A stretch of DNA of 64,000 nt from Chrysophaeum taylorii (taxonomy: Eukaryota; Sar; Pelagophyceae; Pelagomonadales; Pelagomonadaceae), in assembly GCA_029834535.1 (NCBI GenBank), contig JAQMWT010000675.1, forward strand, positions 248,001 through 312,000. Direction: 5' to 3'. Positions 1 to 64,000 of the stretch are shown one piece after another. The notes under the pieces are model-generated. The model saw only the letters and a program-made list of their open reading frames with translations, was not told the origin of the DNA and searched no databases. A program made the translations under genes and the position numbers. Each line of letters begins with the position of its first letter. Position 1 is the first letter of the stretch.

Positions 1-999
1 GAGGAGGCCTCTTCGGCCTCGAAAACCGACGTCGAGGCTTTGGTCGACACGGTTTCCAAGCAAACGCCCCACAAAAAAAAGGGCGACCTCGTCCACGCGC
101 TCGGCCCTCTGATCGAAACTTTGATGGGCTCCTCGGCCAAGACCCTCGGGGCGCTCCTCGGCTCGTCGGACCGTCGAGACTGCCTCGTCCCCCACACCTC
201 TACCGTCCTCGACGCCGCCCTCGTCATCGCCGCGACGCGCCGCGCCGTCCTCGCGACCGACGGCGACAACAAGCTCGTCGGTATCTTGACGCCAAAGGAC
301 CTCCTCGCGCGCGTCGTCGTTCCGGGCCTCGACCCCGACTCGAGCCGGGTGGAGGACGTCATGACCCGCGCCCCAGACGTCGCTCCCCCGGACGCGACCC
401 TCCTCGGCGCCCTCGAGATGATGCACGACAGACGCTACCTCCACCTCCCCGTCGTCGACGACGACCATCAAGTTCTCGGGGTCGTCGACGTCATGGAACT
501 CGTCTACGCGACGATGGGCGCCGACGACGGCCACGACGGCTGGAGCACGCTCCTCGCCGCGGCAGCCGACGACGACCAGCGCTCGGAGATATCCTCCGTG
601 CGCGGCGACGAGGCCCTCGCGCCCTTCGACTCCATCTTCACCTACAAGATCACCGACGACGCCGGTCATCTCCACCGCGTCCAGGCCTCGGACGAACACT
701 TCGACGAGCTGCGGGAGGCCATCAAGATAAGGCTCGACTGCGACTCGGACCTCGAGATCACCTATCAAGACGACGACGGCGACGCCCTTATCCTCCGCGA
801 CGACACTTCCCTGGTTGACGCGGTTTCCCACGCCCGCTCCTCGGGCCTCGGCTTCCTCAAACTCCTCGCGACCCCCCGCGTTCCCCCCCGGAGACAACTC
901 ACGCCCCCGAAAACCAAGGGGAACCAAAAACTTACCCTCGCGATCACGCTCGCAGCGCTCCTCGCCGTCGTCCTCGTCTCCTCAATGTCCAGGCGCTGA
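1..999 (+). CDS. CBS-CBS-PB1 tail-anchored protein, 5' partial
   Basis: The frame is open from base 1, so the N-terminus lies outside the window; 332 residues are visible. Seen: two consecutive CBS modules (roughly codons 55-105 and 115-165, with the typical LVGILTPKDLL and VLGVVDVMELV strands), then a PB1-like domain (about 215-300, FTYKITDD to FLKLLAT), then a Lys/Pro linker and a C-terminal hydrophobic helix (LTLAITLAALLAVVLVSS) ending in Arg-Arg. The order CBS-CBS-PB1-TM is that of the plant/algal/fungal CBSCBSPB family, whose members usually have four CBS modules, so the missing 5' part probably holds another pair. CBS pairs bind adenine nucleotides and PB1 mediates protein-protein pairing; the tail suggests membrane anchoring. 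The exact role is unknown. The first ATG is outside the window; no in-frame ATG near base 40 starts it. Confidence 0.85.
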   Translation, partial: EEASSASKTDVEALVDTVSKQTPHKKKGDLVHALGPLIETLMGSSAKTLGALLGSSDRRDCLVPHTSTVLDAALVIAATRRAVLATDGDNKLVGILTPKDLLARVVVPGLDPDSSRVEDVMTRAPDVAPPDATLLGALEMMHDRRYLHLPVVDDDHQVLGVVDVMELVYATMGADDGHDGWSTLLAAAADDDQRSEISSVRGDEALAPFDSIFTYKITDDAGHLHRVQASDEHFDELREAIKIRLDCDSDLEITYQDDDGDALILRDDTSLVDAVSHARSSGLGFLKLLATPRVPPRRQLTPPKTKGNQKLTLAITLAALLAVVLVSSMSRR

Positions 1000-1988
1000 C
1001 TTTTCTCCCTTCCTTCCTTCCTTCCTTCAGTCAGAAGAAGGAGAAGGAGAAGGAGAAGGAGGTGTTGTTGTTGAACTGCGCGTTTGGTTTTTCACTTCCT
1101 GCCCGCCCCAACACGACGCGGGTGCCCGCGCGCGCGCGCTTTCTTCATTGTATTTCTTATATTGGAGGAGGATTGTGTGTCGTCGTCGTCGTCGTCCAGG
1201 GTGTAAAGTTTGAAAGTTTGCACCCCCGAGGTCGGTTTGTCGTTGCAAACGGAGTACTTCGCGGAGGTCGATACGCGAGCGTCCCGTAGCGCGCGAGAAG
1301 CGCAGGGGTTTGAAGGTGCATGCAGCGTGTCTGACCGACAGTGAACTCTAAACGACGACGATCGAGCCGAGCACCGGCACGAGAATTAGGCCCCGAACTC
1401 TGCCGCTCGAGCGCGCGTGGTCTTGCTTCAACGGTGACATAGAGTGGTCGAAATTAAGAGGCGAGAACCACCGGGGGCAAGTCGTTGTTCTTGAACCCTC
1501 GCCGTTTCAATACTCCTAGCCTGCGTACAGCAAGCACGTGCTCGCTCCGAGGTCTCCGTGCTGGGCGCCCGCGACTGCGCTCGAACAGTCTCTTCGTTGT
1601 CAGACCTCGACGCGGCGCCTGAGCAGAACATATACCGCTTCGTCTCGCGAGCAGTCGTGACCGGCGCTCGTTCGTGGACACCCAAGTGATCGATCACTTG
1701 CGGCTTCGTTGGCTGTCTGGTCAACATCCATTTTCGCGCACTCGGTGGGGATAGCTACGGCAGGTGGTCGTTACCCGCTGGGGCCCGCCCTCTGGAGATG
1801 GGATCTCGACACGACCGTGGTCTGGTGGTGCCCAAGAACACGTAGATTGATTGAATCCACGTACAGTCAGTCATGCGGCCCACCAAAAACTGGCAGCAGC
1901 AGCACGTTTTGATGGCGCGTGGAAAAAAGGCGCTTGTTAAATAAAACCCTCAGTCGACCCCCCTTTATAAAACCCCAAGTAACAATCA
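1000..1988. other. Intergenic region, no gene seen
   Basis: Starts with short TTCC and GAAGGA simple repeats (1011-1062) just after the CBS-PB1 stop, then mixed sequence without an ORF of convincing composition. A TTATAAAA-like run at 1965-1972 lies only about 20 bp before the TANGO2 start codon, too close to be an obvious TATA box for that ATG. Otherwise nothing recognised. Confidence 0.5.
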
Positions 1989-2756
1989 ATGTGCATAATC
2001 TTCTTGTGGATCCCCTCGCAGACGGAGCGTTCGGCGCATCGCGTAATCCTCGCGAGCAACCGCGACGAGTACGTGGATCGCGCGACGGCGCGCGCTGCGG
2101 CATGGGCAGATGCGCCGTGGGTGTTTGGGGGTCGCGACCTCGTCGCGGGCGGGAGCTGGCTGGGTGTGTCCGACGGCGGGCGTTGGGCGGCCCTGACGAA
2201 CGTTCGGGGCAAGGGGGAGGAAGCGGCGGCGCGGTCTCGCGGTTCGTTAGTCGCCGAGTTCCTGAAAGCCCGGGGCCTGGCGGCCCGCGAGGCGGCGAGG
2301 AATATCGATGGCGTTGGTCCTTTTAACGCGATCTTCGGCGACGGAAAGGAGGTGTGGTACGTCTCCCGCGGGGAGCGACGGCTCGTGAGCCCGGGGTTCC
2401 ACTGCCTGAGCAACGCAGCGCTCGACACGCCCTGGCCCAAGGCGGAGCGGGGTCTGCGGGCGTTCCGGCACGTCGTGGAAACGACGGCCGACGACAAAAC
2501 CCTAGCGCGAGCGGTGCTCGATGACGTCCTCGGGGATGCGACGCCCGTGGGCCTCGCCACCGGCACGGGGTGCGAGGCGAGCATCGAGAAGCACTACGCG
2601 TACGTCCACGTCCCCCTATTCAGACTGGGCGCGGGCGACTACGGCACGCGCACGAGTACCGTCGTCCTCCTTCGAACCGACGGCTCCGTTTCCTACGTCG
2701 AACGCGACCTCGACCCCGCAACGAGGACCTGGTCCGAAGCCGCCCACGCGTTGTAA
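1989..2756 (+). CDS. TANGO2/NRDE family protein
   Basis: A 255-residue single-exon protein beginning MCIIFLW, the Met-Cys start typical of the TANGO2 (NRDE, formerly DUF833) family in which Cys2 becomes N-terminal. Diagnostic segments are ASNRDEYVDR (about 25-34), FGGRDLVAGGSWLGV (about 50-64) and WAALTNVR (about 70-77), then HCLSNAALDTPWPKA (about 138) and a late STVVLL strand (about 223). Length matches the family (about 240-280). Family members have been linked to Golgi/ER organisation, mitochondrial lipid handling and haem movement; the biochemical activity here is not deducible. An AATAAA lies at 2758-2763, immediately after the stop, and could serve polyadenylation. The next gene is convergent, only about 150 bp away. 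Confidence 0.9.
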   Translation: MCIIFLWIPSQTERSAHRVILASNRDEYVDRATARAAAWADAPWVFGGRDLVAGGSWLGVSDGGRWAALTNVRGKGEEAAARSRGSLVAEFLKARGLAAREAARNIDGVGPFNAIFGDGKEVWYVSRGERRLVSPGFHCLSNAALDTPWPKAERGLRAFRHVVETTADDKTLARAVLDDVLGDATPVGLATGTGCEASIEKHYAYVHVPLFRLGAGDYGTRTSTVVLLRTDGSVSYVERDLDPATRTWSEAAHAL

Positions 2757-2907
2757 AATAAATATGGCTGCGCGAGCGCGGCGCAAGCTTCTTTCTTGCT
2801 CCGGGGTAGTCTAGTGTCCGCGCCGACGGTGATGATGGACAGGCGGGAGGGGCGGCGGCGGCGGCGGCATCTTGGTCGGTCGACACGACACGACATGACA
2901 CACTTAT

Positions 2908-3459
2908 TTAGTGGGCGTAGAGAAGGAAATTGTCCTGGGGACTGGCGGAGGTCGGGGAGAAGAAGCCGTCTTTGGTCTGAAACCGGGCACCACCCTGGTT
3001 CAAGCGACGGCGCTTGGGCGGGCCGACCTCCTGGGCGACCGGTATGTCGCGGGGGGACTTGCGCTTGAGCTTGAGGAGGGTCTCGAGGGGATTCCCGTAC
3101 TCGAGTGCAGGGTGAGTGAAAGCTGTCTTCGACCTGCGATTCTTCTTCGTCGACCTAACCCACCCAAAGTTGTACAGCTGCCGCTGGAAGGACTTGCTGT
3201 TGTTGTGCTTGTAGTACCGACCCAGCACGCCGCTCTCCTCCAACGTGTGCGAATCGCACACTACCAGCTCTCCGTCCCGCGTCAACTCGACCAGGTCAAC
3301 AGGTTCGTGGAGCAATAACGTATGGAGCGCGACTACGAAGCTCGCCGGCGCGCCGTCGTGCAGGAACTCGCCGGCCAGCCTCTCGGGAATCGTTCGTTCG
3401 GCGCTCCGCTTGATCGTGCACAGCAACTCCGCGACCTCTATCTCATTGAAGGACTCCAT
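2908..3459 (-). CDS. Small HSF-type DNA-binding protein
   Basis: A 183-residue single-exon protein with a heat-shock-factor DNA-binding domain: a winged helix-turn-helix ending in the family hallmark YYKHNNSKSFQRQLYNFGW (about residues 80-98), preceded by a degenerate first half (LHEPVDLVELTRDGELVVCD). The C-terminus has basic patches (KLKRKSPRD, PKRRRLN) that may act as nuclear signals. There is no obvious hydrophobic heptad trimerisation region after the DBD, so it is shorter than a typical HSF (300-600 residues). Stramenopiles carry expanded HSF families, so a second HSF at 57-59 kb is not surprising. Probable nuclear transcription regulator; targets unknown. Confidence 0.85.
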   Translation of the reverse strand: MESFNEIEVAELLCTIKRSAERTIPERLAGEFLHDGAPASFVVALHTLLLHEPVDLVELTRDGELVVCDSHTLEESGVLGRYYKHNNSKSFQRQLYNFGWVRSTKKNRRSKTAFTHPALEYGNPLETLLKLKRKSPRDIPVAQEVGPPKRRRLNQGGARFQTKDGFFSPTSASPQDNFLLYAH

Positions 3460-4260
3460 GAATGAAGAGCGTCACTCCAATGTGCTTGTGGATATTGGAA
3501 CGGCCTGAATTGAGAATTCGGTATGATGACGTGCCTACTACAACCTTCGCCCAATCATGGGACCATGATTGACGTACACTTTTCTTACCAAATTCAATAT
3601 ATCTCCACACTTGGGTATGGGGTTCTGAACTCACCCCGGGGGTGTCACACACCTAGTGACTACAACAATACTGGGCTTGGTTGGGGGCCATCGTCCACCT
3701 CGTTTGGAAGGCGGATATCTTGGAGCAACCTCGCTCGGGCCCTTCATCCTCACGCCCCGTCCCATGTGCTCACAAGGTGCATGCAGTGAGAGCCTGGGCC
3801 GGAAGGAAGGTCGCTGTGCCGGGGCCAGACTGTCCGGTCGGTTCGGCCAGAACGTGGCGATTATGAAGGACCGAAGAACTCTTTCCTTTGTCTCCGCAGG
3901 ACTCGGGGATCGGGTCAAGCCCCGCACATATACTTGGGCGGGGGGTGTCTGCGCCTCGTGAGCCGTCCCCGCCTAGCCTTGGTAAGATACGACACGAGCG
4001 CCTACGACGAGGCTGGCCCACCCACACATCTCGTGTGGCACCCCGAGGAGAGAGACGTGTGTACTTTCTCGAACGACGAAAATGGTACTAAACGTTATGG
4101 CGTTTCGTCCGCAGCATTATTCCTGGCCGGCTGTAGTCCCCACCGCTCTTGAGGCTTTGTGAGCGAGTGGCTTTGATACAACAAATCCCTAGGTTTTTGT
4201 TTCATCCCGGAGGTGACTCTCTTCCTCTTTTGAAAATTCTTGGCCAAAAAGACTTTTGTA
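3460..4260. other. Intergenic region
   Basis: No ORF with convincing composition. Two short CCATGATTG/CAATCATGG inverted copies (3553-3572) form a small palindrome upstream of the HSF-type gene. The region ends where the hAT terminal repeat begins at 4261. Confidence 0.4.
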
Positions 4261-5526
4261 CAGCGTTGTGCATATTTACTATAATAAATCAGTTTAGTGA
4301 TGTAACGAGCATTACATACCACACCTTTTGAGTAAAGTAATTCGTAAAGTAAAAGTCGAGCACTACAGCCGGGTGGCGCGTAAAGTAAAGGTAAAGGCTG
4401 CTCGGGCTGAAAATTTAATTTTGCCGTATTTCTATTCTGGCCCCAGCCTCGTGCAGGGACGGAGCACAACGCAACGATGTGATGAGCGGACTCGCTGACT
4501 TTTAATGGTTAATCTTCGTGGTTAATCGTCTCGTCTCCTTTGTTTTCTTCGAGGGGAATGATCTCGGACTTGCACTCGAACTTCTTGAGGATGTGGCCGT
4601 ACTTGTCTCGAGCCCACTTAATAAACTCCTTGTTCATGCGCAGGGTCACGAGCATGTCCAGCTCCTCGTCGCTCAGGAGGGTGTCGCCCTCAGTCATGAC
4701 AGTGTTGGCAGCGGAGATGATGCGCTCGTAGAGGCTCTCAGCTGGCAGCGCGCTGATATTGCCCTTCGAGACTATGTCTGGAAGGTAGCCGTACTGATGC
4801 GCTCGCAGAAGCTCTCAGCAGGCAGCGCGCCGATATTGCCGTTCGAGCCTCGTGCGATGTCTGGAAGGTAGGCGTACTCCTGGTTGCCTTATATTCGCGC
4901 GAAGAGATTGCCGACGTTGAGCAACATCATGTCCAAGAGCTTGGAATCCTGGAGGTGTCGGAGGAATCCGAGAGGTCGTCAGGAAATTCCTTGAGCCACT
5001 CGATGGTGCAAGCGTACTGTGGACCCGCTTCACGAAGACGTGTTCGAACTCGACCATGAAGTCCGGCATCGCCTCCTCCGATTAATCAGGTTGTTGCTCT
5101 TCTAGCTGAGGAATGGCTTCAGCCCAGAAGTCGGGCTCATTGTCGTCATCGTCATCTGAGTCGGACGCCGGCGCAGTCGCACGAAGGCGTTGCCTTCCTC
5201 CTCCTCACCGTCGCAGTACCACCCTTGATCTCATTCTCCACGTTGTGGCATGCCATCGGAGGCGACTGCTCCGCTTCGGCCGGCCTGGCCGTCGCATGCG
5301 GGGTCCGTAACGCAGACATCGTCTACAAGACCCCGCGACGTCGCTCAACTCGACTCGTCGATATGGGTGATACAATTGTAATGTAACAGAATTACTTTAC
5401 CATCATTTTGAAACGACTGTAACGTAATGGTAAAGTAAATTAAATTAGGTAAAGTAAAGGAAAATAGGTAAAGTAAAGGAATTTCGTGATATTTTTTACT
5501 AACGTTTGAGTAAATGCACAACGTCG
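4261..5526 (-). mobile_element. Truncated hAT transposon copy A
   Basis: Left end CAGCGTTGTGCAT (4261) and right end ATGCACAACGTCG (to 5526) form terminal inverted repeats; just inside are subterminal blocks rich in GTAAAGTAA/TTACTTTAC. The CAGCG start fits the hAT consensus (YARNG). The interior carries, on the minus strand, a remnant of the hAT C-terminal dimerisation domain, which supports the family call. Length 1.27 kb is far below an autonomous hAT (2.5-5 kb), so it cannot encode its own transposase. Flanking 8-mers (CTTTTGTA and ATAAAACC) do not match, so no target-site duplication survives. It is the inverted partner of the copy at 7781-8957. Confidence 0.7.
4509..5069 (-). pseudogene. 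hAT transposase C-terminal remnant (copy A)
   Basis: Minus-strand reading spread over frames. The last 62 codons (4509-4697) contain MTEGDTLLSDEELDMLVTLR followed by MNKEFIKWARDKYG, resembling the hAT dimerisation block in which an ER.FSAA motif is followed by RNRLLPENLEKLVFLRxN. Upstream pieces (MPDFMVEFEHVF, about 5069) are in a different frame, with at least two frame breaks. Not functional. Confidence 0.6.
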
Positions 5527-5555
5527 ATAAAACCTTGCTTGCACAGTATCTGTCT

Positions 5556-5735
5556 TCCTTACTACTAATCGCCAGATGTTTGTCTGCCTGTCTGTCTGTT
5601 TGTCTGTCTTTAAATGTCGACTGCTAAGAGGGGGGGGTGTGTGTGGGGAGCATGTTTGTCTGTCTGTTTGTTTGTTTGCCTTTAAAGATCGACTGCTAAG
5701 AGGGGGGGGTGTGTGTGGCGCATGAAGGATGTGGG
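5556..5735 (+). repeat. Junction module copies (microsatellite plus GTCGACTGCTAAGAGGGG)
   Basis: Two successive copies of a recurring module: ACTACTAATCGNCAGATGTTT, then a GTCTGT/GTTTGT run, then TTTAAATGTCGACTGCTAAGA, a G-run and GTGTGTGTGGGGAGCATG. The same module recurs on either strand throughout 5.5-12.6 kb, 26.4-27.6 kb and once, degenerate, at 33.59 kb. It usually marks joins between other repeats. Confidence 0.7.
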
Positions 5736-5968
5736 TGGATTTGTGGGGCAGGAGGGATGTGCCGGACGGGCGGAGATAAGTATGCGGGACCTAGTCGGGG
5801 TCATCGCCGAGTCGTGGGGCAGGCGAAGAGAGGACGGGCCCCGCCCGGAGGTCGTACGCATGCTGCCGCCGGACGTATGTGCGACGAAGGGCGACGTCCT
5901 GCTGGGATCGGGCGGCCTGGGTGGGGTTCCCCGAGGCGGCGACATGGGTGAGGGCGGTGAGGGCACAG
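5700..5968 (-). mobile_element. Fragment of repeat family P (3' end)
   Basis: Nearly identical to 26660-26960, where the complement encodes the C-terminus of a mobile-element-like ORF. Only the terminal part is present here and the reading frame is broken. A second, shorter fragment lies at about 6010-6186 and ends in another junction module (6185-6235). Confidence 0.6.
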
Positions 5969-6009
5969 CGAGCTGTTTGTTTGTCTTTAAATGTCGACTG
6001 CTAAGAGGG

Positions 6010-6186
6010 AGGTGTGTGTGGGGAGCATGAAGGATGTGGGTGGGTTTGTGGGGTATGAGGGATGTGCGTGACGGGCGGAGATAAGTACGCGGGACCTAGT
6101 CGGGGTCATCGCCGAGGCGTGGGGCAGGCGAAGAGAGGACGGGCCCCGCCCGTAGGTCGTACGCATGCTGCCGCCGGACGTACTTG
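6010..6186 (-). mobile_element. Fragment of repeat family P, second copy
   Basis: Carries the block GCATGAAGGATGTGGGTGGG to GCATGCTGCCGCCGGACGTA seen in the other P copies, then breaks off into a junction module. The junction at about 6181 shows that the module can attach to P at more than one place. Confidence 0.5.
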
Positions 6187-6330
6187 TTTGTCATTAAATG
6201 TCGACTGCTAAGAGGGGGTTGTGTGTGGGGAGCATGAAGGATGTGGATGGGTTTGTGACGTATTTGTCTTATCCTAACTACTAATCGACAGATGTTTGTC
6301 TGTTTGTCTGTGTGTCTGTCTGTCTGTTTG

Positions 6331-7515
6331 TCCCTCGATTTAGGGTAAGGATCAGGTAGGCGCGAGAGCGAGAGCCAGACAGTGATCCTCCAAGCCGTCT
6401 ACGGCGACCTCGCAGACTATTTCCACGAGCCGCGGCGGCTCTTTCAGCGCGCCATTCTCACGCCCCGTCGAAACGATGTTGTCGATGCTGACAACGCGCG
6501 CATGACCGCGGCATTTTTTTCCCTGAGACGAGGCGTCGGAGTTCTTTTCGGCTGACTAGGCTGGGTCGGAAGACGACGCCTCGCTCTTTACAGTAGAGTT
6601 TTCAACTCCCTGACAACCAACGGGATGCTGACTTTGAGCGCGAGCTTAAAGTCTTCGCAACCTCGACCCGTCGCACGGCCTCTGCAACGGCACCGGATAC
6701 ATCATCGATCGCGTCGTGTCACCGAGGCTCCTCCAACCTGTATCCCTTAAGGCCCGCCTACGCCGAACGATCAACAAGAGCCAGGGCCAGACGCCCCGCG
6801 AGGTCGGCGTCCTCTTTCCCAAGCCCGTCTTCTGCCGCGTCCAGCTCTACGTGGCTCTCTGTCGATCGGCATCCCCGAGGAGATATACTCATCTGGGTCG
6901 ACGACTCCACCCTACCCCACACGTGCTGCGCAATACCGATAAGCCCCCCCCCGGCGTCTACACGCGCACTATACTTGAACTTTACTGGGACCACGTGAAC
7001 TTACTGGAACCAGGTGAACTTACTGGGGTTAGAGATTGGGACTAGGTGAATTTAGTGACCAGGTGAGCTTACTGAGACCAAGTGTGAACTTACTGGGGCT
7101 TTTGAAGTAAACTCAAAGTTTAGCGGCGTGTGCGGATCAAAGCAGCTTAGATTGGCGGGGGTGAGAGCGACGAGCTCGAAGAAGAGTGGGGTGAGTGGGT
7201 GCGGGTTTACGCCGAACTAAAGAGATTGGGTTTACGAAGAATTTACTGGGGTTAGAGATGAGACCAAGTGTGAACTTACTGGGGCTTTTGTAGTAAACTC
7301 AAAGTTTAGCGGCGTGTGCGGATCAAAGCAGCTTAGATTGGCGGGGGTGAGAGCGACGAGCTCGAAGAAGAGTGGGGTGAGTGGGTGCGGGTTTACGCCG
7401 AACTAAAGAGATTGGGTTTACGAAGAATTTACTGGGGTTAGAGATTGGGACTAGGTGAACTTAACGGGGTGAAAATGCTGGGGTTAGAGATTGGGACTAG
7501 GTGAACTTACTGGCC
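6331..7515 (+). mobile_element. Helitron-like helicase unit H1 with subterminal array
   Basis: Starts at TGTCCCTCGATTTAGGG. In shifting frames it encodes the C-terminal third of a PIF1/Helitron-type helicase: a VILQAVYGDLADYF block, an AILTPRRNDVVDADNARMT-like motif, [19 protein letters not shown]-like text, and [20 protein letters not shown] followed by [11 protein letters not shown] (helicase motifs V-VI). Those segments match Helitron helicases. Many stops and frameshifts make it non-coding now. It is followed (about 6970-7515) by an array of degenerate GTGAACTTACTGGGACCAG units ending at GGCCTGCACTTGTC. Five further copies lie in the window. Confidence 0.7.
7081..7452. repeat. 186-bp tandem duplication inside the H1 array
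   Basis: The block beginning AGTGTGAACTTACTGGGGCT at 7081 recurs at 7267 with only a few differences. It contains GGATCAAAGCAGCTTAGATT and GAGCGACGAGCTCGAAGAAG. It is the same internal spacer found once in the other H-unit arrays, so it duplicated here. Confidence 0.8.
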
Positions 7516-7524
7516 TGCACTTGT

Positions 7525-7772
7525 CGACATTTAAAGACAAACAACCCACCCACATCCTTCATGCTCCCCACACACACCCCCCTCTTAGCAGTCGACATTT
7601 AAAGACAAACACTCGGCGATGACCCCAACTAGGTCCCGCGTACTTATCTCCGCCCGTCAGGCACACCCACATCCTTCATGCTCCCCACACACACCCCCCT
7701 CTTAGCAGTCGACATTTAAATACAAACAGACAAACAGACAGACAGACAAACATCTGTCGATTAGTAGTAAGG
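7525..7772 (-). repeat. Junction modules, inverted copies
   Basis: Two reverse-complement copies of the junction module (CCCCTCTTAGCAGTCGACAT at about 7580 and 7700), the second followed by a GACA/CAAA run and CATCTGTCGATTAGTAGTAAG. It mirrors 5556-5660 and extends the inverted symmetry around the two hAT copies. Confidence 0.7.
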
Positions 7773-7780
7773 ACAAAAAG

Positions 7781-8957
7781 CAGCGTTGTGCATTAACTCA
7801 AACGTTAGTAAAAAACATTACGAAATTCCTTTACTTTACCTATTTTACTTTACTTTACCATTTTTTACAGTCGTTTCAAATTGATGGTAAAGTAATTTTT
7901 TTACATTACAATTGTACTACATCGGTACGTCACCCGTGTCGACGAGTCGAGTTGAGCGACGTCGCGGGGTCTTGTAGACGATGTCTGCGTTACGGACCCC
8001 GCATGCGACGGCCAGGCCGAGTCCCGAAGCGGAGCAGTCGCCTCCGATGGCATGCCACAACGTGGAGAATGAGATCAAGGGTGGTACTGCGACGGTGAGG
8101 AGGAGGACGGCAACGCCTTCATGCGACTGCGCCGGCGTCCGACTCAGATGACGATGACGACAACGAGCCCGACTTCTGGGCTGAAGCCATTCCTCAGCCC
8201 GAGGAGCAGCAGCAACCTGATTAATAATCGGAGGAGGCGATGCCGGACTTCATGGTGGAGTTCGAACACGTCTTCGTGAAGCGGGTCCACAGTACGCTTG
8301 CACCATCGAGTGGCTCAAGGAATTTCCTGACGACCTCTCGGATTCCTCCGACACCTCCAGGATTCCAAGCTCTTGGACATGATGTTGCTCAACGTCGGCA
8401 ATCTCTTCGTGCGAATAGAAGGCAACCAGGAGTACGCCTACCTTCCAGACATCGCACGAGGCTCAAACGGCAATATCGGCGCGCTGCCTGCTGAGAGCTT
8501 CTGCGAGCGCATGATCTCCGCTGCCAACATTGTCATGACTGAGGGCAACACCCTCCTGAGCGACGAGGAGAATGTGATGAGCCTGCGCATGAACAAGGAG
8601 TTTATTAAGTGGGCTCGAGACAAGTACGGCCAGATCCTCAAGAAGTTCGAGTGCAAGTCCGAGATCATTCCCCTTGAAGAAAACAAAGGAGACGAGACGA
8701 TTAACCACGAAGATTAACCATTAAAAGCAAGCGAGTCCGCTCATCTCATCGTTGCGTTGTGCTCCGTCTCTGCACAAGGCTGGGGCCAGAATAGAAATAC
8801 GGCAAAATTAATTTTCAGTCCGAGCAGCCTTTACCTTTACTTTACGCGCGACCCGGCTGTAGTGCTCGACTTTTACTTTACGAATTACTTTACTCAAAAG
8901 GTGTGGTAAGTAACGCTCGTTACATTACTAAACTGATTTAGTAAATGCACAACGCTG
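7781..8957 (+). mobile_element. Truncated hAT transposon copy B
   Basis: Begins CAGCGTTGTGCAT (7781) and ends ATGCACAACGCTG (8957): 13-bp terminal inverted repeats, intact here, flanked inside by TAAACTGATTTAGTAA-type and TTTACTTTAC-type subterminal repeats. It is inverted and highly similar to 4261-5526 over nearly the full length. Flanking 8-mers ACAAAAAG and GGTTTTAC do not match. It holds the remnant of a transposase C-terminus in plus orientation. Confidence 0.75.
8373..8717 (+). pseudogene. hAT transposase C-terminal remnant (copy B)
   Basis: A 114-codon open stretch with LPAESFCERMISAANIVMTE and then LRMNKEFIKWARDKYG, resembling the hAT C-terminal dimerisation domain (the ERxFSAA and xLR.NK parts). 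Upstream, an acidic region and MPDFMVEFEHVFVKR lie in another frame, so the gene is broken and lacks the N-terminal zinc finger and catalytic core. Compared with copy A it lacks a few codons after SDEE. Confidence 0.6.
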
Positions 8958-9362
8958 GGTTTTACATCCCCTTGGTACAAGTATATCTCTAACTTCTGCG
9001 AAAGTTGCGAAACTACGGCAACACAAGAGGGTAAACAAGACCACCGAAAGATACCAAGTTCCCGAAATCAGCAAAACCTCACGAGTTGGGGCGACAGCGT
9101 GGTATGCGGTGGTATGCGCCTCCCAATAGGCGCGAGGGAGTGAGGGCCTGTCACTCACAAACAAACAAACAAACAAACCCACGTGGGGCAGGAGTGGACG
9201 GTGCCCCGCGCGTCGAGACTCCGTCAGAAGGATGTCTAGTGGTCGAAGTGCGAGGGTTCTGGCTCCAACCACAGTGCGACAGTGTGCGTTTGCCAGGCGC
9301 CCTTAGGGAGCAACGCAAGTCACCAACGAATATGAGGCGGTATCCTACGCATTGATAGTCAG
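8958..9362. other. Unassigned stretch
   Basis: No supported gene. Contains a short (CAAA)5 tract at 9160-9178. Confidence 0.4.
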
Positions 9363-10151
9363 TCACCAGGGTGTGTGTGGGTTGAAGTGTGGGGAGGAGG
9401 AGGGTTCACTGGAGTCCGATGGGAGCGGAATGAGAGACCATGCGGAATGGGGGGATGTGCGTATAACGTCCACGAAGTGAGGGTGAAACCCCGGAGTAAA
9501 GGCGGTCGGGGGCGGCACGATGGAGAGAGGAAATCGGGGTGCCGGCGGTGGGTGTTTGGGCTCGAGTTGCCAATTAGGGCGCGTCTCAAAGTCGATCGCA
9601 ATAACGGGACGTTGGGCGTCGATCGCCGCGTAGGCGTGCGGATCGACCTTGGTGATGCCTGGCTCCCAGAGCGAGAGGTGGAGACGGCGCTCTTTTCCGC
9701 GGTTTCGAGGCCGAAGCTGAACGTTGAGCGACATTACGAGGCCACAGCTCTCGAGTTTGCCGTCGAAGGAACAATTGACTATCGTGCACCGCTCCCAAAT
9801 GGGCGCCGCGCCACGCACGCAATCGGCCGGATTCAGGAGCAACCGGACGTTCTCGCCGGAGGAGACCGCGCCCAACTCGGGACACGTCGCCTTGATGGGA
9901 CTGTAACTGTTGTGCAAGTAGTACTTCTCGTGGAGGCACTCTCCCCTCAGGTTTGTCCCCGGAATCCGTGGGTGGTACGGCCTCCCGCACTGCAGCATGC
10001 CGCACTCACACCACCCATACTTGATCGGGCACCCCGACGTCGTCGCCGCCGCCGCCGCCTCCTCAACCTTGAGAGGTTCAAACATCCCGCGTGTGATGGC
10101 TCTGCCAGGTGGAGCCGTATCAATAATAGCAACAAAATGTATGACAATCAT
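9363..10151 (-). CDS. Hypothetical Cys-containing protein
   Basis: A 262-codon open frame I do not recognise. The N-terminal half is Cys-rich (CPIKYGWCECGMLQCGRPYH around residues 41-60, plus CLHEKY, ATCPELG, NPADC, ERCTIVNCSFDG), which could be a small disulfide-bonded or metal-binding module; the C-terminal third is Pro/Ser-rich and low-complexity. It lies between a hAT copy and a solo hAT-like end, so it may be part of a transposon or a host gene caught in the repeat block. Composition of the first 180 residues is protein-like; the tail may not be translated. An alternative is a chance open frame in GC-rich DNA. Confidence 0.35.
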   Translation of the reverse strand: MIVIHFVAIIDTAPPGRAITRGMFEPLKVEEAAAAATTSGCPIKYGWCECGMLQCGRPYHPRIPGTNLRGECLHEKYYLHNSYSPIKATCPELGAVSSGENVRLLLNPADCVRGAAPIWERCTIVNCSFDGKLESCGLVMSLNVQLRPRNRGKERRLHLSLWEPGITKVDPHAYAAIDAQRPVIAIDFETRPNWQLEPKHPPPAPRFPLSIVPPPTAFTPGFHPHFVDVIRTSPHSAWSLIPLPSDSSEPSSSPHFNPHTPW

Positions 10152-10183
10152 ATAACCACTAGATCAGAGATTTTTGAAATTAC

Positions 10184-10896
10184 ATTGCCACAAGTGCAGG
10201 CCGGCAATTTCATTTGGTCCCAAAATTTTCAGCGTCGTGCATTTACTAAATGAGTTTAGTAATGCGTGTAGACGCCGGGAGGGGGCTTATCGGTATTGCG
10301 CAGCACGTGTGGGGTAGGGTGGAGTCGTCGACCCAGAAGAGGGTATCCTCGGGGTTGCCGATCGACAGAGAGCCACGTAGAGCTGGACGTGGCAGAATAC
10401 GGGCTTCGCCAAGTGGACGCCGACCTCGCGGGGCGTCTGGCCCTGGCTCTTGTTGATCGTTTGGCGTCGGTGGGCCTTAGGGGACACAGGTTGGAGGAGC
10501 CTCGGTGACAACGACACGATCGATCATGTATCTGGTACCGTTGCAGTGGCCGTGCGACAGGTCGAGGTTGCGAAGACTTTAAGCTCGCGATCAAAGTCAG
10601 CATGCCGTTGGTTGTCGGGAAGTTCAAAACTCGACTCTTGAGAGCGAGGCATCGTCTTCCGACCCAACCTAGTCTGCCTAAAAGAACTCCGACGCCTCGT
10701 CTCCGGGAAAAAAAGGCCGCGGTCATGCGCGCGTTGTCAGCATCGACAACGTCGTTTCGACGGGGCGTGAGAATGGCGCGCTGAAAGAGCCGCCGCGGGT
10801 CGTGGGAACAGTCTGCGAGGTCGCCGTAGACGGCTTGGAGGATCAATGCCTGCCTGGCTCGCGGGCCTACATGATCCTTACCCTGAATCAAGGGAC
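10184..10896 (-). mobile_element. Helitron-like helicase unit H2, interrupted
   Basis: Reverse-strand copy of the helicase unit. Its 3' array has shrunk to about 40 bp (ACAAGTGCAGGCC at about 10190, then CATTTGGTCCC) and is separated from the helicase part by a solo hAT-like end at 10230. The left boundary GTCCCTTGATTCAGGGTAAG lies at about 10890. The [14 protein letters not shown] motif is readable near 10470-10430. Confidence 0.65.
10230..10262 (+). repeat. Solo hAT-like terminal repeat
   Basis: CAGCGTCGTGCATTTACTAA at 10230 followed by GAGTTTAGTAATG: one base different from the terminal repeat of the two hAT copies and with the same subterminal AGTTTAGTAATG. No opposite end is present nearby, so it is a remnant or a very short palindromic derivative. 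Confidence 0.6.
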
Positions 10897-10929
10897 AACC
10901 CTCATACCCCAAAAACCCTCCCACATCCT

Positions 10930-10983
10930 TCACGCTCCCCACACACACCCCCCTCTTAGCAGTCGACATTTTAAAGACAAACA
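10930..10983 (-). repeat. Junction module
   Basis: Contains CCCCTCTTAGCAGTCGACAT followed by TTTAAAGACAAACA, abutting directly the ACAAGTGCAGGCC end of the next helicase unit. Confidence 0.65.
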
Positions 10984-11935
10984 AGTGCAGGCCAGTAAGT
11001 TCACCTAGTCCCAATCCCTAACCCCAGTAATTTCACCTAATCCCAATAAGTTTCATATAAGTTCACCTGGTCAGTAAGTTCACCTAGCTCACACCAACTC
11101 CTTTGAGCTCGTCGCTCTCGCCTCCGCCAATCCAAGCTGCTTTGATCCGCACGCGCCGCCAACCTTTGAGTTTACTCTAAAAACCCTTTACTCTAAAAAA
11201 CCCAGTATGTTCACCTGGTCCCAGTTTCGCCTGGTCACTCAGCTCACCTAGTCCCAATCTCCAACCCCAGTAAATTCACCTGGTCCCAGTAAGTTAACCT
11301 ACAGTGCGCGTGTAGACGCCGGGAGGGGGCTTATCGGTATTGCGCAGCACGTGTGGGGTAGGGTGGAGTCGTCGACCCAGATGAGTATATCCTCGGTCCT
11401 AGGCTCGGAGATGCCGATTGACAGAGAGCCACGTAGAGCTGGACGTGGCAGAAGACGGGCTTGGGAAAGAGGACGCCGACCTCGCGGGGCGTCTGGCCCT
11501 GGCTCTTGGTGATCGTTTGGCGTCGGCGGGCCTTAAGGGATACAGGTTGGAGGAGCCTCGGTGACAACGACACGATCGATCATGTATCTGGTACCGTTGC
11601 AGTGGCCGTGCGACGGGTCGAGGTTTCGAAGACCTTAAGCTCGCGCTCAAAGTCAGCATCCCGTTGGTTGTCAGGGAGTTGAAAACTCTACTGTAAAGAG
11701 CGAGGCGTCGTCTTCCGACCCAGCCTAGTCAGCCGAAAAGAACTCCGACGCCTCGTCTCCGGGAAAAAAAGGCCGCGGTCATGCGCGCGTTGTCAGCATC
11801 GACAACATCGTTTCGACGGAGCGTGAGAATGGCGCGCTGAAAGAGCCGCCGCGGGTCGTGGAAATAGTCTGCGAGGTCGCCGTAGACGGCTTGGAGGATC
11901 ACTGTCTGGCTCTCGCGCCTACCTGATCCTTACTC
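10984..11935 (-). mobile_element. Helitron-like helicase unit H3
   Basis: Reverse-strand copy. Its 3' array occupies 10984-11300 (AAGTTCACCTAGTCCCAAT and AGTAAGTTCACCTGGTC units); the helicase fragment occupies 11305-11935. The motif [20 protein letters not shown] is readable on the minus strand around 11510-11455. The left end is trimmed relative to H1. Confidence 0.7.
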
Positions 11936-11939
11936 TCGC

Positions 11940-12034
11940 GCCCACACACACCCCCCCCCTCTTAGCAGTCGACATTTAAAGACAGACAGACAAACAAACA
12001 GACAAACAAACAAACATCTGTCGATTAGTAGTTA
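11940..12034 (-). repeat. Junction module
   Basis: CCCCTCTTAGCAGTCGACAT, then a GACA/CAAA microsatellite, then CATCTGTCGATTAGTAGTTA; complete module in reverse orientation between units H3 and H4. Confidence 0.7.
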
Positions 12035-12478
12035 AGAAGACTTAAGGGATACAGGCTGGAGGAGCCTCGGTGACAACGAAACGATCGATCATGTATCTGG
12101 TACCGTTGCAGTGGCCGTGCGACGGGTCGAGGTTGCGAAGACTTTGAGCTCGCGATCAAAGTCAGCATGCCGTTGGTTGTCAGGGAGTTCAAAACTCGAC
12201 TCTTGAGAGCGAGGCGTCGTCTTCCGACCCAACCTAGTCGGCCGAAAAGAACTCCGACGCCTCGTCTCCGGGAAAAAAAGGCCGAGGTCATGCGCACGTT
12301 GTCAGCATCGACAACATCGTTTCGACGGGGCGAGAGAATGGCGCGCTGAAAGAGCCGCCGCGGGTCGTGGAAAAAGTCTGCGAGGTCGCCGTAGACGGCT
12401 TGGAGGATCACTGTCTGGCTCTCGCGCCTACCTGATCCTTACTCTCGCGCCTACCTGATCCTTACCCTAAATCGAGGG
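12035..12478 (-). mobile_element. Helitron-like helicase unit H4, partial
   Basis: Carries only the first half of the unit in reverse orientation (from the TGTCCCTCGATTTAGGG boundary near 12478 to the RYQIHDRS-equivalent region at 12085) and then stops abruptly at a junction module, losing the SQGQT part and the array. Confidence 0.65.
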
Positions 12479-12546
12479 ACAGACAGACAAACAGACAAAC
12501 ATCTGTCGATTAGTAGTTAGGACTGCTAAGAGGGGGGGGTGTGTGT
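12479..12546. repeat. Junction module
   Basis: GACA/CAAA tract, CATCTGTCGATTAGTAGTTA, then GACTGCTAAGAGGGG in the opposite orientation, joining the left ends of H4 (minus) and H5 (plus) head to head. Confidence 0.6.
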
Positions 12547-13480
12547 GGGTTGTTTGTCCCCCGATTTAGGGTAAGGATCAGATAGGCCCGCGAGCCAGGC
12601 ATTGATCCTCCAAGCCGTCTACGGCGACCTCGCAGACTATTTCCACGACCCGCGGCGGCTCTTTCAGCGCGCCATTCTCACGCCCCGTCGAAACGATGTT
12701 GATGTTTCGATGCTGACCGCGGCCTTTTTTTCCCGGAGACGAGGCGTCGGAGTTCTTTTAGGCAGACTAGGTTGAGTCGGAAGACGACGCCTCGCTCTTT
12801 ACAGTCGAGTTTTCGACTCCCTGACAACCAACGGCATGCTGACTTTGAGCGCGAGCTTAAGGTCTTCGCAACATCGACCCGTCGCACGGCCGCTGCAACG
12901 GTACCAGATACATGATCGATCGTGTCGTGTCGTGTCGTGTCACCGAGGCTCCTCCAACCTGTATCCCTTAAGGCCCGCCGACGCCAAACGATCAACAAGA
13001 GCCAGGGCCACAAGAGCCAGGGCCAGACGCCCCGCGAGGTCGGCGTCCTCTTGCCCAAACCCGTCTTCTGCCACGTCGAGCTCTACGTGGCTCCCTGTCG
13101 ATCGGCAACCCTGAGGATATAATCATCTGGGTCGACGACTCCACCCTACCCCACACGTGCTGCGCAATACCGATAAGCCCCCTCCCGGCGTCTACACGCA
13201 CACTATAGGTGAACTTACTGGGGCCAGGTGAATTTACTGGGGTTGGAAATTGGGATTAGGTGAATATAGTGACCAGGTGAACTTACTGGGACCAGATGAA
13301 CTTACTGGGGGTTTTAGAGTAAACTCAAAGGTTAGCGGCGTGTGCGGATCAAGGCGGATCAAGGCGGCTTAGATTGGCGGAGGCGAGAGCGACGAGCTCG
13401 AAGGAGTGGTGTGAGCACGAGTGGGTTTACGCCGAACTTACTGGGGTTAGAGATTTGGACTAGGTGAACTTACTAGGTAG
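12547..13480 (+). mobile_element. Helitron-like helicase unit H5
   Basis: Plus-strand copy: left end TGTCCCCCGATTTAGGG, helicase fragment to about 13190, array 13205-13480 of GTGAACTTACTGGGACCAG-type units. It has small tandem slips: CGTGT repeated at 12920-12940 and a duplicated AAGAGCCAGGGCCA at 12994-13024. Confidence 0.7.
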
Positions 13481-13497
13481 ACATTTTGACCGTTGAA

Positions 13498-13575
13498 AAT
13501 ATGAGAAGTATCGAGAAATATCGAGAAATATCGAGAAATATCGAGAAATATCGAGAAGTTTTGAGAATTTCTGAG
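13498..13575 (+). repeat. Tandem 11-bp repeat
   Basis: Five near-perfect units of ATATCGAGAAA followed by decayed copies (TTTCGAGAA-like). A short minisatellite at the edge of the repeat block. Confidence 0.85.
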
Positions 13576-13799
13576 AAGTTTAAAGAAGGATTTTGTTGCT
13601 GAGTCAGCACGTTCCGAAACAGAACACGGACTCGGCACCGCCAAGGGGCACGAAGCGCGGCACGGGATCTCTAGAAGACTGGATTCATTTGCCCCATTCC
13701 TTACGGGCTACCTGTGGGCCCTTTCGTCGAGAGAACTCGGTTTTGGGAACCTTGTCGTTCGCGACTCGCCGCACGCGATGCCAAAAAAGATGATAAATG

Positions 13800-14112
13800 G
13801 CGCGCTCTTGACCCTTACCCTGATTGTACACTCAACCATTAAGTCTCTCATTGCGCCACACTTTTCGCGATGGAGGACGGTGCCTTCTGAACCCGCTCCT
13901 TGTGAAGGAATCGGTCCTCCCGGCGTAGGTTGGCACCTGTTCGCCTCCCTTGCGAGGGCACCGGTCCTCCCGGCGTAGGTTGGCACCTGTTCGCCTCCCG
14001 AACGGGCCGGTTGGCTTCCGGAACGTTCGCAGCGGGACGAGGTATGGCCGGGGGGCGTGGAAGGAAGTTGACGACGAAGTTGACAGTGAGTCCGAATGTC
14101 CGCGGTCTCAAA
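13800..14112 (+). mobile_element. Repeat family G fragment with 53-bp duplication
   Basis: Contains CGATGGAGGACGGTGCCTTC and CCGGCGTAGGTTGGCACCTG, as in the sequences at 38075-38442 and 45165-45405. The block TCCTCCCGGCGTAGGTTGGC is present twice in tandem (about 13916 and 13969). Its right half is diverged. This repeat is also what follows the truncated retroelement RT at 38.07 kb. Confidence 0.6.
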
Positions 14113-14354
14113 AACGAGGCGAAGATAGTTCACGTACGGCCGAGTCTCATCAAGGCACTCATAATATTTCACATAAGCACGAAGATATGGTACTCCCTCG
14201 CTCAAGACCGTGGCAACTGGCGACAGACCATCTACGTGCCCTCTGACCGCCCGGCGACTCTGATTGCACGCGCCACGGTGCTGGGAGTAAATAGTCGACG
14301 CCCCATGCATTGGGCCGGCCTTTATTTTATTAGTTAGTGGTGACAGCTGCCAGA

Positions 14355-14920
14355 TACACGAGGAGGGCGCGAGGAGCGAGAAGCAAAAGTACGCCCGCGA
14401 GAATACCAAGAATCGGCTAGTCATGAAGTTCGAGAATCAGCTGAACGGCGGTGTGCAGCTGTAGCGGCCGGTCAACTACGTCGAGATCGGCTGGAAGAAG
14501 CTCGACGCCTTCCTGGACCAGTTCGAACACAAGTATGCCAGGGTCAAGTGGTTCAAGCCCTCGGCGCCGCAGCCTTCGACGGGCGAACGGCTTGCTGCTC
14601 AGGAGGCCACCCGAGATGCCCAACGTGATGCCCTCGCGGCCCTGTGCGAGAAGCTGCCGCCAACGTCGATCGAGACGGCAAAAAGGATGGACCTCGTGCG
14701 AAGGGCCAAGCTGATGGGCCTCAAGCTGCAAGTCCCTAGGACCGACGGCAAGCCCGGCACGCGCCAGATGAAAGTCGCCGAGCTCCGCAAGGCTTTCCTC
14801 GGGACACTCCGCCCCGCGGCCAAAGCCGCGGCGCCCGCTCCGTTCGCTCCCGCGCCCGCCGCACCGTTCCCGCCCACCTCACCTTCAACCGCTTCCGACG
14901 TCGATATGGCCGCGTCTTAA
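14355..14920 (+). pseudogene. Hypothetical ORF with one in-frame stop
   Basis: Reading from about 14355, EEGARSEKQKYARENTKNR leads to a TAG at 14461-14463, after which the same frame stays open to the TAA at 14918. The downstream 152 codons look protein-like: YVEIGWKKLDAFLDQFEHKY, a charged middle with VRRAKLMGLKLQVPRTDGKP, then an Ala/Pro-rich tail ending SDVDMAAS. I do not recognise a family. Either a mobile-element ORF with a nonsense change or the last exon of a gene starting after the stop. Confidence 0.4.
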
Positions 14921-15141
14921 ACGCAACACCTTTGCGGGCGCTTGAGAGCCCGAGGGCGCCAAGCGGACGGAGCGCATAGCAGTAGTTCGTCTAGATGTAC
15001 GTCATTTGTACAAGTGTAGTATGTAGGTTAAATCAGGTTGCATTCGTTCCGTTGAGAAAGGGAGAGAGAGAGCGATTATCTACATTGTAAGAAGAATTTT
15101 GTAAGCAGCGTCGAGGCTGTTTCGCCCCTAGACCCAACGCA

Positions 15142-15617
15142 ATGAGGAATTTATTTGCTCTCGTACTTTTGCCGACGGTACTCGGTCGCCTCCGCGGTCT
15201 CACGGAGGTAGGTTGTGTTCGGCGATGTTTCGTGTGTCGCTGGTTCTCTTTACAACTCGTGACGCACAGCAGCAGGACCTAGCGCTCGTCGATCCTGCGG
15301 AGGAGGAGCGCCTCGAACGGATCGAAGCACAACAACGTCTCGAAGCCGAAGCTGCCGCAGAAGCGGAGGCGGTAGTGGAGGCACCTCCCGCTCCCGCTCC
15401 CGACCCTGGTGCCGTTCCCGAGCCTGTGGTTTCAGTGGTGCACCCAGAAGCGCCCGAGCCTCTAAAGCCCGCCCTCTCCGAAGTCAAAACCATCGTCTCT
15501 CAGCTCAGAGCAGTCGCCGTCGACGAGGCCAGGCTGCTCGCTCTCCTCGACGAAAAGCTCAAGGTGTATGAGGCCTCTCTCCCTACTCCCGAAACGGCGG
15601 CGGCAGTAACGACATAG
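15142..15617 (+). CDS. Small secreted acidic protein, two exons (hypothetical)
   Basis: Proposed model: exon 1 15142-15207 encodes MRNLFALVLLPTVLGRL and RGLTE, a typical signal peptide; intron 15208-15275 (68 nt) starts GTAGGT and ends in a run CAGCAGCAG, so three acceptors (15269, 15272, 15275) all keep the frame; exon 2 runs to TAG at 15617. The mature part is about 114 residues: an acidic Glu/Ala-rich helix (EEERLERIEAQQRLEAEAAA), a Pro/Ala hinge (PPAPAPDPGAVPEP), then a second helix (SEVKTIVSQLRAVAVDEARL). No family recognised. A (GAAA/GATA) simple repeat follows in the 3' flank at 15655-15690. If unspliced, an ATG at 15213 could start the same frame without a signal peptide, which I find less likely. 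Confidence 0.55.
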
Positions 15618-15882
15618 CACAATGTAGGCAGTGGTTTCCCAATAGGTAGTTTTCTAAGAAAGAAAGAAAGATAGATAGAAAGACCAAGGCGAATGGTTGT
15701 GTTGCGTGCATTTCTAGAGTGTGCATCTCGATGCGCTTGTTCACCACCTACCTGAACAACACCACGGCCCCGTGTTGCGTCTTCAACCCTTTTGCGTGCG
15801 CGGGCCGTTAGGGTAAACAACTAAAAAAAAACGTCGTAGGAAGGAAGGGTGTGGCAAATTCAAAAGTCTACTACGACTCGTA

Positions 15883-18800
15883 CTAGGTGGCGGTCGCGTG
15901 GTTAACTAGAGCAAAGTAGGCGCCGCGCGCGGCCATGAGTGCGTCGTGAGTACCCCGCTCGACTATGGCGCCGCGGTCCATAACGACAATGGCGTCGGCG
16001 TCGCGGATCGTCGAGAGGCGGTGGGCTATGATGAGCGTTGTCATCTTGGTGTGGTGGAGGAGGGCGTCGAGCGCGGCCTGGACAACGCGCTCCGAGGTCG
16101 GGTCAAGGGCGCTCGTCGCCTCGTCGAGGATGAGGGCGCGGGGCTTGCGGACGAGGGCTCGGGCGATGGCGACGCGCTGTTTTTGTCCACCCGACAACTG
16201 GACCCCTTGGTCGCCTACTCGAGCGTCGTAGCCATCCGGAAGAGCCGAGACGAAGTCGTGGGCGTTGGCCAGTTTGGCCGCCTCGATAATCTCGTGACGG
16301 GAGGCGTCTTGTTTTCCGTAGGCGATATTGTGGGCAACAGAGCCCGCGAAGAGGGTCGGTTCCTGACTCACCAGTCCGAGCTGCGAGCGGAGAGACGCGA
16401 CCGCCATCGACTTGACGTCGACGCCGTCCAAAAAGACGCGCCCCCCCGTGGGGTCGTAGAAGCGCAGGAGCAGTTGCACGGCCGTCGACTTGCCGGAGCC
16501 GCTCTCGCCGCAGAGCGCAACGGTCTCTCCGGGCGCCACGACGAGAGAGAAGCGATCAAAAACTACCACGTCTGGTCGCGCGGGATAGTTGAAGCAAACA
16601 TCGCGGAATTCGAGACGCGCCGCCGCCGCCGCCGGGTGCTTGTAGTTGTTGTTGTCCTTGAAGAAGGGATCTATCTTAGAGGTCGTCAGCGTCAGCAGGC
16701 GCAGGCGCTTTCCCGCGCGCAGCGCTTCGGCCTTGTCGACGGCGTCTCCCGAGACGGCCGAGAGGCCAAAGGCGAGGAAAATGACGACCAGGAGCACGGT
16801 CATGAGGTCTTCGAAGTTGACCCAGCCTTTTCGGAAGAAGATGGAGCCAATGTAATACTGGAAGGCCGCGCCCAAAAGGATGCTAAGCTGAGCGGTGCCG
16901 CCCCCGAGTCCCGTCGCAACGCCTTTGGCGATCGCCGCCTGCTCCGGCCGCTTCAAGCACTCGTCGAAGTCGGCGGCGATGTGGTGTTCGAGGTTGAGGG
17001 CGCGCACCGTGCGAATGCCCAGAATGGCTTCCGAGGCGAGCGCGCTCGCGGCGTTGAGGGCGTCGTCGTCGCCGACTTTTGAGACGAAGGCGGCCGTGGC
17101 GACGATCGGCAAGACGATGATCGGGATGATACCGAGGGTGACGAGGGTGAGGCGCCACGACGCGTCAAACGATACGGCCAGCCCGCCCACGACGATAACG
17201 CCCATCGCGAGCGTCTGAGCGAGTCGCTGGCCCACCAGCGCCTTGACGGCGGCGCAGTCGGTCGCGAGCCTCGAAGCTAGCGTCCCGGCGCCGCGGACGT
17301 CGTGCCACCCGACGTCCTGGCGAATTATTGCCTCGAAAGAAGCGACCCGCGCCGCGCTGCACACTTTCTCGGTGATGCGCCCGAGCCCCCAGGATTTTGC
17401 CACCTCGCCGACCGTCGCGCCGCCGCCCAAGCACAGGAACATGAGAGCCCAGAACGTCGATTTTCGCGCCATAGCCGGCCGCGACGTCTCGAAGAAGACG
17501 CCGATAAACTCTGCCATCAGGTACCCGACGAGCGGCTGGGTGAGCCCGCTGATGACGGCGCCCACGAGGCCGACGCCCAGCGAGACGCGCTCCCCGGTCA
17601 TGCCCCAGACCCACGTGATCACCTCCTTGTTGCTGATTCTTGCTTCTCGTTGGTCCTCGACGTCGTTTTCTCGCTCGCCCTCTGCGAAAGCAGCAACGGC
17701 AGCAGCATCATCATCATCGACGCTCCGTCCGTCGGCGACAACTGCGACTGGCGCCCCCGCCGTCACTTCCGTCACGTCCGTCGTCGTCGTTTCGTCGTCC
17801 TCTGCAGCCGACGACGAAGAGGGATGCATTTGGGCGGTCGCGAGGGCGTAGTAGTGGCCGTCGGGGTCTTTCATCAGCTCTTCGTGCGTGCCTCGCTCGA
17901 CGACGCGGCCGTTGACTCCAAGCACGACGATCGAGTCGCACCCGCGCACCGTGGAGAGGCGGTGCGCGATGACTAGGGTGGTCCGGTCCCCGATGAGGGT
18001 CTCGAGGGCCGCCTGCACGACCTTCTCGCTCTTGGCGTCGAGGGCGCTCGTCGCCTCGTCGAGCAAGACGCAGCGCGGCAAACGGACGAGAGCCCTCGCG
18101 ATCGCGATCCGTTGCTTTTGCCCGCCGCTGAGCTTGGAGCCGTCGATTTGGGTGTCGTAGCCATCCGGCAGCGCCGCGACAAAGTCGTGGGCGTTGGCAA
18201 GTTTCGCCGCCTCGACGATCTCCTCGCGGGACGCGGATCGTTCTTTCCCGTAGGCGACGTTATCGGCCACCGAACCCCTAAAGAGAGTCGGTTCTTGGCT
18301 TACGAGGCCAAAGTGCGCGCGCAGCGACGACGCCGACACCGTCTTGATGTCGACGCCGTCGATCAATATGCGGCCTGCCGCGGGCTCGTAAAACCGCAGC
18401 AAGAGCTGCACGACCGTTGATTTTCCGCACCCGCTCGGGCCGACGAGCGCCGTCGACTTCCCGGCTTGGAGCGTCAAATCGAGGCCCTGGTAAATTTCGC
18501 GGTCCGGCCGCGACGGGTACGCAAACCGCACGCCCTCGAAGACGATCGCGCCTCGTTTCAACGCTAAAGCCGACGACCCTACGTCAGCGACCTCCCGATC
18601 GTCGTCGACGACGTCGAAGACGCGCCCGGCGGCAGAGCGCGCGGCGTCGAACGCGGCCAGGCCCGGGAGCGCCTGGAGCAGCGAGAGGCCTCCAAACAAA
18701 ACGCACAAAAAGGCCGTCATGACGTCGCCCCCCGTCACGCACGACTCGGCGGGCGTCTCGTCGTCGCGATACGTGCACTCTTCCGAGCGCGCGTCTCGGC

Positions 18801-19629
18801 GGACGAGGTAGGCGCCGTACCACAGTCCGACCGCCCAGGTCGCGTACAAGCAGGCCGCCACGGCCGCCGAGTTGAGTCCCGTGGCCACCGCGAGCCGCAG
18901 GTTCCGCGCCGCAACTTCCTTCGTCGCGCTCGCGTACGCCTCGAGGGCTCGCCCTTCGCCGCCAAACGCGGCCACCGTCCTGACGCGCGTCAGCGTTTCC
19001 AACGCCGTACCCGCCGCCTTTCCCAACGAATCCGCGGCAGCGCGGTCGGCTCTCGCGCGCACGCTCGAGGCCACACCGAGCAGCCCCCCGACCACCGGAA
19101 GGATCGCGATCGTTACGAGCGCGAGGCTCCACGCGTAGTAGAGGCTAACGGCGATTCCGATCAAAAACGCCGAGGCGCCCTGGACGCCCGTCGCCAGCTT
19201 TTCCCCCAAACCGTCCTGGATCGCGAGGGTCGACTCGAGAATCGACGCCGCAACGGCCCCCTGATCCTCGGCGTCGAACCAGGCGATCGACTTCGCGAGC
19301 AGTGCCGTCAGATACGCGTCGCGCACCTTGCGCGCTTGCGACGCCGCGACGCGCGTCGCCGCGGCCGCCTGCACCGTCACCGTCACGAATTGCTGCACAC
19401 CGACGACCACGTAGAGCAGCGCGAAAAACTGCACGAGTCGCACGGCCTTGGCGGTCGACGCTTCGTTGAACGAGTCGAGCAGGTTTCCGAAGATGACAAG
19501 CTGGGCGGGTTGGTTCGCGCCGCTGATGACGCTCGCGACAAACGCACCGCACGCGTACGCCAGGTCGCGCGAATCGGCATACCGCAGCACGCTCCGCCGA
19601 CGCCCTCCTGCGACGGCCGCGTACTTCAT
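15883..19629 (-). CDS. Full-size ABCB (MDR/P-glycoprotein-like) transporter
   Basis: A 1248-residue single-exon protein with two homologous halves, TMD-NBD-TMD-NBD. First NBD: Walker A GPSGCGKST (about 396-404), Q-loop LVSQEPTLF, signature LSGGQKQR (about 499), Walker B CVLLDEATSALD, H-loop IAHRLST. Second NBD: Walker A GESGSGKST (about 1040), LVSQEPTLF, LSGGQKQR (about 1145), LILDEATSALD, IAHRLST. Both sites keep the catalytic Glu after Walker B, so both should hydrolyse ATP. Each TMD shows the hydrophobic segments of a type IV (ABCB) exporter. Length equals that of animal/plant full ABCB exporters (about 1250-1280). The linker (about 600-660) is acidic, Asp/Glu-rich. No targeting peptide is obvious, so plasma or internal membrane efflux of amphipathic substrates is likely; the substrate cannot be inferred. 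Confidence 0.95.
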   Translation of the reverse strand: MKYAAVAGGRRRSVLRYADSRDLAYACGAFVASVISGANQPAQLVIFGNLLDSFNEASTAKAVRLVQFFALLYVVVGVQQFVTVTVQAAAATRVAASQARKVRDAYLTALLAKSIAWFDAEDQGAVAASILESTLAIQDGLGEKLATGVQGASAFLIGIAVSLYYAWSLALVTIAILPVVGGLLGVASSVRARADRAAADSLGKAAGTALETLTRVRTVAAFGGEGRALEAYASATKEVAARNLRLAVATGLNSAAVAACLYATWAVGLWYGAYLVRRDARSEECTYRDDETPAESCVTGGDVMTAFLCVLFGGLSLLQALPGLAAFDAARSAAGRVFDVVDDDREVADVGSSALALKRGAIVFEGVRFAYPSRPDREIYQGLDLTLQAGKSTALVGPSGCGKSTVVQLLLRFYEPAAGRILIDGVDIKTVSASSLRAHFGLVSQEPTLFRGSVADNVAYGKERSASREEIVEAAKLANAHDFVAALPDGYDTQIDGSKLSGGQKQRIAIARALVRLPRCVLLDEATSALDAKSEKVVQAALETLIGDRTTLVIAHRLSTVRGCDSIVVLGVNGRVVERGTHEELMKDPDGHYYALATAQMHPSSSSAAEDDETTTTDVTEVTAGAPVAVVADGRSVDDDDAAAVAAFAEGERENDVEDQREARISNKEVITWVWGMTGERVSLGVGLVGAVISGLTQPLVGYLMAEFIGVFFETSRPAMARKSTFWALMFLCLGGGATVGEVAKSWGLGRITEKVCSAARVASFEAIIRQDVGWHDVRGAGTLASRLATDCAAVKALVGQRLAQTLAMGVIVVGGLAVSFDASWRLTLVTLGIIPIIVLPIVATAAFVSKVGDDDALNAASALASEAILGIRTVRALNLEHHIAADFDECLKRPEQAAIAKGVATGLGGGTAQLSILLGAAFQYYIGSIFFRKGWVNFEDLMTVLLVVIFLAFGLSAVSGDAVDKAEALRAGKRLRLLTLTTSKIDPFFKDNNNYKHPAAAAARLEFRDVCFNYPARPDVVVFDRFSLVVAPGETVALCGESGSGKSTAVQLLLRFYDPTGGRVFLDGVDVKSMAVASLRSQLGLVSQEPTLFAGSVAHNIAYGKQDASRHEIIEAAKLANAHDFVSALPDGYDARVGDQGVQLSGGQKQRVAIARALVRKPRALILDEATSALDPTSERVVQAALDALLHHTKMTTLIIAHRLSTIRDADAIVVMDRGAIVERGTHDALMAARGAYFALVNHATAT

Positions 19630-19917
19630 TTTTCTTCCACGTCCTATAGGTCGTCGTCACTTCCAACCTCTGACTCAGGCGGCGGCGGCGGCGGCGGCGG
19701 TTACCCCTACCCCACTTTCTTTCGTAAGTTCACCACCTGGTCCCAAAAACACCACCACCACAAAGAGTTTCGTGCTCCTACTACCTACTGGAGCCGGATA
19801 CGGAATTTTCTTCTTAGAAGCTCTACGGCAATGATCGATCAATCAATCACCTTAAAAAACTAGACCCTACTCACCACCCACCATATGGGACGCCCCACGC
19901 TCTGGGCTGGCCTCTAG

Positions 19918-21578
19918 TTAGTTGATATCGTCGAAGCGAATCTCGGCCATCCTCTCGAGGGCCGGGTCCTTTAGGGCGTCCGCCGCGGCGGCCCCGAGGA
20001 TATCGAGCTGGGACTGCGTCCGGCGGGTGTCGGGGTGGTCGGAGCCCACGAGGCGGCGCTGGATCGGAAGATTTTCCTCGAAGAGGCGGCGGGCATCGCG
20101 GAGCTTTCCGACGTTGGCGAGAAGCTCGGCGTAGTTAGAGACGACGCTGCAGACGAAGGGATCGTTCCGACCGTAGCGTCCGAGGGCGATGTCGTAGGAC
20201 TCTTTGGAATACGCGACGGCCGGAGTGATGTCTTCGAGCTTCTCGAGGGAGTCGGCCAGGAGTTGGAGGACCTGGATAGAGTAGAGCGGGTCTAAACTCC
20301 TGGCGAGCGGGAGGATGTCGTAGAGGAGACCGATCGACGACGCGTGGGCGCCGGCCCTTTTGTAGCTGCGCACCGTCGAGAAGACCAAGTTGACGTCGAA
20401 CTGCGTCCGCGAAGCGTTCGGAAACAGTTTCCTCCACGTGTGTTGAATCGACCGCAACATCAGGATGGCAGTTGCGGGCTCGCCGGCCATCTGGAGCGTC
20501 TCTGAAATATCGCGCGCGTTGCCCACGAAATCGAGGAACGTCGCTATCGGGTCGGGATCGCTCGCGAGAGACTTGCGCGCGTAGTACCGCCAACCTGAAG
20601 CGAATTTCTCTTTTGCGCGAGACGACCCGTGTTGTACTTACAATCGCGGGCCATGCCAGCCTGGAGCTCGCCGACGAACTGGATCCCGCACGTAATACAC
20701 GTCTTCCAGGCACACATCGCGTGCTCGTCTGACTTGTTCTCGTCGCATCGAGTCGCGGCGTGCCGCGAGAGACATTCGAGATGCACCCAACCGGCCGAAC
20801 CTCGACCTGTGCCGCCCACTTGGTGTTGTTGCAAAACAAGGCACGACGCTGCTGGTCCGACATCCACAGCCGCTCAGGAGACGCCCGTCGTTGCAGAGGC
20901 AGATCCAACACCTCGCGTCGGCCGGCGCCTCGGAAGAAGAATCGTCGCCGCCGCGAACGCGAAGGAGCACTCTCTCGAGCGCGTCGTCGACCATGTTCCC
21001 GGGATCGCCAAGCGCGGCCACCTCGTCTTTTTTGAGTTTCGAGAGTTCTGAGCACCAGTGCTTGTGCATTTTCTTCTTCCAGCAAATAAGGAAGCATTCC
21101 CGACCGCAAAACCAGAGACCCCGACACCTGCGCGACAACTAACCTACCGTTTAAGCAAAACGGACTTTGAGCATCGAAATTTCGCCACGTCGTAGCAGAT
21201 GTCGCACCGGTTTTGGGAAGGACCAGGCTCGCGACACGTCGCTCGGCTGCGATGCGTCCTCTCGCACGCCTCTGCGCGGCACAGCCACGCTGCGGCGCAC
21301 CGGCATCGAACCACGGCCCAACCCCCGCACGAAACGCACCTCTTCTCGGGAAATATACCTGCCTTTTGCTTGGCGACCAACCGCTCTCGACGCACGTCCA
21401 TCGGTCCGACTGCGGCAAGATGGTCCTTCGCCGACACGTCCAGCGACGCCTCCACCTTGTGCACCAGCTTTTCGAAGTACACCGGATCCGTCAGACGCGA
21501 CGGGTCGATGCCGACGGACCTCAGCACCTCGGGCTTCTCTTTCATCTCCTGCAGGACCCCTAGCGTTTCGGCGTCCAT
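19918..21578 (-). CDS. MYND - RINGv-like - TPR protein, four exons
   Basis: Model from splice sites and motif continuity (minus strand): exon 1 21578-21166, exon 2 21127-20862, exon 3 20800-20642, exon 4 20594-19918; phases 2, 1, 1 are consistent and give 504 residues. Introns are 38, 61 and 47 nt (donors GTCCGT, GTCGGA, GTAAGT). Splicing restores a MYND zinc finger (CDICYDVAKFRCSKC joined to LWFCGREC and HKHWC), which each exon alone breaks. Next comes a RING-CH-like finger: CWICLCNDG, SGCGC, then WVHLECLSRH and CAWKTCITC. The C-terminal 225 residues are helical TPR-like repeats (YSIQVLQLLADSLEKLEDI, FVCSVVSNYAELLANVGKL). Likely a cytosolic adaptor or E3-type protein; the substrate is unknown. 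The start is the first ATG, since the upstream frame has none. The 5' flank is purine-rich. Confidence 0.75.
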
Positions 21579-21849
21579 CTTCTTTTCTGTGGAGATTTTT
21601 TTTTTTTTCAAACGAAATCGGGGTTAGCATACGTGAGCGAATCAGAGCGAAAACCAAAAGGAAGAGACGAGCGAGCGCAGAGGGAAACAACAATACAAAA
21701 GAAAGAACGGAAAGGTAGGAAGAAGGGGGCAGGGCAGGGCAAGTAGGAGAGACGCGGGGACCTCAAAAAAAGAGGTTGAGGGAAAAGAAGAGAAGAAGAG
21801 AGAGTAGCGGCAGCGGCGTGGTTATGACAAAAAAAAACACGATGGTCTC

Positions 21850-24075
21850 AGACGACGACGCTAAACGACGACGGTTGCAGCATGATGCCAGCAGCGGCTA
21901 AATGGAATGTCGCGAGAACACAAGGCAACCACACGCCATCAGCATCAACGTCACAAGCGACAAGGATGTCAACAAGCTCCGCCGGCAAACGACCGCGCAG
22001 CACCAAGTCATGAGCAGCGTCGGTGCCGTATGCAACTGGAAGGACAGACGAACGTCGTGGTCGTGAATCAAGAGTAAGCGAAGCGTGGGAAGCAGAGAGA
22101 CGGAAAGTCAAACAGTCCTGCAAAGTCAAGCTTGCAAGTACAAGAGGATGGAGTAACAGATTGTTAGCCACATTATTACTCTGTCTCGCCTTCGTAAAGG
22201 TGGGATGTGGGCACGTAGTCAGAAGACGGTGAAGCGACTCGGAAGAATCAGGGTGGCAGGCAACAACAACAGCGACACGTGTGATCAGGGACAACAAATC
22301 CCCAGGCAGCAGAGCGCCGTCGTCGTCGGGTGCCTAATTGCGCCATGAGGAACTTAACCTCGCGTTATGATAGACGTGCACGGGCGGACAAAAGATGTCC
22401 GGAAGAGCAAAGTGAGAGGATCGACATCCGCAGGCTCATAGGCACGAAGACGTGCAATGCCAAGCTTTGCGTCAACAAAGTGGAGAAAAAAAAACCCATC
22501 AAACAGATGGCGCCGCTGGAAGGTGACAAATCAACGTCGGCCATGGCAGAAATGCGGGCAAGAAGGGTCATCCGCACCCGCTCCACACCGGCCACGCGCC
22601 GCAAGGCCATCAGCAAGATGTTGGAGAGACTCGACGAAGGTGAACTGGGAAGAAGAGTGGCGGGGTTCCTTCCGGGTGGCCACGCACCCACTCGAGGTCG
22701 GTCAAACGAACCAAAATGCGTTGTTCAACGTGGGGAGCGACCCGCAAAGCGAAAGTGTAGAGGCGTGGGGCGACAGGATCGAAAATGGCCACACCAGTTC
22801 CGCCCTCACCTTTGGACACGGATCTGTCGCTGGCGGCCACGTAGAGATGCTCTATGGGCGGAAGAGCACCACAGCCTTCACGCGCAGAACGAGGCGTGGC
22901 CCACGGAGGAAACCGGGCGGCGACAGACAGTCTCAGGGTAGGTGCCCGAACCAAGGTTCGGGGGAGAGTGGAGGAATGTGTGGCGGCGAGTATGGAAACA
23001 AGTAAGTTTGTTACGCATTGCTTAACTGCAAAGAGGCAGGTTCCCAACGAAACTCGCCAGCGGCGTTTCACGGGAAGGCGCCGCACACCGATGCGAGAGA
23101 CCGTAATGGCCGTGGCTTTCGGGACAAACCATGCTGCAGGATCCCGGTGAATAGACAAATCATACGTAAGAACACGAAACGGTCGCACAGCCTTCGGGGT
23201 CAAGGGGTACTTACTGGTCGCCACCAGCGCAAAAAAAAATACGGGTGTGTCTGCCGCGGCCCGTGACGCCGAGGGTACAGGCCTCGTACCAAACACCTTC
23301 GATTTTACCGTCAGCTGTACTTGGATGCAGCTCGCGGTGGTATTTATGTCCGTGATTCCAATTCACAAAAAAGCGAGGTATCATTTCAATCCGTGTCTTG
23401 CACCTCAACCATGCGCAGGTGGCCGTCGGCCGTGCACAAGGCAACGTCACCACGGGTGACACCTGCCATGGCGCGATCAGCCCGAAACTCGGGCCCAACA
23501 AGACAGGCAGTATCCACACGGTATTAATAGCGTCTTCTTCAAGCGCGCGACGAACCAAGCACGGTCCACCGCTGAAGGAGGCATACATGCATCATGGAAG
23601 GTATACCCGTCCGCCGCGAGGAAGGAGGTGGACCACCAGACCTCGTTCTCGTGGCACACCCGCTGCAATTTGATAATAATATCAAGGGCCGGCCAACCAT
23701 CAGCGAGCGCAAGATCGACGACAGTTCGATCAGATGGAGCAGTCAGAGAGCGGACCACCCCCAGCAAGTTGCGCATCATTTGCGCAGGCCCATACGAAAT
23801 GGTGTCCTCGACCCATCCGAAACGTGTGCGGTCCGCGGTGATCCATTTGCAGCACAGGTGGATTCATATAAGACAGGGGAACTGGCGCAAAAAAAAAAGC
23901 ATGTGAGCTTGACGAATGAGCACACCTCAATCAACCGTGTCGCGAGGCCACCCCGATGCGACAAACGCGCCATCCACTCCAGACGACCCGCATGAATTTT
24001 GTCAGTCAACCCAGGATGGTAAAGTTGCGGGTGTTTGTGAATCCAACCGATTATATTGGTTCGTTCGGCCAACGT
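21850..24075 (-). pseudogene. Degenerate retroelement-like region with RNase H-like segment
   Basis: On the minus strand several open pieces in different frames follow one another. One (22610-23296) contains YVAASDRSVSKGEGGTGVAI, resembling the start of an RNase HI domain (DGS then GxG and a hydrophobic strand); another (22365-22691) has a helix NILLMALRRVAGVERV that could be the following RNase H helix. Further upstream (23477-24072) pieces such as GWIHKHPQLYHPG are not recognised. Repeated frame changes and A-runs show it is not translated. A non-LTR or other retroelement is my best guess; no reverse transcriptase motif could be read. Confidence 0.3.
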
Positions 24076-25070
24076 GCAAGCTTCAATAACAGAGACTCCA
24101 CTTCACGTTGAAGTGAATCCACAAAGCGTGTTCGAAACGTTCAAAGCGAAATGCAAGCTTGCTCCAGAACTTGCTCCAGAGCACTTGGTTAAGAAGGTAT
24201 AGCATGTGCTAACTAACCGAAGATACCGGAACGGCGCGGAGCTTGGCCACAAGAAGACGTCGACCACCGGATCCCCGAGTAGCGCACACCGTGCTTAATT
24301 AAAAGGAATAAAGTTCACCACATTTGGCTGATAAAGGCACAATGTGACCCGGATCATCAACAGAGCTGTCTGTCTGTCTGTAAGCGTCCGTGGCGAAATA
24401 ACACGGCGGTATCGTAGACCCAAGGCCGCTACCAATTCTGTGCCGCGAGATCGAGGGGGTCCTTTTACCACCACCACTCGAAGCACAGCGCCTTTCGTGA
24501 TGTCGAAAAACGGATTGCGAAGAGAAAAAAAAAAAAAGAGAGGCTGCACGCGCTGACCCGTAGCTCTAATAAGCCGCGGCGCGTAATCGAATACCACAAA
24601 GAACCATCAACAAAGTATAAACCGGCCGTGCTGCGAGTGGAGTCATGGGTGGCAAGAGTAAGTAGAACCAAACTCGGGAGGGCGCTGCAATCCCGCCCCC
24701 GTGACTTAAGGATGGCCCTCGGGAACACGAGACAAGGGTCCCGACCGACAGTATGGAATAAAATGCCTACCGGATACTGATTCGGACGCGTCTTGGGCAG
24801 TACCGCGGGCAAAAGAGACGGACCTCTCATCATCGAGAGGAATGTTGTCGTGCGGTGTGACCACCTGCGCGCGCGCGATTGCCAACATCTAGGTAGTAGT
24901 CGCTAAAGTCGGATTCAAAGCGACGGAAGATGGCCTAACCAAACAGGAGCACTATCGCCGTAGGCCTTCGAACAAAAGAATAAGGCCTTTTGGGTATATA
25001 ATTCCTAGTGCAATATAATATAAAACTGGAAGAAGCAAAAAAGTCGCGTGTTTTTTTCGAAGAGGTATAT
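24076..25070. other. Intergenic region
   Basis: No supported gene. Holds an imperfect duplication GCTTGCTCCAGAACTTGCTC near 24152-24180, a CTGT run (24366-24380) and a (GA)/A-rich tract at 24518-24540. The last 120 bp are AT-richer and may be the 3' region of the FkbM-type gene. Confidence 0.35.
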
Positions 25071-26156
25071 TCAGGTCAGGTTGTCGTCGGTACGATTGTC
25101 CCGGAGGAGGGTGAAGTGGGTGTAGGCGAGGGAGCGGCGCAGGAGCGCGTCGGCGAGTGCGGGTCTGGTTCGGTAGTTGACGCAGGCGTAGTTGCGTGCC
25201 TGGCGACACTTGGATCTCTTCCGACGGAGCCCGTTGAGTCTGAGGGTGCGGTTGGCGCCGTGCGAAAGGAGGACGTGGGCGTTGTAGCCGAGGACGTAGC
25301 AGGTCATCTCTACAGCCTCGAAGAAGTCCAACAAATCATCGTCGCGGAGGAGCGCGTGGAGGCCGAAGTGGAGGGGGTACTGGAGCGGAACCTCGAAAAT
25401 GACGAGACCGATACGGCGCGCCGTGAAGAGGTGGAACGCCCCCGCCAACGTAGCGCCGTCGTGGCCTTCGGCGTCGATCTTGAGAACGTCGACGTCGGCG
25501 TCTCGCGCTAGGTGGTGCTTTGCCCAAGTATCGAGCCTCACAACGCGCACGCTGACCGTGTCGGAGGTGTTGATGCGGCTGAGGTGGGAACCTTCGTGCC
25601 AGACGGTATAGAATTGCGCTTCGCCGTCGAAGTCTGAAACGGCCGACGCGTGCCACCGCCAGACATGGCGCGCTCTGTTCAGAGCGCGATTCATCGCCAC
25701 CAGGTGATGGTTCGGCTCGAAGCTGTGGACGCGCACGGCGCTCGTCTCGCAGAGGGACGGATCGGGGAAGAGGGGGGATCGGCCGTGGTAAGCGCCGCAA
25801 GGACCCCCGGGGGTCGCGTTCACGCCGCGTTCTTCGAAGTATTGCTTAACTTCCCCCCGTAACGACGCGCTGTCGACGCCGCAGCTCGGGGCGTACTGGT
25901 ACAGTAGTTCGGCGGACACGAGGCCCTTGTTCGCACCCACGTCGACGATCGTCTTCGCGTCGGGCATGTGTTCTCGAATCTTCTCCCACAAGATTCGCGA
26001 CGCCGGGACGCACAGCTGCCCTGCTTCGCAGATCTCCCGCGATTGGGCCTCGTCGACCCCCGGGTACCGCATCACGATCGACGCGAACGGAGGGGATGCG
26101 CCCGCCGCCGTCGCCGTTAGAAGATAGATGACGCGACGCATCTTTTTTGTCATCAT
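25071..26156 (-). CDS. FkbM-family methyltransferase with N-terminal signal/anchor
   Basis: A 361-residue protein read from the first ATG (26156; the frame extends upstream without an ATG). An N-terminal basic-hydrophobic segment (KKMRRVIYLLTATAAGA) suggests a signal peptide or anchor, placing the enzyme in the secretory path. The SAM-binding motif I is TIVDVGANKGLVSAELL (about 70-86), followed by VHSFEPNHHLVAMNRALN (about 147-164) and the family-typical VDVLKIDAEGHDGATL (about 224-239) with the conserved Lys-Ile-Asp-x-Glu-Gly. FkbM enzymes O-methylate sugars or small molecules; in algae many are predicted to act on extracellular glycans. The C-terminal 60 residues are basic. Substrate not inferable. 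Confidence 0.85.
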   Translation of the reverse strand: MMTKKMRRVIYLLTATAAGASPPFASIVMRYPGVDEAQSREICEAGQLCVPASRILWEKIREHMPDAKTIVDVGANKGLVSAELLYQYAPSCGVDSASLRGEVKQYFEERGVNATPGGPCGAYHGRSPLFPDPSLCETSAVRVHSFEPNHHLVAMNRALNRARHVWRWHASAVSDFDGEAQFYTVWHEGSHLSRINTSDTVSVRVVRLDTWAKHHLARDADVDVLKIDAEGHDGATLAGAFHLFTARRIGLVIFEVPLQYPLHFGLHALLRDDDLLDFFEAVEMTCYVLGYNAHVLLSHGANRTLRLNGLRRKRSKCRQARNYACVNYRTRPALADALLRRSLAYTHFTLLRDNRTDDNLT

Positions 26157-26455
26157 CGTATCATAACCCCCGCAAAATTCTTTTCGTCCACTACAAAACA
26201 ACCCCGATCGGACTTGAGGTGCAACAACTTGACGCCGAAGAAGAACCTATTTTTCAACTTAAAGTGGAAGCCCCGCCACAACACCATATATCCTTGAATA
26301 TGAGGTTGTGGCTCAACGCATTTTGTGTTGCGAGTCGTGGCATGGTGGACAAACACGCAGCTCAGCGCCCAACAACAACAACCAACAAGGGCGTCGGTGC
26401 AACGGTCGTACGATGCATTCGTGCTTTCTTCGCTCAACGACGCGCGCACTGTCTT
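26157..26455. other. Intergenic region, nothing recognised
   Basis: Upstream of the FkbM-type gene; AT-richer than its neighbours, no ORF of convincing composition. It ends at the first junction module of the second repeat block. Confidence 0.4.
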
Positions 26456-26549
26456 AACTACTAATCGACAGATGTTTGTCATGCTCCCCACACACACCCC
26501 CCTCTTAGCAGTCGACATTTAAAGACAGATGTTTGTTTGTTTGTTTGTT

Positions 26550-26594
<45 letters not shown>

Positions 26595-26700
26595 TTAAAT
26601 GTCGACTGCTAAGAGGGGGGGGGTGTGTGTGGGGAGCATGAAGGATCTGTCTGTCTGTCTTTAAATGTCGACTGCTAAGAGGGGGGGGGTGTGTGGGGGG
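26456..26700. repeat. Three junction modules in alternating orientation with CTGT microsatellite
   Basis: CTTAACTACTAATCGACAGA (26453), then an inverted CCCCTCTTAGCAGTCGACAT (26499), a GTTT/CTGT run (26528-26594), and two forward copies of GTCGACTGCTAAGAGGGG (about 26599 and 26668). The stacking of both orientations within 250 bp is the densest in the window. Confidence 0.75.
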
Positions 26701-26772
26701 AGCATGAAGGATGTGGGTGGGTTTGTGGGGTATGAGGGATGTGCCTTACGGGCGGAGATAAGTACGCGGGAC

Positions 26773-27533
26773 CTAGTCGGGGTCATCGCCGAGGCGTGGG
26801 GCAGGCGAAGAGAGGACGAGCCCCGCCCGTAGGTCGTACGCATGCTGCCGCCGGACGTATGTGGGACGAAGGGTGACATCCTGCTGGGATCGGGCGGCCT
26901 GGGCGGGGTTCCCCGAGGCGGCGACATGCGTGAGGGCGGTGAGGGCACAGCGAGCCCGGCCTAATGCGTTGGCGATCCCCCACTCACGGTAGATGCGGCG
27001 AGTTTGGGCCGCCTTTGCCTCTGTGAAGTTGGCGCAGCCGCTTGTCACCCAGGTTCGCGCAGCGATGCGCTCTGCGCATGTTTGGGCGAGAGCGTGGCAC
27101 GCCGCGCTGGCCTCACCGAAGGCACCAAAGACGAGGCCGGCGACGGTGCCGTTGCTACGTAGCCGCTGTTCGACAGGGCCCAAGAAGCCAGGCGGTGGTG
27201 CTGTACCCGGCTGGGGGATGATGGCGTCGATGCCGCGGGCGTGAGCGAGGTATTCGGAGTGGACTTGCGCTGCGCGCCGATCGACAGGCGACGGGTGGGA
27301 GGGATGGAGGGCGTGAGCGGTGTACAACGAACCCCAAGCGAGGGTTTTGATGTCGTAGAGTTGCTCCTTGTTGTCGAGCGTGGTGAGGATGTCTGGGACG
27401 ACTTGACGTCGGGCGAGATTGCCTCGGTACCGGTCGTAGAGGCGCGTGCGAATGGTAGGGGCGACGACGTCAGCAAAGATGCCGAAAACCTCGGACAGGG
27501 CTGGGATGCCGGCCTCTTTGACGCTGCCATGGA
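26773..27533 (-). mobile_element. Repeat family P coding fragment (algal mobile-element ORF, unknown fold)
   Basis: About 250 codons are open on the minus strand: SEVFGIFADVVAPTIRTRLY, a short motif LYDIKTLAWG (about 27365-27336), VHSEYLAHARGIDAI, then GLVFGAFGEASAACHALAQ, and a helical end with ALGRARCALTALTHVA. Shorter fragments at 5.7 and 6.0 kb show it is repetitive. The D-x-K in LYDIKT after a hydrophobic strand resembles the core of PD-(D/E)xK nucleases, but that is only a suggestion. The open frame continues upstream through junction module and G repeat (to 27816), which is a chance fusion. I know similar sequence blocks recur in algal genomes but cannot name the element. Confidence 0.45.
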
Positions 27534-27534
27534 C

Positions 27535-27605
27535 TGTCTTTAAATGTCGACTGCTAAGAGGGGGGGGTGTGTGTGGGGAGCATGAAGGATGTGGGTGGGT
27601 TTGTG
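27535..27605 (+). repeat. Junction module
   Basis: CTTTAAATGTCGACTGCTAA, G-run and GTGTGTGTGGGGAGCATG; links the P fragment to a G fragment. Confidence 0.65.
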
Positions 27606-27614
27606 GGGTATGAG

Positions 27615-27848
27615 GGATGTGCCTGCCGTGGGACGGGGTATGGCCGGGGGGCGAAGACGGAAGGTTATCGACGAGTTGGTTGTCAGTCACATCGCGGTCT
27701 CCTCGTCGCATGGCGACAAGCTTGATGGTCACTCTCCGCCGACCGACCTTTCGGCGCTCCTCGTGTACAGGCCCGTGATTCCGGACTGGCTCCTGTCGGT
27801 CCGGCCTGGCTCCCATGCTCGGGAGAGGTCTGAAGTTAGTTAGTTAGT
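27615..27848 (+). mobile_element. Repeat family G fragment (right half)
   Basis: From GGGACGGGGTATGGCCGGGG to GGGAGAGGTCTGAAGTTAGT, nearly identical to 38220-38440. The left half (GGCGTAGGTTGGCACC part) is missing. It ends in a (GTTA)3 tract. Confidence 0.7.
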
Positions 27849-27865
27849 TAGCCTGCCGTGGACTG

Positions 27866-28830
27866 TCCCTCGATTTAGGGTAAGGATCATGTAGGCCCTA
27901 GAGTAAGGATCAGGTAGGCGCGAGAGCCAGACAGTGATCCTCCAAGCCGTCTACGGCGACCTCGCAGACTATTTCCACGAGCCGCGGCGGCTCTTTCAGC
28001 GCGCCATTCTCACGCCCCGTCGAAACGATGTTGTCGATGCTGACAACGCGCGCATGACCGCGGCCTTTTTTTCCCGGAGACGAGGCGTCGGAGTTCTTTT
28101 CGGCTGACTAGGTTGGGTCGGAAGACGACACCTCGCTCTTTACAGTCGAGTTTTCGACTCCCTGACAACCAACGGCATGCTGACTTTGATCGCGAGCTTA
28201 AAGTCTTCGCAACCTCGACCCGTCGCACGGCCACTGCAACGGTACCAGATACATGATCGATCGTGTCGTGTCACCGAGGCTCCTCCAACCTGTATCCCTT
28301 AAGGCCCGCCGACGCCAAACGATCAACAAGAGCCAGGGCCAGACGCCCCGCGAGGTCGGCGTCCTCTTGCCCAGGCCCGTCTTCTGTCACGTCCAGCTCT
28401 ACGTGGCTCTCTGTCGATCGGCAACCCCGAGGATATGCTCTTCTGAGTCGACGACTCCACCCTACCCCACACGTGCTGCGCAATACCGATAAGCCTCTCC
28501 CGGCGTCTACACGCGCACTGTAAGTGAACTTACTGGGACCAGGTGAACTTACTGGGGTTTGAGATTGGGACTAGGTGAACTGAGTGACCAGGTGAACTTA
28601 CTGGGGTTTTTAGAGTAAAGGGTTTTTAGAGTAAACTCAAAGGTTGGCGGCGCGTGCGGATCAAAGCAGCTTGGATTGGCGGAGGCGAGAGCGACGAGCT
28701 CAAAGGAGTTGGTGTGAGCTAGGTGAACTTACTGACCAGGTGAACTTATATGAAACTTACTGGGACCAGACCTGTACTTACTGGGGTTAGAGATTGGGAC
28801 TAGGTGAACTTACTGGCCTGCACTTGTCAT
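27866..28830 (+). mobile_element. Helitron-like helicase unit H6
   Basis: Left end TGTCCCTCGATTTAGGG at 27866, helicase fragment to about 28500 ([20 protein letters not shown] and [11 protein letters not shown] readable; stops upstream), then an array of GTGAACTTACTGGGACCAG units ending GGCCTGCACTTGTC at about 28828. It is the only copy in this part of the window and gives independent support for both unit boundaries. Confidence 0.75.
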
Positions 28831-29328
28831 ATCATAAAAACGAGGCCTAGCGGCTTTTTTTTTTTGTTGGGACGTGCAATAACCCCTATCTCCTCAAAGC
28901 GAGCACAGCTCCTCGCGCCGCCGAAGCGCTTGACAGACGACGTCAGGAGGAGGAGGGAACATCGACTCTTTTGCTCCATTAATTGTGGCAGCTACTCAAT
29001 CAATGAGATGGCTCTCAGGAGCGTCGTGGAAAAGAAAAAACTCTGAGGATCTCGTCTCTTTCGTTGTTGCAGTCCGAGGTTCCTGCCTCATCGCCTGGTG
29101 ACATAATCCAGCGGCGATCGATAATTTCCGATGTTGTTGTTTGTGCGCCCCACTAAAGGTGCGTTGGGGACCATCGATACGCGCTGTCTTCCCGGCTACT
29201 GTCTTCAGTCGGCTCGGTTCTCAATAACCATGATCATCGGTGCGCTCAGCCTCCTCGACTGACGACTAGGCATAAAAAACCTAGACCCTCTCGCCATCGT
29301 GGTTGGTCGGTCAAATTATGCGTGGTCA
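28831..29328. other. Intergenic region
   Basis: No supported gene; a T10 run at 28856-28865. It lies between the right end of unit H6 and the AAAC microsatellite. Confidence 0.4.
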
Positions 29329-29948
29329 CAAACAACAAACAAACAAACAAAACAAACAAAACAAACAAACAAACAAAACAAACAAAAAAACAAACAAACA
29401 AAACAAACAAAACAAACAAAACAAACAAACAAACAAAACAAACAAACAAACAAACAAACAAACAAACCAACAAACAAACAAACCAACAAACAAACAAACC
29501 AAACAAACCAAACAAACCAAACAAACCAAACAAACCAAACAAACAAACAAACCAACAAACAAAACAAACAAAACAAACAAAACAAACCAAACAAACAAAA
29601 CAAACCAAACAAACCAAACCAAACAAACCAAACAAAACAAACACAAACAAACAAAACAAACAAAACAAACAAAACAAACAAACAAACAAACAAACAAACA
29701 AACAAACAAACAAACAAACAAACAAACAAACAAACAAACAAACAAACAAACAAACAAACAAACAAACAAACAAACAAACAAACAAACAAACAAACAAACA
29801 AACAAACAAACAAACAAACAAACAAACAAACAAACAAAACAAACAAAACAAACAAAACAAACAAAACAAACAAACAAACAAACAAACAAACAAACAAGCA
29901 AACAAACAAACAAACAAACAAACAAACAAACAAACAAACAAACAAACA
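29329..29948 (+). repeat. 620-bp (AAAC)n microsatellite
   Basis: Almost uninterrupted AAAC units with register variants (AAAAC and AAACC units) in the first 330 bp, a homogeneous (CAAA)n core at about 29675-29835, a short AAAAC-variant patch, and a second homogeneous stretch to 29948. All three frames on both strands are open: FVCL repeats on the minus strand and NKQT repeats on the plus strand. These open frames are artefacts of the repeat. It begins about 50 bp beyond the stop codon of the glycosyltransferase-like gene. Confidence 0.95.
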
Positions 29949-29999
29949 ACGAACTCGGCGGCCTCGAAAAACAAGTCGAGGTCATGATTAAAACACAAT

Positions 30000-30956
30000 T
30001 CAACCCGAGAAGAAGACGGAGGCGCGGGCAAAGATTGCGGAGGGGTCGAAGCGACGTCGAAAGCGGGCCAAGGCGGCGAGCTGGAATTCGCGGAGGGCTG
30101 TCGCGTTGGAGAGAAGGGAGAGGAGGCGGGGGGACCAGGAACGCGACGCGGGGCCGCACAAGCGGGGCTCGACAAGGAGGATGCCGTCGTATGCCGCGAG
30201 GTCTCCGGAGAAGGCGGGCTGCGTGAGGACGAGGCCGCCCGAACTGAGGATGGCCGAAACGCGCAGGGTCTCGAGGGGCTGGGCGTACGGTTTGGAGGGG
30301 TGTTTGTGGAAGTTGAGGAAGAGCTGGTCGGAGCGGGTGGCAAGGTGGCGCCAGGCCGATGGTGTCCACAGACCCGGGGCGTTTTGTCGGCCCGTGAGGA
30401 GCTCGAGGGTGTTGTTCGGAAACCTCGATTCCAGCGCCGACCAGCATTTGCCGCGGCCGCCGACGAGAATTCCGACAAAAACGATTCGGCGAACCCCGGG
30501 AAAAGCGGGAACGCCCTCGGGGAGGTAGTCTGGGAAAAAACCCGGCGGTACGAAGGCGCTCCGAAAGCCCAGCCTTTCGAGGGCCTGGACGTTAGCGAGA
30601 GAGTAGTCCCAAACCTGGTCGACTTTCGCCGCGAGTTCTGCGACAACCTGCGCCCTGTTTGGCTCCGTCTGGTAGAGGATGCACCAATACGCAGCCTCCG
30701 CACACCCCGCGGCGAAGTTCTCCTCCCCAGCCTTTCCGACGAAGATCGCAACGTCGCGGTCTTCGAGCTCCTCTCTGGCGCCAACAACAGCAAACCCGCA
30801 CTCCTCAGCCCTGGCCCTCAAAGCGATCTCGATGGTACGCTGCACCGGCGCGTACATCGCGTCGAGGTGGCGGTCGCTGGCGTCGTGCCAGACCGCGACG
30901 CGGTAGCTCGCGTTTCCATCGCAACGGAGTTGCGCGAGGCAAAACGCGAAGAACAT
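30000..30956 (-). CDS. Glycosyltransferase-like protein with signal peptide
   Basis: A 318-residue protein with a hydrophobic N-terminus (MFFAFCLAQLRC) that may be a signal peptide. It looks like a GT-B glycosyltransferase of the GT1/GT4-like superfamily: DQVWDYSLANVQALERLGF (about 113-131), then FVPPGFFPDYLP (about 135), RRIVFVGILVGGRGK (about 157-171), and a late LFLNFHKHPSKPYAQPLETL with RVSAILSSGGLVLTQ (about 217-252), which resembles the donor-site region where family members read PLRLFEALASG. Shorter than most GT4 enzymes (about 350-400), so the N-terminal domain may be reduced. Possibly a secretory-pathway enzyme; donor and acceptor unknown. The stop codon is about 50 bp from the AAAC tract. 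Confidence 0.6.
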   Translation of the reverse strand: MFFAFCLAQLRCDGNASYRVAVWHDASDRHLDAMYAPVQRTIEIALRARAEECGFAVVGAREELEDRDVAIFVGKAGEENFAAGCAEAAYWCILYQTEPNRAQVVAELAAKVDQVWDYSLANVQALERLGFRSAFVPPGFFPDYLPEGVPAFPGVRRIVFVGILVGGRGKCWSALESRFPNNTLELLTGRQNAPGLWTPSAWRHLATRSDQLFLNFHKHPSKPYAQPLETLRVSAILSSGGLVLTQPAFSGDLAAYDGILLVEPRLCGPASRSWSPRLLSLLSNATALREFQLAALARFRRRFDPSAIFARASVFFSG

Positions 30957-31043
30957 TCTTCGAACATTCTTCTTCTCTTCCTAGAAGAAGAAGAAGAAGA
31001 AGAAAAACCGAACACGGTAAATTCGTTCGTTAACGAGAAAAAG

Positions 31044-31805
31044 ATGAGCCTTCAGAACAAGGTGATTTGCATTACCGGGGCATCGACAGGCATCGGCGCC
31101 GCGGCCGCGCGGTACCTGGCCGCCGAGGGCGCGAGCGTCGTGCTCGGGGCACGGAGCGAAGCGAAGATCTGCGCCATTGCCGACGAGCTCGGGGGCGAGG
31201 GGCACAGGGCGCTCGCCGTGCCGTGCGACGTGAGCGACGCTGCGCAGGTCAAGAAGTTTCTCGAGGCGGCGACGACGGCCTTTGGGAAAATCGATGTCCT
31301 CGTCAACAACGCGGGGCGCATCGATCCCGTCGCTCGGATCGAGGAGTCGGACGTCGACGAGTGGAGTAAGACCGTCGACGTCAATCTCAAGGGTGTGTAC
31401 TACGGGATGCGGTACGCCGCCGACCACATGACCGAGGGCGGGACCATCATCAACATCTCCTCGGGGGCGGCCACCTCTGCCTTGGAAGGCTGGTCCCACT
31501 ACTGTGCCACCAAGGCTGCTGTCTTGATGCTCACCAAGTGCGGCCACAAGGAGCTCGGCCCCAAGAAGAAGATCCGCGTCGTCGGCCTCTCCCCCGGGAC
31601 GGTGGCGACCGACATGCAGACGGTCATCAAGGCCTCGGGGATCAACCCCGTCTCCAAGCTCGACTGGTCCAAGCATATTCCGCCGGAGTACGTCGCCAAA
31701 GCCGTCGCCTTCCTTGCCGGCCCTGGCGCCGACCCCTATCTGGGGACGGACTTTTCCCTCAAGACCAACGAGGGCCGCGCCGCTGTGGGCCTCCCCCCCC
31801 TATAA
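31044..31805 (+). CDS. Classical short-chain dehydrogenase/reductase (SDR)
   Basis: A 253-residue protein from the ATG at 31044 (the open frame upstream has no matching SDR sequence and overlaps the divergent neighbour). Motifs: cofactor loop TGASTGIG (11-18), CDVSD after the fourth strand (about 63), LVNNAG (about 90-95), catalytic Ser in INISSGAA (about 141), YCATK active site (Tyr and Lys, about 154-158), and LSPGTVATDM (about 188-197). This is the typical classical SDR of about 250 residues, NAD(P)(H)-dependent; the absence of an Arg in the cofactor loop does not decide between NAD and NADP. No targeting sequence. Substrate unknown. It is divergent from the glycosyltransferase-like gene with about 90 bp between them. 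Confidence 0.9.
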   Translation: MSLQNKVICITGASTGIGAAAARYLAAEGASVVLGARSEAKICAIADELGGEGHRALAVPCDVSDAAQVKKFLEAATTAFGKIDVLVNNAGRIDPVARIEESDVDEWSKTVDVNLKGVYYGMRYAADHMTEGGTIINISSGAATSALEGWSHYCATKAAVLMLTKCGHKELGPKKKIRVVGLSPGTVATDMQTVIKASGINPVSKLDWSKHIPPEYVAKAVAFLAGPGADPYLGTDFSLKTNEGRAAVGLPPL

Positions 31806-31884
31806 AATTAAATAACCCTCCGGTGTCGCGTCCCCAGCTTCTTTCTCCCTCCCTCCTGTGACGTCGTCCTCAAGTAATAAAAAG

Positions 31885-33405
31885 ATGAGTTCTCTGCCGT
31901 ACGAGGGGGACATGGGCGAGGCGATCCGCAGGGAAGACCGGTCGGCCGTGCGCGTGCTGATGGAGAACCGTAAGCGCGTCCCGAAGAAACGACAGGCGCC
32001 TCGGGAGGCGACGAGGTGGTGGCACCGACTCAAGGATGTTGACCCGATCTCGCTAGAACCGCTTTCCGAACTGGAATATCCGCCATACAAGTGCGGGACG
32101 CACAACGTGGACGGGCGGGTGCTCGCGTTCTACGTGGTGAGCACGGGGACCTTCCAGAACCCGATGACGCGGGATCCGTTAACTCTCGAAGACTGCGCGC
32201 GTCTCGACGCTTACCTCGAGCGAAACGGCTTAACCGAGGCTCGCGTCGCCGAGGCCTTTCGGCTTCGCGAGTCAATCCGAACGGGCGATTCGGCGACGGC
32301 CGAAACCCAGCGCCGACACGCGACGGCCGTGCTCCATCGCCTCTTCCGGTACACGCGGCACGGCGACGTCGGCGGCGGATCGACTATCGCGGCCGGCCTG
32401 GAGGAGGAGGAGGAGGAGGAGGAGGAGGAGGAGGAGGAAGAGGAGGAGGAGGACTTTCCGAGCTTGGTGGGGAACGAGGTGGAGGCCGCGAACGCTGTCG
32501 CAGCGAACCACCAGGCTAACTGGGCGCGCGCGACGAACCGGAGCGCGCCCGCGGCAGAAGTCGACTTCCCGGCGTTGCCGGGCAGCCGCGCGGCGCTCGT
32601 TCCGGACCAGGCTCCGCGCTTCCGGAACGCGGTGACCTCGTACGCGACGACGCTCCACGAGCAGCGCGACGACGCGGCCGTCGCGCGCATCGCGCCCCTG
32701 GCGCAGGCGTCCTTCCCGTCGCTTCCTCCGGCCGCGCGCGCCGAGCAGTACCAGGCTCTGGCGGTGGCCCAGATGCGCGCGAGACCTGTGAGTCGCCCCG
32801 AATTGACCAAAAGGGAACGGGAGCGGCTCAGGAGGCGAGAGAAAAAGAAGCAGGGCTCGGTGCTGGCGCGCGTGGCAGCCATCGCTGGCGAGGACGGACT
32901 CGCGAGACTCAGAGAATGTGCGCTTTCCTTCCGCCGCGGCGACATCGACGCCCCTCAGTTCTTTGCGTCCGCCCACCAGATCATCCCGGACGCCTTCGAC
33001 GACCTCTTCCCTGCCTTCATCGCTCTCATTCCCGACCCGGGCCCGAGGGCCGAACTCCAGGCCCTCCTCGTTGTCAACCAAGTACCGGCACCACCGGTAC
33101 CGGTACCGGCGCCAGTGCCGGCTACGGCGATAATGCCCCCCCCCGTCGTCGTGGTCGACCCATCACCAACGTCGCGGGCGCCACCGCCGCCGCGACGGGT
33201 GCGCGAAGCCGACTTTCCCACGCTTGGCTCCTCCCCGGCACCACCCCGGCGCAACAACGCCCCCCAAAAAAAGAAAACTGGGGCTTCCACGGGCTGGGCC
33301 GCTGCCCTCAAGCAGTACGGCGCTGGGAGGACGACAGCCACCTCGGGCTCCAGCAAGAAGACCGGCATCAGCGTTGTCGTCCCCAAGGCTAAAGCATCCT
33401 CTTAA
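31885..33405 (+). CDS. ZNF598/Hel2-like FPxL-motif protein with RING/U-box-like N-terminus
   Basis: A 506-residue single-exon protein. The N-terminus (about 45-100) has RWWHRLKDVDPISLEPLSEL and TFQNPMTRDPLT, resembling a U-box/RING-like fold without full zinc ligands. A 19-Glu tract (about 173-191) leads into four DFPxL-type motifs (EDFPSL, VDFPAL, ASFPSL, ADFPTL). A helical segment (about 330-395, CALSFRRGDIDAPQFFASAH and FDDLFPAFIALIPDPGPR) resembles the conserved C-terminal region of ZNF598/Hel2 ribosome-collision E3 ligases. The tail is Pro/Val-rich and basic. The C-terminal likeness is from memory of the family, so the function (ribosome-associated quality control) is inference. Confidence 0.5.
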   Translation: MSSLPYEGDMGEAIRREDRSAVRVLMENRKRVPKKRQAPREATRWWHRLKDVDPISLEPLSELEYPPYKCGTHNVDGRVLAFYVVSTGTFQNPMTRDPLTLEDCARLDAYLERNGLTEARVAEAFRLRESIRTGDSATAETQRRHATAVLHRLFRYTRHGDVGGGSTIAAGLEEEEEEEEEEEEEEEEEDFPSLVGNEVEAANAVAANHQANWARATNRSAPAAEVDFPALPGSRAALVPDQAPRFRNAVTSYATTLHEQRDDAAVARIAPLAQASFPSLPPAARAEQYQALAVAQMRARPVSRPELTKRERERLRRREKKKQGSVLARVAAIAGEDGLARLRECALSFRRGDIDAPQFFASAHQIIPDAFDDLFPAFIALIPDPGPRAELQALLVVNQVPAPPVPVPAPVPATAIMPPPVVVVDPSPTSRAPPPPRRVREADFPTLGSSPAPPRRNNAPQKKKTGASTGWAAALKQYGAGRTTATSGSSKKTGISVVVPKAKASS

Positions 33406-34079
33406 TTCTACTAGCAGAGCGATTTATCGATCTGATGGCATCGGATCGATATAGATCTGATGGCAGTATCGGATCGGATCAGTCGATCGATTTGCACCTC
33501 TAAGTAAATGCAGAAAGGGCGGCATCGGACACATCGGACATTTCAGTACAATCAACAACCATAGTGAGAACAGCACTGACCAACAGGGACTCTTAGCAGT
33601 CGACCTTTAAAGACCTCCAGAGCGCTACACTATAATGTGTACGACACTGGCATTCCCTACTCCTTCTTTCACACTTCTTCTTCTACTTGAGGGTTTTCTC
33701 TTCGTAATACGGCTTTTTCCCTCTCCTACCTTACCCTTCCGCAATTACTTATTTCATGACTATGAAGAATTAGTCCGAAGCTCTCTTCCAACAAGGAGTG
33801 CAAACGAAAATGTAGATTTCCGGCATAACGTATAGGCCTCTGTGGCAGTAACGCCCATTCCCCGCGCTTGCCTGCCTGCCACCTGACTTACCCTGATTGT
33901 TGCTTTGGTGCTGACCTTGCAATTATGGGGGGGAGTGTCATCTTGACATCCTCACCTGTACTCCCACGAAACCCAATGTACCAGGCATTTGTATTGCTTT
34001 CTTCCTGTCTTCTTGCTATTACCCTCATTTTGATTGTCCGATTTCGTGATGCCGTGAGGTGTTTACGCTGAGATCGGGC
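33406..34079. other. Intergenic region with a solitary junction-module remnant
   Basis: Holds imperfect GGATCGATATAGATCTGATG-type repeats (33421-33490) and, at 33589-33615, CTCTTAGCAGTCGACCTTTA, a degenerate copy of the junction module. The rest may belong to the 5' flank or a long terminal repeat of the retroelement that follows, but no matching 3' copy was found. Confidence 0.35.
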
Positions 34080-34622
34080 GTGTGGTGGTTTCACCCGCGG
34101 TTCGGGTTGGGAGAAAGGGTTGTTGAGGCCCCTGGTCCGGCCAAGAGGGGCGGGTATCCGAGAGAAAAACCACTACAGTGGTCTCAGAAACGGGAATCGA
34201 TAGTCCAACTCCCGGACTATCGATCTCCTGTTTTTCGGCGGCGAGTCGGTTCGTAACGATCGAGTGAGTGCGAAGCCGACGCATTTGCGAGTGAAGATCC
34301 AGGGGATCACGGGTACCGCCGCGGGGTTCATTTTACGTGATTCGGATCGAACGGAGAGCGGAGTCACTACGACTCATTATGGCAACAAACATAAGCCCCA
34401 ACCTAGCTCGCGCGAGGCTGACCACCTCCCTGACGGCGAGCGACAGCACCGGGAAGACCGTCCATAGTCTTCACGCGCAAGTTAAAATACTTCCGTGAGA
34501 CCAGCGCACCGGTACCAGCGCGCAGTCAGACGGCTGCCGGCAATTGTCGTCAGACGAAAAAAAATACAACAAGTGAGTTGTGAGCGTTCGGATTAATCCT
34601 ATTATCCGGGCAAAGCGCGGTC

Positions 34623-35701
34623 ATGGCAGAGAGGCCAATGACAGAACGACCGCAGTGGTTTCGGGACGCACAGGAGCGTCTGCAACGATTCAGTGCAGCG
34701 ACTCCGCTTTCGTATATTGGAAGAACACCGTTGAGTATGCCCTTTCAACGGCCGGAAGCCGAGGAAAGCGGCATCAGAAGAGAGGCAAGGTCATCGGACA
34801 GCCTCGACAACCCCCCAAGCGTGATAATCCTTCCGGATCCACGCGCTGGCGAAGGGGGAGCTACGGTTGCGCCAGACGCAACTTCAAGACCGGGTGAGCC
34901 GACGTTCCCGCACGCACGACCCTACGAACGTGCGATGAATACTACGGAGCCATCTCGAGCGGAACCCGGACCGTTTACGGCGATGCGTGGACCAGAGGAG
35001 AGTACACCTCCTAGCCACCATCCGCGAATACGAGAGCGACAGATTTTCGCGTGGATACCGACCCCGAGATTCTGCAGACCATCAACGAACGATTCGAAAT
35101 GTACCAGTCGCAGATCGAGCAAGTCATACGTGAACTTGAGCGCACCCGCCGCGACGCGCAACAACGACGCTCAGAAGTGGAGCGGCAGCGGATCGACAAC
35201 GACCGACTTCGACGAATGGTGGAGGAATCCACGCGGGCGCATGCTCGAGAGGCACGGCCAGCCTCTCCGGATGCTACGCGTGTTACGCCCGAAGAAGATG
35301 ACGCTGCATCGGCACTGACCGACGATCAGCCACCGCGAAGTCGACCGGAGCCTACCCCGCAGCATCATACTGACCCGGGTTCAGCACATCCTCGTAACGA
35401 AGAAGATAAGCTTCGGGTCAAGAAGGGAGCTGCTGGTATGACTCGTATCACGTTTTCGAATCTCAGTGGGCAAATTACGAAGGACCGGGTGGAGGTGAAT
35501 GCGTGGTGGATGCAATTGCAGCGTAAGATGGAAGGCGAGATCATGCCGCATGAAGGATGTGTGAACATGCAGCTAGAAGCCACTGAGGACGATTGTCATG
35601 CGACTCTCACGGCTGCTGTTGACGAGAATGAAGTCGAGGAGGATGTCTTGAGTGACAGTCCTCCTCCTCAGCCACCTCCAGATGAAGAAGTGAAAAAAAA
35701 A
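34623..35701 (+). pseudogene. Gag-like region, two overlapping frames
   Basis: First frame (34623-35318) starts MAERPMTERPQWFRD and is Pro/Arg-rich. The second (open from 35015 to 36148, coding-like to about 35701) contains a clear coiled coil (EILQTINERFEMYQSQIEQV, IRELERTRRDAQQRRSEVER), an acidic/Pro linker and TRITFSNLSGQITKDRVEVN, perhaps the capsid start. No CCHC zinc knuckle was seen. The frame switch around 35015-35050 suggests decay; the second frame lacks an ATG before the coiled coil. It ends at the A9 tract discussed separately. Confidence 0.5.
35693..35701 (+). promoter_or_regulatory. Candidate -1 ribosomal frameshift site (A9 tract)
   Basis: Nine adenines followed by CAC sit where the gag-like frame (codons AAA AAA AAA CAC) meets the pol frame, which is -1 relative to it and has its first ATG at 35710. 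An A-AAA-AAA heptamer in the zero frame is a known type of slippery sequence. No downstream structure was evaluated. Confidence 0.4.
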
Positions 35702-35709
35702 CACCAGAA

Positions 35710-38130
35710 ATGGAGATGGAGGCGACTGATAAGGACCTGCTATCTAAGCACGCCTCCTTGGTTTGGATACCCATCACCTACACCTTTGTCGTCGTCTACT
35801 TTGCTGGCGCTGGAGGATCAACGTTGGGTATCCGGCGATGCAATGAGCTATATGGCAGTTCATTTCGCATTGTCCTGGCTTTGGATGCTTGTCCTCAAGC
35901 CCGAGCCACCTTTGAGCTCAATTTTCCGAAGATTCCCTATGTTTTGCATGAGATGGGGAAATCTCATCGTCGTACATACGACTTGGTGTTGTCGTATTTA
36001 CACTCAGATTTTTGGAAGCACTCTTATTTTCACGCCAGTCCGCCGTGTATCTATGGATCGACTGCCAATTTGCGCTACAGGGACGCACGCAAGGGCGCTA
36101 CTATTACTTCTTGGGTCCTGCGTCATTTCCGCAACGCACCTTATGTGATTGGACGATGGACGCTCGAGCAGGAACCATCAGTGATCCCTTTTGTGCTTCA
36201 CCAATTTTATGTGCCGCGTATTGTTGATTTCTATAGTATCACGCCAGAGCTGCTGTGCTCGCGCACGCGCCTACTTGCTTGCAGTGTTCGCTTGGAACTG
36301 CCGTTATTATCGCGTGTACCACCGAATTTACGGGACCGTTTTGGCCCAGCGTTGGGATTTACAGGTGGTCACCCGCTCATTATAGTGAACAGTTTCTCAT
36401 CTACGCGCCCGGCTATCGGCCCTGCCTTTACGGTGACGCGCAATAAGCTCCGCTTAGGACCTCATTTCTCGAACACCCGTCCACTCACTTTGCAGATGCA
36501 CCAGGAAATTATGACCGTTCCTGCTACGTGGCAATGGGGTGCAACAGTTTACGAGACAGTAGCTATGAAGATGCTTGGCAGTATGGTGCCACCCGCGACT
36601 ATGACGCGGATTGCGCTAGCAGTGCACAATTCGTTTGAACCTTCACTTCGAAATTTGGGTAAGTTGCGGAATATTGCGACGACTACTCTAGCCCAACCTG
36701 ATCACCATATTCTACGGTTTTCACCTTTTGTTGTAGAGTCGCGCATTCCAACGCTCGACCCTGCCACTCGAAGTGTATCATGGATTGCGCCCGATGAACT
36801 CTATTCTCCTGCGAGTCCTGCACCATCCGCTGCTGCCACCACCACCCCGCCACCGCCTTCAGTTACATCGCCTGGGACGGCTTCATCTTTTGCAGGGGGC
36901 ACCGTCGCCAATGCTGTTATGCAGAGCAACCAAGTTGATAACCAGCCCTCCGCAACTGCTGAAGAAGAAGGCACCGCGAAAGAGCGACCAGCGTATTTCA
37001 ATACGTACGACGTTCTGTGGGCGGACGCGCCTCACGACGAATATGGTCAACCTTCACCGGTGATGCCTCCTCATTTAGCGGATCAGGAGAGCATGCAGGT
37101 CATCCCTCCGACCGTCGCGCAGGTCGAAGAGGCGATGACTGAATTGGGTAATACAGAGCATCCTGCCTTAGATGATGACGAGAAGCTGATGATGAAGCAT
37201 TTAATCTCGTATTCGTGGGCATTTTTCGATGATGTGATGAGACCTGTTGATTCACCTGAAGTGACGCTCCGGTTCAAAGAAGAGAACCCGACTCCCGTCA
37301 AACTCTCGCCATATCGGTTGTCGAAAGAAAAGACTGAATGTTTGCGGATGCAGATTGAAGCATGGACCCGAGACGGAGTTATTCGTCCCGCGAATTCTCC
37401 ATGGGGTTTCCCTATTTTGATGTTGCCTAAGAAAGGTGCTGAGCCTGGCACTTCCAATGCTTACAGAGCAGCTGTCGACCTACGGAGCCTCAATGCATTG
37501 CTCAAGGATGATAGCTGGCCGAGTGTGAGCATGACTGACGCGTTGATGTTTCTCATTGACAAGTTTTGTCGTTCCAGTTTGGATATTCGTTGGGGCTATC
37601 ACAATTTACGATTGTCGCTGGATGCACAAGATGTGGTCACCTTCACTAGTCCTCTGGGAGCGTACAGCTACATGCGTCTACCTTTGGGAGTCAAACCAGC
37701 CGAAAGTTTGTTTTGCAAGGAGTTGAACATTGACTTGTCGCAATGGCTATATCGTGACCTCGTGGCATATATCGACGATATTCTCGCCGGTCACGCAGAT
37801 ACAAAGAATCACTTGCAGTGCCTTGTGCAAGTTATTCCCCATCTCGCCTTGAAGGGGTACAGCGCCAAGATCAAGAAGATTCATTTTATGCAAGAAGTTA
37901 TTGAGTTTTTGGGTCATTTATCTACCCCGAACGGACTTCTTCCATCACCAAGATCTTTAGAAGCTATCAGACACATGCCAATTCCTGGCACTTTGTCAGA
38001 TGCTGACCCTAAGAAGCAAGTGCGATCTTTCCTTGGAATGGGGAGCTTTTGCCGGCGTTATGTAAGGAATTTTGCGAACCTTACCCTGATCGCCGACCGC
38101 ATGGTTGCGATGGAGGACGGTGCCTCATGA
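35710..38130 (+). CDS. Pol polyprotein: C5-cytosine DNA methyltransferase fused to Ty3/gypsy reverse transcriptase
   Basis: 806 residues. Residues 26-305 read as a C5-cytosine methyltransferase: motif I FAGAGG (31-36), an acidic strand end LALDACPQA (56-64), motif IV SPPC with the putative catalytic Cys113, motif VIII-like SRTRLLA (184-190), a target-recognition stretch around 220-255, and motif X LGSMVPPATM (289-298, the family's GNAVPP). Motif VI (usually ENV) is unclear (LEQEP, 152-156). A Pro/Ser/Thr linker (about 355-400) follows. Residues 530-790 are a Ty3/gypsy reverse transcriptase: GVIRPANSPWGFPIL, DLRSLN, YMRLPLGVKPA, YIDD at 687-690, FLGHLSTPNGLLPSP and FLGMGSFCRRY. The last 20 codons (after RNFANL) belong to repeat G, so the natural C-terminus with RNase H/integrase is gone. 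No aspartic protease motif was found. The frame is intact for 2.4 kb, suggesting recent activity or selection. Confidence 0.85.
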   Translation: MEMEATDKDLLSKHASLVWIPITYTFVVVYFAGAGGSTLGIRRCNELYGSSFRIVLALDACPQARATFELNFPKIPYVLHEMGKSHRRTYDLVLSYLHSDFWKHSYFHASPPCIYGSTANLRYRDARKGATITSWVLRHFRNAPYVIGRWTLEQEPSVIPFVLHQFYVPRIVDFYSITPELLCSRTRLLACSVRLELPLLSRVPPNLRDRFGPALGFTGGHPLIIVNSFSSTRPAIGPAFTVTRNKLRLGPHFSNTRPLTLQMHQEIMTVPATWQWGATVYETVAMKMLGSMVPPATMTRIALAVHNSFEPSLRNLGKLRNIATTTLAQPDHHILRFSPFVVESRIPTLDPATRSVSWIAPDELYSPASPAPSAAATTTPPPPSVTSPGTASSFAGGTVANAVMQSNQVDNQPSATAEEEGTAKERPAYFNTYDVLWADAPHDEYGQPSPVMPPHLADQESMQVIPPTVAQVEEAMTELGNTEHPALDDDEKLMMKHLISYSWAFFDDVMRPVDSPEVTLRFKEENPTPVKLSPYRLSKEKTECLRMQIEAWTRDGVIRPANSPWGFPILMLPKKGAEPGTSNAYRAAVDLRSLNALLKDDSWPSVSMTDALMFLIDKFCRSSLDIRWGYHNLRLSLDAQDVVTFTSPLGAYSYMRLPLGVKPAESLFCKELNIDLSQWLYRDLVAYIDDILAGHADTKNHLQCLVQVIPHLALKGYSAKIKKIHFMQEVIEFLGHLSTPNGLLPSPRSLEAIRHMPIPGTLSDADPKKQVRSFLGMGSFCRRYVRNFANLTLIADRMVAMEDGAS

Positions 38131-38442
38131 ATCCTGAGCCTTGCGAGGGCATCCGCCCTCCCGGCGTAGGTTGGCACCTAATCGCCTCTCGGGCGGGCCG
38201 GTTGGCAGCCGGAACGTTCGCAGTGGGACGGGGTATGGCCGGGGGGCGCAGACGGAAGGTTATCGACGAGTTGGTTGTCAGTCACATCGCGGTCTCCTCG
38301 TCGCATGGCGACAAGTTTGATGGTCACTCTCCGCCGACCGACCTTTCGGCGCTCCTCGTCTACAGGCCCGTGATTCCGGACTGGCTCCTGTCGGTCCGGC
38401 CTGGCTCCCATGCTCGGGAGAGGTCTGAAGTTAGTTAAGTTA
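38075..38442 (+). mobile_element. Repeat family G, longest copy
   Basis: From ACCCTGATCGCCGACCGCAT to GGTCTGAAGTTAGTTAAG. It includes GATGGAGGACGGTGCC, CCGGCGTAGGTTGGCACC and GGACGGGGTATGGCCGGGG. Other copies: 13800-14112, 27615-27848 and 45165-45405 (reverse). Here it joins the retroelement RT in frame. It may be the retroelement's own 3' terminus or a separate element. Confidence 0.6.
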
Positions 38443-38790
38443 GTTTGGGCGGAGTAGCCCCAAGTCCAGCCCCCGGGGGGAGTCGACTGGTGCCCCCCCC
38501 CCCTGCAGCCTTCGGCCGCGACGAGCTCCCCGTCCGTGTGGGCGATACCCCCCCAGATAACGTAAAATAGAAAAGAATAAAGAAAACAATTCTAAAGAAC
38601 AACAAAAAAATAAAAAGTGAAAAAACTAAAAAAAAAAAGTTAAAAAACTAAAAAAAAATTAAATAAACAATAAAACTACCTACCTAACTAACTAACTCAC
38701 TAAAAAAATATATTTAAAATATATCAAAAAAAAATAAAAAAAATATAAAAATCATATAGAAATAAATAAATAACCCATCGAGTCCAAGCC
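38443..38790. other. AT-rich low-complexity segment
   Basis: About 230 bp (38550-38780) of A-rich sequence with AAAAACTAAAAAA and CTAACTAACTAACT units, a sharp break from the GC-rich surroundings. No gene. It sits between repeat G and the broken gene on the minus strand. Confidence 0.6.
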
Positions 38791-38879
38791 GTCAGGAGCC
38801 GCGCGTACGGTTGGTCCTTCTCGGCGCGCGCTTGGGAGCTAGCCTCCGCCTCCTCATCGCGGGCAGCCTCCTGGGCTTA

Positions 38880-39910
38880 TCGCGTGCTGAGAATGTTCGA
38901 CAGCTTGGCCGAACCGTAGCCGCCAGTGACCCGGACCTTGGAGACGACTTTCTCGCGAGTCGGCTTTGCCACCTCCAACGTGCCGGCGTCCTTAGGGTCG
39001 ACCTCACGTTCAGACTGATGCTTGATGATGGCCTCGGCCTGCTCGAGCTTGGACTTGAGGTACTCGACCGAGTCTTTCTCGACGCACTCGGGCGACTTGA
39101 TGGTCAGGTCGAAATTGGGCTTCCTGCTGACTGGAGAAAGCGATTGCATGTTGAATTTGGAGCGATCGACATTATCCGGCGCCAGGTGCGTCTGCTCGAT
39201 GCCCACCTTGCTGAAGGAGTTGACGCGATCCGTGGGAGTGCTCCAAAACCTGCGCGAGGATGCTCGCAGTGCTCCTCAACAATCACGTCGGAGTTCACCG
39301 TGACCTCCAACTTCCGTTGGAACTTCTTGGTGAGCCGGCTCGAATGCCGCGAGTGGAAGCCGAGGAAGAACTTGTCGGAGTGCAACTTGCCGCACAAAGT
39401 CCCGTAGGCGGCCTTGGTGAATAGCACGTGCTTCCAGCCACCCTCGCGGTTCTGGGCGCGCCGCGCGAGTAAGATGTGGCGCACCTTCTTGCCCAGCTCA
39501 CGCTCGGGGGTCGCGTCCTGCACCAGGTTCCTCGCGATCGCATATTCACCAGGGCGTTGTCTTCGAGGTCTGTCAGAATCGACTGGTCCCGACGTTCCCC
39601 TCGAGGGGATAATCGAGCTGCCCCAAAGAAATTCATTCCTTCCGCTCGGGGTGATTCGACAAACACGTCTTCACTCCGACGCCTTCCTCCTGACATTTGT
39701 TCTGGGCATCCGCGAAAACCAGCTACTGCTTCCGCTTCTTTGCAGCAACGGCACCCGCTTTCACCTTGTCGAAAGAGCGCTTCTTCTTGGGTGCTTCCTT
39801 CGCCGCCTGGCGCTTCGCCCGCGCCGACTTGGGCTTGGGGCCAGGCTTTCCCGACTTCACTATCGTAGTTGTCCGCGACACCGCTCTTTTGTGCTTGTGA
39901 AAGAAGCAAT
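38880..39910 (-). pseudogene. Broken unknown gene, probably mobile-element derived
   Basis: Minus-strand pieces in three frames form one continuous protein-like path: an Ala/Lys-rich start near 39900, ERELGKKVRHILLARRAQN and GGWKHVLFTKAAYGTLCGKL (39500-39390), FFLGFHSRHSSRLTKKFQRK, LEVTVNSDVIVEEHCEH, then after a frame break SKFNMQSLSPVSRKPNFDLT, a helix EYLKSKLEQAEAIIKHQSER, and VVSKVRVTGGYGSAKLSNIL at the end. At least two frameshifts. No family recognised. Confidence 0.4.
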
Positions 39911-40114
39911 TTTAGGTATCGAGTGATTTTTTTTTGGGAAAAGTCAAGTTTCCAACCACCATGTATGTTTGGTCACCGTAAATCCCCAACAAGTTTGGTC
40001 ACTTAAGTTTAGTCAATCCGTATCTTGGCTGACTAAACTTATGCTTGAGGAAAGCAAGGATAGGGCTCGCTGACAAAACAAGGCCCGCTGTGATCAAGCA
40101 TTTGGAGGTTCTGC

Positions 40115-42900
40115 ATGTCGCGTCGTGACTCCGGAGCGTCCTTCGACTTCGACACGGATGACGAGGAGGTCGATATCGACGAGGGCTTCGCTCAGGTCGA
40201 GCGGGACCGTGCTGGTATCACGCTGACGTCGGGCGACGACGACACCAAGAACGGCAAGCGTGGCCTGACGAAGGTTAACGATTGTGACAGATCGCCGCGT
40301 ACGCTGTCGCAGCTCAGAATGTTCAAGCACCACGTTTCGCTGCTTTCACGCTACCCGACGAAATCCGAATTTAGTATGTGCGTTCGGGAAGAGGCCGAGT
40401 TGCAGCAGAAGATGGTCGACACGGGGGGGAAGCAACAGCGTGCATAACATGATCAATACCGCGACGGCGTTGTCGTTCAAGTGTAAAGTAGAGGGCTGCG
40501 GCTTCTTTAAGCGCGCTGCTCGTCGTGATGGGCTTATAGACTTTGTCGTCACGCATGATGAACCTCACACAGGAGTTTTTACACCGACGAAAACCCAGCC
40601 CAAGTCGAACTACCGCGCAGAGCACTTCTTACAGGCCGTGACGACCATCATCAAGAAGGGCTCTATGGAGAGCAAGTCAGGAGGCACTACTCGGAAAGGC
40701 GTCTGGTAGATGTCCACAACAACGTCATCAAGGAAAGGCTCAATGAGATGACGAACCGTGAGCATACACTCTCATCCGTCGAGAACATCTAGCTCAAGTC
40801 ATCCTAGCGCTCTTGGGAAACGAGGAGAGGAACGCGGTATCAGCGGTGTCTTGCGCAGGTCTTGTTTGTGGCTGTTGTCCTGCGAGGAGGTGCATGTGTG
40901 TGATCAAACTTGTAATGTTCTGACCAAACTTTGTGACAAAACTTGTGACTGTATGACCAAACGTGTGACTTTATGACCAAACTTTTGACTTGGTGACCAA
41001 ACTTGTGACTTAATGATCAAACTTATGTTCGTGTGATCAAACTTTGTGATTAAACTTGTAGCTTTCTGATCAAACTCTTTTGGTTTCGTGACCACACTTG
41101 AAAATCGTAGCTTAGTGTGTTAGTATACTTCGCCACATCTACATTCACGTGTGTGCATCAAAGTCACACTTGTCATTCTCTTAGGCGGAGTTGCACGCTT
41201 GCCAGCGCGCGTTGCGAGCCCACGGTCATGCGGTTAAGTTGTATGGCGCGAAACAAGGAGATCTCCTGAAGGTATTCATGAAGAGGCTCAAGTCTGAGCA
41301 CAAGTCGGAACAAGAGTTCAGGCATGGCTCCGACAGGAGCCGGTACAAGAGCTTAGACCTCAACGACTACAAGATCCCTGAAACGCTGCAGTCACCTGCC
41401 TTGGCTGATAGGAAGTTCTTCTTAGGTTATGTCGTCGTGTCGAAACCCGCCATACGCATGATGAATGCGGGCCTCCTGCGCCGGCAGGCGTTTATTGACG
41501 GCGTTCACTGCCTCGACAACCAGGTGATGATCTCTGTGACCGGCCGTGATGCCAACAACCACCTCGTGATGATATCCACTTCGTGGTGGAACATGACCGA
41601 GTCTGCGGAATCGATCGGCAAGGTCATTAAACTGACCGTCGAGAACATCCCGCACAGAAACTGTCAGGGATTCGTCATAGTACAGGACTTCCAAAAGGGA
41701 AGCCTCATAGCGCACGTCACCGTGAGTGACCTCGCTAGCACCATTTGATTCCTCGTCTAATTCCGATTCCTGCGCAGCATACGCCCGAGGCCGACGCCTT
41801 CTCGTGCAGTAAGTCTTTGATGAACTGTTTACTCTTCGTGAATACGTCCTATTCACAGTGAACCACGGCAGCGAGAACATCGCAAAGATCGCGGAATCCG
41901 GGGATGCCGCTATCTTTCGTCGCTTTGTTGAGGCGCCTACGAAGGCGGCCAGCGACGCTTTTCATGCCGAACTTTCTCCCAAGGCCCAGCGTTGGGTGAG
42001 TCATAATCTCCTCGTGGCATTGAGTTTTCTGGCACTACAGGTTGCCAGTCGGCGCGAATATGCGCGAAAGCATCTGAACGATCAGGAAGCAGACACCGTC
42101 ACAGTGTTAGACGGGCCCAGGGCACTCTTTGGCACGAGTACGAACAACCCGGCGGAGGCTTTCAACAAGAAGCACATCAACGCGAGGTTATGCAACGGAC
42201 CCAAGTCCCTCCAGACCTTGTTCGCTGAGCAGGCAACGACCTACGCGGATACGAGCGCAGCGGCCATCCGGTGCGCAAAAACCGGCGAGAGGCTCACGTG
42301 AGTGTTCCTCGTGTTCGGATGCAAATTGTTGCGTCATTAGTTTCGTCTTGTCTTCGATCAAAATGGCGTGTTTTCGGCCAATAATCTCAAGGGTCTCAAC
42401 CATCTCAAATACGTACGGGCCTACGGGCCTTTGTCTTTTCAGATCACACTCCCGTTGTTATGTTCACACTTGTCGGGTTGTTCTATGTGATATCTAAGCG
42501 TGAACCGTAGGCCCAACTACAATAATGATGCCCAAGTCAAGGTTGCAAAAAGCAAGACCCGGATAACAAGAGTTCAGCCTTACGGCGGCGGCGCTGGCGC
42601 CAATAAGGGGACGTTCTTGGTGTATGTCAAAGGTGACAACAATCAGCAACTTACGTCCGTCGTTGTTATCGGGCAGAAGGGATACGTGAATTTTGAAGAT
42701 TCGGAGCAACTCGACGTACTTTCCTGTAACTGTGGCAACTACGCGTTCTCTCGCTTGCCGTGCGTTTGCATGATTGGAGCTCAGATAGCTCGCGGTGAGC
42801 ATGCTGAGGATCTCTATCCACTTTGGACCACGACGCAGCGTTGGGAAAATCAATATCGGGTCGGGGGGTGTTTCCGATTCTCAACGCAACGGAAATTGAG
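40115..42900 (+). pseudogene. MULE transposase, fragmented
   Basis: Segments in order: N-terminal acidic start (40115-40447), a FLYWCH/FAR1-like zinc segment FKCKVEGCGFFKRAARRDGL (about 40480-40540) in another frame, the MULE core QAFIDGVHCLDNQVMISVTG, RDANNHLVMIS, then GFVIVQDFQKGSLIAHV (41480-41715), a helical part with FRRFVEAPTKAASDAF and NPAEAFNKKHINARL (41890-42190), and a SWIM-type end LSCNCGNYAFSRLPCVCMIG (42716-42775) in which the usual final His is Cys. The frame changes at a G7 run (40421-40427) and elsewhere; some gaps may be introns (short gaps occur at 41748-41858 and 42301-42500), but the internal GACCAAACTT array makes decay likelier. Confidence 0.6.
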
Positions 42901-43730
42901 TCGGCGCAAGGAGAAATTGAAGCCGAATGCAAAGAAGCTGGTGAGGAGTTTGAGCCTTGGCTGCCATCCGCGATCGGGCCCCGACGGACAGGCAGGCCAA
43001 AGACCGACCAACGCCAAGAATCCTCGCTGCGGAAGAATACGGGGTCGGGGTCAAAGAAGGACCGGAAGCGAGCACGAAAAGAAATGGCCAAGACGTTCGC
43101 CGGGTTGGACCCAGAAGGAACTGCAGCCCGGGTCGCCAGTAAAAAGCGGAGGAAAGGAGGCCGCAAAGCAACCGAGCCTCCCGAGCCTACCGAGCCTCCC
43201 GCGTCTACCGAGCCTCCCGCGTCTACCGAGCCTCCGCGTCTACCAAGCCTACCGAGCCTCCCGCGTCTCCCGCGTATACCGAGCCTCCCGCGTCGACCGA
43301 GCCCCCAAACAAGCAGCAGAAAGAGTCGTCTACAAGCTCGTTTCCTCCCTGGTGGCCAACAGACAAAGAAGCGTGGGACCGTGCGCGCGCCGAGCTCACC
43401 ACCACCCTCAATATGCTTACGGCGCGCGGAAGGAGTTTCAAATCAGTCCGGGTGATGGCTTCGGATGTGCCATATCCCGCTGCGCAGCCTAAACACTACG
43501 TTCCTGGAACAGTCACCTACGCCAGAAACAAGTTCGCCGTCACGTACGACAACGGGGACGATACGGAGCGATATGATGCGAACGACGAAGACAAGGGAAT
43601 CCTTGCCGAGCTGAGTATGGGGTACTTCTTACCTTTCGAGAACGATTCGGTGCGATATTTGAAGCCGAGTTCAATGATGTGTGTTTTTATGGGAGTGTCC
43701 AAGAATGTTTGTAGCAGCGAGCTCGTGTGA
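42823..43730 (+). pseudogene. MULE C-terminal region with AT-hook-like and Tudor-like parts
   Basis: 42823-43455 encodes a basic tail with RRTGRPKTD, an AT-hook-like motif common after MULE SWIM domains, KKRRKGGRK and a Pro-rich repeat EPPASTEPPAST. In a different frame 43413-43730 encodes PGTVTYARNKFAVTYDNGDD followed by TERYDANDED, which resembles a Tudor/Agenet-like strand pattern. Probably the transposase tail or an accessory ORF. Confidence 0.45.
43180..43310 (+). repeat. GCCTCCCGCGTCTACCGA minisatellite
   Basis: About seven imperfect 15-18 bp units, giving EPPAST repeats in one frame and LPSLPRLPS in another. It lies within the MULE C-terminal coding remnant. Confidence 0.75.
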
Positions 43731-43911
43731 CCCCACGGTCCTATCGGGCATGTACACCCAACGCACTCGACACGGAAACAACTGGCTTCGTGCAGGAATC
43801 CAATCAATCAGGACGGCCTACGCGTGCTCCACCGGCCGGAAAGCCTCGCTCCAAGAAAAGGACCCAGTGCGCCATGTTCTCCGCTCGTTCAACAAGGCTC
43901 ACAGGTGACTT

Positions 43912-44436
43912 GTGTATTTCCAAGCTCCCGCGTCGACTTCAAATCCATGGTTCATTAACGCCCGGGGGCACTTCGACATAGCCGTGTGGTTGCCTCGACA
44001 AGACCGCCGACGACAACCTCCACAACACTATCAAGAGGCACCCTCCTTAGAACCTCTGATGCGCGCTCTCGACCCTGAATCGATTCGCAAAGACGCTCTC
44101 CCTCTCGGATTTTGGGATCCAGAATGGGGTGATCCGTGTCACGCTGACCATTTACCTTTGTCTTTTGGCGTCTGCCTCTTGCCGAAGAATGGCGGACGAC
44201 CACGGCAACAGCACCATGGTGAGTCGCGGTATGGGATGCTCCTACTATGGAAGGTGCGAGAATGGGCCCAGCTTAACCGCGTCAAGCCGTGGGAAACTGC
44301 TGGCGAGGCCGCGCGTCGCAGCCCTCGATATGCGAAGCTCCTTGCGTATCGCCGCGCTGCCTTAGGATCTCCTTCTAAGGCGGTCATGGGGGGGTGTCCA
44401 TGCCGCGCGTGTAACGCCACGGTAGATTCTGCGTAG
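43912..44436 (+). CDS. Hypothetical ORF inside the MULE
   Basis: 174 codons open, no recognised domain. Contains DPESIRKDALPLGFWDPEWG, CHADHLPLSFGVCLLP and a C-terminal GGCPCRACNATVDSA with three Cys. Composition is protein-like. Position before the right-hand GACCAAACTT cluster suggests a passenger or accessory gene of the transposon. It may lack its true start. Confidence 0.35.
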   Translation: MYFQAPASTSNPWFINARGHFDIAVWLPRQDRRRQPPQHYQEAPSLEPLMRALDPESIRKDALPLGFWDPEWGDPCHADHLPLSFGVCLLPKNGGRPRQQHHGESRYGMLLLWKVREWAQLNRVKPWETAGEAARRSPRYAKLLAYRRAALGSPSKAVMGGCPCRACNATVDSA

Positions 44437-45164
44437 CTGCAGCACCTAGCTTTCGTTTTAAAAGCATTTTCGCACCAAAAGCGCTCACGCGCCCCCTTAA
44501 AAAGCCTCCTTAAGTTTGATTTAAAAGGCCGAAGTTTGGTCAATACTGTGGAAGTTTGAGGAGTAGTGACCAAACTTGTTGACCAAACTTACAAGGAAAT
44601 TAGTCAAACTTGAAGGGTTGATTGATCAAACTTAATGCAACTTCGGAGTGACCAAACTTAACTGACCTAACTTCTATGGAAAGTGACCACACATGTGAGT
44701 TTTTCCTTAATCATACATCAAAAACGAGCAAACATGAGAGAAATTCACCAAACTTTTTGACCAAACTTGACGGATCCCTTTTTTTTTTGTATCCAGCCGC
44801 CTGTACTGGACAACAAAGTATTAGTTTTCAAAAAAGCGAAATTCGAACGCATACATTTATTATGGTTTGCAACTCCAAGAAGGCTCAAAGAGTTCGAAAA
44901 GAGCCAGAATGGATGAGCGCAAGGAGGAAACAAGGAAGCAGCAAGAACACAAAGGATATGCGTGCAGAGGGAAACAAATCCTTTTTTTTTTAAGCAAGAA
45001 CTAACTCACCAACAGTTACTTACTATAGGCCAGTCCAGACGGCCCCAGTGCACGGGCCAGTGCCTGGGGTGTTAACTAATCCCAGCGCCGTGGCGCGTAG
45101 GATCGGAGTCACCTGCTGGGTGTGCAGAAGAGGGGTGCAAAAAGGCGAGTCGGCAGTGAGTGAT
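44437..45164. other. MULE right subterminal region and flank
   Basis: Contains at least seven TGACCAAACTT-type units (44535-44775). The rest (44780-45164) is AT-richer with no gene; T- and A-runs at 44778 and 44982. Confidence 0.5.
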
Positions 45165-45405
45165 CATCAGGTTTTTCGCCATGCGACGCGGAGACCGCGA
45201 TGTGACCGACAACCAACTCGTCGCCAACTTTTCCGTCTGCTACCTCTGGCCTTACCCCGTACCACTGCGAACGTCCTGGTTACCAACCGGCCCGTCCGGG
45301 AGGCGAACAGGTGCCAACCTACGCGGGAGGGCGGATGCCCTCGCAAGGCGCAGAATACATAAGGCACCGTTTTCCATCGCAGCCATTCGGTCGGCGATCA
45401 AAAGG
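45165..45405 (-). mobile_element. Repeat family G fragment, reverse copy
   Basis: Reverse complement reads GATCGCCGACCGAATGGCTG, GATGGAAAACGGTGCCTTAT, then GCGTAGGTTGGCACCTG and CGATGTGACC-type sequence as in 38085-38290, about 85 percent alike by eye. Confidence 0.65.
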
Positions 45406-45486
45406 CTGTATGAAGCAGCGAGCTGAGAGGCACAGACTGAATTCTTTTTCCAGTATCCCTGCTTTTTTATGATTTAAATGTTGTTT

Positions 45487-46660
45487 TTAGCGATCGATCG
45501 ATCGATCGCGCCGCAGGGCGGAGGCTGCATCATAGCGGGGGCCATCGTTGTCATATACAATGAGATACCCGTTGTTGCGGAGAGAATGCAAGGGCATGGC
45601 GCCAAAGTCCACGAGAGAGACCGCGGTAGAAGCGTGATACGCGAGCAAGCATGGTTTCATATCGCGTGATATCAGTGATATTCGGCAGGGTCTTGCGGTT
45701 CGCAGCACGTGTAGTTTGATTTGCTTCAGGGTATCGTGCGGATCTTCGGTAGAAAGTCGCCGAAAAGTCGCAGAATTCGTCGAAATTTTGGATTTTACGC
45801 CAACAGTGGCTGTACTGGGCTTCATCATCTTGGCTTCTTGTCGATCCTTTCGGCAAGCAGAGCGCAATGAAGTTGTGCACGTTGCTGAGATTGCGCGACG
45901 CTCTCGAGACGTTACTGCGAGCAGCCAGAGTTAGCTGTTCGGGTTCGAGCAGCGAGAGTTCGTTACGCACAAAGGTACGACCATGGCAGCAAGGTGTCTT
46001 AGGAAGGATTGTCATGCGATCTGCGCCACAAAACTGGCACCTCGCCATTTGTTCCCAGAAACTGAAGGGGTCTCGACACTTGGCCTAGTCGAAATTGATG
46101 ATGCTCGTAAGATGATGCAAAGCGCCGAGACGAGCGGTTGCCTCCAAAACGGCGAAACATCGAGAAAACTCGAAAACTCTGTCATATTTTGACAACGCCG
46201 TGGACTGAATCTCATTGCAAGGAAAGCGATCAATGGAGAAACTTGTCTTTGCAGAAACTTCGTGGGAATTGTTTTCTGGCACGTTCGATGACGAGTTTCC
46301 AGCATGTCGGCTCGTAGGTTGCGAGGGAGTCCGAAATTTCCCGCATCGTGTGGCAAGCATTTCGCGCGTAGCGTTCGAGCGTATCAGACGCGCGATTAGC
46401 ACGACGGCGCCGCAGCTTACTGGCAGCCTCAGCTTCTTCGACTGTGCTTATGGCGCACGTATCGCCAGCGTTCGCGTCACGACGCAGACGCGCGCGAGCA
46501 TCTCGTCTCGCTTGCAGGTTCCTCCGTTCATGTGCCGCAGTAACGTCACGACGAAGAAGGTGGCGTCGTCAACTCGCGCTCGTTTTCTGCTCCCGTCGCG
46601 CCGCAGCGTGGTTGTCATATTCATCTACCGCGTCACTTTCGCCGGTGGTGGCGGGTGGTG
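45487..46660 (-). pseudogene. Helitron-type N-terminal coding remnant
   Basis: Minus-strand path with an Arg-rich start (RRNLQARRDARARLRRDAN), a middle ALSKYDRVFEFSRCFAVLEA, then after a TAG at about 46086 the diagnostic MARCQFCGADRMTILPKTPC followed by CCHGRTF and SRASRNLSNVHNFIALC. A Cys-x2-Cys-x-Ala then Cys-Cys-x-Gly and a late R.LSN.HNF match the zinc-finger-like N-terminus of Helitron Rep/helicase proteins. Reading is split over at least three frames, so it is dead. It is the N-terminal counterpart of the helicase C-terminal units elsewhere in the window, though probably from a different family. Confidence 0.5.
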
Positions 46661-47507
46661 AGGGCATCTTCTTTTTTTTGCTTTGGTCGTGGCTCGTATG
46701 TCGCCAGGTTTTGCGGCGATACATTTCATTCCGCGTTGTTGGGTATCACGGCGACCGTCGCGACCTCAGCCTCGTGGCCCTCCTTCGTCCGCAAGACCTC
46801 TCTTTCGCTCTCGATGCTTCCTCGCCCGGTTCGAGTCACAGCTTCGTTCGTCACCGTCGCAATAGCAACCTGGTCGCCCGCCCGCCCGCCCGCCCGCCGC
46901 GCACAAGGCGCGATCTTTGCCTGCCTCGAGACGTGGCCTCGCCCCTGGTCGCGGCCCTCGCAATCGCAGGCTTCTCTCGCAGGAGACGCCGTCGCTGGTC
47001 AGCGAGTTTCCCTTTATGTATGGTCGGCGTTCCTCTTTCGAGGCTTAAATTCCATCGTTCTTGGAATTCCTCGTCGTTGGAATTGTTCTTTCGACTTGAA
47101 GGGCTTTTTTTTTTTGAATCTGAGGCGTGAGCATATCGATCGTTCTTGGACGACTCGTCGGTCGTGATGATGATGAGGAAATTATGTCAAACGTCAACGG
47201 CTCGGACGTCACGGCGTCATAATCCAACGGCTCGTACTTAACGGCGTAATTTTCGTTGCAGTCGAAGAAAGAAACAGTGTGAGGAGATGCGACGACGAAA
47301 ACAACTTAACGGATTTCTCTTTTTTCTTCTTTCTCCAGTCGTCGAGAGGGAAGATACTACTTACTATATCTACCACACGAGTAGTAGTAGTAGTAGCAGC
47401 TAGAATTGTGGGAAATAAAGGGGGTGCGTGACGCAGAAGGTGAAGGTGTGGTGAATTTTTACACGTGTTTGACTAACGGTAGCAGGTTGTTGCAGTGCTC
47501 ACTCAAG
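46661..47507. other. 5' region of the histidine kinase gene
   Basis: No gene recognised. CG-rich with CGCCCGCC repeats (46882-46900), a T10 run (47104-47113), and a (TAG)6 tract at 47381-47399. The TTG at 47406 opens the kinase frame but the first ATG is at 47508. Confidence 0.4.
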
Positions 47508-49568
47508 ATGTGGCGAAAGGAGCCCGCCGTGTTGACGACGTCGCTGGTGCTCCTGGGGACGTACAGTGTGCTGGCCGTGTGTACGGTGATATCGATGGAC
47601 CACTCTCGGCGGTGCGATCGGCTAATTACGGATTTTCATGAGATGAATGCTGAAGCGCTCGCCTCGATGTTTCAGGAATACGAATCGCTGACGTTCGGGA
47701 TAATCTTCGGCATGCCCCACGGGATCATCAAGCCCGAGAAAGTGCAACGCGTGGAGCTGATGGAGCGGTACACGAAACGATGGAAAGAGACGAAGCATCG
47801 AGTGCGCGCGCTGCGCGCGACGAAATCCGACTTTCGCGAGTGGCGAAAACAATTTTTTCGTAGCGAGAATTTTCACAACGCAGCGATTGCGAATTTCACG
47901 CTGGGCGTGATTTCGACGGGGGTGGGCATGGTCGACGACAAGAAATTCGCACGCGACCTGTACGTCGCGTCGCTCCAGCGGGTGGTGCGGAAAGAGCGGA
48001 ACGCTCTGGTCGCGGCGGCCGTCGCCTCGGGGGCCGTGTCGTTGTTCGTATTTTTTATGCTCGCGGTCACCTTTTACAAGTCCCTCCGCGCGGACGAGCA
48101 GTGTACGGTCGCCGTCTTGTCGAAGAAGGACATTATCGACGGAATGGGCGTCTCGTGCCTCGTGGTCGACGAGCACTCGAGGGTTCTCAAGGCGAACGAA
48201 TCGGCGAGCGAAGCGTTTGGTGGGGATCTGGTGGGGGAGTTCCTGGACAAGGCCTTGCCGAATTCGCGGGTCGAGACGTTGGGGAGGGGGGTGCAGGTGA
48301 AGGGCCGAACGTCGGGCGGCGAGAAGCTGGAGCTCGTCGCGTACAAGACCGAAACCGTCGACGTGGACGGCATCAGGAAGTATTACGTCGTGCTCAACGA
48401 CATCACCGAACTGGTCGGAAAGACCTCCGAGCTCGAGATCCAGCAGCGCGTTTTGGCGCAGTTTGCCCACGAATTGAGGAACAAGTACGCGCCGGCCGTA
48501 TCGGTGCTGCAGCATCTGTCCGAAAACAAATCTTCTGAATATCTTCCCGCGCTCGCTCTGCTCCAGGAAGCCGACCAACTCATCGCGACGCGGCTCAACA
48601 TCTTCAAGATCATGAAGGGAAATTATACGTCCGTTGTCGAGTGCCTCGATATCGGAGAGGCGATGCGCCAGCGCGTCGCCGCCGCCGCCGCGCTCAACAC
48701 CGAGCGAGACGTCGAGTTCCGGGCCGTCGGCGACCTCTGGGCAAAACTTGATGCCTACATCTTTACCCACATCTCGAACAACCTCCTTTCCAACGCCCGC
48801 AAGGCCACCACCTCTGGCTTTGTCGAGTTACGTTTTGTCGAAGCGAATCGCGACGAGCAGCTCGTTTTTGCCGTGGCGGATTCGGGCAGAGGCGTGGTCG
48901 ACAGTATCAAAAACAGAATATTCCAGGAGCAGGTCGCCACCTGCGACCAACGGGGGGTCGGCCTCGGCCTCGAGTCCTGCCGCACCTTCGCGCGCGCGAT
49001 CGGCGGCAACACCTGGCTCGAACGCACGACCGTGTGCTCGCTCGGAGCTGCGGGCGGTACCGAGTTCCGCTTTTCCCTGCCCGGCCAGATCGTCTCGCCC
49101 CCCCAAAAACACACCTCCAACGACATTTCCGACGGCGCCCTTTTTCCGAACCTCACCTGTCACATCGTCGAGGATTCGAATCTGCTGCGCAAGTCGCTCG
49201 TCGCCAAGCTCAAGGCCGCGACCAGAAAACTCGGCGCAGAAGAATGCGACTTCAAGGAGTACGACACCGTCGAGGCTATCCTTCCCCACATCCACGACAT
49301 CAACCAGCCCCACTCCATCGTCACGGTCGACCAGAACATGGATGCCATGGGGGGCCAGCTCCAGGGCACCGACCTCGTCCGCGCCCTCGTCCAGGCCGGA
49401 TACGAGGGCCTCATAATCAGCGCCTCGGGCGACGACGCCTCCGCCCAGGACCACGTCGATCTCGGCGCCCACCTCCGCTTCAACAAACCTTTTCCCACCA
49501 CCCAGGCTATCGCCCAGCACCTCCGCCACGCCTACGACCCCGAAAACACCTCGTGGCGCGCGACTTGA
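47508..49568 (+). CDS. Hybrid sensor histidine kinase with receiver domain
   Basis: 686 residues from the first ATG. TM1 (about 8-30, AVLTTSLVLLGTYSVLAVC) and TM2 (about 167-190, AAAVASGAVSLFVFFMLAV) bracket a helical, charged sensor loop of about 135 residues. A PAS-like segment follows (about 208-300). Kinase: H-box FAHELRN with His321, N-box NNLLSNARKA (about 425), G1 DSGRGV (about 463), G2 GVGLGL (about 483). Receiver (about 545-670): acidic pair VEDS, phospho-acceptor Asp608 in VDQNMD, ISASGD, and conserved Lys in NKPF. All catalytic residues are present, so autophosphorylation and intramolecular His-Asp transfer should be possible; a separate HPt and response regulator would be needed downstream. 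The stimulus is unknown. It is likely a plasma or endomembrane sensor. Confidence 0.92.
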   Translation: MWRKEPAVLTTSLVLLGTYSVLAVCTVISMDHSRRCDRLITDFHEMNAEALASMFQEYESLTFGIIFGMPHGIIKPEKVQRVELMERYTKRWKETKHRVRALRATKSDFREWRKQFFRSENFHNAAIANFTLGVISTGVGMVDDKKFARDLYVASLQRVVRKERNALVAAAVASGAVSLFVFFMLAVTFYKSLRADEQCTVAVLSKKDIIDGMGVSCLVVDEHSRVLKANESASEAFGGDLVGEFLDKALPNSRVETLGRGVQVKGRTSGGEKLELVAYKTETVDVDGIRKYYVVLNDITELVGKTSELEIQQRVLAQFAHELRNKYAPAVSVLQHLSENKSSEYLPALALLQEADQLIATRLNIFKIMKGNYTSVVECLDIGEAMRQRVAAAAALNTERDVEFRAVGDLWAKLDAYIFTHISNNLLSNARKATTSGFVELRFVEANRDEQLVFAVADSGRGVVDSIKNRIFQEQVATCDQRGVGLGLESCRTFARAIGGNTWLERTTVCSLGAAGGTEFRFSLPGQIVSPPQKHTSNDISDGALFPNLTCHIVEDSNLLRKSLVAKLKAATRKLGAEECDFKEYDTVEAILPHIHDINQPHSIVTVDQNMDAMGGQLQGTDLVRALVQAGYEGLIISASGDDASAQDHVDLGAHLRFNKPFPTTQAIAQHLRHAYDPENTSWRAT

Positions 49569-49756
49569 AAAACACGATTTATTTCGGTGGATGATGATGG
49601 ATAGCGAATTTATTAAATAATGGGACCAACCAACAACACCCACCCTTTTAAGAACATCAATCTTCTCGCGCCTAAGGGCTTCTTAGAAGCCTTCTCTCGG
49701 TAGATCAGATCAGATCAGATGAGATGAGATGAGAAAGCCAAGAGGAGGCTAAGTTT

Positions 49757-50404
49757 TTAGTACTCGAATTTGAAGCGGAGGTCCTCCTCATCCTGGAAAA
49801 AAGACGATTTTCTTTCACCGAGCCGGGCGAGGAGGTTGCGCCGGACGGTCGCGTCGATGAAGCTGCGGTTTAGGTCGAAGCGGTCGGAGTCCGCTAACGC
49901 TCGGAGCCACTCCTCCAGCACCAATTCCTCTTCCTCCCCGGACAGAAGGACCTCGATGATCTCGCCGAGAGCCGTCGCGTCGAGCTCGTTCGCCCAGATC
50001 GCCCGCAGGCGGTCGAGGCCCTGAACCTTGAGGTAGCGCCGTCGGTGCGGCGTATCCCGGCAGCGACGCCAGTCCCTTTCGAAATCAAGCGGCGTCTGCG
50101 CCACGGCGTCGCAGGGCTCCACCACCAAGGTCCGGGCCTTGAGTGCGACGGTCTTCTTTTTTTTCTTTTTCCTCCACCCGGGCACGCCTCGTCCAAGGTC
50201 GGCGAGTTCGGCACTGGTGACGGGCTTGAGCATGTCCTGCGCGCACGCGACCTTGTTCTTGAACTCGTCGTAGTCCTTGCACGTCAAGACTGACCGCTTC
50301 TTCATCTCGTCCACATTGTGATACCTTTTGTCCTCGAAGATGGCCCCGCTCAGCTCCTTCTCGAGGCGCTCAACGCACAGGCTTCCATCCTCCTCGAACA
50401 ACAT
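49757..50404 (-). CDS. CCDC103/DNAAF19-like dynein axonemal assembly factor
   Basis: A 215-residue protein with the CCDC103 layout: an N-terminal helix (SLCVERLEKELSGAIFEDKR, about 8-27), KDYDEFKNKV (about 43-52) before the LKPV turn, a basic GWRKKKKKK patch (about 77), the DFERDWRRCRD motif (about 107) that opens the RPAP3-C-like domain, YLKVQGLDRLRAIW, and a C-terminal RALADSDRFDLNRSFID. In animals CCDC103 helps assemble and attach outer dynein arms, so the organism probably builds motile flagella. Length is close to that of the human protein (242). Divergently arranged with the cyclophilin-SYF2 gene across 40 bp. Confidence 0.75.
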   Translation of the reverse strand: MLFEEDGSLCVERLEKELSGAIFEDKRYHNVDEMKKRSVLTCKDYDEFKNKVACAQDMLKPVTSAELADLGRGVPGWRKKKKKKTVALKARTLVVEPCDAVAQTPLDFERDWRRCRDTPHRRRYLKVQGLDRLRAIWANELDATALGEIIEVLLSGEEEELVLEEWLRALADSDRFDLNRSFIDATVRRNLLARLGERKSSFFQDEEDLRFKFEY

Positions 50405-50444
50405 GACGCGATCGATATACTAGTAGGGTTTAGGGTTCGAGGGG
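50405..50444. promoter_or_regulatory. 40-bp bidirectional start region with TTTAGGG
   Basis: Only 40 bp separate the ATGs of the CCDC103-like and cyclophilin-SYF2 genes. It contains GGGTTTAGGGTTCG, a telomere-like (telo-box) motif of the kind found near plant start sites. Promoter elements must therefore lie in this gap or in coding sequence. Confidence 0.4.
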
Positions 50445-51665
50445 ATGACGCAGTGCTGGTTCGCGGTCGAAGTTGGCGGGCGGCCTCTCGGGCGTGTCCA
50501 TGTCGAGCTCTTTGAGGAGGTGGTCCCGCGGACGTGCGAGAACTTTCGCGCGTTGTGCGCGGGGGAGGGCCTCCACTTGGAGGGGTCGCGGTTTCACCGC
50601 GTCGTGCGGGACTTGATGGTGCAGGGCGGGGACATCACGAATGGCGACGGAACGGGGGGCGAATCGATCTACGGGGCGCGGTTCGCCGACGAGTCCTTCG
50701 CCCTCAAGCACGAGCCCTACTGCCTTTCGATGGCCAACTGTGGCCCGGACACGAACAATTCTCGGTTCTTCATAACCCTCCGGAAGTGCCCGCGCCTCGA
50801 CGGTCGCCACGTCGTCTTCGGTACAGTCACCGATGGCCGCGAGGTCGTCGATGCCATCGGCAAGGTCGCGGTCGACAGGGCCGACCGCCCGTTGGTGGAC
50901 GTCGTCATTGCGGCCTGCGGGGCCGAGCCGCGCGCGCCGGAGGCGTTGCTCGAACCGGTACGCGAGGAACCGCCCGCGGAGGAGGCCGAGGAGAAGGAGG
51001 AGGAGGAGGAGGAGGAGGAGGTCCCGATGCCGACGGCGGGGACCCCGGAGGAGCGGTTGATGCGGCTGCGGCTCATGATGAACAAAGGCCGCAAGGCAAA
51101 CTCCGCGGCGGTCGCCGAAGAAAAGGAGCGTCGCGCCAAAGAAAGACGGCGCGGCGTCGGCGCGCTCGAGCGCGACCGGGACCGCGCGACGCGCCACGCC
51201 GCCTGGAAGGCCGAGCTCGAGGTCCGCGGCGTCGCGGAGGACAAGACCTATCTCCTCCACACGGCTACCGAGGCAGCGCGCGCTCGAGATCGAAAGCTAG
51301 CGGCCGACGACAGGAAAGCCGCGTTTGGCTGGGACGTCTTCAACGCCGACGCCCTCCGCAAGGCCTACGATAAGCGGCTCGATGCCCTCCCGAGAGGGGG
51401 GAACAACGACGACTCCGACGAACCCCTCGCCTACGGCCAGGCTCCCCCCGCGAGATCAGAGGAGGCCCTAGACCGCATGGTCGAAGAGCTCGACTCGCGC
51501 GCCAAGCGCCGCGCCGCCTTCTCCCGCCGCCGACCCGACGTCTCCGAGGCCGACGTCGACTTCATTAACGACCGCAACAAGCACTTCAACAAAAAAATCA
51601 AGCGCGCCTTCGACAAGTACACCACCGAGATTCGGCAAAATCTCGAACGAGGCACCGCCGTCTAG
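50445..51665 (+). CDS. Cyclophilin-SYF2 fusion protein
   Basis: 406 residues. The first 165 are a cyclophilin peptidyl-prolyl isomerase: GRVHVELFEEVVPRTCENFR, FHRVVRDLMVQGGD with the catalytic Arg kept, NGDGTGG, MANCGPDTNNSRFFITL. The residue equal to CypA Phe60 is Leu and that equal to Trp121 is Arg (PRLDGRHVVFG), so cyclosporin binding is probably weak. An acidic linker (about 166-195, run of Glu) leads to a SYF2 domain: ERLMRLRLMMNKGRKAN, AFGWDVFNADALRKAYDKRL, ALDRMVEELDSRAKRRAAFS, DVDFINDRNKHFNKKIKR and NLERGTAV at the end. SYF2 is part of the Prp19/NTC-related spliceosome (with Syf1/Clf1), and several cyclophilins bind the same complex, so the fusion is functionally sensible. The single intact frame argues against two genes. 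Nuclear. Confidence 0.9.
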   Translation: MTQCWFAVEVGGRPLGRVHVELFEEVVPRTCENFRALCAGEGLHLEGSRFHRVVRDLMVQGGDITNGDGTGGESIYGARFADESFALKHEPYCLSMANCGPDTNNSRFFITLRKCPRLDGRHVVFGTVTDGREVVDAIGKVAVDRADRPLVDVVIAACGAEPRAPEALLEPVREEPPAEEAEEKEEEEEEEEVPMPTAGTPEERLMRLRLMMNKGRKANSAAVAEEKERRAKERRRGVGALERDRDRATRHAAWKAELEVRGVAEDKTYLLHTATEAARARDRKLAADDRKAAFGWDVFNADALRKAYDKRLDALPRGGNNDDSDEPLAYGQAPPARSEEALDRMVEELDSRAKRRAAFSRRRPDVSEADVDFINDRNKHFNKKIKRAFDKYTTEIRQNLERGTAV

Positions 51666-51788
51666 TAGGTAGGTAGGTTTTTTTTCCGTGTCCATCCCCC
51701 CGATTGGTGATTATAAAAGGACTTCTTATATAGTAGTTGTCTATTCAGAAAAACGGCGGGCACGTGAATAGGTGATGAAGCTCGAGGC

Positions 51789-52501
51789 ATGACAACAGCT
51801 CACAGGCCAACATGGACAGCAGCGCGGCACGAAGCCGCGGAACACGGAAACTGGACCAGCGGCGGCGTGCGGTCGATGCAGATGCCGGCGCGGGATATGC
51901 CCTCGCATCTGACGATGAAATACCGGCGAGGCTCGCAGCTGCCGGCGGCGTTCGACAAGGAGGCTGCAAAGGGCGAAGCCGACGATCGCGAAGACGCTGC
52001 GCGGCTGCTGGTGTTGGGGGCGCCCGTGGCCAAGGTCGATCCCAAGCCACAGCTGCTACTAACGGCCGAACCCGTGGGCGCGGCCGCGTACGATGACGCG
52101 GACGAGAGCGACGAGAGCGAAATCGACGAAGAGAGCGACGACGAAGACGACGAAGTTGCCCTGCAGCTCGAGCTGGAGAAGATCAAGCGGGAGCGCGAAG
52201 AGGAGCGCGCGAAGAAGGAGGCTCAGGCCGCGGCCGATGCGAAGGCAGTCCGCGACGCTGAAGCGCTCGCGACAAATCCTCTCCTCAATCAACCAAACGG
52301 TGCCGTCAAGAGGAAATGGAACGACGACGTCGTCTTCCGCAATCAGGCAAGAGGTGTAAAGGAGCCCAAAAAGCAGTTCATCAACGACACCATCCGTAAC
52401 GACTTCCACAAACGTGTGTTCCCTCTCTATCTATTTGTTCTTGCGTCTGAGACTGAGACCTCGTCGTCGCCGCAGGCTTTTTGGCTAAGTACGTGCACTA
52501 A
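51789..52501 (+). CDS. CWC15: CWC15 spliceosome protein, two exons
   Basis: Starts MTTAHRPTWTAAR, the CWC15/Cwf15 N-terminus, then RDMPSHLTMKYRRGSQ. The centre is acidic (ESDESEIDEESDDEDDEVAL) followed by a charged helix (LELEKIKREREEERAKKEAQ), NPLLN and KRKWNDDVVFRNQARG. Exon 1 ends at 52413 (NDFHK plus one base); a 62-nt intron 52414-52475 (GTGTGT...CGCAG) is removed; exon 2 supplies RFLAKYVH and TAA at 52499-52501, restoring the family's FHK+F..KY end. Total 216 residues, close to yeast and human CWC15 (175-229). It belongs to the Prp19-associated splicing complex and is nuclear. It lies 123 bp downstream of the SYF2 fusion, same strand. Confidence 0.93.
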
Positions 52502-54724
<2,223 letters not shown>

Positions 54725-55869
54725 GTTCTTTTCTTCTTATAAGTAGTTGCTAGTTGCGATTTGCGTTGCGAGCCCCCCCTTCCTTTGGATATACTATTTT
54801 ATCGTTCTATTGCATGCGATTCTCCAATAAAAAGTCCATGATAAAAAATGAACTGAATGAACAACCTGCGTGCTTGTTGTTGCTAAAAAGTAAGGATGTG
54901 GCTGTGCATGCAGCGAGATTTCCTTTTTGAGATTTCTTTTTTGTATTATAATTTGCCCGCCTTGGTTCGTTGGTTACCCCAAGTGGCGGCCGCGATCATA
55001 CACGCGCGTCAGTGTTGGGAGGACGCCCTATGTGTTTTTTTTTTTTACTTATAGCTTTTTTGCGTGTGGTGGTGTTACTTACTTCTTAGCTATAGTAGAC
55101 GTGGTTGTGCTTGAGCATCCGTCGTCAAGCGAGCCGATGCTGGCCTCGAGCCCAAGGTCTTGCGAGGAGGCTGCTGTGCGCGCGTTGAAGGGCCAAAACG
55201 ACGACGACGTCGTGATATCCTGGTGCGTGTCGATCATCGTGGCGCCTCGACAGGGCGCAATCTTCTCCACAGGCTTCCGCGCGAACCACTGCCCACTCGA
55301 CCCTACGACACCCGACACGTAACATGCTCTAATCGCCGACCGACCGACCGACCGACCGACCGACCACCCCAGGGAGGTGGTAATCGAGAAGCTCGGGGAG
55401 GTTCTGCTTAAGTGCCCTCTGTACGCGCGCGCCGCCATCTTTCGTGCAGCAGCCAGCGTTAATGAGCACGCGCCCAGACAAATGTCTGTGTTCGGCGCGC
55501 GGGGTCAGAAGTCCAGGGAGAGTGCCCGGAGGATGCGAGAGTATTTGAATTGCGTGTAGCTTTGGCTCCCCGCAGGACCACCACCACCCGCTTGAGCGCT
55601 GGCGTTGGGGTTGTTGCCACGTGGTCCCCCCTTTTTCGGGCATAGTGTGCAAAGGTCACGCGGGGTTGCGCGGAGTCACCTCTACCTTCACGGGCAGCCA
55701 GCCCAAGAGGTCCCCCTTCGGAGGGGCCCAAAACGACGACGACGACCCCTCAAAAAAAAACGCAGAAACAACCCCCGGGTTTAGGGTCGAATATTCGGTA
55801 GGAGTACTTGGCATTCTTCTTCTTCGGAGAACGCGCGGTCAGAATTTGTTGTGTTCGGGAACCAGAAAG
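54725..55869. other. Intergenic region with a possible small minus-strand gene
   Basis: On the minus strand GRVLINAGCCTKDGGARVQR and LKQNLPELLDYHLP (about 55475-55390), then a (GGTC)n tract (55341-55368), then a stretch SSGQWFARKPVEKIAPCRGA to a stop at 55079 could be exons of one gene split by a 70-bp intron containing the repeat, but no family is recognised. A T10 run lies at 55036-55045. TTTAGGG occurs at 55783, near the start of the next gene. Confidence 0.3.
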
Positions 55870-56547
55870 ATGATGTCCGTCGCGATCATCGGGAGCGGGC
55901 AGGTGGGCTGTGCTGTCGCGACAAACCTCGTCAAGTCGTCCAAGTTTGATGTGATTTTCGGGTCCCGCGACCCAAAAAAAACCTCCGAGAAGATCCCGCA
56001 GTTTACTGTCACCTCGACCAAGGATGCCATAAAGTCCGCCGTCGCGGTCGTCCTCGCCGTGCCGGGGCCGCCCGACGAGGAAGGCATCAAGAAGATCGCC
56101 GCCGACCTGGGGGACTGCACGGGAAAGGTGATATTGGACGCGACGAACCCCCTCACGCCGTTTCCGGCTTTGGCTATTCGCTGGGGCCACGAGAAGTCTG
56201 GCGGCGAAATTCTCGCTCAAGCGCTCCCGACGGCGGCCGTCTACAAGGCCTTCAACACCGTCGGTGCCGAGCACATCGCGCACCCCGAAGGAGCCGCGTC
56301 GGGGGTTAGCGTTCAGGAAGACATGCTCGTGGCAGGCGACGAGACGCCCGACAAACGCGACCTCGCGATGGCTGTCGTCAAGGCTGCCGGCTTCCGGCCC
56401 CATTTCGTGGGACCCATTCGATACGCCAGGAATCTCGAAGCCATCGCTGAGTTGTGGATCCACCTCAGCGCCGGCATCATCGGCGAATCCAACGAAGACT
56501 GGGGCCGCGGCTTCAATTTCGGCATCATCGGTCACATCAACGAGTAG
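55870..56547 (+). CDS. F420/NADP-reductase-like Rossmann oxidoreductase
   Basis: A 225-residue protein from the first ATG of a MM pair. N-terminal dinucleotide fold VAIIGSGQVGCAVATNLV (GxGxxG at about 8-13), FGSRDPKKTSE at the cofactor 2'-phosphate position (Ser-Arg favours NADP), then VVLAVPG, GKVILDATNPLT, YKAFNTVGAEHI and a C-terminal LEAIAELWIHLS. This pattern is that of the pfam F420_oxidored family (F420-dependent NADP reductases and their NADP-using relatives such as YwjG/Npd-like enzymes). Whether it uses F420 cannot be read from sequence; in an alga an NADPH-dependent reductase is likelier. No transit peptide is evident. The open frame upstream of 55870 looks untranslated. Confidence 0.75.
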   Translation: MMSVAIIGSGQVGCAVATNLVKSSKFDVIFGSRDPKKTSEKIPQFTVTSTKDAIKSAVAVVLAVPGPPDEEGIKKIAADLGDCTGKVILDATNPLTPFPALAIRWGHEKSGGEILAQALPTAAVYKAFNTVGAEHIAHPEGAASGVSVQEDMLVAGDETPDKRDLAMAVVKAAGFRPHFVGPIRYARNLEAIAELWIHLSAGIIGESNEDWGRGFNFGIIGHINE

Positions 56548-57018
56548 AAGCCGGACGAATCTGCCTAGTGCTCGTCGTCGTTGCTCGATCACTTTCCGAA
56601 GTGCAGTCGCGGGGTCTTCTTCTATCTGCGGGTTTGTAGGGACGATCGATCGCTGATGTGTGGGTGTATGACGGCGACTCGAACGCGTAGGAAGACCCCC
56701 TGGGGCCGCCGCTCTCGGTGTCGGCATCATCGGGACTGGTCATCATCATGAATCAACGAGAAGAAGCCGCCTAGAGTCGCTGTGGCACGCCGGTTTTTCT
56801 TTGAGTATCCTCTATCATTATTATCCGAAGTAATGGTAAGAAGTGGAGGCTTTTTCTTCTGTGAGTGAGTGCTCGCTGCACGGTGTGACGGCGTTGCTGG
56901 GGGAAATGAAATCAACGCCGCTGCTCGTGGCGAGTCGTCGACGCGCGACAGTCGCGTTTTTCAATAGATGAATGGGCAGTAGTTTTTTTGTCTTGCGGGT
57001 GTACACGATGTAAATGTG
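56548..57018. other. Intergenic region, convergent gene ends
   Basis: Between two convergent genes (plus-strand oxidoreductase and minus-strand HSF). A partial duplication of GGCATCATCGGNNNNNTCATC text occurs at 56520 and 56725, with GAATCAACGAGAAGAAGCCG near 56750 echoing the end of the oxidoreductase gene (56535-56556). No gene recognised. Confidence 0.4.
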
Positions 57019-58933
57019 CTAGTTCTCACACTCGCGAGCGAACCACGAGTCACACATCTTGAAGGGCCTGTCCCTGAGGTCGCCCGCGTTTTCCTCCTCT
57101 TCCTCCTCCGAGCCCATGAGCAAGTGCTGGAGCGTCGTGATCTCGTCAATCGAGAACGCGTCCGCAGCGTCGCGGCTCACGTTCTCCCACACCTCGACGT
57201 CGTCCACCAGCGAAGTCTGCGCGGCCGGCGGCGATGCCGTCTTCTTGCCACGGCTCCTCTTGCGGCGTTTCCGAGGTACGTATAGTGCGTCCTCTTCGTC
57301 GGAGGGAATCGGGGCAGGCAACGGCAGTAGCAAGTCGGGCAGCTGCATGTTTGCACCCAAGACGTGAAACACCACATCGGTTGTGCGGCGAGGGCACTCG
57401 CACGGCGGACGGACGTCGTGCTTGTTGCACCGCTTCCAGGCCCGCTCGTCGTTCTGTGGTCGAAACGTCAGCATCACCTGCTGCAACTCCTTGGGGATAA
57501 AGCTGTCCTTTGAGAGGGAGAGCTTGGGCGTATCGTCGCGGCCCAACGTAATCAAGTACTCCCTGGGCGGCGAGGGAGGCGCGATGGTCGGCGACGACGA
57601 CGGCTGCGCGACGGCGTCAGCCTCCTCCGAGGTAACCCAGCACTCTGCTGGTGGCGAGACTTCGAGTGGCATCGCCGTCGAGGGCGCGGAGTTGGTCGAC
57701 GGCACGTGTAACCTTCGCCGCACGACATAAATTGTCGCTTGCCTCGGTGTATTTTGGTAGCCGCCTGTCACCACGCTCAGAGATTGCCCGTCGTCGAGGT
57801 TCACGACCGGACGCGGCTTGTTGCTGTTCGACGCGTCGCAACGACCACGACGCGGCTGGTCGACTTCCGGTTGTACGGCCGGCATGAGGAATGTTGGTCG
57901 GTCGTCCTGGACGTCTACGAAGAGTCGTCTCGTGGCCGTGACAGGATTTTCGGGGTGTAGCCGCGGGCGAGCGGCGGCGACAACGGGAGACACGACGCGG
58001 AACGGTTGTCGAGGAGTAGCAACAGCTGTAGAAGCAACAACAGGTGAGAGAGGTCGCCGACCACCAGCAGCAACTGTGGCGTGTGGCCGAGCAGGAGCGG
58101 GGACAATAACAACAGCCGAGATCAGAGGTCGAGCAGCGACAGGCGCAACCGCTGGGACGGGTGGTCGAGCAGCGGTCGGGCCGACGGGCGTCGACGACGA
58201 TCGAGCCGTAGGGGTCACAACTGGGAGCAGCGGTTGAGCACCGGCGGGTGGGTATGGTGGTCGAAGAGCCGGTGTAGCGGGTGGAATAGATGGTCCAGCA
58301 GCAGGACCTGGAGCCGCAGCAGATGCGTCATCAGATGGCGACTCATCCTTCTCGACATCACCGACGCGATTTAACTCGACGACGCGGTCTATCATGACTT
58401 CCTCCTCTTGCCACTTACGGCGCTTGGAGGGCGTGATTGGACGAAGCTTGAGCAGGTCCTCGTAGCTACCCATGGCATCGCCCTTGACCTTGATGTACCG
58501 CGAGTTCTTCGGGCCCGAGGCCTTGTCCTGCTTGTTGAATCCGAACTGCGGGGCCGCCGGTGGTGACTCGCGCAAAATACATGCTTACGTTGTTGAGCTG
58601 CCTCTGGAAGGAGGTGTACTGACCGCTGCGGAAGTAGCTCGAGAGCTTTTGCTGCGAGGAGCTTTGTCACACAAGAGTCGTTCACAAGGAACCAACCTCG
58701 AGAAGCTTGGGGTCGGTGATGACGATGTCGCCGTCGTCCCACTTGATCAAGTCTGGTTCGTTCTGCGGACATCGTGATTGAGCCAACAACGGACAACGCA
58801 CCTTGAACAGCGAGACGAGCTTTGTCGTAAACGGAATCGTCTTGGGCTTGCGCGCACGCCGGCGGTGCCGTTTCTTCTCAAGCGAGTCTTCGGCAACTTC
58901 CGCCTTGCGGTGAGCGTCTGATGTGCCGCTCAT
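57019..58933 (-). CDS. Heat-shock-factor-type transcription factor, four exons
   Basis: Minus-strand model: exon 1 58933-58802, exon 2 58762-58697, exon 3 58651-58589, exon 4 58545-57019, all introns phase 0 and short (39, 45, 43 nt; donors GTGCGT, GTTGGT, GTAAGC; acceptors CCGCAG, CTCGCAG, CCGCAG). The spliced protein has 595 residues. The joined DNA-binding domain reads PFTTKLVSLFKNEPDLIKWD, then DIVITDPKLLEQKLSSYFRS and YTSFQRQLNNFGFNKQ, a full HSF domain lost in the unspliced frames. After it come basic residues (PSKRRK), a 200-residue Pro/Ala/Val-rich low-complexity region, and an acidic end (SEEEEEENAGD). No clear HR-A/B heptad was seen. Nuclear transcription factor; targets unknown. 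The first codon upstream is GTG, so the start is the ATG at 58933. Confidence 0.85.
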
Positions 58934-60185
58934 CACGTCGCGTTTTCTTTCTGGGAGATGCCAACAAGCCGTGTGTCCTCCTGCAAGCCACTAGGCGCTC
59001 GAGTCAGGAAGCGCGACGTCAACGCGCTTCTTGTGACGCGATTGACCTCTTCTTCTTCTCGGGCGCCGAAGGTCCAATTAAAAAAGTGCTAAAACTGCAA
59101 CTGTGTACCAGTATTAACAAACGTCTGCGTCAGACTTTTGGTCGTAGGACTTTCGTTAACTTCTTTGACACATAGTAATCGATTACGCGCGACAGAATGT
59201 ATGTCAGGCTACAATGGGGCCACATGAAATATTTTGTATCGGGTTCGTCTCCTAACACTTCCAGGGTAATAATAATAATCCTCATAGCAAGAGTTCTTCT
59301 TGGTAGAGGAGGGACAAGGTCGAGTGAGACGCGCTATCCATCTCCAGAGCTGGCACCTTCGTGGTTGGTTCCCCAGGGACAAAGGGCCGCGCGTCGTGCC
59401 GACCAGCATGTTTGACGCCGAAAATCGCCTCTTGTCGGAACAAAGCGTGCCTCGGCTGCAGTTTGTTTGTTTCTCGGCTTCGTTCATCACATTTAATAGC
59501 CATGATCCCCCACATCATACGTACTAACCACTAGCTTGGAGGAAGGTCACATACTACTAATTGAGAGTACGAACAACTCATAAACAACCGGCCTTTTGCT
59601 GACTTGTGTGCACATATTGTCTGCCATCATAATCTATAGATCGGGCAGTCGAGGCCGCGCGGTGTGTGGAACAGGCCACAACGTATGATTTTAATTTGTC
59701 GTCGGCACAGCCTGCCATCTACTGGCATACCGAAGAAGAGTGCAAATTAAACTTAAAAAAGTATATTGATATTCAGCCACGCACGTGTATGGTGTCGGGC
59801 GTGATGCCGGATGTCTTGGGTGACGCGAAGATCACGAGTACTACTACGAGAAAACGGAAAACGGAGAAACTTTAACGACGATCCCCCACCGCACTGCAGA
59901 ACTACCTTCGATATTTTGCCGAGATGAGAGCAAGTGACATCTTCTCGGGAGTGACATCCCGTCGTCAAAACCCCAGAATTTTTTCCGCAAACGACAACAA
60001 ACGTCTCCTATAAATTCGCCGAAAAAAGGTCGGTAGTGATGTTGCATTTTCCTGATATGGCACCACCACCACCACCACCGCGCAGGCACGTTGCAGCGAG
60101 GATCGTCGCACTAGCCGCACACCGTGTGCTAACGTATACGCGCATCGCGCGGGTCGAGTGATAGGCGGGTACGTGACACGGACGT
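58934..60185. other. Intergenic region
   Basis: About 1.25 kb with no supported gene. A 69-codon open frame at 59666-59875 (MEQATTYDFNLSS start, RKRKTEKL end) is unrecognised. (CAC)n tract at 60061-60079. Mostly lower GC than the neighbouring genes. Confidence 0.4.
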
Positions 60186-60189
60186 TTCT

Positions 60190-60715
60190 TCATTCCTGCG
60201 AAATGACGATTTCGGCGTCAATATCGTCGTCGCAGGCTGTCAGGAATGACGTAGCTCGAGGTTCGCTCTCGCGGACAACACTTTCGCGTGGGCCGCGTCT
60301 CCCGCCGCGTCTCTCGCTGCGACGCTCGCTGCGTCGCTCGCTGATAGTGTCGCGCCGATCACTGCGTCGCTCAAAGAAGAAGCTGTCACGCCTTCGCTGC
60401 GCGTCACTGAAGGTGTCGCGCCGCTCGCCGCTGCGCTGGCTGCGGAGTTCGCTGAGCTCACTCCGTCGTTCGCTGAAGCTACGTCGTTCGCCGAAGCTAC
60501 GTCGCTCGCTGAAGCGCTCGCTGCGCTCGACGCTACGCAGTTCGCTGAGTCGCTCGCTGCGTCGCTCGCTGTCGCTCAGAACGACGAGGGCGCTGTGCTC
60601 CCGCATCACCAACGACGTGTTTATGGGATCGTCGCCGCTCACGCTGGCGTCGTGAAGCTTCCGTAGCGTCCTCTTCGAATGGAGCGATTCTCCGCGCAAG
60701 AGGAACGCTGCAACG
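60190..60715. repeat. CGCTCGCTG-rich tandem low-complexity region
   Basis: 60270-60590 consists of diverged units built on CGCTCGCTGCGTCGCT and CGCTGAAGCTACGTCGTTC. Long open frames exist on both strands: minus reads SERRSERFSERRSFGERR-type text, plus reads LAEALAALDATQFAESLA-type text. The minus version directly follows the end of the membrane-protein gene and could be its alternative C-terminus if a further intron is removed (acceptor ACACACAG at about 60721). Confidence 0.5.
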
Positions 60716-63700
60716 TCACGCCTGTGTGTGAGAAAGAAGCAAATTAGTGCCGAGTTCATCATCATCGCTCGCTCGCTCGCTCGCTCGCACAGAGTCATCA
60801 ATCACATATTCGTCGACACTGCTGTCGCGCCACTGCAAGTGGTGGCTTTGGCGATCGTCGCTCGGGAGCGATGGCTGGCGAGTGTGCGCGAGTTGCGTCA
60901 TCAAGTCAATGAAATCCGCCGTTTCTTCCGGCGGTGAGGCCAACATAAAGTAAAGGATGGTAGAGAGGTGCTCCTCGACCTGCGATCGAATAAAACTGAT
61001 GTTGCGCGGTAGACCGACCAACCAACCAACCAACCAACCAACCAACCAATCACCCGTAAGTAAACAACTCGTACGACGCGGCGCGAGACGATGAGATCGG
61101 CGAGGAAGTGCGCGTGTTCGCCAGACTCGATTTTGCGGTGAGCCTCGCGCGTGGATTTTTGCAGGCGGATCAAGACGCCATAGAAGAGCTCGCGCTCGTC
61201 GAAGGTCATCTCGTAGGCAACGATGTTGAGAATGCCAGGATTCTGGCGCACGATCTCTCGCCAGAACTGAGACCGGTCGTCGAAGGAAAGTGGTCCGATG
61301 GCCGAGTCGTTGCTGACGTACTGCTGGATGTTTTTTGCCGCGGACACGGCCATGGCAAAGTCGTCGGCGGTGCGATTCTGGTCGAAGAGCCAGTCGTGCA
61401 TCGGACCGGCGGCGAGCGCCCGAATCATGTCGTTGACGACGCGCGAAGCGCGATCGAAGAGCGCGAACTCGGGGAGGTGCGACATCGATTGTTCCATGGG
61501 ACCCGTCACCGAGGGTTGGATGCACTCGAGGTATTCGGCAAGCTTGGTCGCGTTGAGCGCGTCGACCGAGACGCCGATGTTTTGCAGCAAGGTGAGATAA
61601 TACTCGGGAATGAGATCGGGGTTGGTCGGCGGCGGGAGTTTGCGCTTGACGGCGACGAGCTGCGTGACGAGGTCTGAGGACGTGAGGAAACGGTGGCGAG
61701 CGAGTGCTTGCAAGAAGTCCTCCAAACCCATGCTGGCGCGTCCCACGCCGTCGTTCGAAGGTCTCAGGGGCTGCCACTTGCGAGCGTGCATCCTGACGAT
61801 GACGGCGGCGGGAAGGCGCTTGACGTTGAGCTTGCGTGCCTCGAAGTTTCGCCTGAGTGCCTCGTAGACGTCCATCTTGTGGAACAGGACGCGAACGAGC
61901 CCTTTGAATCGAGAGTGGGCGATGCCGACGTCGATGCACGCCATGTACAGGCTTACGACGGTGAAGATCGAAAGTCCGAGGACAAAGGCGACCGCCCATA
62001 CCCTGCGATATTTCTTGTGCTCGAGCGCGTGGAGCGAAAGGGCGAACGCGAGACAAAAGCCGCTCCCGAGTCCCTCGAGCAAGTTCAAGCGGCTATTTTT
62101 GAACGGGGCGTACATCCACTGCAGCGTCGTCATCACGGCCATGATCAGGCTGATCCAAGCGAGCTGGATGTCGGCGTGTTCGAGGAGCGCGCTTGCCGCA
62201 CAGATCGCGATAAAACGATAGGACAAGACGATCTTCCAGGTGAAGTAAGGGCTCCGGAAGTCCCTCACCGCGAACCCAAATCGCTCCTGGAAATTAGGTT
62301 GATGCACGCCGACGTGCCTCCGCATCTCGCGCCACACCGCGACGTAGACGAAGTGGGGCACGCCAAACACGATGATTACCTGGCGACAGACAGACAGACA
62401 GACACGGACAGACAGATATGCGTGATGAGGGTAGCGCGAGGGAAGTTTTGACGACGCGAGGAGAGAGAGAGACAAAAATTTTTTTGGTTTTCTTCCTTAC
62501 CGTGGCCAACGCCGCGAGAATTTGGAGCGTGAGGTGGCGTCGCTGCCCGCATCGGATGTTGATGTCGTAGATCATGTATCGACGGCCGTCGGCGAAGGCC
62601 TTGCATCGCATCGCCTCGAAGCAGTTGATCGTGACCGTCGGATAGGTGAGCTCGACGAGCGAAAAGGCGCTCGAGACCGCCCGCGAGACGCGCGGCGACG
62701 AGTACGCGAGTCGAATCCGACGCCAGAGGAGCCGCGTCCAGGGGTCGCGCGTGCTCCCGCTGCTGCGTCGCCGGTTTTTTTTGTTGTTGCGAAAATATTT
62801 TCGCTTCGTCGCTGGTACCGCGATCGCGATCTGATAGGTCCAGACGATCGCGAGCACGAAAAAGCCGAGCAACGCGAGCGCGAGCTGGAGGAGAAAACCC
62901 TCGAAGGGTCCCCAGCGCAGCACGCAGTTGGGCGAGACGACGTCGACGTCAAACAACAGCAATTGGAAGATGGGATCGATGACGTCGAGGACCGACGGGA
63001 AATGAATACTCCCCGCGCCGGCCGTGATGATCGCGACGACTTGGATGTTGTCGAGAAAGATGGTCATGGGTACGGACCGCTGCACGATGACGCCGTTGAC
63101 GAAGAACCAGAAGACGAGGACGCAAGAGGCCGCGATCACCAACGCGGTGATGCGCACCACCCGCCGGCGTGGACATTCGATTGGCGTCGGGTACCCCGAA
63201 ATCTCAAAGTAGTCGCGTCGGAGGTACGAACAGCCGTGTTTCTTGAGGCCTTGGTGGCACGCGTACTCGGACTTGCACAAGTTGCCCGCGTCGCACTCGT
63301 AAAATTCGTCTGGTGCGCTTTCAAACCCCCAGTACCCGGCTTGGTTAATCGGCGGATTCGTCGACCCCGCGCAGTCGGCACCCGCCGGGCCTGCGAGCAT
63401 CATATCTCTCATCATATCTCTCATCGCGCTTTTACAAAAAAACACGCCAAAAAAGACGCTGGCGTTAAAAACAGGGCTTGCACGACTTTCCTCTGATGCC
63501 CCAATATTGCGGCGTCTCTGTCTTTGCATCGAGAGTTTTGTTGGAATCGCTCGAGTAAAAGCCCGAGATGCAGGCGCACATCTCGATCGCCGCCGCCGTC
63601 GCCGCGACGTCGGCTCCCTCGTTCGCCGGATCTTGGAGGAAGTTCGACTCGGCTTGCGTCCTGTCCGTGTTGTCGGGGCACGGCCTGCCGCGCGAATTCT

Positions 63701-64000
63701 CGCAAGAAGGACACAATTTTTGTTCTCACAAGCATTCCACCTGCCCCTCCTCGTCCTGGTACTCGTTGACCGCGCAGTACCCTAATCATCGAGAAGAAAA
63801 GTCTCGTCGTCGAAGCAAAACAGCTCCGACTCACGGCACTCGGTGCCGTCGGTGTTGCGGTAGCGGCCGGCCGGGCACGCCTGGAAGAGACGTAGGATGA
63901 GTATAGTATAGTATAGAGACCACTTTGACGTACGTACCTCGCAGTCGGTCTTCGCGTCGTTGACGCGTTGGCCGGGGTCGCATTCGACGCACGAGGCGTC
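60716..64000 (-). CDS. Cys-rich multi-pass membrane protein (GCC2/GCC3-like ectodomain), 5' partial, seven exons visible
   Basis: Minus-strand model: exons 64000-63938, 63880-63835, 63781-63730, 63684-63473, 63390-62501, 62379-61075, 60979-60716; frame is consistent throughout (943 codons visible). Introns are 57, 53, 45, 82, 121 and 95 nt; the 95-nt one holds a (TTGG)n run. The visible ectodomain has EGF/GCC2-GCC3-like Cys patterns: CVECDPGQRVNDAKTDCEAC, PAGRYRNTDGTEC, CLPCPDNTD, SCKPCPAGADC and GYWGFESAPDEFYEC. Then come about eight hydrophobic helices (VVRITALVIAASCVLVFWFF, FLLQLALALLGFFVLAIVW, LQILAALATVIIVFGVPHF across an intron, and four more to about 61900) and a 300-residue cytosolic tail with helices. 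Such large Cys-rich plus multi-TM proteins are abundant in stramenopiles and other protists; role probably surface sensing, unproven. The 5' end is outside the window. Confidence 0.7.

Follow-up and report, generated by a model that had tools for sequence, protein, structure and literature searches.

A divergent cytosine methyltransferase domain in the Gag-Pol of a Ty3/gypsy retrotransposon of Chrysophaeum taylorii

Background

Retrotransposons with cytosine methyltransferases are named, in the literature that we found, from dinoflagellates and one charophyte; the consulted part of PMC5890265 describes DNA methyltransferases (DNMTs) in a gypsy element of Klebsormidium and in DIRS and LINE elements of Symbiodinium. 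KnitGypsy-Dnmt3 of Klebsormidium nitens (same part of PMC5890265) resembles the Chrysophaeum taylorii element analysed here in being a Gypsy element with LTRs whose Pol frame includes a DNMT under purifying selection, but its DNMT belongs to the Dnmt3 clade, whereas no DNMT3 appears among the PDB profile hits of the Chrysophaeum enzyme (E <= 10), and its repeats are DIRS-like, while ours are ordinary direct LTRs with 4-bp target duplications. SymbioDIRS-Dnmt3 and SymbioLINE-Dnmt of Symbiodinium, according to the same portion of that paper, are likewise retrotransposon-coded, present in hundreds of copies and under purifying selection; however, they are tyrosine-recombinase and LINE elements with DNMT3 or orphan DNMTs, and the Chrysophaeum one is an LTR/integrase element. 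Sola1-1_Ec32 of Ectocarpus, as the consulted part of PMC12477816 presents it, is another mobile element from an alga that includes a DNA methyltransferase domain. It is, however, a DNA transposon; a ParB-like domain accompanies the enzyme, which is predicted to be of the N4-cytosine or N6-adenine type.

Results and discussion

Anatomy of the window copy

The window, that is the whole stretch of 64,000 nucleotides that was analysed, almost certainly carries a truncated and internally deleted Ty3/gypsy LTR retrotransposon, whose Gag-Pol has a C5-cytosine methyltransferase placed after a protease-like region and ahead of the reverse transcriptase (RT). All the coordinates given here are on the + strand. 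The copy begins with a 5' LTR of 337 bp (TGTGGCAG...CCACTACA, 33841..34177), which also terminates other copies on their 3' side, and one base past it lies a candidate primer-binding site (TGGTCTCAGAAACGGGA, 34179..34195) with a leading TGG, whose start is common to copies L012, L014, L016, L018 and L019. It is followed by an N-terminal gag remnant with an interrupted frame (34623..35536), about 90% identical in DNA to L010 and other copies and the counterpart of the beginning of the 1815-aa frame of L020, and by an internal deletion junction (35531..35541), at which nine of the fetched copies contain 2.5-2.6 kb. Scanning the window for Rfam families and tRNAs gave no match.

The frame upstream is broken just before the DNMT. 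The single frame of 806 codons (35710-38130) reported in a preliminary description made from the sequence was confirmed, and extends from stop to stop over 35686-38130; its ATG turned out not to be the start of the protein, as the DNMT lies inside gag-initiated frames in L010 (1812 aa) and L020 (1815 aa). The DNMT domain (residues 26-305, 35785..36624) is followed by a Ty3/gypsy RT (37288..38078; RVT_1 match at residues 573-736) with its YIDD at 37768-37779, and the best solved relative of this RT is 4ol8_A, a reverse transcriptase/ribonuclease H (E 2.4e-22), with the Ty3 Gag-Pol 7q5b next. The RT is cut short at 38078. What continues in frame to the stop (38079..38130) is foreign sequence outside the element, none of the 15 fetched copies matching past 38078. 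The one 49-bp match of C26 to window 38080-38130 falls within sequence that interrupts another copy, and appears to belong to a different repeat. The window copy is a 5' fragment, with everything after the RT absent and no 3' LTR.

Architecture of the fuller copies

Fifteen copies were fetched, picked from among the top matches of a query that covered the DNMT-RT junction. The fuller ones have the order gag, protease-like region, DNMT, RT, RNase H and integrase, with LTRs, and in the four elements with both ends the 4-bp flanks are identical (GGTC in L010, GGAG in L012, GAAC in L016 and CCAG in L019). In L010 the domains RVT_1, RT_RNaseH (1e-24), Integrase_H2C2 and rve follow one another in separate frames; rve scored 28.3, under its cut-off of 32.6, and stood just below it in L020 (32.5), and the gag match of L010 was also below cut-off.

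It had been proposed that the DNMT sits where a protease is expected and that no protease motif is seen. That it replaces the protease is not supported, since in the fuller copies a protease-like region precedes the DNMT: the segment deleted from the window copy contains, in nine fetched copies, a gag-like capsid region, a zinc knuckle and the protease-like region, so that the lack of a protease in the window goes back to an internal deletion of about 2.6 kb. The protease-like region of these nine copies has LDGMAD instead of D-T/S-G, an atypical active-site triplet, and gave no useful match against Pfam and PDB. The deletion form is common, DNA matching straight across the junction in 35 of 40 scored places, window included.

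The gypsy DNMT was found at more than 100 scored places, with several hundred first-look candidates. Long open frames are present in other copies, the longest being of 1815 aa, and none of the 15 fetched copies has a frame open from gag through integrase. L012, L016 and L019, all belonging to the multiplied deletion form, have a stop in common within the DNMT; not every copy, therefore, requires an intact DNMT in cis.

Identity of the methyltransferase domain

By sequence comparison, the domain is a divergent C5-cytosine methyltransferase that keeps the catalytic motifs. With the whole frame, Pfam DNA_methylase matched in two stretches at E 8.7e-8 (32.4 bits, curated cut-off 22) and RVT_1 matched the RT part at E 4e-12, while PF00145 matched the DNMT domain alone (window 35785-36650) at E 4.2e-9; the DNMTs of L055 (E 2e-9) and L010 are also above the Pfam cut-off. 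The PF00145 match is best at either end of the domain, not in the middle. The sole PDB profile match of the domain at E <= 10 is the cytosine methyltransferase 8yf3, co-linear and weak (E 0.039), whose name (cytosine-specific methyltransferase) suggests to us a DNA enzyme. Searched against PDB as a whole, the frame matched RTs alone at E <= 1, and not a DNMT.

The blocks follow the order I-IV-VI-VIII-X, motif names that we take to be the appropriate ones for these residues, and those of the preliminary description are all as it had given them. Motif I, FAGAGG, for SAM binding (35800..35817), has F31, G33 and G36 invariant and the rest altered in P0002, a relative discussed below. Motif IV, SPPC, with the putative catalytic Cys113 (36037..36048), is invariant in L010, L055 and P0002; in the VIII-like SRTRL (36259..36273) R185 and R187 are invariant; and in motif X, MLGSMVPP (36571..36594), described earlier as the X-like LGSMVPP, MVPP is invariant and GS is not, the motif aligning to the C-terminal part of 8yf3. 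To these can be added RWTLEQEPS (36154..36180), absent from the earlier list, whose TLEQ with Glu153, invariant in the same three sequences, we take to be the equivalent of motif VI from its order and context. A loss of motif VI, read from 'YVIGRWTLEQEPS', was considered and rejected, as P0002 shows the Glu to be conserved.

Conservation, selection and relatives

P0002, a metagenome protein from ENA, has the same DNMT-RT fusion, with 37% identity across 100% of the query, the catalytic residues kept and an RT that is 50% identical. It differs in being known as a protein alone and in that its DNMT part falls below the Pfam threshold. Its existence suggests that this form of DNMT is not private to the C. 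taylorii genome. A deeper gypsy lineage of the same genome, with RTs 60-63% identical, carries the DNMT 679-693 bp upstream on the same strand in at least 18 of 46 RT places. An earlier reading of this RT group as lacking a DNMT, drawn from the first 100 places per motif pattern, was overturned by the search with P0002.

The proposal of a C5-cytosine methyltransferase and a Ty3/gypsy RT in one frame of a multi-copy LTR element is thus supported by Pfam and by the junction, found in 15/15 fetched copies. Because of these junctions and of the same fusion in P0002, an assembly error joining two loci is excluded, and the regular spacing in the deeper lineage also speaks against it.

Comparison of L055 with 16 copies, across two subfamilies, gave a DNMT dN/dS of 0.072-0.085 at dS 1.29-1.57; between the two subfamilies the gypsy DNMT is under strong purifying selection. 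Within the subfamily the pooled dN/dS was 0.297 for the DNMT vs 0.220 for the RT. Set against the criterion of Ka/Ks < 0.2 for KnitGypsy (consulted part of PMC5890265), the values between subfamilies are below it and that within exceeds it. The intact frame had been read as a hint of retained use of the enzyme. On this point the window copy alone says little, and support comes instead from the open frames of other copies, from dN/dS and from P0002.

A second, copia-type family

The same genome contains a copia-type family (L040 with L054) in the order protease motif, DNMT, integrase, RT. Just as the gypsy DNMT comes after a protease-like region, this one directly follows the protease motif within a polyprotein; the domain order and the wording of the motifs (LPCQ, ENV) differ. 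This DNMT was found at no fewer than 96 scored places, with several hundred first-look candidates, and has a dN/dS of 0.147. Profile comparison detected no similarity between the gypsy and copia DNMTs (E 0.65), nor between the copia DNMT and a Dnmt5-like protein (E 0.37). A protein search for the copia family found nothing at 1e-5 among 7993 scored, and searches of solved structures with both enzymes gave no DNMT3 match. Scans of viruses with both DNMTs and of prokaryotes with the gypsy one returned 43, 12 and 15 pattern matches, and no relative among them.

The DNMT of the C. taylorii gypsy element was likely an independent capture. It is possible, although we propose it tentatively, that two unrelated superfamilies separately captured different non-DNMT3 methyltransferases into the slot after the protease and kept them through deep diversification. 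If this were true, the convergence would point to a general need at the particle stage: in this host, unmethylated new retro-DNA would be recognised or destroyed, and elements would mark their DNA before integration.

CpG footprint and proposed function

The idea that the element methylates its own DNA or new insertions can be formulated as follows. The DNMT, made within Gag-Pol, would be packaged alongside the RT in the virus-like particle. Its target there would be the freshly synthesised DNA of the element, or else the insertion itself, and the copy would thus bear its mark on arrival in the genome. Where the host possesses cytosine methyltransferases as well, the mark could be kept on the new copy, which would pass as resident chromatin and not as foreign DNA, with less harm to the host. 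The chances of this mechanism, in which catalysis, substrate, timing and benefit are all inferred, appear to us evenly balanced. Taken whole, the identity of the element together with self-methylation of its own new DNA is the best explanation, and we regard it as moderately probable. The analysis itself establishes the structure and abundance of the element, the conservation of its motifs, the purifying selection, the presence of the DNMT in more distant gypsy elements and the second family, of copia type; de novo methylation of CG by SymbioDIRS DNMTs, reported in the consulted part of PMC5890265, is a precedent.

The DNMT stop in multiplied copies counts against it, as do the interrupted frames of all 15 fetched copies between gag and integrase and part of the CpG footprint, which is weak and mixed overall. 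In its favour, CpG o/e is 1.0-1.1 at element loci, below the 1.25 of the rest of the window, and in the LTRs C/T differences are raised at CpG (659/5419 vs 1537/27576 C/T cells, or 0.122 vs 0.056, from pooled and non-independent pairs). Against it, CpG transitions are not raised in coding DNA, either in the gypsy DNMT-RT (0.0318 vs 0.0320) or in copia (0.102 vs 0.105). At gypsy third positions, the rate of C/T change peaks before T (0.176), with the position before G next (0.076), and that of G/A change peaks after C (0.060 vs 0.035-0.049); copia third positions show no CpG lead.

The small CpG footprint in coding DNA would also be expected if the active enzyme targeted RNA or cytosines outside CpG, for example the genomic RNA of the element or its priming tRNA. 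We consider this unlikely but worth weighing. Dnmt2 is a family of tRNA methyltransferases. Around motif IV the element reads HASPPC, similar to the SPPC of a host Dnmt2-like protein, and hhalign aligns the two proteins, weakly (E 0.042, probability 1.2%); the rise of CpG change in LTRs and the 8yf3 match, taken as a DNA enzyme, point the other way. In yeast, the SymbioLINE DNMT that was tested left DNA unmethylated, and RNA was proposed as its target (consulted part of PMC5890265). A phage search with the host Dnmt2-like protein returned 191 records.

Loss of catalysis, with the domain retained in Pol for nucleic-acid binding or assembly, would agree with its high divergence, with Pfam matching best at its ends and with the stop in multiplied copies. 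This is rather improbable, given that C113, E153, R185, R187 and MVPP are invariant although the DNMTs of L055 and P0002 are 81% and 36% identical to that of L010, and given the low dN/dS between subfamilies. We give still less credit to an enzyme acting in trans on host, rival-element or viral DNA. An antiviral idea of this kind exists (consulted part of PMC6338049), and the abundance of both families would suit it, but a role linked to the packaging of Pol is the simpler one. That the N-terminal domain is no methyltransferase and matches by chance is very improbable, in spite of an unusable AlphaFold2 model (pLDDT 34.6), an NCBIfam dcm score of 15.5 bits, far under the cut-off of 100.65, a search with the domain alone that found nothing at E <= 0.01 among 3014 candidates, and the sub-threshold P0002 domain, since two subfamilies exceed the Pfam cut-off, the motifs are in order and the sole PDB profile hit, weak as it is, is a cytosine methyltransferase.

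The self-methylation reading is open to comparison, because one host pairs two element types. The genome, of 70.8 Mb, contains two DNMT families; either one occupies roughly a hundred scored places or more, includes long open frames and allows selection to be measured. It is suited to asking why mobile DNA keeps capturing DNA-methylating enzymes. Symbiodinium genomes are near 1 Gb in the sources consulted in part, so that Chrysophaeum offers a much smaller study system. The host is a photosynthetic eukaryote, and its light-harvesting proteins are closest to the chlorophyll a/c type, which fits an ochrophyte.

The methyltransferase-reverse transcriptase frame

The uninterrupted frame that the preliminary description placed at 35710-38130 is present in the window sequence, and profile searches agree with both halves of the proposed fusion: the N-terminal part matches PF00145, pointing to a C5-cytosine DNA methyltransferase (DNMT) (E 8.7e-8 with the full protein as query, 4.2e-9 with only the domain), and the C-terminal part matches the reverse transcriptase (RT) family RVT_1 (E 4e-12). 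Against the NCBIfam dcm model the frame scored 15.5 bits (cut-off 100.65). The whole frame retrieved 21 PDB sequences at E <= 1, led by 4ol8, named reverse transcriptase/ribonuclease H (E 2.4e-22), with Ty3 Gag-Pol (7q5b) also among the leading matches and no DNMT among the 21.

A protein search (17 proteins at E <= 1e-5, 7994 scored) identified the same DNMT-RT fusion in a metagenome protein, P0002, with 37% identity across the whole query; the other 16 proteins align over 25-41% of the query, a coverage that fits RT alone. P0002 was compared with two genomic copies, the fuller reference copy L010 and L055, which represents a subfamily at 81% protein identity. Among the residues shared by all three are F31, G33 and G36 in motif I, HASPPC, RWTLEQEPS, R185, R187 and MVPP (numbering of the window frame); the remaining parts of motifs I and X differ. 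A profile of the three sequences gave a single PDB match at E <= 10, the cytosine-specific methyltransferase 8yf3 (E 0.039), composed of two co-linear stretches, each weak alone. Because the P0002 domain falls below Pfam detection and the AlphaFold2 model was unusable, the identification as a methyltransferase is made from sequence.

A deletion derivative of a larger gypsy element

The window copy is a deletion derivative of a gypsy element. Its 337-bp 5' LTR begins at 33841 and is bounded by TG...CA; a second LTR was not found in the window, since all the matching pieces of L010 (four) and of the copy L012 (three) are 5' LTR or body only. The genome (70.8 Mb, 697 contigs) was searched with the 2421-bp frame as DNA, giving 44 matches (40 of 1127 candidates scored), and fifteen copies (L009-L023), picked among the best matches to this junction-spanning query, were fetched with 8.8-10 kb of surroundings each. 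The element ends in the window at 38078, all 15 fetched copies aligning to 38076-38078 and none further. The sequence past this point possibly belongs to the end of a different repeat, because window 38080-38130 has a 49-bp match on another contig (C26:11289-11337) within an interruption of another gypsy copy. This interruption, of about 365 bp between overlapping 9-bp ends (query 1915-1923), resembles a small insertion that duplicated 9 bp.

At 35531-35541, nine of the fetched copies carry 2.5-2.6 kb beyond the window copy and L018 carries 0.87 kb; L012, L016 and L019 have the short form of the window, and for L009 and L023 the left-hand part was not seen in the sequence examined. The deleted part is flanked by the short repeat GAAGGC. 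DNA matches run through the join in 35 of the 40 scored places, window included (197 candidates), the remaining five matching one side only; as the search favours deletion-form copies, the number should not be read as a frequency. It shows that the internally deleted form has multiplied. One stop within the DNMT is common to L012, L016 and L019 and absent from the window copy, and deletion-form copies presumably relied for their movement on proteins supplied from elsewhere.

The additional 2.5-2.6 kb codes for a gag-like region, for a CLSCGR motif that resembles a zinc knuckle (seven copies) and, in nine copies (L010 3984-4100 and eight others), for a protease-like region with LDGMAD at the expected D-T/S-G site. 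These names are given by position and resemblance, because the Retrotrans_gag match is below cut-off (17.3 of 24.1 bits) and the protease-like region retrieved nothing useful in Pfam or PDB. The earlier statement that no protease stands upstream of RT holds for the window copy, but a protease-like region precedes the DNMT in the nine fuller copies. Further frames of L010 match RNase H (1e-24), then the H2C2 integrase finger (2.4e-16) and the integrase core (2.2e-6, below cut-off).

In none of the 15 fetched copies does the coding sequence stay open all the way from gag to integrase; the longest frames reach 1812 and 1815 aa. Identical short flanks are a mark of integration, and identical 4-bp flanks occur in all four fetched copies with both ends (L010, L012, L016, L019). 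LTR pairs differ at 3/330 (L012), 3/328 (L016), 4/330 (L019), 9/273 (L010) and 16/300 (L014) sites; some insertions are therefore young.

A repeat of about 285 bp (95-97% identity) lies near a gypsy element in three places (window 38159-38445, L009 8458-8748, L019 7959-8240). By eye, window 40900-41110 contains imperfect short repeats of a 'tgaccaaactt'-type unit, adjoining an open stretch at 41185-41748.

Conservation and depth of the association

The DNMT of L055 (PF00145, 2e-9) lies inside a 2129-aa open frame. Compared with 16 other copies by the Nei-Gojobori method, it gave dS of 1.29-1.57, near saturation, dN of 0.10-0.118 and dN/dS of 0.072-0.085. Pooled over the 120 pairs of 16 copies in the main subfamily, dN/dS is 0.297 for the DNMT versus 0.220 for RT, so that constraint on the DNMT is somewhat looser than on RT.

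The gypsy DNMT protein search of the genome returned 125 rows (116 of 932 candidates scored), and the RT search (147 of 1043 candidates scored) included 46 places at 60-63% identity to the L010 RT. Two exact DNMT motif patterns were counted in the genome, at 108 and 119 places, with none in reversed controls; the first 100 listed places of either pattern include none at the positions of the 60-63% group. With the P0002 DNMT as query (128 of 759 candidates scored), DNMTs 32-34% identical to it were found 679-693 bp upstream of at least 18 of these 46 RTs. Since a DNMT accompanies RT in these deeper places and in P0002, whose RT is 50% identical to that of L010, it is probably ancestral to the gypsy lineage. 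At C5:522981-549396, two copies of the deeper lineage are each contained in one open frame (3067 and 3063 aa), which suggests that its Gag-Pol is a single frame.

A second family of element-borne methyltransferases

Searching the genome with PF00145 produced 57 matches (123 of 474 candidates scored), and 30 of these loci were read. One is Dnmt2-like (best PDB match DNMT2, 3.9e-39); another, L025 (C621:16962-17498 region), has an open frame of 2086 aa with a complete PF00145 domain, which we take to be Dnmt5-like and which is probably the host's own Dnmt5-type enzyme. The other 28 (L026-L053) form one further DNMT family, about 65-100% identical to its reference L040. There, with the adjoining L054 (C96:62610-68500), the DNMT lies in an open frame, preceded by a protease motif (IDGGAS) and followed by integrase and RT of the copia type (RVT_2 3e-18; rve 0.0023, below cut-off); the putative assignment to copia type rests on this domain order and RVT_2. 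Counting L040 itself, the upstream protease region is found at 27 of the 28 loci and the downstream region at 25. The protease motif reads DGGAS in most copies listed and DSGAS in L038 and L047.

The copia-type DNMT has the motifs LPCQ and ENV, and in PDB searches HhaI-type and other cytosine methylases came first, all weakly (best E 0.073 with the profile, 0.027 with the copy L026). Its dN/dS is 0.147 (residues 20-225, 66 pairs) in 12 of the 28 copies, selected for absence of stops. A protein search gave 105 rows and at least 96 scored places (712 candidates). Sequence and profile comparison found no similarity between the gypsy and copia-type DNMTs.

Possible role and the CpG record

Placed between protease and RT, the DNMT would enter the particle together with RT and come into contact with the cDNA, and could mark new element DNA before or at integration. 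Such marking is probably the simplest role that accounts for selection on the enzyme. De Mendoza et al. (PMC5890265) report that SymbioDIRS DNMTs are able to methylate CG de novo and that the SymbioLINE DNMT they tested did not.

The mutational record gives a weak and mixed signal. Outside the element, the window has a CpG o/e of 1.25; the element loci have 1.0-1.1. In pooled pairwise counts, which are not independent, coding DNA has no excess of CpG transitions (gypsy 0.0318 versus 0.0320; copia 0.102 versus 0.105); at gypsy third positions C/T change peaks before T (0.176) and comes second before G (0.076), and G/A change peaks after C (0.060 versus 0.035-0.049); copia third positions have no CpG lead, and LTRs (n=21) have a CpG rise of about two-fold.

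Comparison with published elements

In PMC listings and in passages of open-access papers, we found no LTR element from an ochrophyte or comparable alga that carries a C5 DNMT, and no Copia element with a non-DNMT3 enzyme. Passages of PMC6338049 report gypsy- and DIRS-clade retrotransposons with adenine or cytosine methylases in stramenopiles among others, and these passages name no such cytosine enzyme. An excerpt of PMC12344493 places some DNMT3 members in 'LTR Copia and DIRS' elements, crediting a 2018 paper; the corresponding parts of that paper (PMC5890265) give Gypsy for Klebsormidium, and Copia without DNMT for Symbiodinium. The Ectocarpus Sola element, as excerpted from PMC12477816, differs in being a DNA transposon with a methyltransferase of another type.

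Light-harvesting genes

The light-harvesting family PF00504 has 84 matches in the genome. The nearest matches of one of these proteins are peridinin, fucoxanthin and other antenna chains, which we take, partly from the chain names, to be of the chlorophyll a/c type. An ochrophyte host is therefore plausible. Clusters at C88:35406-41267 and C539:24843-30127, each on one strand and with equal or nearly equal match scores, are apparently tandem arrays.
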